64,000 bases of DNA, taken from Paramacrobiotus metropolitanus (Eukaryota > Tardigrada > Eutardigrada > Parachela > Macrobiotidae). The notes beneath the pieces are model-generated. The model was not told the origin of the DNA, ran no database searches, and saw nothing but the letters and a program-made list of their open reading frames with translations. The stretch is taken from positions 310,001-374,000 of the forward strand of contig NW_026570231.1 in the NCBI RefSeq assembly GCF_019649055.1, given 5' to 3'. Within the stretch, counting starts at the first letter, position 1. Each line of letters begins with the position of its first letter. Both the position numbers and the translations under genes were made by a program. Shown one piece after another: positions 1 through 64,000 of the stretch.

Positions 1-1465
1 TCGCGATTTGGCCGCCACACGCGAACGGTACAGTCTATCGAGGAGGATGCGATTCGCATATTGTCGGCGGCAAAATCGACTGAAGTCACCCAGGAACTGT
101 GACCAGTTATTGTTGCAATAACGGGCCCTTCGCTTGGATTGAAAGTTCTAAAAAGGATTAATATCAATATATTAGGCAAGGTTATCTTCAAATGTCATGA
201 CTGGCATCCACTGATCCACACATCGAAGCATTTTTTGGATTGTTCATTTAATGGAAACACTAAAACTTCACAAATATCGCATTTAAAAACAGCGCATTTG
301 ATTACCTGATAGACCCATCTTCGCTGGCGGTAATCAGCAATTTGGAGTCGGGACTGAACATAACTGCACGAATTGGCCTGCCGTGCGCTTCGACAGCGTG
401 GAGCAGCCGATTAGCCTGGAGATCAAAGATGTATAACATCCCTTCACTGCTGCCAGCCGCAGCGTATTTCCCATTAGGACTGAAGTGGATGCTGAATATA
501 AACTTCTCTTTGGTCTGCAACACGTCCGTTTCCTTGCCCGAATTAACGTCGAACAGCCGAATTTTTCCTTGATGAGCGGCTGTACCAATGAGTGACGACT
601 GTGGCCGAAACGCCAATCCCCAGCATTCCATTTTGCCACCTAGATCGCGGAAAAGAACAACATCTTTTGAAGTAAAACTTATGAGTTACGACATACATAA
701 CATTTTCTGCCGAAGGATATTCACCATAAATAAAGAAAACCTTGTAGCGCGAATCAAAAATACAAAAATACCGAGACACGATTCTTATTCCGAAGAGTCG
801 GTTACGAACTTACGACTAAAGATAATATGTAATATGTTATTATATGTAATAATCTATGTAATATGTAATCAAATATTCCACATAATAACAATGGAACAGT
901 TTGCTTGGAGTTAGAGTCCGTAACAATACAGGTAAGTTAAAGTAAGTACTTACATTCGATCGTGCGCAAAAACTCTCCAGTGTGCAAATCCCACAATCTA
1001 ATCGAAGTGTCCAGCGCGGAGCTGGCTAACATCTGATTATCGGAATTAACATCCAAACGCAGAATACCCATCCGATGTCCTGTTAATTTCTTGGCTTCTT
1101 CCAGCTGATTCTCCGTGCAGCGCCACAACCGAATTGAGGTATCCAGCGAACCTAAAAATAAGCAAAGAACAAGTTGATTCTATGAAGCATGAGCAGATGC
1201 TACACGTTAGTTTTCAAGTCGTTTATGTTGATTCATTACGGAACGGCTGTCATTTTGTTTTGTTATGAATTTTGTTTTAGTACTCAGTATGTACAGTACT
1301 TGTATGTGATGCTTATTAAAAGTAAGACGCTTTTTAACGGAAAAGTAAACTTTCTAAGGTACCTGTGATTATAAGGTCCGAACTCGCTCCAGTAGAAGCC
1401 CATTTACATGCCCAAATTTCATCATCGTGTGCTTTTTTATAAGTGCTCAACACGGAATAAGCCAT
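1..1465 (-). CDS. WDR61: WD40 protein WDR61/SKI8, 3' end cut by window edge
   Basis: WDR61 (SKI8) is a WD40 propeller of the cytoplasmic Ski complex, which feeds mRNA to the exosome, and of the nuclear Paf1 complex. Exons in transcript order are 1465-1363, 1151-954, 639-306 and 147-1, and phases agree at every join. The protein starts MAYSVLSTYKKAHDDEIW, matching the family start where AHDD-IW follows about a dozen residues. An in-frame Met lies 33 codons upstream at 1564 and is less likely. Visible blades include IRLWDLHTGE, KIRLFDVNSGKE, LYIFDLQANRLLHAVEAHG, FSPDSKLLITASEDGSIR and GHSSWVTSVDF. The last one or two blades and the stop lie beyond base 1. The gene is head to head with the cupin-like gene at 2224. 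Confidence 0.93.
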
Positions 1466-2223
1466 TTTTTGCCTGTTCAAGACTGCTGGTACTCCATCCA
1501 ACAAACTGGATAAGGACGGTCCGACAACAAAACTCGGGCTTTGAAAAAAACATTTGGCCGTCATTTCGTTGGACCGTGGAGTAGCGTGTATAGCATATAA
1601 AAATATAATAAACAGATGCTTAGCGCGGTTAGCACGGTGCTGTCAACTCGGCGCGCTACGCTCTGATGGTTGTTTGGATTTTGGAAGCAAACAGCTGATT
1701 CAGTCGGTGCATCAATTTTCTTTCGCAAAAGCCAAAAGCTGACGCATCTTCGTCTTTAGTTCAGTTGCGTTTTTTTGTTTTCAGTTTGCTTTGAATTAGT
1801 TCGAATACGGTTGCTTTTAATGAGTTGGTTAACTTTGTTTCTGATTGCATCTTGGCTGGAGATAATTAAAAAGTTATAAGTGGACCTGTAACTTGTTGGA
1901 CTTGTGTTGGTTGGTGTTGGACTGTTTTCAGCGGTTCAAGGACTTCAGTGGTGAGCTGTATGCGCCGTCTTTCCGTTTCATGGAACCACGTTAATTCTCC
2001 TTACTTGCAGAGCCCTGTGGAACTATAGCGATCATATTGCAGCTTGTGGATGTGTACAACGGTACAACCAATGTGTACAAGCAATGGCTGCGATGCTTCT
2101 TAGTTTACGGTGTGTGAAGAAAAGCTCAGCAGTCAACTGAGTCAGCAGGCCCAAACCTTCTTGACACGCTATCTGCAATTCATCTACGGTGATGAGGTGA
2201 TCGCAGAGATTTGAAATTTTATC
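1466..2223. promoter_or_regulatory. Divergent intergenic region between WDR61 and the cupin-like gene
   Basis: These 758 bases separate two genes transcribed away from each other, so they should hold both promoters and 5' UTRs. An AT-rich, TATA-like stretch lies near 1576-1610, about 110 bases upstream of the WDR61 start on its strand. No coding exon with good splice sites was found. Confidence 0.45.
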
Positions 2224-4191
2224 ATGTCGCGACGGTTAAAGAACGGCAAAGCTAGTGTGTGCTCCGACTCAAATGTTGGCTCGCAAAGCACTAAGGAACG
2301 GGGTCCTGTCCATGATGCGTCTGTCAGCAGTGATGGGGACCGGGAGAGAAGCATCAAACAGCTTACCGCCGTGTGCGGGGAATGTATTTCCACCCTTAAC
2401 GGGAGCGTGAGCGATTATGGAAGAACTTCGCTGGCGAATCTAAAATCTTATTATTCACACCAAAAAAGATTATATCATCGGCGAATTATTGCTTTTATAT
2501 TTTTATGTCTGGTTCTATCTTTCGGATGTTTCTGGATGCTTCTCTATACTCAGTTTGGTGGTGCGATATTCAGGATATTTTTAATTAAGGTACAACTTTC
2601 CTCAAGTCGGGTATAGTACTGTTCGCAGTGAACCTGGTTAATGCTAACGGAAATGATGGGCTCAGTTTTTTATTTGCATTTGAAATTTAGATGCAACCTT
2701 TGTGGGATTGGTCTAACCTGCATGATCCACCTTGTGTATTGGAAAATTACTCGATGGATAATGAACCCGTATCGAATGCCCATTGCGTGGTCAGTGTGTG
2801 GTTTTTGATGAGATTATATATGGTCAGAAGTCGCTTCCAGAAAGTGCTCAGGAAAATCTGCGGTTGTTTTATGTTAGATCTGTGAAGATTTGAACAAACT
2901 GCCTGAAAGAGAAAAGGGAAGAATCTCAGCCTTCCAAATTGGAGAAGATTTCTTGGTCGAAGATCTTCCACTTGTAATTCGAAATGGTGAATATAAGTCA
3001 GTCTTTCGTTGTATTTGGCAGACTGATCTGTTTAGCGCGTACGGCTTCGAAATTCTGTTTGTAAGTTCCATTAACTAAAATTTTGTTGTACAGAGCAGCT
3101 ACTGCAAAACATGCTCTATCTAGCCTTATGGAAAGAGAGAGGAGTGTACCTCTAAAAATTGCAATCGGCGCTCACTTTTGGTGTTACAAGATGAGGGGTC
3201 GAATTGTTCGGTGGCTTTATTGCCGTTTCGATTTTGTTTTTTTATCTTGGATTGTAGGAGCCGATTTAAAGAGTGGACCACTTGACCTGACCGTTAAAGC
3301 AGTTTTGGACCATCATCGTCAGGACAAAACACTTGTGCCATGCAAATTGCGGAGCAATTTGAAAACCAAAACCGCCTTTAACTTCGACGCCGTATTGCGT
3401 AAAGTGTTGAGGACGGACATGGACCTTCCGTGGTTTGCCTTTTGGTGAGCACCCTGTTCGAGAGCATTGTGATTGAGGTATTTTAATCATTTATGAATGA
3501 TTACTTTTTAAAGGGAACTTTGCAGACATCATAATGTCCGAGAAGCCCGTGCTGTGGTACCGCGTCCTGTAGAATTACCGCTTATGCTCGAAGTGGATGA
3601 TTCTATATGGTTTTTTGCTGCGCGCAATTTTACAGCGTTGACTGCTAAGCATGTGGGTATTTCACTACATTTTCCTGCCAGTAATAATGAGTAATTATCT
3701 GATTATTTAATTATTTGGTAATTATTTTTCGCGTGATTATTTGAGTTAACTGTACTGTACTGTCTTTAAATTTTTAACGGCGTTTTGTTTACTTACTATA
3801 TATGTAGACGTGCAGGTGGAAATGATTAGCCTTTGCTGCTCGTTTTTGGGCAATTTCATTTTTCCGCCTTTAAATATTCATTCTTATGTTAGTCGACGCT
3901 TTGTCTTTTGTAGGTTGAAATCTCCACACCGGTATTTTTCTTGAGCCAGTTTGTTGGCTCATCAAAAATTCGTTTAATACCACGGTCGCCTTGTGAAAAC
4001 ATATGCCACGAACTGGAGACTATCTTACAGCCAGGAGATTTCTGTAAGCATTAATTTTTAACGCCGGAAAAGTGAATGCTAACGCTTTTGACGTATTCTC
4101 GATAGTGCTTTTTACCAACGAGTTGTTTGATTTCGGATGGATGCCAGGGAATGAAACGGAAGTGCTGGCAGTTGGAGCGGGTGCTAAATAA
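2224..4191 (+). CDS. Single-pass transmembrane protein with cupin/JmjC-like lumenal domain
   Basis: I recognise this as an uncharacterised invertebrate membrane-protein family with a JmjC-like (cupin-fold) C-terminal region; its substrate is unknown. Supported exons are 2224-2589, 2691-2789, 2878-3060, about 3258-3444, 3514-3652, 3914-4043 and 4106-4191. The join between 3060 and about 3258 is unresolved, because no donor/acceptor pair there closes in phase convincingly. The first exon gives about 85 polar residues, then a membrane segment (IIAFIFLCLVLSFGCFWMLL) after a basic HQKRLYHRR, which suggests type II topology. The downstream part shows PLWDWSNL, a Cys-rich HCVICEDL, VPCKLRSNLKT, WFAFWELCRHHNVREARA and a terminal LFDFGWMPGNETE. 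I do not see a clear HxD...H iron-binding triad, so enzymatic activity is uncertain. Confidence 0.75.
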
Positions 4192-4631
4192 TTCTTAATT
4201 AACGCAAATCTCAGACATTTTGTTACGCTTGGTTTTTAGTTTGTGATGGATCATTCCTGTAAATATTGTGAGCTAATATAATATGTCCGAAAACATGTGT
4301 TCTGACAAGTTTAAAGCTTTTATCGGTTGACCTCTGGAAAATTTTTTATCTCGATAAGAGCCACAATAAACTTCAACCATAGCACGAATGAAGCTCTGTT
4401 ATATTACATATATAGACAAGAGGTACGCTAAACACAAGAGAATTACTTAATTTAGCAATGTTGTCTTTAAATAGAAATGGGAACGCAGTTTTGCAGGTCA
4501 TTGGTCATCTTGCAAGAAAAAGCTTTTAATTTTCCTAAATTTTGACCTTAATACAAGTATTGCGAGCAGTGCAACTGCCAACGAGTTACAAAAGTTACAA
4601 GTAAGGCGTATTAATCCGTTCTTCGTTTCTA
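4192..4631. other. Convergent intergenic spacer
   Basis: This 440-base AT-rich stretch lies between the 3' ends of the cupin-like gene (plus) and EBP (minus). It should hold both 3' UTRs. I see no gene in it. Confidence 0.5.
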
Positions 4632-5774
4632 TTATTTGATCTTATCGGTTTGCCTGTATGCCGGTTTTTTGGTATTGCCATTAATGACAGCGTGCCTGTT
4701 AGAAACAATAAATGCCTGTGTAATTTTCCAGCTGGATTCCATAATTAACAGCATTGGTATGATTAACCAGAACGAGTTCATGGTGACAAAATAGCCGTAG
4801 AAATAGAGCGGATGGAAGGGTGGGCCGTGCATAAATCCGTCAAACCATTCCGTTAGCATGTACAATATGTCGCCATAAAACTGCGCAGTTGATACAAGAA
4901 TCTGGAGGACATGAACATAAGGTTTATTGCGGATGTAGGCATACACCGTCCACAAACACAAGGGACCATCGACGGCGGCGGTGAAAGTTTCCATTACGAC
5001 CGTAAATGCATCCGAACTAGAACGATTACGAAACGCATTATGTAAACTGATATCTAAAGTAAAGTACGTTCACAAATTTTGCATATGTTGTGTATTATTA
5101 ATTTATTATACGATAAAAGTCGGTTTTGTACAAAACTGTACAGACATGGTCTCCCAGTATATCCATCCATTCTTTATTCTCTCTTACCTGATATACCGGC
5201 TGTCGCCTTTTGCATATTCTTTCCCTAAAAATGCAACGCATCATCTGGTCAATTGCATCTTCTTTCTCTTTCTATCGCTGCTTTAAATTTTCTTTCACTG
5301 AGGCATGGATAATTAATTTAAGCAGTGTCACTATTACAAAATTCGGTAATATTATTGTATTTGTGGATAATAATGTGGTTGGTGGTTACTGCGGTTGTAA
5401 TTTCCAGTCCGGCCAGTCTAGATTAGTACGGTCAGACTTAGAAAATTTGGATTTTACAGCAAGTACTTACAGATCTGCGCAAGTATGTGGTCACTTCCGG
5501 CCAGTGTGCCATGAAAACTAGCAAAGTATCCTTCTATGACCAAGTGAATCAGACCGGAAACGCTAAACCAACAGATTTTAGCTTTTTCAAGAGCCGAAAA
5601 GTCAGATCTCCATCTTCCAACCAAGTTCCACACAGAGTATAGTATGATTGTCGTAACTCCAGCAAAAAGCCCTAACAAAACTTCGACGCCAAAAGTGTTG
5701 TCCGTAAAATGAGGCAGATGTAATGTGGATGGAATGTAAGGATGCAGGGAAAAATTGGAACTGACGGGAAGCAT
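4632..5774 (-). CDS. EBP: EBP, 3-beta-hydroxysteroid delta8-delta7 isomerase
   Basis: EBP is an ER membrane enzyme that moves the sterol C8-C9 double bond to C7-C8 in late sterol synthesis; it belongs to the EXPERA family. There are two exons, 5774-5471 and 5053-4632, joined in phase (ends GTAAGT, resumes after CTTTAG), giving 241 residues against about 230 in human EBP. It opens with the family's LHPYIPSTLHLP. Residues that line the active site in the family are present: GLIHLVIEG (His and Glu), VVMETFTA (Glu and Thr) and the Asn/Trp of MNSFWLIIP. IYGDVLYFLTE-like (FYGDILYMLTE) and HPLYFYGYF motifs are also conserved. Four or five hydrophobic segments are visible. The C-terminus is lysine-rich, consistent with ER retention (KKPAYRQTDKIK). 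Confidence 0.95.
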
Positions 5775-8700
5775 TTTCGTTTTGCAACTTTAACTCAAAC
5801 GTCACGCTTAATACCCGAGTGGTCTTATCATATAACACTTAATTTGATGCACTTTTTCATACGTACTGTATAAACAGTGATAGACCTAGAAATAATGTTG
5901 CCGACAATGCTATGTTGCCGATCACGGCGACTATCATTGCATGGCGCTCGATCTAACGTAATCGAAAATAACCTGCAAAACGTGTGAAACACTAAAAAGC
6001 TAGCAGACCACCGCAACTACTGCCATCCATCGTATACTATCGTGCATCGAAATGACGAGAAAAATATCGGATGATGTCCAGAGTTCATATCAAACGTAGA
6101 TAATTTATTAGCTGAATTCACGACACTTTTGCGAGGCTTTTAAAGCTACATATTTCTTAATACTAATGGAACCGAACTTATATGAATATTTCCAGTTTTT
6201 ACCAATTACCAAATAGTTAAGTTGGATAGAGAGCAGGTATGCATTAACAGAAGCCGAATAGCAATTTAAACCAGCTTGCGAGTTCTGCTTTGATCATACT
6301 GTGGTAAGAATTGCTAGCTATTTGCATTTGACTCGAAGCCGTTACCGGTCATGTAGCGAAGATGCAATAAACAGTAAAACTGTTAAAAATTATTAATAAA
6401 AACAGTTGAAAAGATTACTTATGTATATCCATTTGATACTGATAATAGTCAGGTTTGTCGCGCGCCGTCTGTTAAGTATTGTGCAATTCTTGAAGACGTT
6501 GCTTGCTATTCCTGCGTTTGTTTCATGATGTTGAATCAAAACGTTAGTTGTATAATTGTGAATCATAACAGCACTTTTTGCATATCGTTCGGCCCCTGGT
6601 TCGAACCTCAAAGGTGGAGCGGTCACTTTTGCTATTCACCTGGTCAGAGATGAATGCAGCTTTGTCGTAAACGAAATAAGGCTATTGTCAGACAGTGTCA
6701 TTACCCATTGCTTCCTGATCAAAACAAGGTAATTTGATTAGTCTGGCACCACTAAGCTAACAGTAATTAGGACCGCTACTACCACAGAGCGTAGATATCG
6801 CTTGCTTATATATATGTACTAGTACAATACTCACGCGTCACGACTACCAAGCACACCGTACCAAATGATATCATAACCGCTTCATGTAATAAGACGTATT
6901 CTGTTTACTGTAAATATCAGGGAAGCCAGGAAAGTGTGACAGGTTTTATACGGTTATTGTATATACCTTAGCCGTACGTAAATTTAATTACTGCGCGATA
7001 CTTCTAGTGCAAATTGCCTATGCGAACTACAAACTTATTACGCCTTGCTTCATATCATTTTGCATAAAATTAATACGTTTCTCATGTGCTTCTTTAGGCA
7101 ATTAAGATGAATTTTGAAAAGACAGCAGTTATCATAAAAAAACTGCATATTAATTTCCAGCTCATTGGTTATCTTGCGCAACGCAATGCATTCATTTTTT
7201 TGTATGATAATCACACCGCTAAGTGATTGCTGTCTTTTTAAGCGTCAAAGACCATGGGCATGCGCCCTGAGCTGGTTCAAAATGAGCGAGTGCTACGAAT
7301 TTACGATATTATTGTTATTTTAAGCATTTTAAAACACTGTTCACAACGATATAGCATCACTATTTGCAAGCGCACATAAGAATTAAGAAGTTATGGCGCA
7401 CAGGACAGAATATTCCAAACTGTGAAAGCAAACTTTGTGGGCTGGAATCATCAAGAACTAACGGAGTTTTATGATTTCCTGCCTTTTGCTGTAACCCCTC
7501 CAGGCACGCAAATAAACCCGCTATTACCGTTGGCGCGTGAAAACTAACAAATGAGACCGACAAAGCCCGTGAACAAACTAATGACACCTTTTAGTCAATT
7601 TATCCGGAGCAGTATCCTCAAATTTAATCATCATAAGCAAGACTCAGAGGGGCCGATACACTAGACCATACGCAGCGTGACAAGCTGCGTATCCAGCCAA
7701 TACCACACCGTCAACCGTTTGTAACAACCGGCTGTAAAAATTACGGCCACAAACGATCAGCTTTGGTATGTATGGGAGCCTGCAACAAGCGATAATTTGC
7801 ATCTATCAACTGCTCAGTTCTTATCCGAAGTATATTAATCAGCCATAATCAGTCATTTACAGAAACCTGCCACGATGAACTTTGCTCGTTGTTTCTTCCA
7901 CTTCCAGAAATAGTGTGTAATTTTATTTTCTCCAGGTCGTGCGGCGTCGATACATATAGAAGTAGTTTAAATATTGCGATAATACATCTTTTCAGTTACT
8001 TATTGCATGAAATCGATTATCGATTTTCTGTTGTCAGATAAAATCTTATTTTTGTGGTAAGAACACCACTACGAAAACAAATATATCACAGAAACACTAT
8101 TTCGTACACAGATAACTTTGTTTATTAAGCGATGGCAAAAATAATTCACCAAGAGACCTGGTGACCTTTTGATTCGACAAAGGGAAAGTACGAGGTTACG
8201 CTCACCGTGAACTCGTCATGTTCAAACGCAGCGGTAATATACAAATGCGCATCTTTGTCTTCCTCGTACGAGTATTATACCTGGTAAAAACTGTAAAATC
8301 GCAACGCAAATTATTGAATCTTGTCGGCCATATGAAAGCATGCAGCTGTATGCCAGAATAAAATTCATCTTCGTTGCCCCCTCAAATGTTCACACGAAAA
8401 TATTCAACCGAAGCATAACCGAAAGGCGTAGTAAATTGTTAACCATCCAGTTTCTTCTTCTCGGCTTTTATTAAGAACATTAAAATTCCCAGCATCGAAC
8501 AGCCCAAGTTCTACACGAATTATGCATGTATCATACTATTTACTATGGTATCTGTCCCCCGTCAAATTTTTATTCGTTAAAAAGAGTGGCAAGCAGGATG
8601 CGCATGGATAACTATTACAGATGGGCCAAACAGCAGCATAAAGGTATTTCGCATATTGACAGTATTAATCATTGCCGGTTGGTATACATCGAATGTGATG

Positions 8701-8955
8701 ACCCTGTGTCGAATCAGCGTGCTGCTGCCCAGTCGACACGCTTGACGTATCCTGCGTCGATCAAACATGGCGAACAAAATGTCATAAAATCATCGCCTTG
8801 GCCAGTGCCGGGTACAATCGGCTCTTTCCAACAGTTGAAATCCTGTCCGATTGACAACACTAATTTTCCGCCAGTTTACAATCACTTTTCCCACACAAAT
8901 GTAGCAAACGGCATAGCTTTATCCGGTATCTGACCGCTGTTCGGTCGCTGGACAA
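5775..8955. other. Intergenic region upstream of EBP and Wnt11
   Basis: This 3.2-kb AT-rich stretch separates the divergent EBP and Wnt11 genes. Only short open frames occur, without convincing splice sites. The longest, 8526-8933 plus (135 codons), ends just before the Wnt11 start codon and probably belongs to its 5' UTR. The size fits a developmental gene with distal control elements, but I can name none. Confidence 0.4.
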
Positions 8956-11900
8956 ATGAATTTCTCTTGTGTGACTTTTATGCCGATGCTGTGGATAATT
9001 ACGGGATTTCTCGATGGATCCACGGCAATCAAATGGCTGTAAGTGTACTTGTACATTTGTACGAGAACGTTTTTATTACTCGTGTTACAGACAATGCAGA
9101 CAAATTGATTTGCTTTAGCCGTTACGTTACGTCATACACTCGCAAAATACTGGTTACCTAAGTACTGTGACACAAACAAACAATTAATTTTAATGAACAG
9201 CGATTAAGATGTTCATGCAAAAAGGTCAAGTATTAATGTTTCAATTTCTCATGAAATTATGCTGTTCGAGCTCTTGGCAGGTGGCAGATGTAATAAATTT
9301 AGTTCATTGTATTGTAATCTTCGACTGATCGAAATGAAACAACTTCGCGTTGTTGTGTAAGTAATTATTAACAACTGTTATCAGAAAAATTGCGTACTTG
9401 GATTCTGATGCAGTCCGGATAAACTAAAGTGAATCCTGACAAAATTTTTTACGTGTTTTGATCTGTTTCTGTCCTTTTTTGGATAATATGAATTTGATCA
9501 TGTTTTGCTTCGTGTAAAATATCAACATGGATGGTGATGCATACATTTTCTACAACTTCATGTCTACAGATTTACACTTTGTTAATCTGTCCAGACTGAT
9601 TAATTAACAAAATATGAATCCGTATAAATCTGCGTACTGACAGCAGCAGTACTGTAGCAGCCAGTAGGTTTAGATTATGACATCTGTTGTGTATATTCAA
9701 AGCACGACGACATGTCTGAAATGCTTCTAGCCCGCGTGACGTTTAAAATTATTTCCTATCGAACATTCTGGATTATTATGTATAACTTTTACTTCCGTAG
9801 TTCGCTCCATAAGCTGAATATTTCATGGAGCTCTGGATATAACTATTATTTATGCCATCAAGCATTCAAGTTCCGCGCTCTGGATAAAGGTCAAAAGTAT
9901 TACTGCAAGCGCTATTTCGAAACTATGCCGTACATTGTCTCATCAGCAAAAGATACAAGCACCGCCTGCCAGCGCCAATTTTTTTATCAGCGCTGGAACT
10001 GTTCATCAGTCGAGAAAGCACCCAACTACCGCAATGATCTGAAATTGGGTACGAAAAATACAATACATTACAGGCTACAACTATTATTGCAACAATGGAC
10101 GGAGGTTATATTACTGCAACTGTCCCAACCATTTTGCAGGAACCAGAGAGCAAGCATATTTATCGGCGTTGTCGGCGGCGACGGTCGTTCATACGATTGC
10201 CAAAGCGTGCGCAGCCGGGTTTTTACAGAACTGCAATTGTGGACCTATGCCAAATGAGCCACCGGCTACTGATTTCAAATGGGGCGGTTGTGGAGACGAC
10301 GTAAGTGGAGACAATTCGAAGATGCAGATAACAATAATTAACAGTAGGTTGAAAAAAGATTTTGTGATTTTATAATGGAAAATCTGTTTATTGTGGATGT
10401 TGAGCAACAACAGTTGTCTTGTTAAAAAATTTGGATCAGTTTTGTATGGGTAGTCAGTGACTCAGTGGCTCCCATGGTTAAAATTGTTCTGCACAGTTCC
10501 CTGTTTACGTACACGACACGATTAAGTTATTAATATATTATATCTTTATTGACAAATTGTACAAGCTAAAAGCAATTTACACTTGAACTTGATAAACCAA
10601 TTAAGTTATTTACCCTGGTTATAGCAGAAGCTTCTTTAGTAGTATTATTAAAATGATTTACAGATTATGGAAAGAGAATAATCGGTAAAGTTGCTAGCTA
10701 AGCCGGTGCATTACTCGTAGAGTTATTACTAGTAATAAAGAAGCTTTTAACATTAGTTAGAGATATTATTGGTTATAGGTGTCGTACGGAATGAAAGTGG
10801 GAAGATTTTTCACTGATATTCCTTACAACCAGAACTTCCAGCTAAGCCGGAGCAGCAAACAGCTCAAACAATTGTGGAAAAAGAATCGACTGACCAGAGC
10901 CGCTTTAAGCTTACATAATCAACACACCGGAAGGAGGATGGTGGCCGATAGTCTGACCCGGCATTGCAAATGTCACGGAGTATCAGGATCATGTCAAATT
11001 CGTACCTGTTGGAAAAGTTTGCCGCCTATGAAAGAAATTAGCCATCGATTATTCAGGAATTATAAACGTGCCGTCGAGGTGAGTGACAGAACTGCTCATA
11101 TGCTGACCAGGCAAAACAATCACTCGATAGACGAAAAGTAACAAACGAATCTTTGTTGCACGCCGACAAAAAGGCAGTCTGTGCACATATTTTCCTTGGT
11201 TTGAAATCTATATTTTGACGTATGCGCAGGGTACTGTGCAAGTAATTATCCGTCAGGTAGTATACGAAACTTAGCGCAGTGCAATGGTGGACCAGGCTTT
11301 CATTCGTGTAGTTATCAGCGTGTTCAGAAATGACTTGAATGAAGCGCAAACACTCTAGCTCTGAATCAATCCATTTATGGAAATTACTATTAAGCTTGAT
11401 TTTCGTAACCAAATTATAATTTATGAATAGTACCTGTATAACGCAATACATTTGCATGAGTCTACTCTTATTCATCCTACTTGTCGGTACGAACGACGTT
11501 CCTCAAACGTTCGTGCAATATTGCGTTAATGCGTTTTCTTCTACTCACATTCGCATTCACGGTCATTAAAATTAAGTAGTGATATGAGCGAACCGTTACT
11601 AAGACGAGTAAAAATGGTGAAAGTACAACAAAATAACGTCATTAGATCACACTCAGCAAGATGTTATTCTCTACAACACAGTATTTTTCAAAAAGTATTG
11701 TTCCGTTTCAGGTTCGTTATCAGAGCAACAGCGCCAGTTTTGAGCCTTTATTCCCACTCATATCCGCACCGACATCTGATACTCTACTGTACACAGCCAA
11801 ATCGCCAGATTACTGCAATGCAGACGACCGATTCGGGTCTATGGGCACCAAAAATCGACTCTGCAATGCCACCAGCAGCGGTCCAGAGAGCTGTAAAACC

Positions 11901-12032
11901 ATGTGTTGCGGACGCGGCCATTACAGTTATATGATGCACGTTCCAGTCACTTGCAACTGCAAGTATATCTGGTGTTGTCGTGTTGAATGTAATACATGTC
12001 AGCAGTGGGTCCATGTAACACGATGTAAATAA
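8956..12032 (+). CDS. Wnt11: Wnt11 secreted signalling protein
   Basis: Wnt ligands are lipid-modified, secreted Cys-rich glycoproteins that bind Frizzled receptors; Wnt11 typically acts in non-canonical (planar polarity) signalling. Exons are 8956-9038, 9801-10048, 10140-10300, 10779-11078 and 11712-12032, all in phase, giving 370 residues (vertebrate Wnt11 is about 354). The first exon encodes a signal peptide (MLWIITGFLDGSTA) ending in IKWL, which continues LSLHK across the intron as in vertebrate Wnt11 IKWLALSK. Subfamily evidence is RWNCSSVEKAPNY and CGPMPNEPP, close to Wnt11 CGPVPGEPP. The acyl-serine site is intact in KCHGVSGSC. The C-terminal Cys module (CCGRGHYSY, CKYIWCCRVECNTC, ending RCK) is complete. 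The stop overlaps an AATAAA, and the gene meets NKAP tail to tail. Confidence 0.96.
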
Positions 12033-12036
12033 TAAA
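12031..12036 (+). terminator. Polyadenylation signal overlapping the Wnt11 stop codon
   Basis: AATAAA begins one base into the Wnt11 TAA stop (stop 12030-12032). If used, cleavage 10-30 bases later would fall inside or just before the antisense NKAP stop at 12061-12063, giving an extremely short 3' UTR. Other downstream signals may be used instead. Confidence 0.5.
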
Positions 12037-12060
12037 ACAAACAAGAATGAATCTGAATTC

Positions 12061-14745
<2,685 letters not shown>

Positions 14746-15676
14746 TAAGGAAGACAAATTAACTGTAATCGGTTCTTGCTTGCTTTATTGAGAAGCCTGG
14801 CCCGTCAACGGGCACTTTCACGAATACCATGGAATTTGCTAAGGCTCTCTAGTTAGAGTGCTACACAAGAGGGTATCTTCAGAATTACTTACGATCACAT
14901 AGCATGAGCAGACTGTTACAACACCATAATTGATGACAATTTTAGTATTTCCTGCTCACAGGAACCTATTCTGCTATAAAGAAGATAACAAAAGCAGCCA
15001 CGGCCGATGGAAAATTTAAAAAAATCTGATAAATTTCGTTTGTCGAAATAAAACAGGAAGGACCCAGAGCAACGAGCAATTTACTGAATTCACAATGGCA
15101 AAAGGCTAAAAGCTGTCCAAACGCAAACACAAACACTCGTTGGAAAAGCGTCGCTGACGTCAGTGCAAGTTGTTAAGTGCTAAATGGAGAGAGGGCTGGG
15201 TAAATGCAAGACGGTGACCTTCGGTACTCACCTTCTTTCGGAAGCTTTTAAATAAAACGAGAAGCAACAAAAAATAAAAGAAAATCAAAAATGGCAAGTC
15301 AAAAACGGAATGCAGTATTTTGATTATTAATTAATTCCAGTTTTGTTACCAAAGCGGTTCCCTTAAAAGCCACCGTTCATTTGGGGACGCTGCGCGGAGC
15401 GCTGGCGATGAGTAACGCACAAAAGCAGGCTCTGTCGTAGACCTTGTACGCATCATGCGGGCATACGGAATTCGGAGATTTTTTACTTTGTGTCTTTGAT
15501 CTTTTTGGTCTTATCCTTTTTCTAACTGTTTCATAATTTCTGCCAGTTTCTCCCACGCAAGTGAAACTTACAAGTCTTTTATTTGATAACCCACTAAACT
15601 GCTGCTGTTTTTTTGTTGAGACTTGAGATGGTAACGACTCAATTGTGAGAGGACGATTTGCCAGGAAACACAACAA
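14746..15676. promoter_or_regulatory. Divergent region between NKAP and KAT6-like 1
   Basis: These 931 bases should carry the NKAP promoter (minus) and the 5' flank of the first KAT6-like gene (plus). An antisense open frame (15377-15886, minus) runs across the KAT6-like 1 first exon but has no recognisable protein features, and I treat it as chance. Confidence 0.4.
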
Positions 15677-18600
15677 ATGGACAAACGGCTGGAGATCAGT
15701 GAGATCATCTGGCCTGACTGCCTCGAGTCTTCTACATCTTCCATCCCTTTTAATCATATTAGCCATTCGCCACAGATAGTCCCGATACCTCGTATGCGCA
15801 ATAAAAAAGGGGAAGTGTCTGGAAAGGTTGATATGAAAACTTATTCGGATACCAAGGGTGAGTCCTGCATAGTGTTTGTCGATCACAATGAAATGAATTT
15901 GGCTGAGGCCTCCTGATTTGTTATTGTCCTTCTCTGTCTTATAACGCTAACATTGGTTTTCCGGTTGGGTAGCAGCGATTGTGCTAAGCATTGCTCGAAA
16001 GAGAGATTTGTTAACTCGATTGCGCACTTGCAGTTGTTAAAGATGTTCAGGCTGGACTTGTTGTGTCATCCTCGCGAACCGAAAGGTATAACAATCTTTT
16101 CTGCTACTGACTGCTAACAGATTTCTCTGTCGCTTGTTCGCTGGTTGCAGCTAATTGTGTAGTCTGATAAATTAACTTGAATGTTTACCGAGTAACCCAA
16201 TTGTACAAGTGTAGTCGAGAAAGATATCAGTAAACGACGGATTATAGGTACGGGTCATTGTAAAGGTGAAACACTGACAACGACCAGAAACATGCAAAAG
16301 CGTTTAATTAAGGTTTATCCTGGTGTACCGGTGACATACATACCGTAACATACGCTTCGTGTTTTCGTAGCTCTGATAGTCTGGGGTCAACTCGGATATT
16401 GGGAATTTTTTTCTCTATGATTCGCTGAAGATCCGATAAACTTTTATACTGTTGAACAGGTCATCTCGTCGTGAAGTGGATGGGTTGAATGATGCGCTTA
16501 GCCAGTTCTACACACCGCTTGGTCCGCGACGGAAGCGTCGCCCGGGAGGATATTTGGCGCTCTCGCTGGGACTGGGCAGTCCTGAGCACCACACAGGATA
16601 TTTTGAAGAAATTCACCAAAAGTTGCCGCCAGATCATCCGCTCGATGGGCAAACCACCTCGCCAAGATTACCTCAGGAATTACGAACGAAGTCCAGGAAC
16701 ACGTCGCGCAAGTTCAAAGCCAAGATTAAGGAAGAAACTGGGGCGTTCATAAAGAAAGAAACGGAACTGGACTTGGACAAGCCCGGTATATGCTTTGAAT
16801 GTAGTAATTGTTGACAATATAGAACGGATAAGAATAGACTTATGCTGTTGAGCCGATTTTTATACTGCAAATAATTCACACGTTTATTTATCTTTTCTGA
16901 ATTCTGATAATAGCATAATGAGTATTGTTTGTCGTTTGCAGAATTGCACAGTACGAGCGTGAAAATCAGTTCATTACCCGAAAGGATTTATTGTACTTGG
17001 TCATTGTAGTTTCAGATGAATCCACATCGGATGTCCAGAAAGGAACTATCCTTTTCCAGTGTCTTACAAATGATTTGGAGGAAACTGTAGCTCGCGTCGA
17101 AGAGGAAGCAGATTTTGTAAGAAATAATTGGACTTTGCGTATGCTTATGTTTTACCATAATCTCATTGCATCTTCATTAGTGTTGTGATATCCGTTAAAG
17201 TGCTTGTCTTGTTTCAGGCAGTTACGACGACGAGCGATATACCTTCGGTCTCGATTTTGCCTCCGGTCCCGGCCACCAGAAGTCCTGCTAAATCTTTTGG
17301 CCCGGACGAATTAGCGAAGTAAGCCATACTGCAAATGACACTGAATGTCTGTAATCTCGCCGGTATTGCATGCCGAAGTCAAATCAAAAAGTCCCGGTAG
17401 GAGTGCAGGGAATTTAAAATGCAAAACCTTTAGCGTAACACATAATGCTGTATTTTGATTTTCTATTATGCGCCCTTAAAAATGCCGCCCTTTTTCAACA
17501 CCGAAAAGTCGAATTGGTTTCTTGAAAACGTCTTGAGCTTCACCCGAAACCGGATGGGACAAAAATTAAGAGTAGACGTTGCTTTTGGTATTAGATGGTT
17601 ATTGGTAGTACCCGTATAGTTTCTAATTGCGGAATATAGTTCGAGTGGTTCTAGTCTCGTGTACAAATCTTCTTGTCCTTTGCGTTAGTTACCCGGCTGC
17701 AGGGCACGGTGTACTTTGTATCAAGAAACTTCCTGCTAAAATCTGAATGCATGCCATAGCATCGGAATAATACGATGAATTTGAACTTTTTTCAACTTCT
17801 GCATTAGCTTAAAAATTTGGAAACTTAGTGAGAATTCCTGTGAAAATCGTGTTGCCAGTAGTTGCACGACTTCATATGACTTTTTTGCCAGGGGCGGTCA
17901 GAAATTCGATAAATTTATGATGGACGCCGCGTGCCTTCGTCTTACTACTACGGATTATCCTACTATCCCTGCAGGTTGGTAACATTGGAAGCAATTCCAT
18001 ATACTACAGCTGACATTTGGTGATGGCGTCAGTTATTGTGTCATCGTCAACTGTAACTTCATATATGAGTACATACGCATTTGTCCCAGACTCTACGGTG
18101 CTTATTGATGATGTGTTGGAAACCCTATTCGCATGCTGATACTAACTGGTTTCAGTCTCTGCATTCATGGCGCCGATGTTTTATCCACCTTATCGGTTTG
18201 GCCGCATGGAGCAACCCAACCAGGGTTCTACGGGGGAGCCTCTCAATAACGGCGGGCAACCTTGGATTTCTACCACTGCCGGGAATCAGGAACCGCCACG
18301 AACGACTGGAAGTGGCTTGATAGATCCGATACCGAACACTTCCATCATCTGTCAACCGAGCAAGCATATGAATATCATTGCTCCGCCTCCGTATTTCGCC
18401 ATTGGAGCAGGGAGGCAGTGCGCCCTGCCTCCCGCTTCGTCATTTCTGCCGAAATGTCCTGCGACTCCGACATGGATGTCACCCGTGAAATGTCCACCGA
18501 GTGTGCTGCAGATATCTACGAACTATCCTGCGAAGATGGAGGGTTACTGCTTCGTGGATAATTACTATATGGAAAATGCCGGGGCTGTTCAAAGACCAGT

Positions 18601-18712
18601 AATCATTGAAGACACTTTTGGCTTGAATGCCGGTTCTGAACCCAGTGAATATACCGAACTAATGCCACGCGCGAAAAGTTCGTGTGAAGGAAACAGGGAA
18701 TATGCGAACTAA
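15677..18712 (+). CDS. KAT6-like paralogue 1, MYST domain lost, proline-rich C-terminus
   Basis: Six exons (15677-15857, 16477-16785, 17016-17116, 17218-17318, 17892-17974, 18156-18712) join in phase into a 443-residue frame. Residues 1-230 are paralogous to the next gene: ESSTSS in exon 1, [21 protein letters not shown] in exon 2, NDLEETVARVEEEAD in exon 3 and KSFGPDELAK in exon 4, with identical intron phases. The DGL-FYTP-RRKR block resembles the segment before the MYST domain of KAT6A/MOZ (DGLTHFFTPS). Where copy 2 continues into the zinc finger and acetyltransferase, this gene instead encodes a short unrelated exon and a Pro/Asn/Gly-rich tail (MFYPPYRFGRMEQ, APPPYFAIGAG). So it cannot be an acetyltransferase. 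Two sumoylation-type motifs (IKEE, IKKE) lie in exon 2. Function is unknown; a scaffold or competitor role is speculation. The exon 2 acceptor (GTGAAG) is weak and was chosen by phase. Confidence 0.7.
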
Positions 18713-20462
18713 CTTAAATATGGACCTGCCGACGGACCGGTTTTTTGGGGAAATTTGAGTATCTGCAACCTGTTAATGGGAAGCGTATGCGAGGATTTAA
18801 TTTTTCTTGTCTGCGCGTCAGTGATTTCCATTAATTTCTTCTGTATGATATTTCTTTCGTAGCATTTCTGGATGGCGGTTAACTTTAGTTAATATTTAGT
18901 TTGTACTTCAAGTAGCATATATACGAGGAATTCTGGATTTTAATTCCCAAGGCATTTAGGTTTTATGTCTGTTAAACTCTTAATTTCTATCTATCCCACA
19001 ATTTTATTCGGGTAGGTTTCGTCCGTTTCGGTATCGCGCAGTTCACTGTTAGTGCTGTCTGTACGGTGACCACATACAACTTCCTCAGTTTGGTTGTTGC
19101 ATTTACCGTTGGATGTGTATTGTTTTGTTTGTCGAATGGTGTAAATTTCGGTGCAAGAAACAGTGAACATGCATATCCATACAATAGTACATATTCTATA
19201 AAGAACCGGGCTGGAATTCACAAATCAACATATTATTACTTATCTAAATTGTTCAAGTAATTAATTATAGCTCTTTGCATAGAAGTATGTCTATTGTACC
19301 GTAAATCTATACAAGTATTTACAGATACTGTATGACTATTCACTGCTCACCGGTCAGTAGAGGACCTAGCGGTAGTATCAAAGATCTGGTAGTATGATGT
19401 GCTTATGGTTAGCATGGGATGTGTCCTGTGTGGACACTAGCCTCAGTAGCCTGTGAAGTCCACTTCCGTTACCGCGGGTTCCGCCGCAGCCCAGGCCGAA
19501 GACAATTAAGAAAACCAGACTATACGCGTATCTCAGGGCAGATACATTTCTGCTCCACTAGCTTTTGAAACCCTCGGGCCATGGGGAAAGTCGGCTTCAG
19601 CCTTGGTGAGGAAAATCGGGAAGCGGCTACAACAGGACACATGCGAACGGTGGACTTCACTCACCCACTCTGATTTCTGCGCCAACGCCTATCGCAACGG
19701 GGCAATGTGGCTCCCGTACTCGGGACCATGCATGGATGGAATGGAAAATTTAAAAGAAATAAGATTGTTGTAACTTACTCTGTTTTGTTGCGAAGTTTAA
19801 TTGGTGTGACTGGTTTGTGCTAATAAAGACTACTCGGTAGTATGATTACCTACATACGGTACTCTGTCTGCTCGTATTATCGTTTCGTTTGATAATAAAC
19901 GATATATTACAAAATTTGGTCTCATAGTCGTCTATAAATGTTCTTGCCCTTTGCAAGGACAGAATAATTACACGCTTTAATACTGCTTTATTTAGAACTG
20001 GGAACGTAAAAAAACTATAGAACAGGACAGTCAACAGTTAACAGGTATCACTGTTTACAATGAAAGTTGAAATCTTATTAAGTAATCCTTAATCTATGTA
20101 CTACGGCTACAAACCCACAAGTAACAAGGGCCGCTGCGTGAGCGGTAGGCTGTCACGCACAAAAGCTGGTCCGGTATGCACAACATAGATCAAGCGGGCA
20201 CGAAGAAGTACTCGCACGATAAGAGCGCACACTGCACGGCGCTGTACGCCATGCTGCAGCCTGCAAGTTTGGAATTCAACTTCTTTCAAATCTAGATTCT
20301 AGCAATAAGTTTCTAGATTTCTTGAGTTTTGACTTGAACAATAAAACTGTTGTTTTATATTTTTTGTACAAATTTTTATAGAAACATGTGTATTTCACGA
20401 AATTATCATCCCTAAAAGCTGGATAGTCTTGTGAAACTGTATCCTTAGCGCACAGCGATGGA
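18713..20462. other. Intergenic spacer between KAT6-like 1 and KAT6-like 2
   Basis: This 1.75-kb stretch holds the 3' flank of copy 1, a broken reverse-transcriptase fragment (19500-19740, listed separately) and the promoter side of copy 2. I found no other coding exon. Confidence 0.5.
19500..19740 (+). mobile_element. Degenerate reverse-transcriptase C-terminal fragment (retrotransposon relic)
   Basis: One frame reads APLAFETLGPWGKSASALVR followed by KIGKRLQQDT. This matches the conserved tail of many LINE-type pol proteins (PVAVETLGPWG...GRR). After a frame change of one base the next frame reads FLRQRLSQRGNVAPVLGTM, which matches the final family motif (FLRQRLSLAIQRGNAASVLGT). A stop (TAA) precedes the first block in its frame. 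The two halves are therefore in different frames and the copy is dead. I see neither the catalytic RT domain nor target-site duplications, so only the 3' end survives. Confidence 0.8.
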
Positions 20463-23400
20463 ATGACACATCGTCAACAACAAATGATGGACTCGACAAA
20501 TACAAATCATGGGTTCGAAGTGGTCTGTCCTGGATCAGTGGAGTCCTCGACATCTTCCACGTCGTTCGACTTTGATTATCTGGCATCCGTACATAGCGCT
20601 GCTCCTGGCACCGATACTGCAGGAAATGTGGACCCGAATGCAGATGCAAATCGTAGCGGTAAGTCGCAAGTCTTTAGGATCTCACCGTGCCCAAGGAATT
20701 TAGCTCCTGCAGTCGCATGTGACGGCATGTCGGAATTGGTTTTCGTCGATGGTGTAACGAGAAATGCCTTTTTTCAGTTGAAAATTGTAGTGTTGGAACC
20801 GTTATGGTCACTACGCCAGCTGAAAAGATCGGAAGGTAACTGTGAATAAATTGCTGTCTTTACTGGCTTATGAACAAAGGCATATGCTGTAATCTGATAA
20901 GCGGGAATGCGACATCAGTGTTATCCCCTGCGTACCTGGCGCAGTGTTACGTAGTTTTCTGCGCCAAATTGAACTCGATCATCGAACTCTGCTGCCAGTA
21001 TTGTACAAGGTCAGGGTGTTTGTCAAGATGGTCGCTGCTGGTCCACACCGGCCAGAGGCCCAGACGTAAGACGTACATTTTCGCAAATGAAGGGTGTGAC
21101 CAAGAATGCCTAAAATGGCCTGACTCTTGATGTTTCTTATTTGGCATTTTCTTTTGAATCGAATAGTACGGGACAGTGATAATAAGGAACATCAGGCATC
21201 AGGTCATTTTGCGCATTCCTGGTCATATCCCTACCGAGATATGAGATATCCCTTTTTGCTTATTGATGGTCATACAGTCAGCCACATACGAGCCACAGCC
21301 TCGTATTTATATTATTCATGCGTATTTCGGATTGGTGGTAGTGTCCCATATTCCGTGATATTTGTATGTACATACATGACAATAAATCCTGGGTTGCTGC
21401 CTTTTTCATCTGCCATGTTTACTATAGAAAACAAGTAGTTGTTATTCGTATTCTAAATTTTACACTATTTTATGTAGAAACTGATATTGCTTATTGGGCA
21501 ACTTTGATATTGTTAATCGATTAGTTTTTCTTGAAGCGTGATAAAATCCTTGGCAATTCTTGTGTTATAGTCTGGTTACAGAATTATGAAATATGCTCTC
21601 GTTTCTATGGTTTTATAAAGTACTGTACGTAAATTGTTTTTTTTATTGAAATTAGATACGATGTTAAGCAAGTAGGCACAAGACGCACGTCGCACAACCG
21701 CGACGTGCGTCTTGTGCCTACTTGCTTAACATTTCCTTTTACAACAGCTACGGTAGGCTTAATCTCTGCTTTCTCTCTTTATTGTGTATCGCATAATCTT
21801 TAAATTTTAACTTAATATCGTTTTTATGTAGTGTAAAGTTCGAACCACAGAGTTTGAAATTAATAACACGGGTGCGCTCGATCTGAATAATTGTATTAAG
21901 TACTTAAGATACGACAGATAGTCATAATCATGGCGAATTAGCACAATATAATTATTGCGAAGCTCGCACACAAACACCTTAAAAGTGCTGTAAAGACCTA
22001 TGCACAACTTGAAGTGCATTTTGTTTTCAAGATTTACTTTTCGAAATTTACATCCGCTCATAGTTTGCGACTTCGCGCGTTTATGAACGTTTGTTATCGG
22101 AAGTCAAGGGTTCCTCTTACTTATAGAACACTTTAAAATTTGAATATGTTGGGAGGTTTCTTATTAAACCAAAATCGCACTTTAATTTAAATTCGCTTTG
22201 AGAGTGCGCGGCAGACTGGGCAGAGGCACTAATATAATTCTGGCGAAACTCGAAAGTGCACAAGTTGCAACAAGAGTAGCTTCTTAAAACGATTTAGATT
22301 TTCGCTTGCCATTTTTCATTATCAGCAAAATTCTGTTCTTCAATTATCCGTTGGATCGATTTACACTTTACAATGACCTTCCTTGATATGTAAAAATGTG
22401 GTCATGAAATAGGTCACATCGGGATTTAGATGGTTTGACTGATGCCCTCACGCGATTCTACACCCCGCTTGGGCCTCGACGAAAGCGCGGCCGCGGAGAG
22501 TATTTGGATTTATCGTTGGGACGTACGTGTTCTGGGCCTTCTGCGAAATTTCCAGATTTAATGCCCAAACATGCGGCCTTAGCATCGACGGATGGCCGCA
22601 GCAAGACGCCTGTAACGACCTTACCTGATCCGGAATTTCGAACTCCTCGTAACTTGGCTATCAGCAGCGAAAAAGATATCGAATCGAAATTTGATGATCA
22701 CGATGGTAAGTAAATATTTGCGAAGGTTTGAGATATTTCTGTCAGTCAAGAATTTTAATCAGTTGCATGTTGGTTGAGTTCTTTTTGGTAAAACTGTATG
22801 TCAAAACCCTGTAGCAAGTGAAAGTAGTGCATAGTTGAACCAGTTTTCTATAATTTCGCAAACAGAAGCCATTATGCATATAGTTGAATTATTTCAGGGT
22901 TATTTGACTCGTCTTACAAACTACGGTCCAATGATCGAAAGCGGAAATTTGTCGTGCCGGATAGTATCCCAAAAGACTTGGAGGATATCTTCGTTTCTGC
23001 TCGAATCGAAGCAGCTTCGGTAAGAATTCAGTTGACTTCTAGTGAGCGTCTCCTAAGAGACCATTTTTGTGATTGCTTTGCAGAGCTTACAAATTGTGGA
23101 TGAATCGTTCACGGGACATCTGCCTCCTTGCGTACGATTAGGTAGACATGTTATCCGAACCCTTTGTAAATCGTTCTATCCGGAGGAATTCGCAAAGTAA
23201 GCAGCAGGGGCGGGTAACTGGCAACACACCGGCTGGTAGCGACGTGAAAGTAATTAATAAATCTCGCTAAATTTAGGCGTAATTCGAAACTATGGCAGGA
23301 ATATTTAATTACTGAATTTTAATGGTCAGTGGAGGGAGGATGTTTTTTAAATCGTAACAAAGTTTGTGTGACTTATGGTGTGCCACTGTGCAGTGCACCC

Positions 23401-25058
23401 TCGTATGTTGCAGATAATAAAGTTTTATTTTTTCCCATCTTACAAGTGACACTTTTCAGCTGTATTTTTGCATGACTTTGACTTTTGTTTGCTCTTTTTT
23501 TTCTGTATTACTGATTTGATTTTTCGTTCAGTTGCTGATATTATTTATATAATTTCATGACTTATTTTATTTTTTGTTTCAGGTGCGAATGTCTATATAT
23601 TTGTGAATTTTGTTTGACATACATGAAGACCCTGGATTTGCTGAAAACGCACTATGTATGATATACTGTAATATAATATTGCATTATCTTACAAAATCGT
23701 TTATGCTTTTATGTTTCAAACGTAATGTGTGTGTGATAATGATCTGTGTAGTGATAATAATAAGAAGTTACACTCGAATATCAAGTTTGCAGTTTAAAAT
23801 CGTGGTTGTAGCAGTTTGCTGCTTACGTTGAATATTGTTGCCCTGAATATTCATTTTAAGGAACGCTGTGCTTGGCACTGTCCACCCGGAAAGGAAATTT
23901 ATAAGGATGCCGTGGAAATCTCGCTGAATCATTGCCAGTCAACATCAGTGCATGATTTAATTGTTTATGAGATCGATGGAGCGAAATATACCTATTACTG
24001 CCAGAATCTTTGCCGTTTGAGCACGTTGTATTTGGACACCAAAGTGGTGGTATATGATGTCGAAGGATTTATCTTTTATGTCTTATGCTATCGCGATGAA
24101 CTAGGTGACCATATTGTGGGCTACTTTTCAAAGGTTAGAGGCTTACCCTAGCGTAGATTTTGTTAAGTACTTATGAGAAGCAAATATTTTAATGCAAATT
24201 TCTTCTTACCGGTTAGGACAAATCGTTTGGGAAAAAATGCAATAATCTCAGCTGCTTCTTGATTTTGCCACCCTATCAGAAGAATGGATTTGGTCGTTTC
24301 TTGGTTGGCTTCAGTAAGTTATTGTTTCATGTTTCAAAGCTCTTAAAGGTTTTCCAAAGACTGGTTTACTCTGTACATGCTGGATGTGTGCTTAACATAT
24401 GGTAGTTACCACCTGGTTATTTTATTTCATCTGCCTGTCCTACTCTACAGTAGGTTTTGTGCTGCAGGCTATTTGCTGTCCAGAGTCCACAACATGCCTG
24501 GCACTCCGGAACGACCGTTGTCGACTTCTGGCGAAAAGACGTACCGTGCGTACTGGCGGTCAGTACTCGTGGAATATTTGTGCGAGGTCCAAAGAAACAG
24601 CGACATTGTTTCCCTTAAAAGTAGGTACCATCATAACATTATCGTTTAATGCCGTATTGTAACTAAGGTATCTATCTTTATTTCGATTCGTAGTTATGAC
24701 AGTATTAACCAGACACTAATGCTACAAAATTAGGTACTGCCGAAACATCCGATACCACCATTAGCTTTATTGTAAATCGTAAATGTGTTGTTAATTGTCT
24801 TGTTACGTGTAACTTATAGTGATTTCCGAAGAGACAGGAATGTGGGCACAGGATATTGCCGGCATGCTGCAGGAACTGAAGTGCCTTCGCTACAATGGGC
24901 GATCGAGAAAATGGGAACTGCGTTTGCACCCGGAAACTTACATTGCTTTTGAAGAAGAATCGGCATCGCGATCTTATCAGTATTTGCCAGTACGCTCAGA
25001 AAAACTGCAAACTACGCCATTTCGTCAGTTTTTGAATATTCCACCGGAAAATTTGTAA
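20463..25058 (+). CDS. KAT6-like paralogue 2, MYST-family histone acetyltransferase
   Basis: A MYST-domain lysine acetyltransferase related to KAT6 (MOZ/MORF/Enok). Nine exons (20463-20658, 22430-22705, 22898-23019, 23084-23196, 23583-23655, 23861-24133, 24217-24313, 24468-24620, 24820-25058) join in phase to 513 residues. N-terminal landmarks are ESSTSS and [20 protein letters not shown]. The C2HC finger is intact (C243, C246, H259, C263). The core shows YYCQNLCRL, the LYLDTK lysine equivalent to the autoacetylation site, [16 protein letters not shown], catalytic C364 in [10 protein letters not shown], the acetyl-CoA loop QKNGFG and base E398 in TPERPLS. KAT6 proteins carry N-terminal H15 and double PHD domains; none is visible here, so chromatin targeting must differ. 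Intron 1 (1.8 kb) contains two fold-back repeats. An extra open stretch follows exon 1 but is intronic. Confidence 0.88.
21091..21232. repeat. Imperfect fold-back repeat in intron 1 of KAT6-like 2
   Basis: The segment 21091-21142 is largely the reverse complement of 21180-21232, with roughly four in five positions matching by eye over about 52 bases and a loop near 37 bases. The shared core runs through GACCAAGAATGCC on the left arm and GCGCATTCCTGGTC on the right. It looks like a small MITE-type or hairpin element; no target duplication was identified. Confidence 0.7.
21661..21732. repeat. Perfect 33-bp inverted repeat (hairpin) in intron 1 of KAT6-like 2
   Basis: Left arm 21661-21693 begins ATGTTAAGCAAGTAGG and ends GACGCACGTCGC. 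Right arm 21700-21732 is its exact reverse complement, with a 6-base loop (ACAACC). The pairing stops abruptly at both outer ends. It could be a recent palindromic insertion, a hairpin-RNA source (longer and more perfect than a typical animal pre-miRNA) or an assembly artefact. Confidence 0.9.
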
Positions 25059-26771
25059 AGTTTTGGTTAGTTTTGAGTTTTTCAGTAGGCAGTGTACAGC
25101 AGTATGTTGTGCAATTTACTATATATATATATAACTGTTTTTAAATTTGATCTTACCAGTGTAAAACACTAACAGAAGAATCTTCAGAGCCTTTCTATTG
25201 CTGTACTCTGTATTTGATGAAGTGTACAGTTGTGGTCACGATCTGTTGTTTAGCTGACTGTTCCAAAACACTATCCGATATAAAATTTTACGCAAGAGGG
25301 ACGCAAGTAGTTGGTATTCGTATCATTATACGTAAAGTCCGGTGATCCTAACTGCAGTCCGTATGGACATGTTTCAAAGTGTTGATCTTAGAAAAGTTTG
25401 TTTGAAGCTTGAGCTCATGAACCTTGCAATCGACTTTATTTTATCCGCTAATTTTGAAAGTTTTGAACGTTTTTTCGAGGTGAAATTGTTCTACCGTTAG
25501 ATTACTTATAAGTTGCTTTAATTAACTGGAGAAACACCTAAAAAACTATTAGCAGCCAGCAACTCTTGAGAACCATAACCGGTAATCGATATTTCGCGCC
25601 GAGCATTAGTGAATTTGGCGATGTACCTTTAGCATACGATTTGTGAATCCGTATCATACACTAGGGTCTAGGAATAATATAAATCGGAGCGTTTAAAATT
25701 TGAACACATCGCTACCGCGACGTTCTGGGTGGGAAAAGTTCAAACAGGTGGAGAAACTGACAATGAGAACAGAAATCGTTTATAGATACTTCGGGCAGGT
25801 TATCCGTAATAGTCGGTTAGGCTGATACTTGATACCTGGCTAGTTTCGGATCGACATCTGAGTATGCTTCAAGCCTTCAACACGCCGCCTCCGTGCTCGG
25901 GACAATGGAGGGAGCGGCAGCATTTATAAATGAAATTTTGTTGTTTTGAATTATTGTTTTGAGACAGTGATGTTACCGCATTTTGTGAAATAAAACCACA
26001 TAAGCGTTTATTTAGTTCAGAACTGAACTACTCGATAGTAACGAATTGATAATAATGTGACAGCATCATCTGCGGCACAGAGGCATAATATAAGGTCACG
26101 GAATATCGCAACAAGAGCAACAACGCCCAGCTGTCTTTTGTGTCTTTTAGGTACTAATATGTATTTCTGAACCGTAGGGCAGTCATACGGAACTTAAACA
26201 AGAAAAAATCGAACACGAAACTGGTCAAGTACCAGTAGCCAAATTGCAGCAACCAAAAATCCAGTGATGAAACGCTGTAGTCTGTTTCGTACCACCGATG
26301 CGATGGTAAATTACTCGTGTGGTTCTGCACGCTAATGCTGTGTGATAGTCACTGCAGCTTTTGCAGCCTTTTAGTTTTCAGTTTTACTACGTAGCTGGCA
26401 CTTCACCAAAATTTAATTATTTTATTATGTTAGTGTGGGCATGGACGCCAGCGGGACAATGGTAATTTGTAACCTGTCATTGCCGTGAAAATTTAAATGC
26501 ATCAAGTTGAGCGGTACCGGTACGAACATCATCATTCACCGAGCGCGCGATTATACAAGTACTCGTATGATTAGTCAGAGAATATCTATATTTCAGTTTG
26601 AGCTGGAATCTTCGGTACTTTTTCTTTTATCTACATTCTGGAATCTGAATGCCTGCTGTAGTTGATGGACTCGCAGCATTAGCCAAATCAAAGCATACTG
26701 ATGCAATGTTTATGATTTATATTTTATCATCACGAAAGTGAGTGTCTCGGACTGTCTCTAAATTTTCTACT
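25059..26771. other. Intergenic spacer between KAT6-like 2 and KAT6-like 3
   Basis: This 1.7-kb stretch has no convincing exon. I searched the plus strand for copies of the ESSTSS, DGL-FYTP and P-DLE blocks seen in copies 1 and 2 and found none, so copy 3 either starts near 26772 or uses diverged upstream exons. A short AT dinucleotide run lies near 25121. Confidence 0.4.
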
Positions 26772-28228
26772 ATGCAGGCCTCGCAGAAACATTGTGTCGC
26801 GATGGACCGAACTGCCAGTTCCCTCCTCAGCGTGCAGCTTGGTCGCCATTCCTTCGATGCCGCGTACTCGTCGCCGTTCGTAGTGGACTTTGCGTAAGGA
26901 CTGGAATACTGACGTTTCACATGTTTAGCGAGAACCTGTTATCCTGCTGGCGCTGGGCCGCTGATGGCATTTTCACTGAAACACCACGCTAATGTGAGCC
27001 CTTACTTGCAGTTATCCGTGGCTGTACGTGTGCGAATACTGCCTGGATTACACTTCGCATTACGACGACTGGGACGATCACTGTGTGAGTAGCTAGGCTG
27101 CACTGGGCTTCGGCGTAATCATTTTTTCACGCTTTCCACCGCGTTGCAGAACGGGAAATCCCCCTGCACCGTGGTTACGCCGCCCGGGAGGCTGGTGTAC
27201 CTGGACGAGATCAGCCGCGGACAGCATCCGTACGGCCGCAGCGAAACGCTGGTGGTGTACGAAGTGAACGGCTCACTGTACCCCTATTACTGCCAGAAAT
27301 TGTCCCTCCTGGGCAAACTCTTCCTGGAGAATAAACTGAAAACCTACGATGTGGACGACTTGGTGTTCTATGTGCTGTGCGTGAGGGGATGCTCAGGGGA
27401 CCACATCGTCGGGTACTTCTCGAAGGTAAGGCATGCGTTGGCTTCTGATTAAGCTGAACGTAATCCGTGGTTGCGTTCTTCAACAGCTGAAGGAAGTACA
27501 AACCATTACCTACAATCTCCACAAGTTGGTCATCTTTCCTCCTTTCCGGCGCCGTGGTTACGGGAGTTTTCTTATTGGATTCAGTAAGTGTAGCATCCTA
27601 ATGGTTTGTACTTTGAAGCATAATTTAAATTCTTCGTTGAATTTTTTTTGTGGGCGTGGGCATGCGCCGGTGGTTATAAATTTGTGCCGTACTTAGCCGT
27701 CGTTTTGGCTTCTGAAAATCAGTGTGAGAGATTATAGTTTTGCTTATGGTTAGGTTACTTTCTTTCGCGACTGGACGGATCTCCCGGACGTCCAGAACTT
27801 CCATTATCTGTCGCCGGGCAAGAAGCGTACAGAGTGTACTGCCGAAAGGCAATATTCGCTTACATGCGGGCGCGCGACCCTAACAGTCCTGTTGATCTCA
27901 CGATCGAAGGTATGTAGATTTTATCTTAAGGCGACTGCTGACTCATCCGTGGAGAATTCGTTACGATTTGAAACGTGGAACTTCTTTCGGCATCGTTGCA
28001 GAGATCTGTAGTTGGACCGGAATCTGCGGCGACGATGTTAGTCAGGTGTTTCTTTGGCTGAAATCGTTTGCGTTCGATGCGGAGCAGGGAAAGTATGTGC
28101 CACGAATGATTGCCAAAGATTACAATCGTTTTGCTAAACTTATGCGCGATTCTACTCCGTTGATCTCTGTTTTGACCGACAAGTGTGTCCAACTTCCGTT
28201 GTCGCAAACGAAGAAGTTAGCCGGCTGA
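26772..28228 (+). CDS. KAT6-like paralogue 3, MYST domain with catalytic Cys replaced
   Basis: Exons 26772-26893, 27012-27084, 27150-27425, 27487-27583, 27754-27909 and 28002-28228 give 316 residues. Exon sizes of 73 and 97 bases equal those of copy 2, confirming common descent. The protein is nearly only the MYST core: LGRHSFDAAYSSPF, CEYCLDY, YYCQKLSLLGKLFLENK, YDVDDLVFYVL, GYFSK, the acetyl-CoA loop RRRGYG and E204 in RPELPLS. At the catalytic Cys position it has Lys (K170, NLHKLVIFPP). The zinc finger is odd: C48, C51 and H64 are in place, but the last Cys is at 65 or 71 instead of three residues after His. The start is uncertain: ATG 26772 is in frame, but TATGCAG just after it could be an acceptor (26778, phase 0) for an unseen upstream exon. 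Confidence 0.8.
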
Positions 28229-29354
28229 ATGGAAGTGCAGTGAAGCTCGAGCGTGGAGGCGAATTTGTGGCTCTTTTCAGTTTCGCAATGCCTGCGGTGT
28301 GCGGTCAGATGGAATTCCTTCTGGTGATATTAATTGCTCGTTTGGCCGTTCTCCTGTAGTGACCACAGTTGGCAGTTTTTGTTATTCCGTTTTTGTTTGG
28401 GATTGTTCGGATTGTTGTTTAGAGACTGGTTAAGTTGTTATGTTTGTCTCTTCATTCCTCTCGAATGTTAGTTTAATTTTATATAATTTTTTTGTCTTCT
28501 GACTTTCTTGCTGCATCCCTAATTTTTTTGTTTTGTACAGTTCTTAATCCTTTCCGGTTTCCAGTTCTTCGGTAGGCTGCCCTTTGCAGGGACATTTTAT
28601 GTTATTAGGTGTTGTGTATGTACACTTTTTTGTATATATTTTGCGCACCCCCCACTGCCAAAGACTCATTTTTTGCGGTCAATACCAAAATGATTCCTTA
28701 CAATTTACATGGAAATATTTTACTGTTTGTGTGTTTCACATTTTGACTGACTGTGAAGCAGTGTGAGTCATTTCTCTGAAAGATAACGGAATAACATACA
28801 TTTACCGGAAACAAATACGATAGCGATACAATTGGGAGGATTTTTTAAGTTTTCTCGGCGTTTTCACTTCGGAGTTACGTAGCAGTTTTTACTTTCTTTG
28901 ATGTTTAACTTCACATTTTGGATGAATTATTATGAACCGTACTTTTGCTGTACAGGCAGTACAGCTTCAGTACAACGAGTTATCGTTGAGGTTAGTTTAT
29001 GAAAACCGAAATACAGGTTTGCTTGTTTTGCTTCTCGGTTTTGCTTTTCAGCTCCGGGTTGATTGGCTGCCCTTGGCGGTAGCTATTGCAACGCAAGCCA
29101 GTTTACCGTTTGCGTGCTGGTTGCCGGTTTCCTCAACTTTCCTGCGCTGATGCAGCTGACTGCGGATAACTCTTTAAAATTTAATGGCAAGAAAAATTTT
29201 ACACATGTAGAGAAGCTGTGGTTTGGGACTTCCTTTAAGCTACTTACACCAGTAATAAAATTTTCATCGTTTTTCCCGCATTTTAAATTGGTGACGTCGA
29301 AAGTGTCAAGCTTTCTTCCGTAGATTGTGGTAAACGTAGGGGATCCGGATCAAA
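28229..29354. other. Intergenic region upstream of POLR1C
   Basis: This 1.1-kb T-rich plus strand contains the 3' flank of KAT6-like 3 and the 5' flank of POLR1C. Short open frames are present but none shows a recognisable protein or good exon borders. Confidence 0.4.
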
Positions 29355-30813
29355 ATGCCCGGGGAACAACCACGCTATCCTCGTCGCGAAGAAGAAAATC
29401 AGCATCTCTGCTGCATCCTGACGCGAAATAAGCCAGCGGTATTTACAGATGTCGATTCGGTGCACCCCCTGATACCATTCGAGTTCTCCCATTATACTGA
29501 GCGCATGACTATTTGCATACATGCCATGCGAGAGCAGGGCCTGTTCTTGGAGTTTGATGTCTTCAATGTGGAACCCTTCGTCATAAACGCGCTGAGGCGC
29601 GCTCTCCTTGCTGAGGTTGGAATGCAGTTAGTTGTTTATTTCTAAAAAGCACTTTGTGAGAATTCCAGATTTTTCGGTAGGTTCCATCCATGGCACCGGC
29701 CGAAATCCGAATGCAGCAGAATAGCACGATTCTCTCCGACGATATGATTGGTCATCGTGTGGGAATGGTGCCGTTCCGCGCGGATCCGCGTTGTTTTAAA
29801 TTCCGTCCCGCGGACAAGAAACCGGACAGCCTGGATTATGGTATATTATTTGAACTGCAAGTGGAACCGAAAAAAGTCGCACGCTCGACCCGTCATGTGC
29901 CCGTTAATCCGAAAGTTGATATGGTGAAACTCTACAGCACGGATTTCAAATTTCCCCGCGAATCATCGTATCCGCAGGATCTCATGGAAAAAGTGGGCCC
30001 GGTGCACAACACTGTGGAGGATCGTATCTTAGTTGCTACCCTGCATCCTGCTCAGGAGCTGGAGTTTCGCGTATTCGTGGCTAAAGGTATCGGGAAGGAT
30101 CACGCCAAGTTCTCTCCTGTGTCAACGGCATTTTACCGAGCAAAACCGGAGATTCGTCTTTTGCGGGACGTTAATGGAGAAGAAGCGCACCGGCTGCGCG
30201 AGTGTTTTGTGAACAACAAGGGCGATAAGGCAATTATCGAAGTGGTGAAAGATCAGTCAGGTATTTATGTTTAGTCGAGTAGTTGCATAGGACGAGTTTA
30301 TCTTGCACGAGGATGAGGTCGAGGACGTTGTAAGGACGAGTTTATCTTGCACTGGATCTTTAAATAACGTCATTTTTGAATACCGTTACAGTCCGGCTCG
30401 TTAATAGTTTCTATTGTAATTGTTAAAAATTCTTTACAAAATGATATACTTAAAATATATGTAGTGCGTGATTAAATAAGTAGCACTTTGTCTTTGATAA
30501 TCATTTTAATGACCGTACTTGTCATTTCGAATGTTTTGTTGCAGGACGCGAGAGTGCTGTGGTGAAAAATGACCGTTTGTACACCGGATGTCGAAAAGTT
30601 TTATGCGACTCTACCTTGAGCGATGCCGTAAAAATTGGATTTCGAAAGAACGAATTTATTTTCGAAGTGGAATCTGTTGGCGCCCTACCGTCAACTGTGT
30701 TGGTTAAAGAAGCATTGACTATTCTGAAAAACCGCTGCGAATATCATTTGCTCAAACTGGCTCGATTTAGAGCGCCTATACCGTCTGTCGTCAAAATGGA
30801 AGAGCACTCGTAA
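29355..30813 (+). CDS. POLR1C: POLR1C (RPAC1/AC40), shared subunit of RNA polymerases I and III
   Basis: RPAC1 is the alpha-like subunit that dimerises with POLR1D (AC19) in the assembly platform of Pol I and Pol III, in nucleolus and nucleus. Exons 29355-29615, 29681-30260 and 30545-30813 are in phase and give 369 residues (human 346). The alpha-motif FNVEPFVINALRRALLAEVPSMA is cut by intron 1. HRVGMVPFRADPR follows, and the RPAC1-type KGIGKDHAKFSPVSTAFYR separates it from RPB3 (POLR2C). The C-terminal dimerisation strand FIFEVESVGALPSTVLVKEA is conserved. The N-terminal 50 residues are variable, as in the family. It converges with RAP1GDS1 229 bases downstream. Confidence 0.95.
30289..30352. 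repeat. 20-bp exact direct repeat in POLR1C intron 2
   Basis: AGGACGAGTTTATCTTGCAC occurs at 30289-30308 and again at 30333-30352, 44 bases apart, just after the exon 2 donor. It is probably a local duplication; no function is evident. Confidence 0.85.
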
Positions 30814-31042
30814 AAATAGAACAGTCGTTTTAATTGTGATTGTATTAATTGTAATCGTATTAATTGTAATCTCTTTTAATTTCAGTTTACTTTGTACAAA
30901 AGAACAGAAAAAGGCTACAAGCTTTATTGCGACGCAGCCTCTGCGCAAAATATTAGAACCAATTAAAAGGTCAAAACTGAACTTACGGTTAGAATCACAG
31001 AAAGTCCACAGAAACCCATGTAAAAAAAAGTCAGCGCAAATT
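30814..31042. other. Short convergent spacer POLR1C/RAP1GDS1
   Basis: The 229 bases between the two stop codons must accommodate both 3' UTRs. A tandem TTAATTGTAATCGTA-like stretch lies at about 30835-30870. Confidence 0.5.
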
Positions 31043-33676
31043 TTACAAGAATGTGTCAATTTGAGCAGCTTTTTTCCGAATATCTTCCACAGGATGACTT
31101 TTTAACCGGGCCACAGTGCCGGGAATTCCGGATCGCAGAATCACACTAGCAAATTTCTGTGCACGGCTCAGATATTCAACAATTTGTAAACCTAAAAGCA
31201 CGCCATCTGTCGACAGTCTGCCATCTTGTAAGCAAGTATTCAAAGCACTTAAAAATTCCTGATGGTCAGCATCTTCCAAAAACATTCGAACTGCATCTTG
31301 TTGTTGGAAAAACAAGGCAATCGCGCCTAACCCACTCATCACAACTGCGGCGGCTTTTTCGATTAGTTGGTCCGACAGCAGCTTCACCATCCCATGCCGC
31401 AAGAAGCAATTCATCACATTACATGAGTAATTCGAAGTTTTTACAGTGGTCACGACGGCTAAAAGGGAGTAATTCGTTACAGTCGGTTCTGTAACCCACG
31501 AAAACATCTGCTTGACCACAACGTCCGAAGTTCCAAACAACACTGCCGTATCCTGATCGAGAGAGATAAACATGCGTAGAAGTGCCAGAAATTTACTAAC
31601 AACAGGTGACCGAATCGGCCCGCAAGTGAATTGCCCCAGCTTCACAACAGCCAAAATCAGTACCTCAGCGAAATTTAAATCAAGGAATACCCGTCGGCGA
31701 ACGGTTTCGTTAACCACCAAATTTTTCAAAGCAGACACAACCGCATACTGAAGTTGCAAAACCTGCTTCCGCTGAGAGATAAGTAAACAATTTGGACAAT
31801 CTTCCGGTTGGATATCTGTGTAATTGTCGTCTTCTTGCAATTTTTGTGAAAGACGACTTGACGATTTAATGCACTGATTACACCGGCCAGTGTCAGTTCT
31901 GAAATCATCGGAAGCCAAAATCTTATCCGCTAAGTCCAAGGACTGAATAAAAACATTCTTCAAAATTTCCGCTACAGTATTTCCGTCGGAAAGCCGGTGA
32001 CTAATAAAGGCCAAACAGCTCTGTTCATCACGCATCAGATTCCCAATAAATAAAGCGGCTGTTATGCGTTTTGAAATTCGATTCCAATCTGCAACAACAT
32101 TTTACTGTTTCACACTTCGAACACAACACAACCGGGTCTCACAACTATCATGTATGCATTATCATGCATATGAAGTGCAATCTTCAAAATTTCTCTTCGA
32201 GTACTTCTTTTACTGCACGGCGTGCACGCGAACATGTTATGAGTACAAGTAAATCCATTCTGAAACTGTAAGCAGCTAACATGAGTTAATAAGATATATT
32301 CACGACTCAAAAAGATTATGGCAAATGAGGCAAGGTTACATAAATTTGAAAACCGAGTTAGAATTAACTGGAAATACGAATGTCAAAATTCATAAAATGC
32401 ATAACAAAAGTGTTAAGCACAGTAGGTGAAAAAGATTTGCATTAAAGGCCTAATCGGATTGTCTGAGCTGTAAGCCGCATTTCGCCACGAAATCTGACAA
32501 TTAAACTTGCTGTAGTCTGTACAAAAAATACGAATCATTCAACCTAAAAAGAATCTATCTTTTGCCCTTTATAAAAAATGCAGATATAAATTCTTACACA
32601 ATGACATTTCCACTAATAGTAACAATGATGTGCAAATTCGCTGTACTCATACCATTGTCGACCAGCCATTTCGCGGCCATTTCAGCTTCAAAGCAGATCC
32701 CATTCTCGTTGTGATTATGCGGCAACGCGCAACCCACAGATAATTCCACAAGCAAACTGGAGCACTGGTCTTGCAATTCACTGTTCAGATTATTTCGCTC
32801 TAACACTTCTAGAAGAATGGAAATTGCGTTGGCTTGCCTAACAGCAAGTTTTCCCTCCTCCGAGTCGGAAATTTTAACCAGAAGGTCCAGCGAATTTTCC
32901 ACAAGGTTGTCATTATCTGCCTGCAGGAATTCTAATAACAACGATATTAGCTGTGGATCTCCCAGCGATTCCAACGTTTCTACGTGCTCGGCCAAAATCA
33001 CAAAAGCAGCTAAAATTGTGGCATGTAACTCAGTATAAAAATCATCACACAGCAAACGTCGCAAAAGAACGAAAACTCCACTACTAATTGCAGCTTTCTG
33101 GCACGCAGCATTGGAATCAATGACATTGCATAAACATCCGACAGCCGTTTTCGTGAGTTTCAGTACTTCCTTCGGTTCGCTCTGCGCCCAACTTACAGCT
33201 AAATTCATGGCAGACAGTAGTTTCGCGAATCCCTTAGCATCCAGGAAAATCTGTCTTCCTGAATCATTTTCATAACAGATGTTCCCAGTGGCTCGCAGAC
33301 AATCATAAACCACATCGAATCGAAATGATTCACTCAAACTTGCACGTTCCAAAAAATCAGTGAGAGCAACCAAGAAGGGTTCCAGTGCATGTCGCACGCT
33401 TTCACATTTGGCTAATTCCGATATCAATATTATGCATTTATGCAGTCCTTCCTGACTGTGGAGAAAAGTCGTAGATGTCAGCTTGAATATCGTCCTTAAG
33501 GTGTCCAGAAATCTCGGCGAGCACACGAACCGGCACTTCCCATCGAATTCATCTTTCGAGCTGGCACTGATTTCGGCGGTTATATCTGTTAAAATTGATT
33601 GCTGTTCCAAGAAATCTGACGTAGAATATAAACAATTCAACAGTCTGTCTAGTGATGCCATGATTCCGTTTTCCAC
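31043..33676 (-). CDS. RAP1GDS1: RAP1GDS1/SmgGDS armadillo-repeat GTPase regulator
   Basis: SmgGDS is a cytosolic armadillo-repeat protein that binds prenylated or unprenylated small GTPases with polybasic tails (Rho, Rap, Ras) and promotes RhoA/C exchange and trafficking. Two exons, 33676-32653 and 32088-31043, join in phase (donor GTATGAGT, acceptor TTGTTGCAG) to 689 residues, or 684 from the second Met (33661). ARM landmarks include ATGNICYENDSGRQIF (family GNICYDSHEGR), ITAALFIGNLMRDEQSC, VVSALKNLVVNETVR and the C-terminal VARLKSHPVEDIRKKAAQ. It is longer than human (607), partly from an insert holding C411xxC414 and C439xxC442, a possible zinc knuckle not known to me in the family. It is head to head with SNRNP35. 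Confidence 0.88.
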
Positions 33677-34262
33677 TGTAGACCGAACGACGACGTTGTT
33701 TGCTGTTACCAGTTAGCACACTGTACGTTGATGAAGATTTGCAAAACGGTAGTGCTACCTAACACTAGGGTAGTAACGTATTTAAAATTCAAGGAGGTAA
33801 ACAAGTACCCTAACAACTAAAACGAAAAAACTCCAGTGATTCATCAGTTTTTTCAAGGGAGGAAAAAGAAAAGAGGAAATTATCAGTTTAGAATTTTGGA
33901 TTCTAAAATCTAAACTTCTGAACTTTTACGTGCGCACCTTCAACTTTAGAAACCGAAGACATATTCAGTGCGTGCTGCGTCCCCTTGGTGGACGTCACAG
34001 AGTAGGTTGACCGCCACTGCCTCCACCCAACGCCGACTGCTGTACGACGGCTCGAAAAAGATTGTTTCTCGATATTTAATCATTTCAATGGTAAAACTTG
34101 ATTTCTGTATTATTTACTGTAATTTATTTTGTATTTTTGCCCAGATTGGGCTTTTTGTTTTTCACTTGTCAGGTGTCATTCTGCACCGTTGCTGACTTGA
34201 GAGGCAGTTATAAGCGTCATTGCTGTGGACGGGGAAGTGGAAGCTGATGGTTTTGCTTCACC
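33677..34262. promoter_or_regulatory. Divergent promoter region RAP1GDS1/SNRNP35
   Basis: These 586 bases separate the start codons of two diverging genes, so both promoters must lie within or near them. The SNRNP35 side may include a 5' UTR intron near 34096-34170. No other gene is visible. Confidence 0.45.
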
Positions 34263-35139
34263 ATGGAAGCTTGGAAATTGAAAGGCAAAGCCGCAGAGGA
34301 CTCGAAGCAACGCAGGCTTAACAATTCTCCCGTCCAGCGCTCAGGTGATGGTACTACCACCGATCGCGAAGAAGATTTGGCTACAACGGTATACGATCCA
34401 TTCCAAATAGGAAATATTAACGGGATTAAAGGAAATGCTCTTCACGACCGGGGCCTGTGGAGAGCTTTACAGGTGTGTATTTGTGTTTGATGTTATTCTG
34501 ACTTTTTTCTGTCAACAATATGTGCGACTCATTGTACGTTACATTGTTACGTTTTTAGTCGAAGTACAAGCCAGATCGGCTGATGGCTGGTACACCATTA
34601 TGTACTGTATTTGTGGGAAGATTGAATCCCTCCACTACGGAGACAACGCTACAGACCGTATTCTCGGAGTTCGGCAAAGTGAAATCCTTGCGCTTGATAC
34701 GAAATTATGTGACGGGGCTGTCGCAGCGCTATGCGTTCATTGAGTACTATAAAGAGTGTGATGCACAAAACGCTGTGCGGAATGCGAGGCGGATGAGCTT
34801 GGAAGGACAGAAAATTCTAGTCGACATGGAATGTGAACGTGTGCTTTCAGGGTGGAAACCGAGACGTTTAGGTACTTTGTTACTGGCACTTCGGATATAC
34901 AACACTACATTACCCAAGCACTACGACGGGGCAGCCTGTCCATAGATTATTAAGCACTGGCGGCATTGCAGGCAGTCAGAATCTTTCTTATGAGATTTTT
35001 ATTGTACTCTTGTTTAATGAAAAATGCACCGTTTTCAGGAGGTGGATTTGGGGGTAAAAAAGAATCTGGGCAGCTGAGGTTTGGTTGTCGAGATAAACCT
35101 TGGAGAAAACAGTCTCGTGGCTGGCAAAAACCATCCTGA
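34263..35139 (+). CDS. SNRNP35: U11/U12 snRNP 35K protein (minor spliceosome)
   Basis: SNRNP35 is a U11-associated RRM protein of the U11/U12 di-snRNP, the U1-70K counterpart in recognising U12-type introns in the nucleus. Exons 34263-34472, 34559-34871 and 35039-35139 join in phase to 207 residues. Landmarks are YDPFQIGNINGIKG, HDRGLWRAL, the RRM with RNP2 CTVFVGRL and RNP1-like QRYAFIEY, then GWKPRRLG/GGFGGKKESGQLRFG, the 35K signature following the RRM. Relative to human (246) the N-terminus has about 40 extra polar residues, and the C-terminus stops soon after the signature (SRGWQKPS), lacking the long Arg/Glu/Ser tail of vertebrates. Confidence 0.95.
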
Positions 35140-35191
35140 AGGCGCTGATAAGTGGCAGGTGGTGATGACAAAGCGAAATCCTAGTCATACC

Positions 35192-36841
35192 ATGAAAACG
35201 GTAAGAATTACTTATTAGGCTTTGACAGTGTTAACAGCGTTACCTCGGAAAGTGTCGTAGATTGTCATTTGGATGGCTGCTAGTACAAGTACATGATGAT
35301 CAGTACATCTATCCAATGTGTTTCAATAGTCAATTTTCAGTAGTGTGTACACTATTTTTTGTGCAGTTAAGTTGTGCGTTGACGGTGTGTGCCTTGTGTG
35401 TAATGCTAGTTCGCGATTCTGCGCGTTTTGATGTATAGCTGTATCGGTACGAATTAGGAAGATCTAGGCCGTGCGCTGGGGGGCTTACAGAACAAACTTC
35501 CGGTCGGTGTTGTTATTAGGCTAGCGAATGTGGCCGAGAAAAATGTAGTTCGAAGAACAAGGCGCAGCCCAGAGCTGCAGAATGATGATCTTGCGCTGCT
35601 TTCACTTTCGGCAGCAAATTTTTGCCGCATGAGGGATACCTAGATGATGTTTGCTTGCAGTTTGGCATTTATTTTTTGATTTCAAAAGTTGTGTTCCGTG
35701 TGTATGCCAAGACACCTTTTTCTCTTTTACTGTGGTAATTGTATGTTTTTAATTTACAAAATTCTACTGCAGAATATATACTGGAAAATTGTACTGTTTT
35801 CCTGCGCTGTGCTTGCGGTTTGCGTTTGTGGAGTTTAACGGGGCAGGTGGAAATCTTCTTCATTCCGTTATTCGAAAAATCTTCGAAATGCAGTCTCTTG
35901 CTCAGTTCTATCAGTACCTTAAAAGCATAACTTTGTTGTCGCTATTATGGAAAAGTTGTAAGTCTGGCAGATCCTTTGGATTATGTTTCGTAAAATTGTT
36001 TCGAGACTTGCAGTATGGTTTTATTTACATGTGAAAATTCATTTTCAGGCACAGTTCTTGCTCAAGAAGGCACGGAAAATATTGGACCTGCTGTTGGACC
36101 AGCTATTGTAGAAACACAACCTGCATACGGTATAGTTGTTTATATTCCGCCGGTTTCGCGCCATTGGACTTATCCTGGGCCCCTGCCATTGCCCGGAATT
36201 AGGTAAGCCAGCGTTGTGTAGCTCTGCTTATAGGTACCAGCAAGGGGGATAGGGTACCCTATCGGCCTATCCACCTTGGTACAAGTACGGTAAAATTACC
36301 AGTGAGGTCTGTCCACTTTTTTGAAAAGGCAGCTTGAAGGAGAGACGTGTGTTTTAATGCTGAATATGTATTAACTCGTAAAGATTTTCATGATACGGTA
36401 TACAACTATACATTTCGCAGCTGACGGTTTGACTTCTTTTTGTGCTGGGTTGCGTCGTTTGATTTTGTGGACATTCGGTACCGCATCGGAACTCACGACG
36501 GACTGCTGCTTTGATTTCGCGCAGTTACCTATCATGTTGATTTCTGCCTATGCTCGCTAGCTTTATTTAGCTACTGTTATGTTCAGTGTACTATGTTTTT
36601 GAATAACGACTTTTAATGCACGGTTATGTACAGATAATAATTTTGATTGGCTTGCAGCTGGCCCATAATCGGATCTGCAGGAATTGGTTACCAAGCTGAA
36701 GGTCGCTTTCCCTACACTGGTTATGTTGGAAACAGGGCACCCTTTTTAAAAAATGTCCTGGGAATTCCGACACCGTCACCGCAGACCCAATCACCTCTTG
36801 ATATGCAACATCTTGATGGAGAAACGGGAAGGTTTTTTTGA
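35192..36841 (+). CDS. Tentative small secreted proline/glycine-rich protein
   Basis: Not recognised. Two downstream exons are well supported by splice sites and phase: 36049-36202 (acceptor CATTTTCAG, donor GTAAGC) and 36658-36841 (acceptor GGCTTGCAG, ends TGA). They read AQEGTENIGPAVGPAIVETQ, VVYIPPVSRHWTYPGPLPLPG and GSAGIGYQAEGRFPYTGY. A consistent 5' part is MKT (35192-35200, donor GTAAGA) plus 35773-35827. That gives a good signal peptide (MKTNIYWKIVLFSCAVLAVC, cleavage near VLAQ) and 133 residues in all, but its last donor (GTGGAG) is weak. The start is 52 bases after the SNRNP35 stop, so the first exon could instead be SNRNP35 3' UTR. Confidence 0.42.
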
Positions 36842-37205
36842 AAAGAAGTTAGTATTCTGTTTGCACACTTCTATTGCAAATGAGCACTGACCGTGGCATT
36901 GTTTTCAAATACTCAGACTGATAAGTAATTCCGAGTATACGGTGCGTAGCCGTGCGTTGTGGCTTGACTCTTAAGCACTATCTGGGCGCAGTGTTTGTTA
37001 ACAAAAGACTTAATGGATATGACCACGAATTTTGATCCTTTTATTACAGATACCTCGGCAAAAAAAGTATAAAGCTTCGCAGTAAAAAATTACACAATTT
37101 CAAACTTCAAAACAAATTTGTACACTCGGGATTAGTTCTCACTTTCACTGGGTTAGAAGACAATTTCAAATCACACATGACCGTTAAATTAATAACACTA
37201 AGGCA
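36842..37205. other. Convergent spacer before RAPGEF1 3' end
   Basis: These 364 bases lie between the stop codons of the tentative secreted protein (plus) and RAPGEF1 (minus). No gene is seen. Confidence 0.45.
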
Positions 37206-40200
37206 CTACGCTTTGGTTGTGCCACGAGGCTTAATAAATTCTGAGATCTGCCATAGCTGTTCCTCTGGTAGAAAATTATCAAAATTATTAAAAAACTGCA
37301 CAATAGTTTCGTTCCGCAGAAATGGGTATTGGCACTTCTTCTGGAAGAACCTTAACAGATCCAATATCTGATGCTGCTGCCATCGTTTCCCAAAATTCAC
37401 CACATGCTTGTTTTCATCGAGCCAATCGGGATTTTCGTTAACGAAAGTCAAATCTTGCAAAGCGATCCCGATATACGGTATGCAGGGTGGTTCGATGCCT
37501 GCCAATACCGAGCGATATATTCGAAACGACTGCGAGCTATCAATCAATGCGCTAAATTCTTTCACAACTTCTGTGTGCGCTTTGGAACAATCCAGGCGAC
37601 GAATTGGAGCCGAATCTACAGCGGCCAGCAGAGCGAGATACGAGTTGAAATTCTGGATTTTTCGCAAGTGCTTCATGATCTTCAAAAATTTCACGAAGTA
37701 CTTCTCCCTGTCACGGTTATCGGTCTGCTCCAAAATCCGAGTTCGTGCCCAGAAACTAATTTTATTAAAATGCTCGGTGAAAACTGATAAATTCTGTCCA
37801 GATTCTTCAGACTGTTCTTTAGTCCACAGGAGAATTTCTCTGGTATCGATACGCGTAAATAGTTCAGCATCCAACAAAGTCATTTGCTCAGCAATCTCTA
37901 CAGATTTGAAATCCAACAAATATCCTATTCGTCGGCTTCGCCTTGGTGTAGAGAGCAACAACAACGATGTACTCCGGGATTTCTGTAAGCAATCATGCTT
38001 ATCTAACAGCTTCCTTCGTAATCCACGGGCCATAGCTAGATCGCCTTCTAACACTAACTGGTACACAAACGCCAGCAGCGTGTGGATAATGGGCGATTTG
38101 AAGAGTTCCGGTAAGCACAGCTCATCAACTATTCGTAAAAGCAAAAAAAACGTCGTGCGAGCAGTGTTCTTTTCGTTCACTCCGGACTTGGAGGACACTG
38201 CCGCATATCGCCGCAGAATATTTTTGACTAAATCTTCTGCCGAAATGAACGTCCGGTACGTGCCGAGGAATGCTTCTTGAAATAAGAAATCCTTTTTCGT
38301 TGATTTAGTTGCCTCCGTAATAAGGGCATCTACGGTGCCACCCTTCACTTCGTTTTTCCCTAGCGCATTAGTGCAGAAAATCAAATTATCAGCGTGATCC
38401 AACTCGGGTATCGAGGAGGCACTTCCATTCAAACGATTTGCAAAGAGGTCACCATATGGAATAGGCGAACATCTCGGTGACGAATTACCTGGGAATGCAC
38501 GAAAATCTTTGGTCATTATATCTGCATAAAATGAGTAAAATTACTCTCTGGCGAAATTTATTAATCTGCTTTAGTAAACTGGTCATTCATCTAGAGTGGA
38601 AATACGCGTCAAAAATAATATCAATTTCACTCATAGTAAACTTACTCCCATTTCGTGGGCTAATAGGCGGTTTTGAGCCGAAACTCGGGTTGATAGGTGA
38701 TACCGGACTTGAACTCATCGGAGAGATCCCATAATAATGGCATTTTTCATTCTGCTTAAAAGCATTAATCTCCTGGGCGAGCAATCCCGACGGAGCGCTG
38801 GGTCGTCGCGTACTTGTTGCAAAAGAATCATGGCCGAATACCTCGATGTAAGACTGAACATTCCGCTGCTTTTTAGGCGGAAGCGGAGGTCCTCGCTGGC
38901 TCTCGACTTCACAGTAGATGTGCTCATAGTGATTGTGGGTTCTTCCATTATCTTCGTCCAAGGAAGTCCTACGCGGCGACGGGGACAATGGTGACTGCGC
39001 TAAGGGCAGAAACTGCAGCGGTTGGGAGGAGCTGGGGCGTGTGGCCACACCCAGTCCATTCTCATGGAAGAAGTGCTGCTCGATGAAGGGATTGTTTGTG
39101 CGTTTCACTTCGTAAACAAAGACGCCCGGGCGCTGGCCATTCAGCGATGTTGTACTCTTAGCGGGCGATGCCGGCGGCTTAGAGAAATTATCGCTCGCCA
39201 CATTCACGTCGGAGCGCGCCATCTTCCGAGCAAAGGTACTCAATCCAGGCTGATTTCGCGGAGAGTCAATACATGCAGGCCCATCCAGTGAAATTCCAGA
39301 ATCAGTAGCTGTTTTCTCGAACACCTCTAACTGGGGGCTGGGACTTCGACTATGTAGCGAATAGGAAGACGTGCTGTGATGACTCTGACGTGCGTCACCG
39401 CGACTCATGGGACTGAAGGTGTGTAACTGAGCCAGTGACCCTAAATCAACAAATTAGGCAAAAATAAGCAAATAGTATGGATTACGTCATATCCTTATCG
39501 AATTCTCACCTGCACCGTCTATTTCATCTCGACCAGTCGAAACTGTAGACGATTGCCTGGAGAGCTTCCGAGCGAACAACGATTCCGTGGAGGCACTGGG
39601 TTTAAGTTTTATAAAAGGCTTAACACCATCGTCAGTCTCCTTCGTATTAGAATAGTATATCTCGACAGCATTATGCACATGTCTCCGGAGAGCGTAAATT
39701 GCGGGCACGACATTGGGATGGCGTCGCATAGGCGTGGAGCGGTCCGTTTTCCATATAAGCACTTCATCGGACCAACGAACCAGGACAGCTAAATACCGAT
39801 GCATCTCGATTAATTCGGAGCGAAGAGTGGCACTTGAAGGGTTTTGTTCATGGAATAAACTCTGAAGCTTGTTATCCAAAACGAAGATGTTCTCAATCAC
39901 AACAGTCGTTGAGCCGGCTAGTAATTCAAGAGTGTTCTTTTCTACCACATCCTGGAAGTACCGAAGAGCAAAAAACACTTCTTTTTCCAAATGTGATACT
40001 TCCTCTTCGTCCTGCAATATAAAAGCCATTGTTACAAAAATGATGGTAGTAAAAGGTTTCTTCATGCTTGCGCTACCTGGCTCAAAGATGGCATACTGCA
40101 GAACAGTCTTTTAAAACAGTCTTTCATCATAAAAATACTACACTCAGTCCACTATACACCAAAACAACGATAAGTCGTAATAATTTCGTACCGGTAAGTG

Positions 40201-41116
40201 AACAAATATTACACGCGGCACTATAAGAAATTTTCATTTCGGGGAAAAAAAATGAAAGTTTAAAAGCAAAACCATTAAGTTCGGTAAGCGCAGAATGATG
40301 AGTTATACTGAACTTCACAGGAATCGCTGACGAAGGCAATAACAACAGTTTTCACCGGTTTAAATGTACGAACTACGGCGCATGAATCTGATATGAGCAG
40401 AACGCTGCGAATACAGTAAACATACTTGTATTGCTCTGAGCCTACTCCTCCGCACCCTGGTAATTAACATTGTTAATCACTGTAATAACATTTTTCTAGT
40501 TTATTCAATTTTTTACTACGGATGGTGTGCTCACTGCCAGCGAAGCATTCCATTACGATACGAGTATTAATGCACAAACAACTAGTATAAATCCAACAAT
40601 TACAAAATGCGTCCGACGTGCCATCCATTTTAGTTATTTTGCAAAACTACTGAGCAATACAAATATTTATTAACCACTGCCCATTAGACTTGTAATTTTA
40701 GACTTGTAATTTGAGACTCACAATTAGCAAGTTTCGAAATTAAAATTTTATATGGTTACAGATTTGATGACTGATTAAGACGTTACCAGAAGAGGTCATC
40801 AAAACAAAGCAATAAAGCTTCTGTACATAGTACTACATACTGTATAGCATAAACTAGTAATGGTTTCGGCGACTCGGGCAATATTCACAGCACTACAGTA
40901 TACAGACGTCAGCTGATAAGGACTTTCGAAACATACCGTAATTACATTCTGGCTGCAATTATCCAAACTACGTCGCAGTTCATTTCCCGCTTTCCATCCC
41001 ATAGCTTGACCGGCATTGCTCTTGGAACCCAACAATGCCGAAGCAGATTTTCCTTTTCCAGTGGATGATTTAAAATGAAATATGTTGGGATAACGAGACG
41101 CTGATGCAGCTCTCAT
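37206..41116 (-). CDS. RAPGEF1: RAPGEF1/C3G, Crk-binding Rap1 exchange factor
   Basis: C3G is recruited by Crk-family adaptors and loads Rap1 with GTP at adhesion sites. Exons 41116-40937, 40011-39510, 39440-38646 and 38521-37206 join in phase to 930 residues, from the MRAASASRY start; an in-frame Met 8 codons upstream is possible. The N-terminal C3G domain begins DEEEVSHLEKEV and continues ALRYFQDVVEKNTLELLAGS. The disordered middle carries a Crk SH3 site, GPPLPPKK (residues 412-418), and a weaker KPPASPAK (315-322). The C-terminus holds the REM/RasGEFN segment (FLFQEAFLGTYRTFIS) and the CDC25 domain with VEIAEQMTLLD, FNKISFWARTRI, LRKIQNFNSYLALLAAVDSAPIRRL and EPPCIPYIGIALQDLTFVN. The family arrangement is complete, though vertebrate C3G has more Crk sites. 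Confidence 0.95.
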
Positions 41117-43319
41117 CCTGCAAACTTTCAGATAGCACACCCGATATCCACGGAATGAATTCTGAATTGTCGGATGTCGTCACAGCAGGCCATAACAAAC
41201 CAATAGCAGCTCATTCCTGAAAGAAAACCCTTTAGGCTGGTGATATCCAAATAGAGGCTGCCACTGGCTAGAACCTCGATAAACACCAAAGAGATAAAAT
41301 TTCTGAGAACAGCTAGATGTAATCAAATCGTCATTCTTTGCATCATAAAATGCGTAAAATCGACATCTGAATATGACATTTGTTTTGCTGGAACAGATGC
41401 CTTCGATTGCTGATAAGCTGAGATATCGGCATAGATAGAACTATATAGCATATTTTACCTAGAAACATCTGGTTATCGGTTTAATGCGAATATATCAAAA
41501 GGGTGGGAACATTACGGTAGTAAGTTGACAAATGGGTGCATCGTCTATCTGTATGTTATTTTGCAGCTAAATGCAGGTTCAAATGAACTAAAATCAGACA
41601 AATCATGTTTTTCGTAAGTACAAACTTGAAGTGTAACTACGGAAAACTTTCACCACTTTGAAATACCCGCCAAACCGTTCGCAAAAAAAGTAGGTACTTA
41701 ATTAAAAAAAGTGGGTAGTTAAAAAAAGTAGGTAGTTAACTGCTCTTACTCTAGCAATTGAATAATTTTAAGATGGGAATCCGTCTCTCAGAATCTCAAA
41801 TCTGAACGTTATTGCTGCTTAATGCTTAGTTAGTAAAATGCAAACCATCTGCTCTAAACAGACAAGAGGAACCACCACCAAAAGAAAAACTGCAAAAGCC
41901 ACGGATTTACTTTTCGTGCGCTTGAAATTCCGTACGTTTAATTATTTGGATCTTTTATCGATTTTATGAGTTACCATGATCGTGAAAAGTTCGACAACCA
42001 GTACAGCTTACATTACGTATTAAAAGTACAGTAACTGTAAATTTCAAAAACACAAAATCCAACGTCGGATATCAGAGCAGTGCTACATGCTCGGTGGCAC
42101 AGCCACACACTTGCTAATTAAATTGCTAGTTTTTTCTTACCAACCACAATGCCTTGCCAACCAGAAGATGCACGGGAGCTCGTTCCAGACTAGAGCTATG
42201 TCGACACTACACACACCTTCGGTGGGAACTATCAAATGTCGAAATCCACGTCGAGTATTTCAGCTGCACAGAATAAACTGTTTCTATGAAAAATTCTGAG
42301 TGCCAAAATCCGCGGGTCGTTCGTATGCCAAGAGAATGTAGAAACCATAACAATAGCTTACTGCTAGCTACGTTGTGAAACCAAGAACACTTCCAACTTC
42401 TTCCGCATTTTCTCAGAAAATGCATACGATACAACGATCATGGAGCATCTGTTTACATCCATTTAAGAATACGAGCCACGGGAATCTCCTCCAGTTACCG
42501 CAGCGCAATTTTGCACTCTTTCCATGCGTAACTTTTGAGTTTAAGTTACTTTTCGGCTTGCTGTTAGCATGTGCAACAGCATAAATAAGCGAGAATAACG
42601 ACAATATTGCGGATGAAATGTGCTGCAAGACAGCAAGAGGCGCGGGTTTCGAGGCAGAAGCAGCGAAGCTATTTTAAACTCAAAATGCTGTAGTATAAAC
42701 GGATAAACGAATGCGCAATGGTGGGCTTTCTAGCGCAAGCACTTGCACCAGCTAGCAAAAGGCACAAAACAGCGTGCAAAACAATTCATAAAGCAGAACT
42801 TAAAAGGTGTAACGTGCACACGTGACAAGTAGATGATAATCAAAAACCAAACCCAAAAACTAGAAACGATAATAAAAATGGAAGAATAAGAAGATGCAAA
42901 AGTTTCTTAAACGTTTATCATTTTATGAATCCAGATTGTTGTGCTTGCGATAATCTCCATGCCCTGTCGAGCGCACCGCTGCGTTCCGTCGTTCCGTGCT
43001 ACTTTACACCGTAATCCAGATGCGAACTGCAGTAGTGCAGACTTGAGCTTCCCCAAGGTCGGTGCGATTATATTCACTGATTACTGCCCTCAGCCCTTAG
43101 TAAATCAGAATAAAATGTCGACTCATCATCCGTTCTTGGAACGAAGATGTACTTATCATGACCGACTGACGGATTTAATTAGTTCTACATTTGCTGGATA
43201 AGTCATAAGCGGGCCATAGTTTCCGAAGTCTTCTTTATTTACTCGTATAGTTGGACATTTCATACAGTCGTTTGCTCGTTAATAATCTGAAGCAGATTTC
43301 CCAACAGCCACCGCTTAAA
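41117..43319. other. Intergenic region upstream of RAPGEF1 and RAD23
   Basis: This 2.2-kb AT-rich divergent region has no convincing gene. It contains a short triplicated motif at 41683-41739 (separate entry). Confidence 0.4.
41683..41739. repeat. Short triplicated AAAAAAAGTRGGTASTTA motif
   Basis: Three imperfect copies of a motif of about 18 bases follow each other with slightly variable spacing upstream of RAPGEF1. It is probably simple slippage expansion. Confidence 0.7.
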
Positions 43320-45515
43320 ATGCAGGTTACTTGTCGGCTTCTCAATCAGGAAACTTTCACCATAGACGCCGAGCCATCCACAACCGTGAGTATTTCCATT
43401 GACGTTCTTCATTACTGACTTGGCTTTCGTTGTCTTAGTGAGATTGTGTGGTTGCAGGTCGGTGAATTGAAGAAAAAAATCGAAGAGCTCAAAGGAGACG
43501 AGTTCAAGTCGGACACCCTCAAACTGATTCATTCAGGTTTGATTCTTGCTTTGGCAGAATCTGAGAATAAGGAGTTTTTGTCCTCACTACCGTCTTTTTT
43601 AGGGAAGATATGGGATCGCAATGAAGCCACATTAGAGAGCGAAAACTACAAGGAAGCTGGATTTGTTGTGGTGATGGCTCGTAAAGCCTCAGTGAAGCCC
43701 GCAGAGACTCCCAAAGCTCCAACAGAATCAAAAGCCCAACCACAAACTGCCAGGTAAATCTGACGGAAAAAATGTCGATTTATTATACTATTCATATTCG
43801 TTTAATGTTTAGCCCAGGTTTATTTATTCTGAAATATTTGAAATGGTTTGAATAGAATCAGGGTTAGGAATGTGTGTTGTTCATAGACGAAAGGATGACG
43901 AATTGTTAGGAATTTTCCATTTTTTCTTTATATTTTCTGCTCTTGGAATTTAATTAAATTTTCTTACGTGGCTTGTCAGTCCAGATACGTACATCAAGTT
44001 CTTCTGGTGAGTCATCGACGAAATAAATTTTTATTGATTCTTTTATATATTTCCAAGTCGTTAGTCATGCTTTTTAACTTAGGAAAGCGAATACTAATTG
44101 TAGGCATACGATAATGATAAATCGCAGTTGATGGCGAATTTTAACCAAAGTTTTCTCTTTTCTGTTAGTCAACCTGCGCAGCTACCTACGCCTCCCGTCG
44201 TAGCGAACCCTGCTCCGGCGGCTGCCCTTGCTGGTCCACCTCAGAATGTCGGATTTGGAATCTCCCCGGACAAATACAATGAAATGGTAGAGGCCATTGT
44301 CCAGATGGGCTATCCGAAATCCGAAGTGGAAAGCGCTTTGCGCGCTTCCTATTTCAATCCCGAACGGGCTGTGGAATATTTGATCTCGGTATGTTAATGC
44401 CTTCTGGATTCTCTGCATCGTGAAACCGTTGACATTTTACGTTTTTTTTCGTAGGGACTGCCACCTGTCAGTGGCGGCATTCCCCCAGCCGTTCTATCCG
44501 GAAATCCCGCAGGTGCAGCGCAGCGACCAGCACAGGCTGCGCAGCCGGTTGCAGAAGCTGGAGCCGCCGCCGGAGGTGAGGATTCTCATTTCTGTTGCGT
44601 TCGTATTAATAGAAGTGAATTTGTCAGATTGTTATAATTGCGCTTTATTGTCATACTTTATTGGGACAATTTCCCTGTATTTTTGATTTAAAATGGCGGT
44701 GTACTGAAACTCAATATTGTCATTCCATAGGTGCGGATCCGTTGGCTTTTTTCCGTGATAGCCCACAATTTGCACAGATGCGACAAATGATACAACAAGA
44801 TCCACAGCTTCTTCGTAATTTCATGCAGGATATTAGTCAAGCTAATCCACAACTGATGCAGGTATTATAATCTGACTGGTTTTTTCGGGAAATTATTCCT
44901 CAGTGCTGGTTTTGTAAGAGGTGCTGATTTACTGCTTGTTGTTTATGGTAATCGTACATTGTGCAAAACTGCAAATACTGTTTTACACTATATTATAGTG
45001 CTCTCTCGAAGGCTTTTTTGTTGCTTAAGCACTAAAAAGTTATCGCCGAATGAAGTTCACACTAAGTTTTATTGTAAACGTGTACAGTAAACGTTTATTT
45101 TTGCCTCAGGCCATTCGGGATCATGAAGAAGAATTTCTGGCTATGTTGAACACAGAAGCAGCCGAGGGAGATGAAGAATATCCCGAAGGACTGGAAGGTC
45201 TTCAGGCTGCGCTTGGTGGACTTGCTAATGCCGGAGGAGCTCCTCCACCAGGTGTTCATTACGTGAACGTGACACCGGAAGAGAATGCTGCCATTGAGAG
45301 AGTACGTTATCTGCTTTTTTTATTTTGTTGGAATATGTGCGAAAGAGATTCTGTAAAGCATTATTTGACATTGCTTGTTGCTGCAGCTGAAAGCAATGGG
45401 ATTTCCGGAGCAGATGGTGATAGAAGCATTCTTTGCTTGCGACAAGAATGAGGAAATGGCCGCCAACTTTTTGTTATCAAATCTGGATGAATTGGATCCT
45501 GGAAGAGGGCTGTAG
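43320..45515 (+). CDS. RAD23: RAD23, ubiquitin receptor and nucleotide-excision-repair factor
   Basis: RAD23 shuttles ubiquitinated proteins to the proteasome through its UBL domain and stabilises XPC in DNA damage recognition. Eight exons (43320-43385, 43458-43536, 43603-43753, 44169-44388, 44455-44575, 44731-44861, 45110-45301, 45387-45515) join in phase to 362 residues (human RAD23B 409). Order: UBL at about 1-80 ([41 protein letters not shown]), a Pro/Ala linker, UBA1 at about 135-172 ([20 protein letters not shown]), the XPC-binding region ([26 protein letters not shown]) and UBA2 at the C-terminus ([30 protein letters not shown]). All four modules are present and intact. One copy only is in the window. 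Confidence 0.96.
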
Positions 45516-46052
45516 ATGTCGTGAAGATGGACGAAGATGGTTTTAGCCGAATATTTCTGTTCCGACGTGACATGATTTTCTTCGTTTACCGGAAATCGGT
45601 TTTTCCTGGGATAGCTTTCATTATCAATAACTCGATTCGATTTGAACCGCCATGGATGATTTTGTTTGGCAGATGGGTTTAGCCGTTTTGGTTTGCTTGT
45701 CAAATATTTATTACCACGCTTTGCGTATTTACACAGTTTCCCATGCAACCTGGAACTCGCCATTCAGTTTCAGTTTTCGCAAAATTCAAAATCACATTTT
45801 TGGTGTTCGTACTTTTTTGTGGTGACTTAAAGCGATATGCTCATGCGAATTCTGCTGTGTCCGCGTTACCTGCGTTCATAACGCGCTTTTTTACTTCCTC
45901 CGAATTTTATTAAAACAGTACGAAATCTGCTATTTCCATGCAAGAATGTTATATATGCTGTCCAGCAGCAAGCGAGCATAAGAAAGATATCAGCAGTTGT
46001 GAGACGGTTCATGTTGTAAAAATAAATACGATCATTAAGCAACAACCATTAT
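45516..46052. other. Convergent spacer after RAD23
   Basis: These 537 bases hold the RAD23 3' UTR and that of the small secreted gene on the minus strand. An AATAAA occurs near 46019 on the plus strand. No gene is visible. Confidence 0.4.
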
Positions 46053-46558
46053 TCACTGAATAGTGGGCAAAGAAATCAGTTGCCCAGTTCCGCTTCCAGT
46101 AGAACTTCGGGAAGTTAACATTCCAGCGGCACTTCGCGACTGCACAGAAGGATGCCGCATAGTGTAATCTACAATAATTACGAAATTTAAAAGTATGCAG
46201 TTGATCACAGGGGCCTTATTGTGAGAGTTACAAGGCATGCTAACTAGTCAATGTAACCGCTACTTCATTGTTATGAATTTTATCAAGCATACTATGTCCA
46301 GATTATAATTAATAAGAGTACTGTACAACCGTCATTTACGACACGATTAGTAGCGTGCTTACTTTTCATTGCGGAAGTCAGTTTATCCTGAAGGCCTGGT
46401 ACACGGACGGTTCTGCCGGACGGTAACTGAAAAGATTCTGATGCTGATCCACTCTGCGTTATGGAAAGTTTTGACTGCTGGGCGGCACAGTAATTGTTCA
46501 AAAGAATGACAAACGCAACAAAAATGATGGCAGCAGTGATACGTCCAAATGCGTCCAT
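46053..46558 (-). CDS. Small secreted Ser/Thr-rich protein, uncharacterised
   Basis: Not recognised. Exon 1 46558-46363 (donor GTAAGC) and exon 2 46168-46053 (acceptor TATTGTAG) join in phase to 103 residues. The start MDAFGRITAAIIFVAFVILL is a clear signal peptide, with likely cleavage near YCAAQ. The mature part of about 75 residues is rich in Ser, Thr and Gly (SKLSITQSGSASESF, SSTGSGTGQLISLP) with no Cys, so it is probably disordered and could be O-glycosylated. An in-frame upstream Met (46639) would spoil the signal peptide and is less likely. A secreted or cuticular role is inference only. Confidence 0.55.
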
Positions 46559-48053
46559 GGCTATTGTACTTTGTCGACTTGAGCGCAAGAGTGACCTTTT
46601 AACTAGCTGATATATAAAAGATATGCCGCAGGCTTGCAATTATAGGCAGCTTGATAGGACTTCGTAATATCACTCTCGTACAATTTGCAAAACTGATGCT
46701 GCAAATTATACTAAATCGAATTCGTATTCGTATTGCAGAGTTATGATGCGACCTTGTCAGAATCTTCCACAAGTACAGTATGCAGTAGGCAACGACTCCA
46801 AAAAAGTCTTAAGGCTCGTGACATGCAAGTCAGAAGATTTCTGTAGCAGCGATTTATATCACCAAAAGACCCCGTTTTCTTTTGCTTAGATTGTACAAAA
46901 GGCCGTGATTTTTCTCGCCACTGAATCATCAAGTTCCTGGTGTACGTAGTCAAAATTTAATTGACTAGGCAGATATCTGTTATAAGTACATGGGCAGGTT
47001 ATTTATGCAACTTTTTATATGCCGTTCGTACGTTTGTGGACGGTCTTTCTGCCTTCGCCAGCACACCCATGTTTTTCCGAGCATCAGACTCATTTCTTTG
47101 CTAAAAGGACCCAGAAAAATAATACACCAAAGAATTTCAATCTTAAATGTAAAGACACCACGTCGAAAAAAGTGCCGATGCCAGCAAGTTAGTAGTCTAG
47201 CTGCCTACTGCACTTCTAGTACAGTAAGTCGAAGGTTCGTTATTAATGTTACGATTAATACCAGGTTATTAGTCACTTATTAACAGTACTTCATGATCAA
47301 GTTACAAATAGAAAATGTGCCGGTGTATACGTGCATACTTAAAGCAACAATTACATATATTTTTATTCAAATCGTGACGTGTTCATTTTCAAAACGATAA
47401 AAATCATTGCATAAAAACAGTTCAGTGTCTGCAGTTCTAATGAAATACCAAATATGTATGCACAATAATGCAGCATTGTATCTTAAGGGTATTTATTTAA
47501 AATCAATCCAGGGAACAAAGACAAACATTACGCGGCTTCTGGTGACATTTTTATAATCAGAATCAGATGAAATTCCTATCGCGCCGTTATATGCTAACAT
47601 ATTTAATATAACACCCGTACTGATGCTTTTAATAAGCTAGTCTGCTAGTTCTAAACGATTGCTTTACAATTGCACTCATTGTCTCACAGCAAATAATATT
47701 TTTTTCCTGCAGATATACGGATGTATTTTCATTCTTTTGCGATTTGTTCGAATCCATTCCAGGGTACAAGTTCCCACTTCAAGACGCGTATAGTGTTTGC
47801 TTGCAAACTGACGGAAAAGCACAAGCATTGTCTGCTCAGGAATTTTATTACGCAATTAATTTCATTTTTTTCTGATAAACAGATAAAATAACAATAATTA
47901 ATATCTAACACAAATCATCAATGAACTAATTAATTACACATTTACTTAACTGTAACTTTCATATTAAAATTCTAGCAGTTTAAGCAGCAATCCATTCGAT
48001 CCCTCCAGAACCTAGACAACTTCAATAATCCCATCCAAATTAGTCCGCTCACA
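46559..48053. other. Intergenic stretch between the small secreted gene and SDHC
   Basis: This 1.5-kb AT-rich stretch contains only short open frames without family signatures or paired splice sites. It includes the promoter side of the small secreted gene and the 3' flank of SDHC. Confidence 0.4.
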
Positions 48054-48647
48054 TTACTGCGTAGCCAAATAAGCTGCGGACAGAAGGGACAGCGCAAGCA
48101 CTACATAGCCAGTTTTATACAAGTCCGGCAGCGCGAATCCTTTGCCCATATCCCAGGCTAAATGACGAATCCCGTTGAAGTAATGGTACATTAGCAACCA
48201 ACCAACACCAAACTTCCCGACGAAAACCAGTATGTCATTCATCTGCCAACTCCGGATGACTTCCACGTAATAATCAAAATGCTGCGGCGCAAGAAGAATT
48301 CCTAGAGACACCACCCCCAACTGCAATCCTAAAATCAAACCCGTGGCACGATGAGTACCGGACATCATCATGGGTAACTGTGTCTGATAGATGGTCAAAT
48401 GGGGAGACAGGGGCCGATTAAGCTTCTTGTTACGGTCGAAGAAGTCATCCCCGGAACGTGGCACACCCGAACCAGCTGATTCACGGAAATCCGATGGAGT
48501 GTACTTTTCGCCTTTATCCGTGTCCGGAGGTGATTTAGGAGTCCCGCGGAATTTTTCCGTCAAAATCGTGGAAGAAGTGCGCATACTCCGCAAACTGGAC
48601 CACAAAACAGACTGCGATCGCAGTGCACTGTTTGCTAGAGCAAGCAT
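48054..48647 (-). CDS. SDHC: SDHC, succinate dehydrogenase cytochrome b560 subunit (complex II)
   Basis: SDHC anchors succinate dehydrogenase in the mitochondrial inner membrane and helps bind haem b and ubiquinone. One coding exon gives 197 residues from MLALANSALRSQSVLW, an Arg/Ser-rich mitochondrial targeting sequence. The frame is open to an ATG at 48698, but a TTTTTTTCTGCAG acceptor lies between, so a 5' UTR intron is likely. Core motifs are NRPLSPHLTIYQTQLPMMMS, GTHRATG (the ubiquinone-site Ser/Arg region) and LLMYHYFNGIRHLAWDMGKG with the haem-ligand His. Three membrane segments are visible. It is longer than human (169) because of an extended N-terminus before RPLSPH. Confidence 0.95.
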   Translation of the reverse strand: MLALANSALRSQSVLWSSLRSMRTSSTILTEKFRGTPKSPPDTDKGEKYTPSDFRESAGSGVPRSGDDFFDRNKKLNRPLSPHLTIYQTQLPMMMSGTHRATGLILGLQLGVVSLGILLAPQHFDYYVEVIRSWQMNDILVFVGKFGVGWLLMYHYFNGIRHLAWDMGKGFALPDLYKTGYVVLALSLLSAAYLATQ

Positions 48648-49124
48648 CGTCTTCAGCTTTAGAAGAGCTGCAGAAAAAAAAATAGTTTTACAAGCCAAGC
48701 ATACACAAACTCTAGAACAGTCAAAGAATCTCGTAGCCTTGCAAACTCTGTAAATAATAAAATCCGGTTTATGTGGTCTTGCTTCGCAAAGTAAATTTTT
48801 TAGGTACTATTATTTTAAAAAGTAATGTTTTTCGTAAAATTTAAAACGCTGGAAATGTTTGTGTCAGCAGTAGCATGCGCACAGCTAGATTACTGTAGAC
48901 AGCCCACTCTGCTAGCGCCAGAGCCCCAGAACGGGCCAGGAGTAAAATCATTTGTTTACATTTCGTGACAATCGGCCAGATTTCCCGTCTGTGACTCTTT
49001 GGCACAATTTTTTTATTTCCTCCTTATTGTGTTGCAGAGAGCGAAGCTCTTCCGCTGATTTAGAAGAAGAGAGGCTAATCCAGAACTGCTTTTAAATTAA
49101 ACTGCAATTCTAGATCGGATAATA
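48648..49124. promoter_or_regulatory. Divergent promoter region SDHC / mitochondrial protein
   Basis: These 477 bases lie between two diverging genes that both appear to encode mitochondrial proteins, which is compatible with shared control. The probable SDHC 5' UTR exon lies within it. Confidence 0.4.
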
Positions 49125-50261
49125 ATGATTAGGATATCCTCCCTGTCAAGCGTACTTAAACTCCCGAACACTTCCAGTCCACGTCCTGTAATTGTGGGAT
49201 GCACTAGGTATATCTCGGGAGGATACAACGAGGACGCCACGGAACAGGTATATTGTGAATTTGGCGTTACTACGGAGTGATCGTTTAGTATAAAAATCGT
49301 GAATCTCTCGGTCTGCTCGTCTTATATGACTATGACGTGTGTTTGCAGGGCTCTGTGGTTAGTGGCCCGAACCCCAAAGAGAGATACTCTCCTGCCCATG
49401 CTGTAGGTCGCGCTTATCGAAAAAGTATCCCTGGCATTGGTGAAGTCATTGACTACGAAAAGGATGAATATGCCTGTACGTACTCCTTTTGTGGCTGGAA
49501 ACATTTTATGGGCTTACAGTAAAACTTTTTAGCTTGCCTGGAACTAGGAATAGGTACGAAATTAAGTACTCGTACCTGTAACTAGCCGTAGCGCTTCTGA
49601 TGGCACAACAGATTTAAGAGTGCAGCCAGTTTTATTTTTTGTTTGGTGTTGGATGCCTTTTTTTAAATCTTGTTGTTGTGAGGCGCTCTGAGAGCGTTTA
49701 CTAGCTGTGTGGTTTTCTGAGGATTTATTCATATTATTGATGCAGTTTTTCCTTTCGGCAGATTTCAAAGTACGGCCTCCTGCCGCTGAGCCTGTGCTTC
49801 GACCAAAAAGGGACGTTGAGCGCTTGCACACAGAAAGTTTTGCCTTTCAGGAATGGGGCGAAGCGCGCGACGAGGTAATGCGCGACTACAAAACTCGCAC
49901 GGGTATTTTAGCCCACAAATGGGATGTATCCGATGAAGAAATGAACTACACCTGGCGAGCAAATCCCGGCGGGCGCGAACCCGCCTTCCGCCAACCTTAC
50001 AGTCCCCCGGAGGAATTTAACCCCAAACCGTTGCCGCCTAGCGATCCCTATGTAGTCCGCGTGCCGTATCCCCTACATCGTCGTGCCGAGATGAAACCTC
50101 TGCAACGTGGTACTACTTGGCGACTGGATCCCATGCCGTTAGTGCAAAAATACGCATCGTGGGCGGATTATGCGGATGATTATGACAGCAGTCTGGACGC
50201 TGGCGAAAAGAAGGACATGGAGCCCAGTAAAGAAGAAACACAGCTGCAGCGTGCGAAATAG
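49125..50261 (+). CDS. Probable mitochondrial protein, uncharacterised
   Basis: Not recognised. Exons 49125-49247, 49349-49475 and 49762-50261 join in phase (GTATAT/GTTTGCAG, GTACGT/TTCGGCAG) to 249 residues. The N-terminus MIRISSLSSVLKLPNTSSPR, with Ser, Leu and Arg but no acids, is a plausible mitochondrial targeting peptide. The rest is hydrophilic, with no membrane segment: ERLHTESFAFQEWGEARDEV, LAHKWDVSDEEMNYTWRANP, a Pro-rich middle (YSPPEEFNPKPLPPSDPY) and an acidic end. The high Pro/Trp/Tyr content and basic N-terminus suggest a supernumerary respiratory-complex or mitoribosome subunit, but that is inference. It diverges from SDHC. Confidence 0.65.
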
Positions 50262-53200
50262 TTTGTCTTCAGGTGCTGTTCATCCATGGTGTTGTGCTAT
50301 TGAAGTAAATTCTGAATTTCAGAATTTTGTCACTAGACTGTATTACGAAGTGTAATCATAATAATGTCAGGGGTCTGTCGTATCCCGGATCGCGTAAAAT
50401 GCAGTTGCTCGCACTTGTGTACTTATCTTCATTAACTGAGTAGTTTTCATTGGCTCGTTGTGAATTGAACCTGAAGTGTTAAAGATAATAAACATCTATT
50501 GATTACGAAAACCAAACCGTGTACATGCTAGGGGCGAAGGCGCTCTCGTAGGGTAGATCACACAACAAAGTGCAAAAACTTACCATTAGCTGCAAGCTAT
50601 ATCGTCTATGCCGAGTGTTGCTGGATGCGCAACAAGACCATTAGCACAAACCTATTCAAACTATGCTTCAAATGTAATTAAAAACTTTGCCGACGTGAAA
50701 TGTAAATTATGTAATATAAGCATTCGGATTTTCATGGTGTCGCCATGATTTTTTCAAGTTTCTGCGGCCTAAAGCTCAAACAATTGCCTGTCTTTGTGGA
50801 AAGCATTTGTCCTTTGCTACAGGTGTTTGCTCCAGCTTGCTTTTTTATTAAGTATAAATTGATTCTAACACGTAGTTTCTGCATGCGGAATTAACTGATG
50901 ACTTACTAGCCTACCCGTACCTATTTTATGCCATACTACATCCATTCGCCATATTAAACACACACATAGCACCTCTGACCATTGGTCATCTTGTAACAGC
51001 AGCGCGAATGTCTCATATTGCTTTGTGGCTTTCTGATCTGGATTTTCTGTCTCGTGTTTTTCCAGATAGAGTGTACGTTAACGTTTACGTCATCTGGCAG
51101 AAATTTACATGCGCAATGTACAGATATGAAGCATTTGCAATACGAGTACAACAGCGATCAAACTGCACAGCCATGCAAATGCGCGCATGTTTTTTATCTT
51201 CCAGTTGTGTTCATAAAACCACCCTACCACAAAATTCTTTAAGCGTTTTTTATATTTTCATTTTTCGTCCGTTTATTTGGACAGCACCGGCGTTGTGTCC
51301 ACAACCAAGTAGGCGCTGGAAAGCACAACAAATTTGCTGTTTTTCCATTACGCCTGCGTGAATGGGCGATCAGTGCTGTGCGGGACCTCCGTGGCGTGAC
51401 AACATGGGTGGACTACTAAGTATAACGCACTCCCCCAGGGAAGCTGCTTTGATCCATTAACTTGCATAACAGCTAGAAAATTACAAGTCTTATCGGCATC
51501 GACCCGATGATGATATAGCTTCCAGTAATTATAGAAGAATTCCACACACTGGCACTGCTGCAGCACACTGCAAATCCAGGCCAGACCACCAGTGAACGGT
51601 TTAGATATGGATGGGAATATTACCAACAGGTCAGTCCAACAGTGTCGTGGTTTGCCGCTGGGCACCTTTCAATGAGTGGTGCCGGGCGTATAATGGGACT
51701 CCCGTGTATGCGCGCGTAGCACGGCTCAGAACGGGGGAATCAAACGCTGCTCGTTATAACTCCGTGGTTTTGTCTCTAATTCGAGTAATTTTTCAAAAAT
51801 GGGGGTAAGCCCCGGCATCGTGAAAGAGAAAACAGTGATTGGTGTCAAGAGCGCTGTCGGAAATCGTCATACACTGATATTTGCCTTGTGTTGTATCATT
51901 TTGGTAGTTGGGTAACAGCAGCCTCGAAACGTCGACAGAGCAAGCCAGTGCAAAGGCGCGGCAGATGGGAATGTTTTTTTAAGAGATGCAGGTTTGCAAA
52001 TCACGCTGCGGTCGCAATGGAAATCTCTTGAGCTAAGTGCACAAGCAGAAATGCCCCTGTTTTGCATACACATGGGTAAAAGCAATAAATCAATGCCGTA
52101 AAATACCCACCTGTGTTTCAGTGCAAAAAAATCATGTAATACGAAACTACAAATTGCGCTTGCGTTGAGAACTGCGTAATACAATTGCAAACGTCCTACC
52201 AACGGAGAAGTTTAACTGAAACAACGAAACGGTTGATAATAATATGGTGCACTATAGATATCTATATAACATCAAAATATTACAGCCGTAACTAGCTAAT
52301 TTGGTTATGAACTATGTGCATACATACTCTTTTAAATCTATATTGCTTTTAGAATAGTAAAAAATATGTAACATCTAAACTAAATAGCTGTTTCAAAAGG
52401 CGGCCACTCACTCGTTCCATATTTTATAGCTTGTTGTTTGTCATATTCACCGTTTTTCCATACCATCGGCCACATTAATCATAATGTCATCCGTTCTGAT
52501 TTGGTGATCTACAGCATTTACTTAGCTTTTCTCACATTTCTGCGCAATAAAGCCATTAATCATCGGTGTCAGAGAAGTATTCCTGTTTGCCGTATAGCAC
52601 TACTTGTCAAAAATAAGCCGAAAGCTTTGCATCAAAAGGATATTGCGTATCATAATTGGGTGAAGGGTATTCAGAATCTGTTCGACGACTACTGGACCTT
52701 TGATGAGCAAACCAGTTATCTCTAGCCGGCAACAGTTCAAAGGAAGGAAAGCAAAAAATTTGTTTTACTTGAAATAGTTTCATGCAAAATCGCACAATCA
52801 TTCGTTTTCGATCATTCGTTTTCGATCAATCATCAAACTGGCAAGTAATTTAAATGAAGGTCGAATCACGCTTTCTGCTCTAGACTTTTCGTTGCGCACT
52901 CTATACTTCTAAGAATGTATGTGAATGTTGAAACTAAAATACGATATTTATATCTATATTAGCTTGGTAGTTTGGTTTATTTATATCAGATGCAGCGCAA
53001 ATTCCGTGTTGTTATTATTGGAAGTTTTTCCTTTGTCTGCGTTGAATTTTAGCGAGTTATAGCAATTTTCACTCTAAGAAAACATCAGTCAGGCAATGAT
53101 CTTCGGATCATCGATTATTTTCTCGGGATCCAAAGTGCCAATTAACGTTGACAAATCGTTTTTATCTGTCTTCGTGATCCGCGAAAGAGTACCACTGATA

Positions 53201-56017
53201 TCCTAGCCGCTGTAGTTTTTATCCATCGCACGTAAAAATAAAACTCATCCATAAACCTGGGAATAAACCAAATACAATAAACTCACCAGTCACCAAATTA
53301 TGACTAATAATTTTTGTAAATGTTATTCGAATAAAATAACTTACACTTTATTGCAAATCGCAATGTACACACACACTGACGAATTCTGTTGTCTGCTGGT
53401 GTGCGGGTGTACGTGAATGGAACTTGTTTGGATGCAGCTTGTCGCTCGCTCCGGCTTTCCGGCTGTGTGGAAGTCGCGTAGACTTGCTTCAGTGCGACTG
53501 CGGAATGGAAGCCAGAAAGCATCATCAGCTAGTTTCAATTTCCTGATGGACTTATTCCATTCATTTTAAGAAATCTCATTTCCCGTATTCTACTCTTATT
53601 TTGTGGCGGAGTGCAGTATTGCTCAAACTGATCGGGATATGCGGTGTACACAATAATTATTAAAAGAGTTACTGTACTTACATTACGTGGTGTGCGGTAG
53701 GGTTGTAGAGGAGATACCAATAGTGCCGGTAAGTACTAGATTTTCTGCAATCATACCACTGCATTTTAACAAGAAGCACAATGTAACTGCAATACAACTT
53801 ACTATACGTATGTATCACAATCATGATAGAGTAATTAAAAGGTGTAATATACGCCATGAACATACAAAAGTGGGCAAATAACGCATAAGTTTTAGTCGAA
53901 GCATTTTTCATGCAAATTCTGTTTGATATGGGGAACATCAAGACAGGAATTCTAAATTCTGTATTATGTGATGCCACGTGTTCATGCGTAGCAAGGACAA
54001 CAAATATTTCTTAAAATCGTTTTCAAACCACACAGAGACCGACAAATATCAGATTTAGCTACCACTACTGCAACGGGGTTAAATAGTACGTACGTAGTGA
54101 AATGTTTGTAACCTTTTTGTTCAAGTTCAAGCAAGTAGCTTAAAAGAACTCAAACAAATTCAGCGAATATTAACTGCTGAAAACCAGGTTCCCATAATTA
54201 TTTACCACTGTGCTATATGCATTCTTAGGCGGAGCCTTTCCCGTAATAACCATCCTCTAGCTAATCTAAAATATTTACGAAGAATTGTAAGTGGTCATTA
54301 CACCGCACCGTAGTTGGACGTCCTCCCGCGGTGATGCACAGTCAGTGTACAACCATGTTATTATCGAATCCATATTATTACTACGTAGAGACGAAAGTGT
54401 TGGCAAACGCGAGAAAGTCGCCAGGGAAATAAATTCGAGAGTTGATATTGGCAACGAAGTGAAAAGCTGCATATGAGCATTGGGTACGAGATATCTCTGT
54501 CTTATACAGATACAAATCGGTGCGACAAGTAATAATTTTTAATTTCAAAATGAGTTCTAGCACTGCCAGGTATTAAAAATGTACAATGCATTATATGAAA
54601 CCCATAGCGCTCGCTAACCCGTAAGCACTTAATTTCCTGTTACATGTATCGTTATTTTTATTTAGAAAATCAGTTTTCGTTGTGATTGATACCTTACATA
54701 AGATTTAGCAAAAATTAATTGCTTGGAGGAAACACAATTGTAAATCATAGGATAAACATCCTTCGGTTTTTAGGATATGCGGCAGCTATAGATAATTCAG
54801 TTTTGTAAACCTGGTCACAGAATACATACAAGGGTGGTAAATGCGAAATAAGTAGAAGCCGCACAATCTATTTAATTTGGGTAATACGAACCAATTGTCA
54901 GTCGTATTATGGAGCATTGCCCTTGGGCGCCGAAGGAACCACTGCTATAGCCCCGCCTCCCCACCGGCAACCTCAAAGCGTCTATCCTGCCTGCATCTTT
55001 TCAATTTCTCTCAGCTTGGATAGTTTTAGTATGTGTACAGTAGAGTGTCTACTGTGTAATAGATCCAAGCTCCTGGTTGCATTTATTATACTGGGAACAA
55101 CTGATCTCTAAACCCTGTCCGGAATCTCTGTTACAGATATAAACGCGCAGTAGCTGGCGCAAACGCAAAGCGAAAGTCATTTGCGCACTCAGTGGGCAAT
55201 GATCATGGATATGATGCGCTGTCAGTTCGGCCAAGCGATTATCCATTATTGCCGCATCCTTTTGGCCGGAGCCTAGTCTCGTGCATCTGTCGCTTCCGCT
55301 GCCAGCCGAACAATAAATGCCGTTGTAAAAGTCCTTTTTAAAAACACGGACCAGCTTACGACGCCCGTACGACATTGCGCCTGGATATTAGCCTTAGTGT
55401 CGGATAAGTGGGGAAAGTGAACAATCTCTCAAAGTCAAGCCGGTGCTAACGTCATATGTATAAAGCATGTATGCGGACATCTACACACTATGATTAAGCC
55501 GCTTTTTTTCATCCCCATGCAGCGCCAATATTAACCGGCGTCCAGCTGATGAGAAGCTGTAATCTGTCTCCTGTATATACATCGCCGAGCTGGTTGTGTT
55601 AGATTACTCGTGCATTCAATTCCAGGATTTGGCACATGGATTTCGACATTGATCCAGTGCGCATATAGCGGTGACAATTGATTCATCTTGGCTCAATCTG
55701 CAGCGCGGTTTAAGAGGGAATTCGCACCCAACTTCCGGTTGCGCTTGCCGCAAAGTGCCAACCAGTCTGATGACCTTTGTATAGTGTGACAATGGCCATC
55801 TTGGCCTGAATGATTTTTGCCACTGAAAAATGTTTTATCAACATTTCAAGCGTTTTGTTATTCCGTAAAACCCGATCCCTTATATAACATAGGAAAGCGT
55901 GCCAACTGTTTTTATTTGCTGTATAACAGGAAAGCTGGAATGTGCTCGCCGTTGTATGGCTCATACCATGGATGAAATTAATTGCAACGGTGGATATTGT
56001 AAATTATTTTGAGGAGA
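50262..56017. other. Gene-poor region upstream of ephrin
   Basis: This 5.8-kb AT-rich stretch contains no gene I can support. Open frames of 90-111 codons occur (51348-51665, 51867-52202 and 55049-55375 minus; 52438-52725 plus), but none shows a family signature. It probably contains distal control sequence for the ephrin gene. Confidence 0.4.
52797..52824. repeat. Tandem 14-bp duplication
   Basis: ATCATTCGTTTTCG is present twice in direct tandem. It is minor and has no evident function. Confidence 0.85.
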
Positions 56018-59000
56018 ATGTTGCCAGAAGGATTTTTTAATCATCCCTGCTTGATAATTTTTGCTTTGGTACAAAGTGTAATGCCGTTCAGTGAGCGAGA
56101 ACGCATTTCCCGGTACAAGATTCCCAAGTATCCCCCGGTTATATGGTTTCCGGAATTCCCTATGTAAGTCATAAGTGTACAGTCTGCACAGTTGGCTAAA
56201 CTGATCTACATTGCAAAATTTGACTAACTTGTGGCATGAAAGTGAAGTATTATAGAGAAATCTATAACTAAGCTGTCAAAATATCAATATTTGCTCGCCA
56301 ATAGCTGACCAGTGAAAATATTTAGTTTGCTATTAATGCACATATTCCTGATTTTGGGGTAAGAGCTTGCATATCTGGCATGGACGAAACGTACGTATCC
56401 CTTACGCAGAAATGTAGGTTAATTTATTGAAGGATTGTTTGCATAAAATCTCAATAGCTTTCCTGCAGTATACATGTACCTGATCCCAAAATGGCATCTG
56501 CTATTGGTGTTAGTATTCGCGAAGGTTTTGGAATATTTGATTAAATTAATCTACAGTGACCAATCTCCATGAGATTTTCGTGGGAACTTGGTTAGCGGTG
56601 TCGGCAGTACAATAATGCCGGTCATATATAAGGGAAGTATGAGTGTGTATACAGGAATGAATAGGTAAAATTGATGAGACGACGGCTATTGAGGATTCGG
56701 CCATTTATCCTTATGTACTCTTCCTTTCCACCTTATTGCTCATCTAAGATGGCCGGATACATACTTATGCTTGGGCACAGAAAATATTTTGACAATACTC
56801 ATGCATGAATTAGCCTTTTTGCGGATATTGTGGTCGGACGCAAATAGTTATTAAACACACATGTTCCATTCAGCCGGTCACATAAGCAATATTTTTCCTC
56901 TTTCGTCGATAAATGTATGTGCAGCTGAGCTGTATTCCAGTCAGACCACTACTTTTGCGCACGGTCAAACGACCGGCACAACCGACTTGTATGTGCAGAC
57001 AGGGCTTGTATTGAAAAATGGATTTGAAAAGACTTAGTAAAGTAAATCATCGTCGCTTTCATGACCACAAAGAATTTTAACCAAGAGTGTTCCGCTTGAA
57101 GCACGCCCGAATCCGCTACTTCGTTAAGTATTTAGCTTTCTTCACGTTTCTTGCCCGCGAGTATGACACACTTATTTGCAGCACAGGACTGCCGCGACTA
57201 AATAACACAGATAGTTTCACAACAGTACGAAATAAAAAGTCGGTTTTTGAAAAATGCAGCAAACTGTGTATAGGAAAAAATGACGTCAGGTGAAACGTGT
57301 CACCGTAAAAATATTCGGGATATACAGCTGCACTGCAATGTACGTATTTGACCAGACTGGAAAAATATAATGGTGTGAACATGCAAAAAAATCATAATCT
57401 TCTTCTTTTAAAAATCACCAAAGCCAGACTGAAGTACCACAGCAAGATTTTTCCGTTGGTACGCATATTATACAAATTTGTAAAAATATCTACAATTGCT
57501 GTTTTTGTATACCATCTGATCGGTTTGTGTAGGAGTATATTTAAATGATTATTTATTTTGCGTCATGCACGTAATAGGCTTTAAAAGCATTTTATCATTA
57601 TGGGCTTCACTGCTGTATAATTCTGCGCACAAGCCGTCATTACCATTTTAAAACCAATGTGGATGGAGGCCGGGTGATAAATTGTACGCACATAATATAC
57701 GAGCGGTGGCCGGCATTTACATTCGTAATATGGCCAAACGGGCAACTGTAACACTTGCCAATGGGCGCGAAGAGGGCAAGAAACAGGAGTATGGGGGGTA
57801 TCAATTTCCAGTATCGAATATTTCTAGTGGACTGTTTACAGTCAGTGATGGATGGAATGGTTTGGACATTTTAACGTTTGGGGTGTTATGTTTACGAACA
57901 GGGGCGAGAGATGACCAACGTGGGACGACTTAATTGTTGCCAGTGCGAGGGAATACTGCCACGCGACCACAGCGCGCCGTCATATCTGCAGTATAAGAGT
58001 GTTAGTCATCAAACGATGGCTTATCAGAGTAGAGGATCCTTAAGGTCAGATTAGGGACGTGTGGGAGCCGGTCAGGGGAGGACAAGGGCCGGCTGGTAGC
58101 CTTCACATTAGTCCAAAGTAAATATCATATAATGCGAATATGCTGCAGCAACTTGTCCATATCATCTCTATTAAAATCCCCGTAATGACAGTGCGCTTCG
58201 AGAATGATGTGAAATTGGCCGCTGTACAATATTAGCACAGTATGCATATATATTGCATGCATATACGGTTGATCCGTACAAGCTGCGCACACTCAAATGT
58301 GCTGCTGATCAAATTCACGGCTCCGTAATGCACCGGAAAAATACTGGAGTGCATCCAAGGGAATAGAGATAGTCCAGGATGTTGCTCATGTGATTGATAT
58401 CGTCTGTTGATCTTCCTCTTTCCAATCAAATTCCTTCCTGACAGAATGCATCTGTCAACAGAAGAGACTTACATGTTGTTTTAAGCTGACTAATGTTGTC
58501 GGCTTTGTTTTCTACTGAGGATTTGAGCAGTTTGTGCTCGACAAGCGTGTCGCCGAGTTTTAAGAAGGAGAAAAAAATTTAGCATCGATCAATAGTTGAA
58601 AACTTATTTTAGCCTTGTTGAAGGAACAAAGTAATAAAGATTCGATAATGTTTAACATGAATACAATGACCGTGAATATCCGTACTTCTATAGCACAAAT
58701 AAACAGCGTAACGCGTCACTGAAGCCATCTTCCTTTTTTTGCTATTATTTACTATTTTGTTTAACGACGCATGTTACTAAAGACCCGTTTATTACAAGAT
58801 TGTTTTACATGAGTATAAATGCTCGTAAACTGACCAGCCGGAGTGTGAAATCGGTATAAATTTCAAAATGACAAATTTGCTGAAAATTAGTGTATCAAGT
58901 CGAAGTCCAGATCAAATGATCTATTTCTTTGCAACTACTAATTGGCAGTGAGAATAACGGAAGGAGGAGTAACCGATGATCGATTTTATTATTGTGTGTA

Positions 59001-62000
59001 TATTGCATCACACTTCGCAGCTTGTCAATATGGCACAAAGCAGAGGGTTTTCATTTGCTTACCGCTGATAATTTTTAGGTACACACCAGAAAACTGCTGC
59101 ACATTTAGTCGGGCGTCTATTCTGTTGATAAACAGGAATGTTTGAACAAGCGGTCATCGTTAAGTAGGAATAGTGTAAAGTGGGTGCTTCGGGTGCTTGT
59201 GGACTATTGTGGTAATTAGGCCAAACCAGCTCTGCAGCTTCCCCGTGCATTCTTACAGATAAATATGCCAAGAGTGACTTTTCATAAATTATTAGCCCAT
59301 GCGCACAAAGTGGACTGGACTAATTGCTTTTCTTAACCACTTGGCCGCGGCTTGTTGATGCCTTAATGTCGCCTGCCGAGCTAATTAACTATTCATTGAA
59401 TTATTCATCCATTAAAAATCTCATAAACCCTCTCTCCGTCTGACCACTGACCGCTGAGTGGACAGTGGGCAAAATGCATGTTATTTATTGACGTACATGA
59501 GCAATTTAAATTATTCAAAGTATGAAGATGCCCTGTAGGCTTTTTTAACTTAGAGTATGCATTTTTCCGGTTATCGGTGTGTATACCGTGCATATTTAAG
59601 TCCTAATTGGCTTTTACTCTTGTCAAATGATCAGCGAATGTGGGTATAAAGTTTTTGATGACCATCGCCGAATTGTCAGAAGGATTTTACATCATTCGGC
59701 GCGAGAACGATGCTATCAGTTTGACAGGCATCATCATGACGGCTCGGGATGGTCATTTTCTTGTCTTATCTTGTTATAGGTTTAATAATCGAACGAATCC
59801 CGCCAGGATCGTCGTGCAAATGCATGACTCGTTGGATTTCTTCTGTCCGGATTATATTAATTCACAATACCAAAGCTTTACGGGATCAAAGAAGCATGCC
59901 AGTCCCAGTGATTTTTACGGTGCCGAAGAAATTTATATGGTATGTACAAGTACAACGCATGTACAATGCACAGTAAGTAATTAAACTTCTGCCTGCATCC
60001 ATAGAAGTACTGTATTGGTATACCTTTTACGGTGTAAAAGCATTTTCCATGGTATACACTGAAAAGTTTTAAATTTTAAAAATTAATGTGGTTATGATTG
60101 TCATAATAATTACTGCCCTCTTTTAAACAGCTCTAGTTGAAATAAGTGTATACTTGGAAGAGCTTCGAAGATTTGAAAATTACTCGAAATCCAGCTTTGT
60201 AATTTTAGCTCTCTGGGCATACAGGCGTTGCGTGTATGACCGGTCGATTGTTTTTTATGATCAATGTCCTTTAACCCCGGCAGTTAATACGATTTAGCAT
60301 CATAAAAATGGAAATTGCTGTTTGTTTATTAGTGTCACCAAACGAGCTACTTGTTGGGGTTCTCCCCTAAGAGATTTGCTGACCACTTAACTTTTTTTCC
60401 AAAAAACTTTCGCTTCCAGTCGGCGCGTTCCTGTGCCATTAATTGTTGAATAAGATGGTTTATGGCTATTTTGCTGTACAGTGGCTACACACTGCAAGTG
60501 TGAGAAAGAATAGCAACACATCCTAAAGCCGCTTCGATCTGTTTGTCGGGTGACTGTGGTGTGGCCGGCATAGCAGCCGCGCGGACACTGGGCCGGTTTG
60601 GCACAATCCAAATTAATCCTTCTTGAGCGTAAATTCGTCTGATTTAAAACATTTTTCAAGAGGATCAGCCCTGACCCCAGAAAGCCCTTTACAGGCCAGG
60701 GGTCATTCTGATCACAGATTCAAATCCTGGGTGCTCCAATTTCCTTAACGCATGCGGCGCATGCACATGCCCACGCTCTATATAAAGGAAAATTGGACGC
60801 TGAGCGTTTAGGCTGGTGGAAATAATATGCCGCATTTTAATTCTGTCATCCAATATTTTACAGGTGGATGGCTCCGACTATCAATCCTGCTTCAGTGCGC
60901 TGACGGGGGGTCGACTGTCCCGTAAGCACGTCCGCTTATTATTGCGGTGTCCAGGGAAAACGGCGGAGACCGGGATAAAAGCCAAATACCAGTACACTGT
61001 CTCGTTCCGGATGTTTTCGCCAGTGCCTAAAGGCCCGGAATTCAACTGTAATCAGGAATATTATTTCCTGGGTGAGTTTTAATCAAACTGGACAGATGTG
61101 TAGCATCATCACTGGAAGGAGCGAAATGGATCGTAAACAGGCCACCTCATCTATATAATTACTCTTGCATGGGTTGTTAGGGAGAATAACATACTGAATT
61201 TTTTATGTGATCCTAGCGCGTTTCTCTTGTGCTCCACTGTGTGCATGGCTGGCCGTTCGATTAGGTTGATATGGTTTACAGGAGCCCAGTGACACAGCAG
61301 GCCCTAATTCAGATTAGATCTTCAGTATTTAAAATCTCCCACCGGTGCTTAAGTTGATAATCTGGCAACCGGCAAATTTCTACGATTGTTTATCTTGTTC
61401 CTGCACACAAATGCGGGACTGGTCAACACATTCGAAAATTGGGCGTCTTTCTAATTGCTATAATGGCGCCACCTGACTTACGTTTCAGAATCCGTTAAAA
61501 ATCATTTTAAAAAGCAATATGCGCAAGCGCTTAATGACTGTTTCTGGTTCAGGGAATTTTCAAAATTAAAATGAGTGTCTCGTGCGTTTTATTACAACGA
61601 AAAGTAAATGACTGTACGAGAAAGAGATCGTTTTAATTATGGAGGAGTTTTAATCTTTTCGTCGTCACATCGAAAAATGTTTGACTGTAGCTGTGTGTTA
61701 ATATCGGGGCGTGGAATTAAATCTCGACAATTGAGCCTCTCGTTGGCCAAAATCAAATTAGACACCCAGAAGAGAATGCGGTCATTTTCAATCAGGCGCA
61801 TTCACGGCTGGAAGATGACCACAACCCGCAAAACGCATTATATCCAGCGCCGGGGAAAATTGTCAGCGTAACGAATTTGCAAGCCCATCGAAATATCAGA
61901 TGGCGCAGCGCATATCGACAGAAGTGTTCATTATCGCCTGAGTGACTTTTTAAAACCCAACCGCCTGCAACACATTTTCTCTGGCTACTGAAAAGTGAAC

Positions 62001-63896
62001 CGGCTTCTGCGCTCGCGAACAGTGCAAAGGGATATAACGGACACACTGGCACAGTACTGTCCATTCGCTGAGCGCTCTTGTTCCTTTTCGGTCCAGTGCA
62101 CCGGGAACATCTGACCCGCTTTGTATACACTCCGTGCACTGGCTGCACTGGATGCAACGGGCGCGCGCACCGCCCCGATAATACAGTCGGTCTCCTTAAC
62201 TTTCTGACTTTCGGGAATGGCATTGTTAACACACACACAGATGTACCACCCTCTACGAAACGCGATCTCTGACTGCACGGATAATTAATCAACCGGAAGA
62301 GAGCTAGCGAAAACGATGCTTATTTGATGCAGTTGGTCCAGGCAAAAGGGACACACAGCATTAATAACCTATTTTCCCCTTGCATGTCCACCGATACAGA
62401 CCCCTTTTGTGCGAGCTGCGGCCAGCATCGAATACACTGGCCGCAACTAATCAATTACCTCCGCTACTGCACACAACGAATCCCTTCCAAATTCTCCGGC
62501 TGACTAAGCGAACTAATAGATTAAGATTAACATGTTTACCCGTTGAGCCTTTTCAAAGAGATAATCATGGACGCAGAATATTTTAATTACCCACTGCACT
62601 CCATCCATTAATAATACCGTATAGTGCGTATAATATCAATACTTCTGCACAATATCCACTAGCATCTGTTTTATCCAGCAGTTGCCTTCCTGCTGATAAA
62701 AAGCCCTCATGGTGATTGTTGGCTTATTACAGGTACTCTGCCGGGACACAATCATGATGAGGAAATGATGGAAAAAGCTTTGTGCTCGACACAGGCGCTG
62801 CGTCTGCAGATTTTCGTATCGTGTTCAGGTATACACAACCAATAAGGCATAAATAATATGGACACCGCTATGTTATATTAACCTTAAGCGGATTACGAAA
62901 GAATAATCAATGTGAGAATTGTGGCTTAACATGACGGGAGCTGGTCAAGCAAGACTAGGATGAATTTACAGCTCACTGAGAAGACTAGCGTATAATTCAC
63001 ACAGATAACTCAAATTAACAAAGCAATCTTATCAAGCGAAGTTGATTTTTATTGTTTTTTACAGCTCTGCTGCATCTGACAGCACTGTTTTTTGAATAAT
63101 GCCAGTTTATTAGAATTAAGTTATTAATGTGCTATTTGAATGAACTGAAAAGTTTTCCTTGTCCGCCGAATGCGTTACGCTACAGAAGCACATCTGTTAC
63201 GACTATTTTTACACAGATATTCCAAGTCGGCATCTGTTGGACTCGTTCTCCTCACCCAACGTAATTCAGCTCGACAGGCCCGCTCAACCTTTAGAACTGC
63301 AAAGTGATGCATCAACAGCGTCGTCAAAAATTCCGTCATCATCATTTAAACCGGATCTATCCGTCCGTGTAACAACAACATCCACCGCCGTCGCTGCAGC
63401 AGCATCCAGTCCAGATGAAAAATCCCAACCACCACGCCCAGCTGATCATGTTCCTTCCCATAGAAAATCTCATTCCCGTGGATCGTCCACCAAATCTCCT
63501 CCCGGAAATGGCGGTCTTTTTATTGCCGCCAGCGATAAAAAGATCATGCGCAGTGAAGGGAACAATAACCGGCATTCCACATTGCGACGGCAGCAGCAGC
63601 AGCAACGTCACTCCACAACAGTGAAGCCAGCGGCGGTGTTCACAATCAGAAGTTCCCCAGTTGACGATAGTGATCAGGATGATGATTTTCTCAGTGCCAC
63701 CACAGTGGCCAATATCCCGATACAGACAACGTTGAAATCAAAACCGTCCATCAAAGCGCCGGCTGCGTTTTTTGGCAGCTCATCTAACAGCGCTTTACGA
63801 CCGCGTTCCGTTTTGTTAATATTATGTGACGCAAAGTATTGTATAAATCCTTTATTCGCACTTATAATATTTTTTATATGGCTCAACCGAGTATGA
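56018..63896 (+). CDS. Ephrin (Eph receptor ligand), probably membrane-anchored at its C-terminus
   Basis: Ephrins are cell-surface ligands for Eph receptor tyrosine kinases in axon guidance and tissue boundaries. Exons 56018-56163, 59780-59939, 60864-61071, 62733-62828 and 63217-63896 join in phase to 429 residues. Exon 1 encodes a signal peptide (MLPEGFFNHPCLIIFALVQS) and is linked over a 3.6-kb intron by phase (GTAAGT to TTGTTATAG). The receptor-binding domain shows the four family Cys: SLDFFCPDY, DYQSCFSAL, LLLRCPG and EKALCSTQALRLQIF. YTVSFRMFSPVPKGPEF and EYYFLGT are also family-like. A long Ser/Pro-rich stalk with a short poly-Gln run follows. The end is hydrophobic (INPLFALIIFFIWLNRV) with almost nothing after it, as in a GPI-anchor signal (ephrin-A type). 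There is no cytoplasmic tail with a PDZ motif. Confidence 0.88.
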
Positions 63897-64000
63897 CTAG
63901 AAGTACTTCTAGTGCGGTTTAAATATTTTATTTGTTGTTTCTGACATTTTCCGCTCAAAAATATTGCACGACTGCCGCTGTATCTCATCATGTTAAGGTT

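Follow-up and report, generated by a model that had tools for sequence, protein, structure and literature searches.

A KAT6-derived array of three copies is real and occupies positions 15677-28228 on the plus strand of the window, meaning the whole analysed stretch of 64,000 nucleotides from Paramacrobiotus metropolitanus. CAHS genes mark the genome as that of a tardigrade. It can be regarded as a fairly ordinary old gene expansion, and the most probable explanation (about 0.68) is a tandem expansion grown from a partial DNA copy of KAT6. KAT6 enzymes set histone marks in development, and the presence of a full KAT6 together with shortened copies, one of them enzyme-free, would represent a natural separation of linker, catalytic and reader functions.

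Array organization and gene models

The three units are arranged head to tail: copy 1 (15677-18712, 466 aa) has no MYST domain, copy 2 (20463-25058, 538 aa) holds a linker, a zinc finger and MYST, and copy 3 (26772-28228, 316 aa) is almost only MYST. The initial annotation had described three head-to-tail genes, and this was borne out on the plus strand, with GT-AG borders at all 20 introns of the three models, consistent phases and open frames; the models were hand-picked for open frames and consistent introns. Their exons are as follows.

15677..15857, +, copy 1 exon 1: start codon; ESSTSS motif in common with copy 2
16034..16085, +, copy 1 exon 2: 52 nt; runs from phase 1 to phase 2, like its copy 2 counterpart
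16460..16785, +, copy 1 exon 3: linker landmark of 20 residues; 70% amino acid identity to copy 2 over 37 codons
17016..17116, +, copy 1 exon 4: modelled, with a profile of homologous exons that included copy 1 itself
17218..17318, +, copy 1 exon 5: ends in SFGPDELAK, just ahead of the expected zinc-finger start
17892..17974, +, copy 1 exon 6, tentative: stands where the zinc-finger exon would lie; its sole basis is a phase-compatible GT-AG; codon score 0.011
18156..18712, +, copy 1 exon 7, tentative: proline-rich tail and stop; phase-compatible; codon score -0.008
20463..20658, +, copy 2 exon 1: start codon
20778..20835, +, copy 2 exon 2: modelled
22413..22705, +, copy 2 exon 3: linker landmark of 20 residues
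22898..23019, +, copy 2 exon 4: modelled; ends in phase 0
23084..23196, +, copy 2 exon 5: 113 nt, equal to the C3 KAT6 exon
23583..23655, +, copy 2 exon 6: zinc finger, 73 nt; zf-MYST match
23861..24133, +, copy 2 exon 7: MYST core, including the position of the Lys that is auto-acetylated in MYST enzymes
24217..24313, +, copy 2 exon 8: active-site Cys and CoA loop, 97 nt
24468..24620, +, copy 2 exon 9: catalytic Glu (TPERPLS)
24820..25058, +, copy 2 exon 10: C-terminal part, stop
26772..26893, +, copy 3 first exon: start at ATG 26772, or internal from the phase-0 acceptor 26778; homologous to copy 2 exon 5
27012..27084, +, copy 3 zinc-finger exon: 73 nt
27150..27425, +, copy 3 MYST core exon: Lys kept
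27487..27583, +, copy 3 exon with Cys changed to Lys: CoA loop RRRGYG, 97 nt
27754..27909, +, copy 3 exon with the catalytic Glu kept: GRPELPLS
28002..28228, +, copy 3 last exon: stop

Copies 1 and 2 have five exons in common, with identical out-phases (1, 2, 1, 0, 2) and lengths of 181/52/326/101/101 in copy 1 and 196/58/293/122/113 in copy 2. When the copy 2 linker exon was used as a query against 169.8 Mb, copy 1 was found at E 4.9e-10 and only one further match appeared up to E 10 (E 0.28), so the likeness between the two copies is not due to chance. In the linker, the 37 comparable codons gave dN 0.20 and dS 1.19, dS between copies 1 and 2 was 1.42, and a 36-nt direct repeat in copy 1 exon 1 matches copy 2 at 75%. 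A direct splice from exon 1 to exon 3 breaks the frame in both copies, as worked out by eye, and inclusion of a small exon 2, at 16034 and 20778 respectively, restores it. A start of copy 1 exon 4 at 16942 was rejected because of stops; 17016 was taken as its acceptor, in line with phase and homology. With exons masked, the best match to MYST between the copies was at noise level (E 0.41). The poly(A) signal AATAAA occurs 14 times in 14.4 kb, which is near chance by a rough estimate.

Relationship to KAT6

In Pfam searches, copy 2 matched MOZ_SAS (7.8e-62) and zf-MYST (6.1e-14), as did copy 3 (1.4e-45 and 4.9e-9), all above the cut-off, while the copy 1 protein gave no match, in agreement with the earlier claim that one copy had lost the MYST domain. 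That claim formed part of a proposed KAT6/MOZ derivation, to be examined by a MYST-domain tree. In a tree of nine rows, which included human KAT6A, human KAT7 and the KAT6 gene found elsewhere in the genome (C3:2.38-2.40 Mb, hereafter C3 KAT6), copies 2 and 3 grouped with KAT6 and not with KAT7: C3 KAT6, copy 2 and copy 3 were joined at 100/99, and together with human KAT6A at 95/92. The KAT6 grouping was also obtained for copy 2 alone, without copy 3 (92/92, unstarred). A KAT6 origin of copies 2 and 3 is supported. The exact order within the group is less clear, since copies 2 and 3 as nearest relatives received only 71/56, which does not establish them as such, and neither C3 KAT6 with copy 2 (p-AU 0.18) nor C3 KAT6 with copy 3 (p-AU 0.17) was rejected. 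When the very divergent KAT6-like gene L004 was added as a tenth row, the KAT6 split stood at 90/93 (unstarred) and C3 KAT6, copy 2 and copy 3 did not form an exclusive group, their joint constraint not being rejected (p-AU 0.31). Against a KAT6 origin, a plain search with the copy 2 MYST core scored human KAT8 (161.6 bits) above KAT6A (147.8 bits).

Within the MYST part, C3 KAT6, copy 2 and copy 3 have introns at identical places and in identical phases, with exons of 113/73/261/94/156, 113/73/273/97/153 and, counted from acceptor 26778, 116/73/276/97/156 nt, respectively. The exon order, phases and sizes noted by the initial annotation, including the exons of 73 and 97 bases common to copies 2 and 3 in the same phases, were therefore found as described, but the phases and the 73-base exon are inherited and not specific to the array, because C3 KAT6 has them too. 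An insertion of 10-14 residues within MYST is likewise present in these three genes and absent from the 7 other of the 10 rows. Compared with C3 KAT6, copies 2 and 3 have reached saturation at synonymous sites, yet their frames are open.

Descent from KAT7 instead of KAT6 is extremely improbable, since grouping copies 2 and 3 with human KAT7 was rejected (p-AU 0.0003) and the linker motif DGL..FYTP resembles DGLTKYFTP and DGLTKFFT of C3 KAT6. What could speak for it is that KAT7 was not found in the genome: none of the 14 MYST exon matches, among which weak ones may be missed, is left over for a separate KAT7, and zf-C2HC, which KAT7 carries, was detected at 4 places, all on a contig (C127) without a MYST match. 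The KAT5 gene of the genome shows a frame break. A search for EPL1, meant to judge whether KAT7 has partners here, returned 2 matches, one of them within repeats; both look enhancer-of-polycomb-like by eye and so have no bearing on KAT7.

Origin of the array and comparison with other MYST genes

The full KAT6 architecture comprises an N-terminal winged helix, a double PHD finger and a C-terminal region rich in Ser/Met or Gln/Met. Copies 2 and 3 resemble KAT6A/KAT6B (MOZ/MORF) in combining the zinc finger with the MYST domain, and the array resembles C3 KAT6 in intron places and phases, in the linker motif DGL..F[YF]T and in the MYST insertion. In contrast to these genes, the array has no Gln/Met-rich end, copy 1 lacks MYST and copy 3 lacks the linker. 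The proteins of copies 2 and 3 end shortly beyond MYST, and no winged helix or PHD finger was matched by Pfam in copies 1-3 at E 0.1; with the human KAT6A double finger as query, the best tblastn match in the window had E 0.07. A SAMD1_WH match (2.7e-12) lies upstream in C3 KAT6. According to the preferred model of a partial KAT6 copy, the segment from the linker to the end of MYST would have been duplicated into this locus, leaving behind the winged-helix and Gln/Met-rich ends, followed by its tandem duplication. Copy 1 may then have lost its MYST exons and gained a new end, while copy 3 may have lost the linker and evolved fast. Copy 2 would most likely be an active nuclear lysine acetyltransferase that has no histone reader of its own and would rely on partners for its targeting. 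The copy 3 product could be a fast-evolving MYST protein with perhaps changed or weak catalysis, and that of copy 1 a non-enzymatic linker protein which could compete for KAT6 partners.

L004 (C14:180 kb) is a second divergent KAT6-like gene, whose MYST falls on the KAT6 side of the ten-row tree. Unlike the array, it has PHD-like fingers (tblastn 2e-7 and 4e-4 against the human KAT6A double finger; PHD match 7.6e-5) and no MYST insertion. In the annelid Dimorphilus gyrociliatus, lineage-specific duplicates of kat5 and kat8 were described (PMC12153100), which likewise represent extra MYST genes in a small animal genome; they belong to other subfamilies, and the part of that source consulted mentions no MYST-less or tandem copy.

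Copy 3 and the borders between the genes

The earlier claim of a changed catalytic residue in copy 3 holds for the active-site Cys, which is replaced by Lys, but not for the catalytic Glu and Lys, which are kept; in copy 2 all three are present. Published work is split on whether the MYST active-site Cys is needed, and copy 3 could serve as a natural test of its disputed role. The possible pseudo-enzyme and the regulatory trio of the initial annotation are therefore hypothetical readings, and an expansion that is lineage-specific in the strict sense is likewise a proposal. Both copy 2 and copy 3 retain the zinc ligands C29, C32, H45 and C49; the copy 3 finger is longer by 3 residues between H and C. 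Copy 3 reads SSPFVVDFA where the others have F[YG]P[ED]E[FL]AK. No linker was detectable in copy 3 by sequence and profile search. A landmark formerly assigned to all three copies, given with 17 or with 14 residues, belongs to copies 1 and 2 only.

It is also conceivable, although unlikely, that the array is one complex gene, in which one of two MYST cassettes, a Cys form or a Lys form, is chosen by alternative splicing and attached to front exons from copy 1, copy 2 or both. The initial annotation itself had named a single alternatively spliced transcript as a refutation of its view, and a strong splice acceptor hints at it. This acceptor, 26778 at the copy 3 first exon, sits at the ancestral position in phase 0, with ATG 26772 inside it, and its score of 8.31, which 1.3% of 718 other AGs attain, exceeds 22 of 30 model acceptors in a leave-one-out comparison. 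It is matched in phase by the end of copy 2 exon 4, so copy 3 may be joined to the front exons of copy 2. Furthermore, relatives of exons 3 and 4 were not found in the 1.7 kb ahead of copy 3, where the best profile matches (E 0.42 and 0.55) were noise. On the other hand, this gap has room for a promoter, and copy 3 could begin its frame at ATG 26802 behind an untranslated upstream exon, or possess a short coding exon that escaped detection. Copy 1 exon 5 lacks LGRHVI, the stretch that opens MYST in copy 2, so its fusion to the zinc finger of copy 2 would probably damage the domain. Somewhat more doubtful still is a single modular locus, in which alternative splicing combines a pair of KAT6-type linker modules with a pair of MYST cassettes (Cys and Lys); if true, one gene would supply an enzyme together with a modified form of it and a competitor that lacks the enzyme part.

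The copy 1 tail and possible decay

The weakest part of all models is the copy 1 tail. Exon 7 has no convincing relative anywhere in the genome, and an origin as a remnant of the KAT6 C-terminus was rejected after no convincing match was found in the C3 locus or the genome. Its long open frame is not decisive, because simulation of 2000 stretches produced a stop-free run of that length in 0.15% or 1.9% of cases, according to the composition used, and the strand opposite copy 1 exon 1 holds an open run of 189 codons. Codon scores, trained on a set that included copy 2, are weak evidence here, since genuine common exons score equally low (copy 2 exon 8, -0.004; two copy 3 exons, -0.047).

The weak coding appearance of this tail could also indicate that copies 1 and/or 3 are decaying remains with no function, and in the same sense the branch of copy 3 is very long (3.9) and this copy has lost 21 of the 75 positions invariant in seven reference MYST domains, versus 16 of 75 in copy 2. 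Such decay is nevertheless improbable when the open frames and canonical sites, albeit in hand-made models, are set against the saturated synonymous change of copy 3 and the dS between copies 1 and 2. Under simulated neutral change of 0.2 per site, frames stayed open in none of 2000 runs for copy 3 and in 0.85% of 2000 for the copy 2 front.

Structure and ancestry of the array

The array of three head-to-tail units is real, old and KAT6-derived, and we hypothesize that its three copies could form a regulatory trio. Manually built models, based on homology, phase and splice sites and checked by script, gave the following structures:

15677-18712 (+), copy 1, without a MYST domain; 7 exons, 466 aa
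20463-25058 (+), copy 2, with linker, zinc finger and MYST domain; 10 exons, 538 aa
26772-28228 (+), copy 3, almost only MYST; 6 exons, 316 aa

All 20 introns are of the GT-AG type. Exons 1 to 5 are common to copies 1 and 2, with identical phases, and the equal exon sizes first noticed in copies 2 and 3 hold in the models, with a zinc-finger exon of 73 bases and a further exon of 97 bases in both.

In regard to ancestry, the KAT6 origin of copies 2 and 3 proposed in the initial annotation was supported by a nine-row MYST tree, from which L004, a divergent KAT6-like gene on contig C14, was left out because of its long branch. The two copies grouped there with the full KAT6 gene of this genome (KAT6 C3, at C3:2.38-2.40 Mb) and human KAT6A (95/92), and KAT6 C3, copy 2 and copy 3 formed a group of their own (100/99). 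A placement of both copies beside human KAT7 was rejected (p-AU 0.0003). When copy 3 was omitted, the KAT6 split reached 92/92, unstarred. A sister relationship of the two copies is unsupported (71/56), the alternatives not being rejected (p-AU 0.17-0.18). Inclusion of L004 in a ten-row tree gave 90/93, unstarred, for the five KAT6-side rows and 78/99 for KAT6 C3, both copies and L004; KAT6 C3 and the two copies were not exclusive of L004, and constraining them together was not rejected (p-AU 0.31).

KAT6 C3 and copies 2 and 3 carry 10-14 extra residues inserted behind the PPG..IY stretch; no such insertion occurs in the remaining seven rows. The same three genes have identical intron places and phases in the MYST part, which points to a DNA-level copy, and not a retrocopy, as the probable source of the array. 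Synonymous sites are saturated among them; copies 1 and 2 differ by a dS of 1.42 and a dN of 0.71 over 231 codons, and by 1.19 and 0.20 in the linker motif (37 codons). These duplications are old.

The tail of copy 1, exons 6 and 7, was modelled solely from phase-compatible sites and an open frame. The codon scores of these exons, trained on a set that included copy 2, are 0.011 and -0.008, as compared with a range of 0.068 to 0.264 in the first and third exons of copies 1 and 2, but equally low values occur in some true shared exons (copy 2 exon 8, -0.004; copy 3 exons 4 and 5, -0.047). Exon 7 is overlapped, in a different frame, by a 103-codon frame scoring 0.09. Searched against the genome up to E 10, the tail matched its own locus and, weakly, two others (E 0.22 and 2.9). 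Antisense to exon 1 of copy 1 lies a stop-free frame of 189 codons (15377-15946, -), probably due to chance, and intron 2 of copy 2 holds an inverted repeat (21661-21732) with perfectly matching 33-nt arms around a 6-nt loop, whose sole match found genome-wide was itself.

The proposed start of copy 3, ATG 26772, falls within a strong acceptor for a phase-0 exon beginning at 26778; this acceptor occupies the position of the acceptor of copy 2 exon 5. In a model trained on 30 acceptors of the hand-built genes, 26778 not among them, 1.3% of the 718 other AGs in the region score at least as high as this site, which outscores 22 of the 30. Searches for MYST remains between the copies and with exon profiles upstream found no front exons of copy 3. 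Because of these two results, copy 3 would either have an untranslated first exon and start at ATG 26802, or contain a missed coding exon, or borrow the front exons of copy 2.

Active site

Seven MYST domains (four human, three of this genome) defined 75 invariant positions, 59 of which are kept in copy 2, 54 in copy 3 and 44 in L004. Numbered on a 267-residue KAT6A segment, copies 2 and 3 both retain the four zinc ligands, lysine K93, the CoA-loop glycines G146 and G148, and glutamate E169, the last in a gap-free alignment (GRPELPLS in copy 3 vs GSPEKPLS). The changed catalytic residue reported earlier for copy 3 is confined to cysteine C135, replaced by Lys, whereas E169 and K93 are retained. 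PMC9258546 gives Esa1 C304S and E338Q as inactive, and a review (PMC4881052) describes the Cys mutant as retaining activity when full-length Esa1 is in the piccolo NuA4 complex. Judged from such published mutants, copy 3 may be catalytically handicapped.

MYST genes elsewhere in the genome

The MOZ_SAS search of the whole assembly (169.8 Mb, 533 contigs) gave 14 exon matches, assigned to six genes:

C3:2.114 Mb, KAT8; best PDB match KAT8
C45, KAT5; with human KAT5 in the tree (100/98)
C3:2.389 Mb, KAT6; best PDB match KAT6A (287.8 bits vs 266.8 for KAT7)
C14, L004; divergent MYST gene
Array, copies 2 and 3; the remaining two

Each of these 14 matches went to KAT5, KAT8, a KAT6-like gene or the array, leaving none for KAT7/HBO1 in a search that may miss weak matches. 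Upstream, KAT6 C3 carries a winged helix (SAMD1_WH, 2.7e-12); it also has two DGLTK[YF]FT motifs and, judged by eye, a Gln/Met-rich end. A human KAT6A double PHD finger used as query reached at best E 0.04 in the 27 kb of this gene, and 0 of 49 PHD matches genome-wide lie on C3; a double PHD-like finger accompanies the divergent MYST domain at L004 (C14:180 kb). Two different KAT6-like genes therefore seem to divide these parts between them, the reader finger being on C14 and the winged helix on C3.

The reading frame of the KAT5 gene (C45:620809-621392) is broken by one base at a run of Ts in the MYST part, probably through an assembly error since the gene is expected to be essential; this calls for caution when interpreting frame breaks in this assembly.

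Excerpts of the literature on tardigrade KAT6, MYST and histone acetyltransferases, KAT6A tandem paralogs and metazoan lineage-specific MYST duplication make no mention of a comparable array. Lineage-specific duplicates are described for an annelid in PMC12153100, yet these are of kat5 and kat8, in contrast to the KAT6-derived array presented here.

On its upstream side the array has as neighbours a wnt exon and a C-terminal exon of NKAP; its downstream neighbour, an exon at 29.7 kb, matches the Rpb3/RpoA insert domain just under the cut-off. A query for CAHS, a protein that marks eutardigrades, found 20 matching places in the assembly (best 3e-69), which identifies the genome as that of a tardigrade, most likely a eutardigrade. 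On C47 (585500-591500), an enhancer-of-polycomb-like gene fragment, recognized by eye, adjoins repeated open frames and probably represents a duplicated remnant within a repetitive region.
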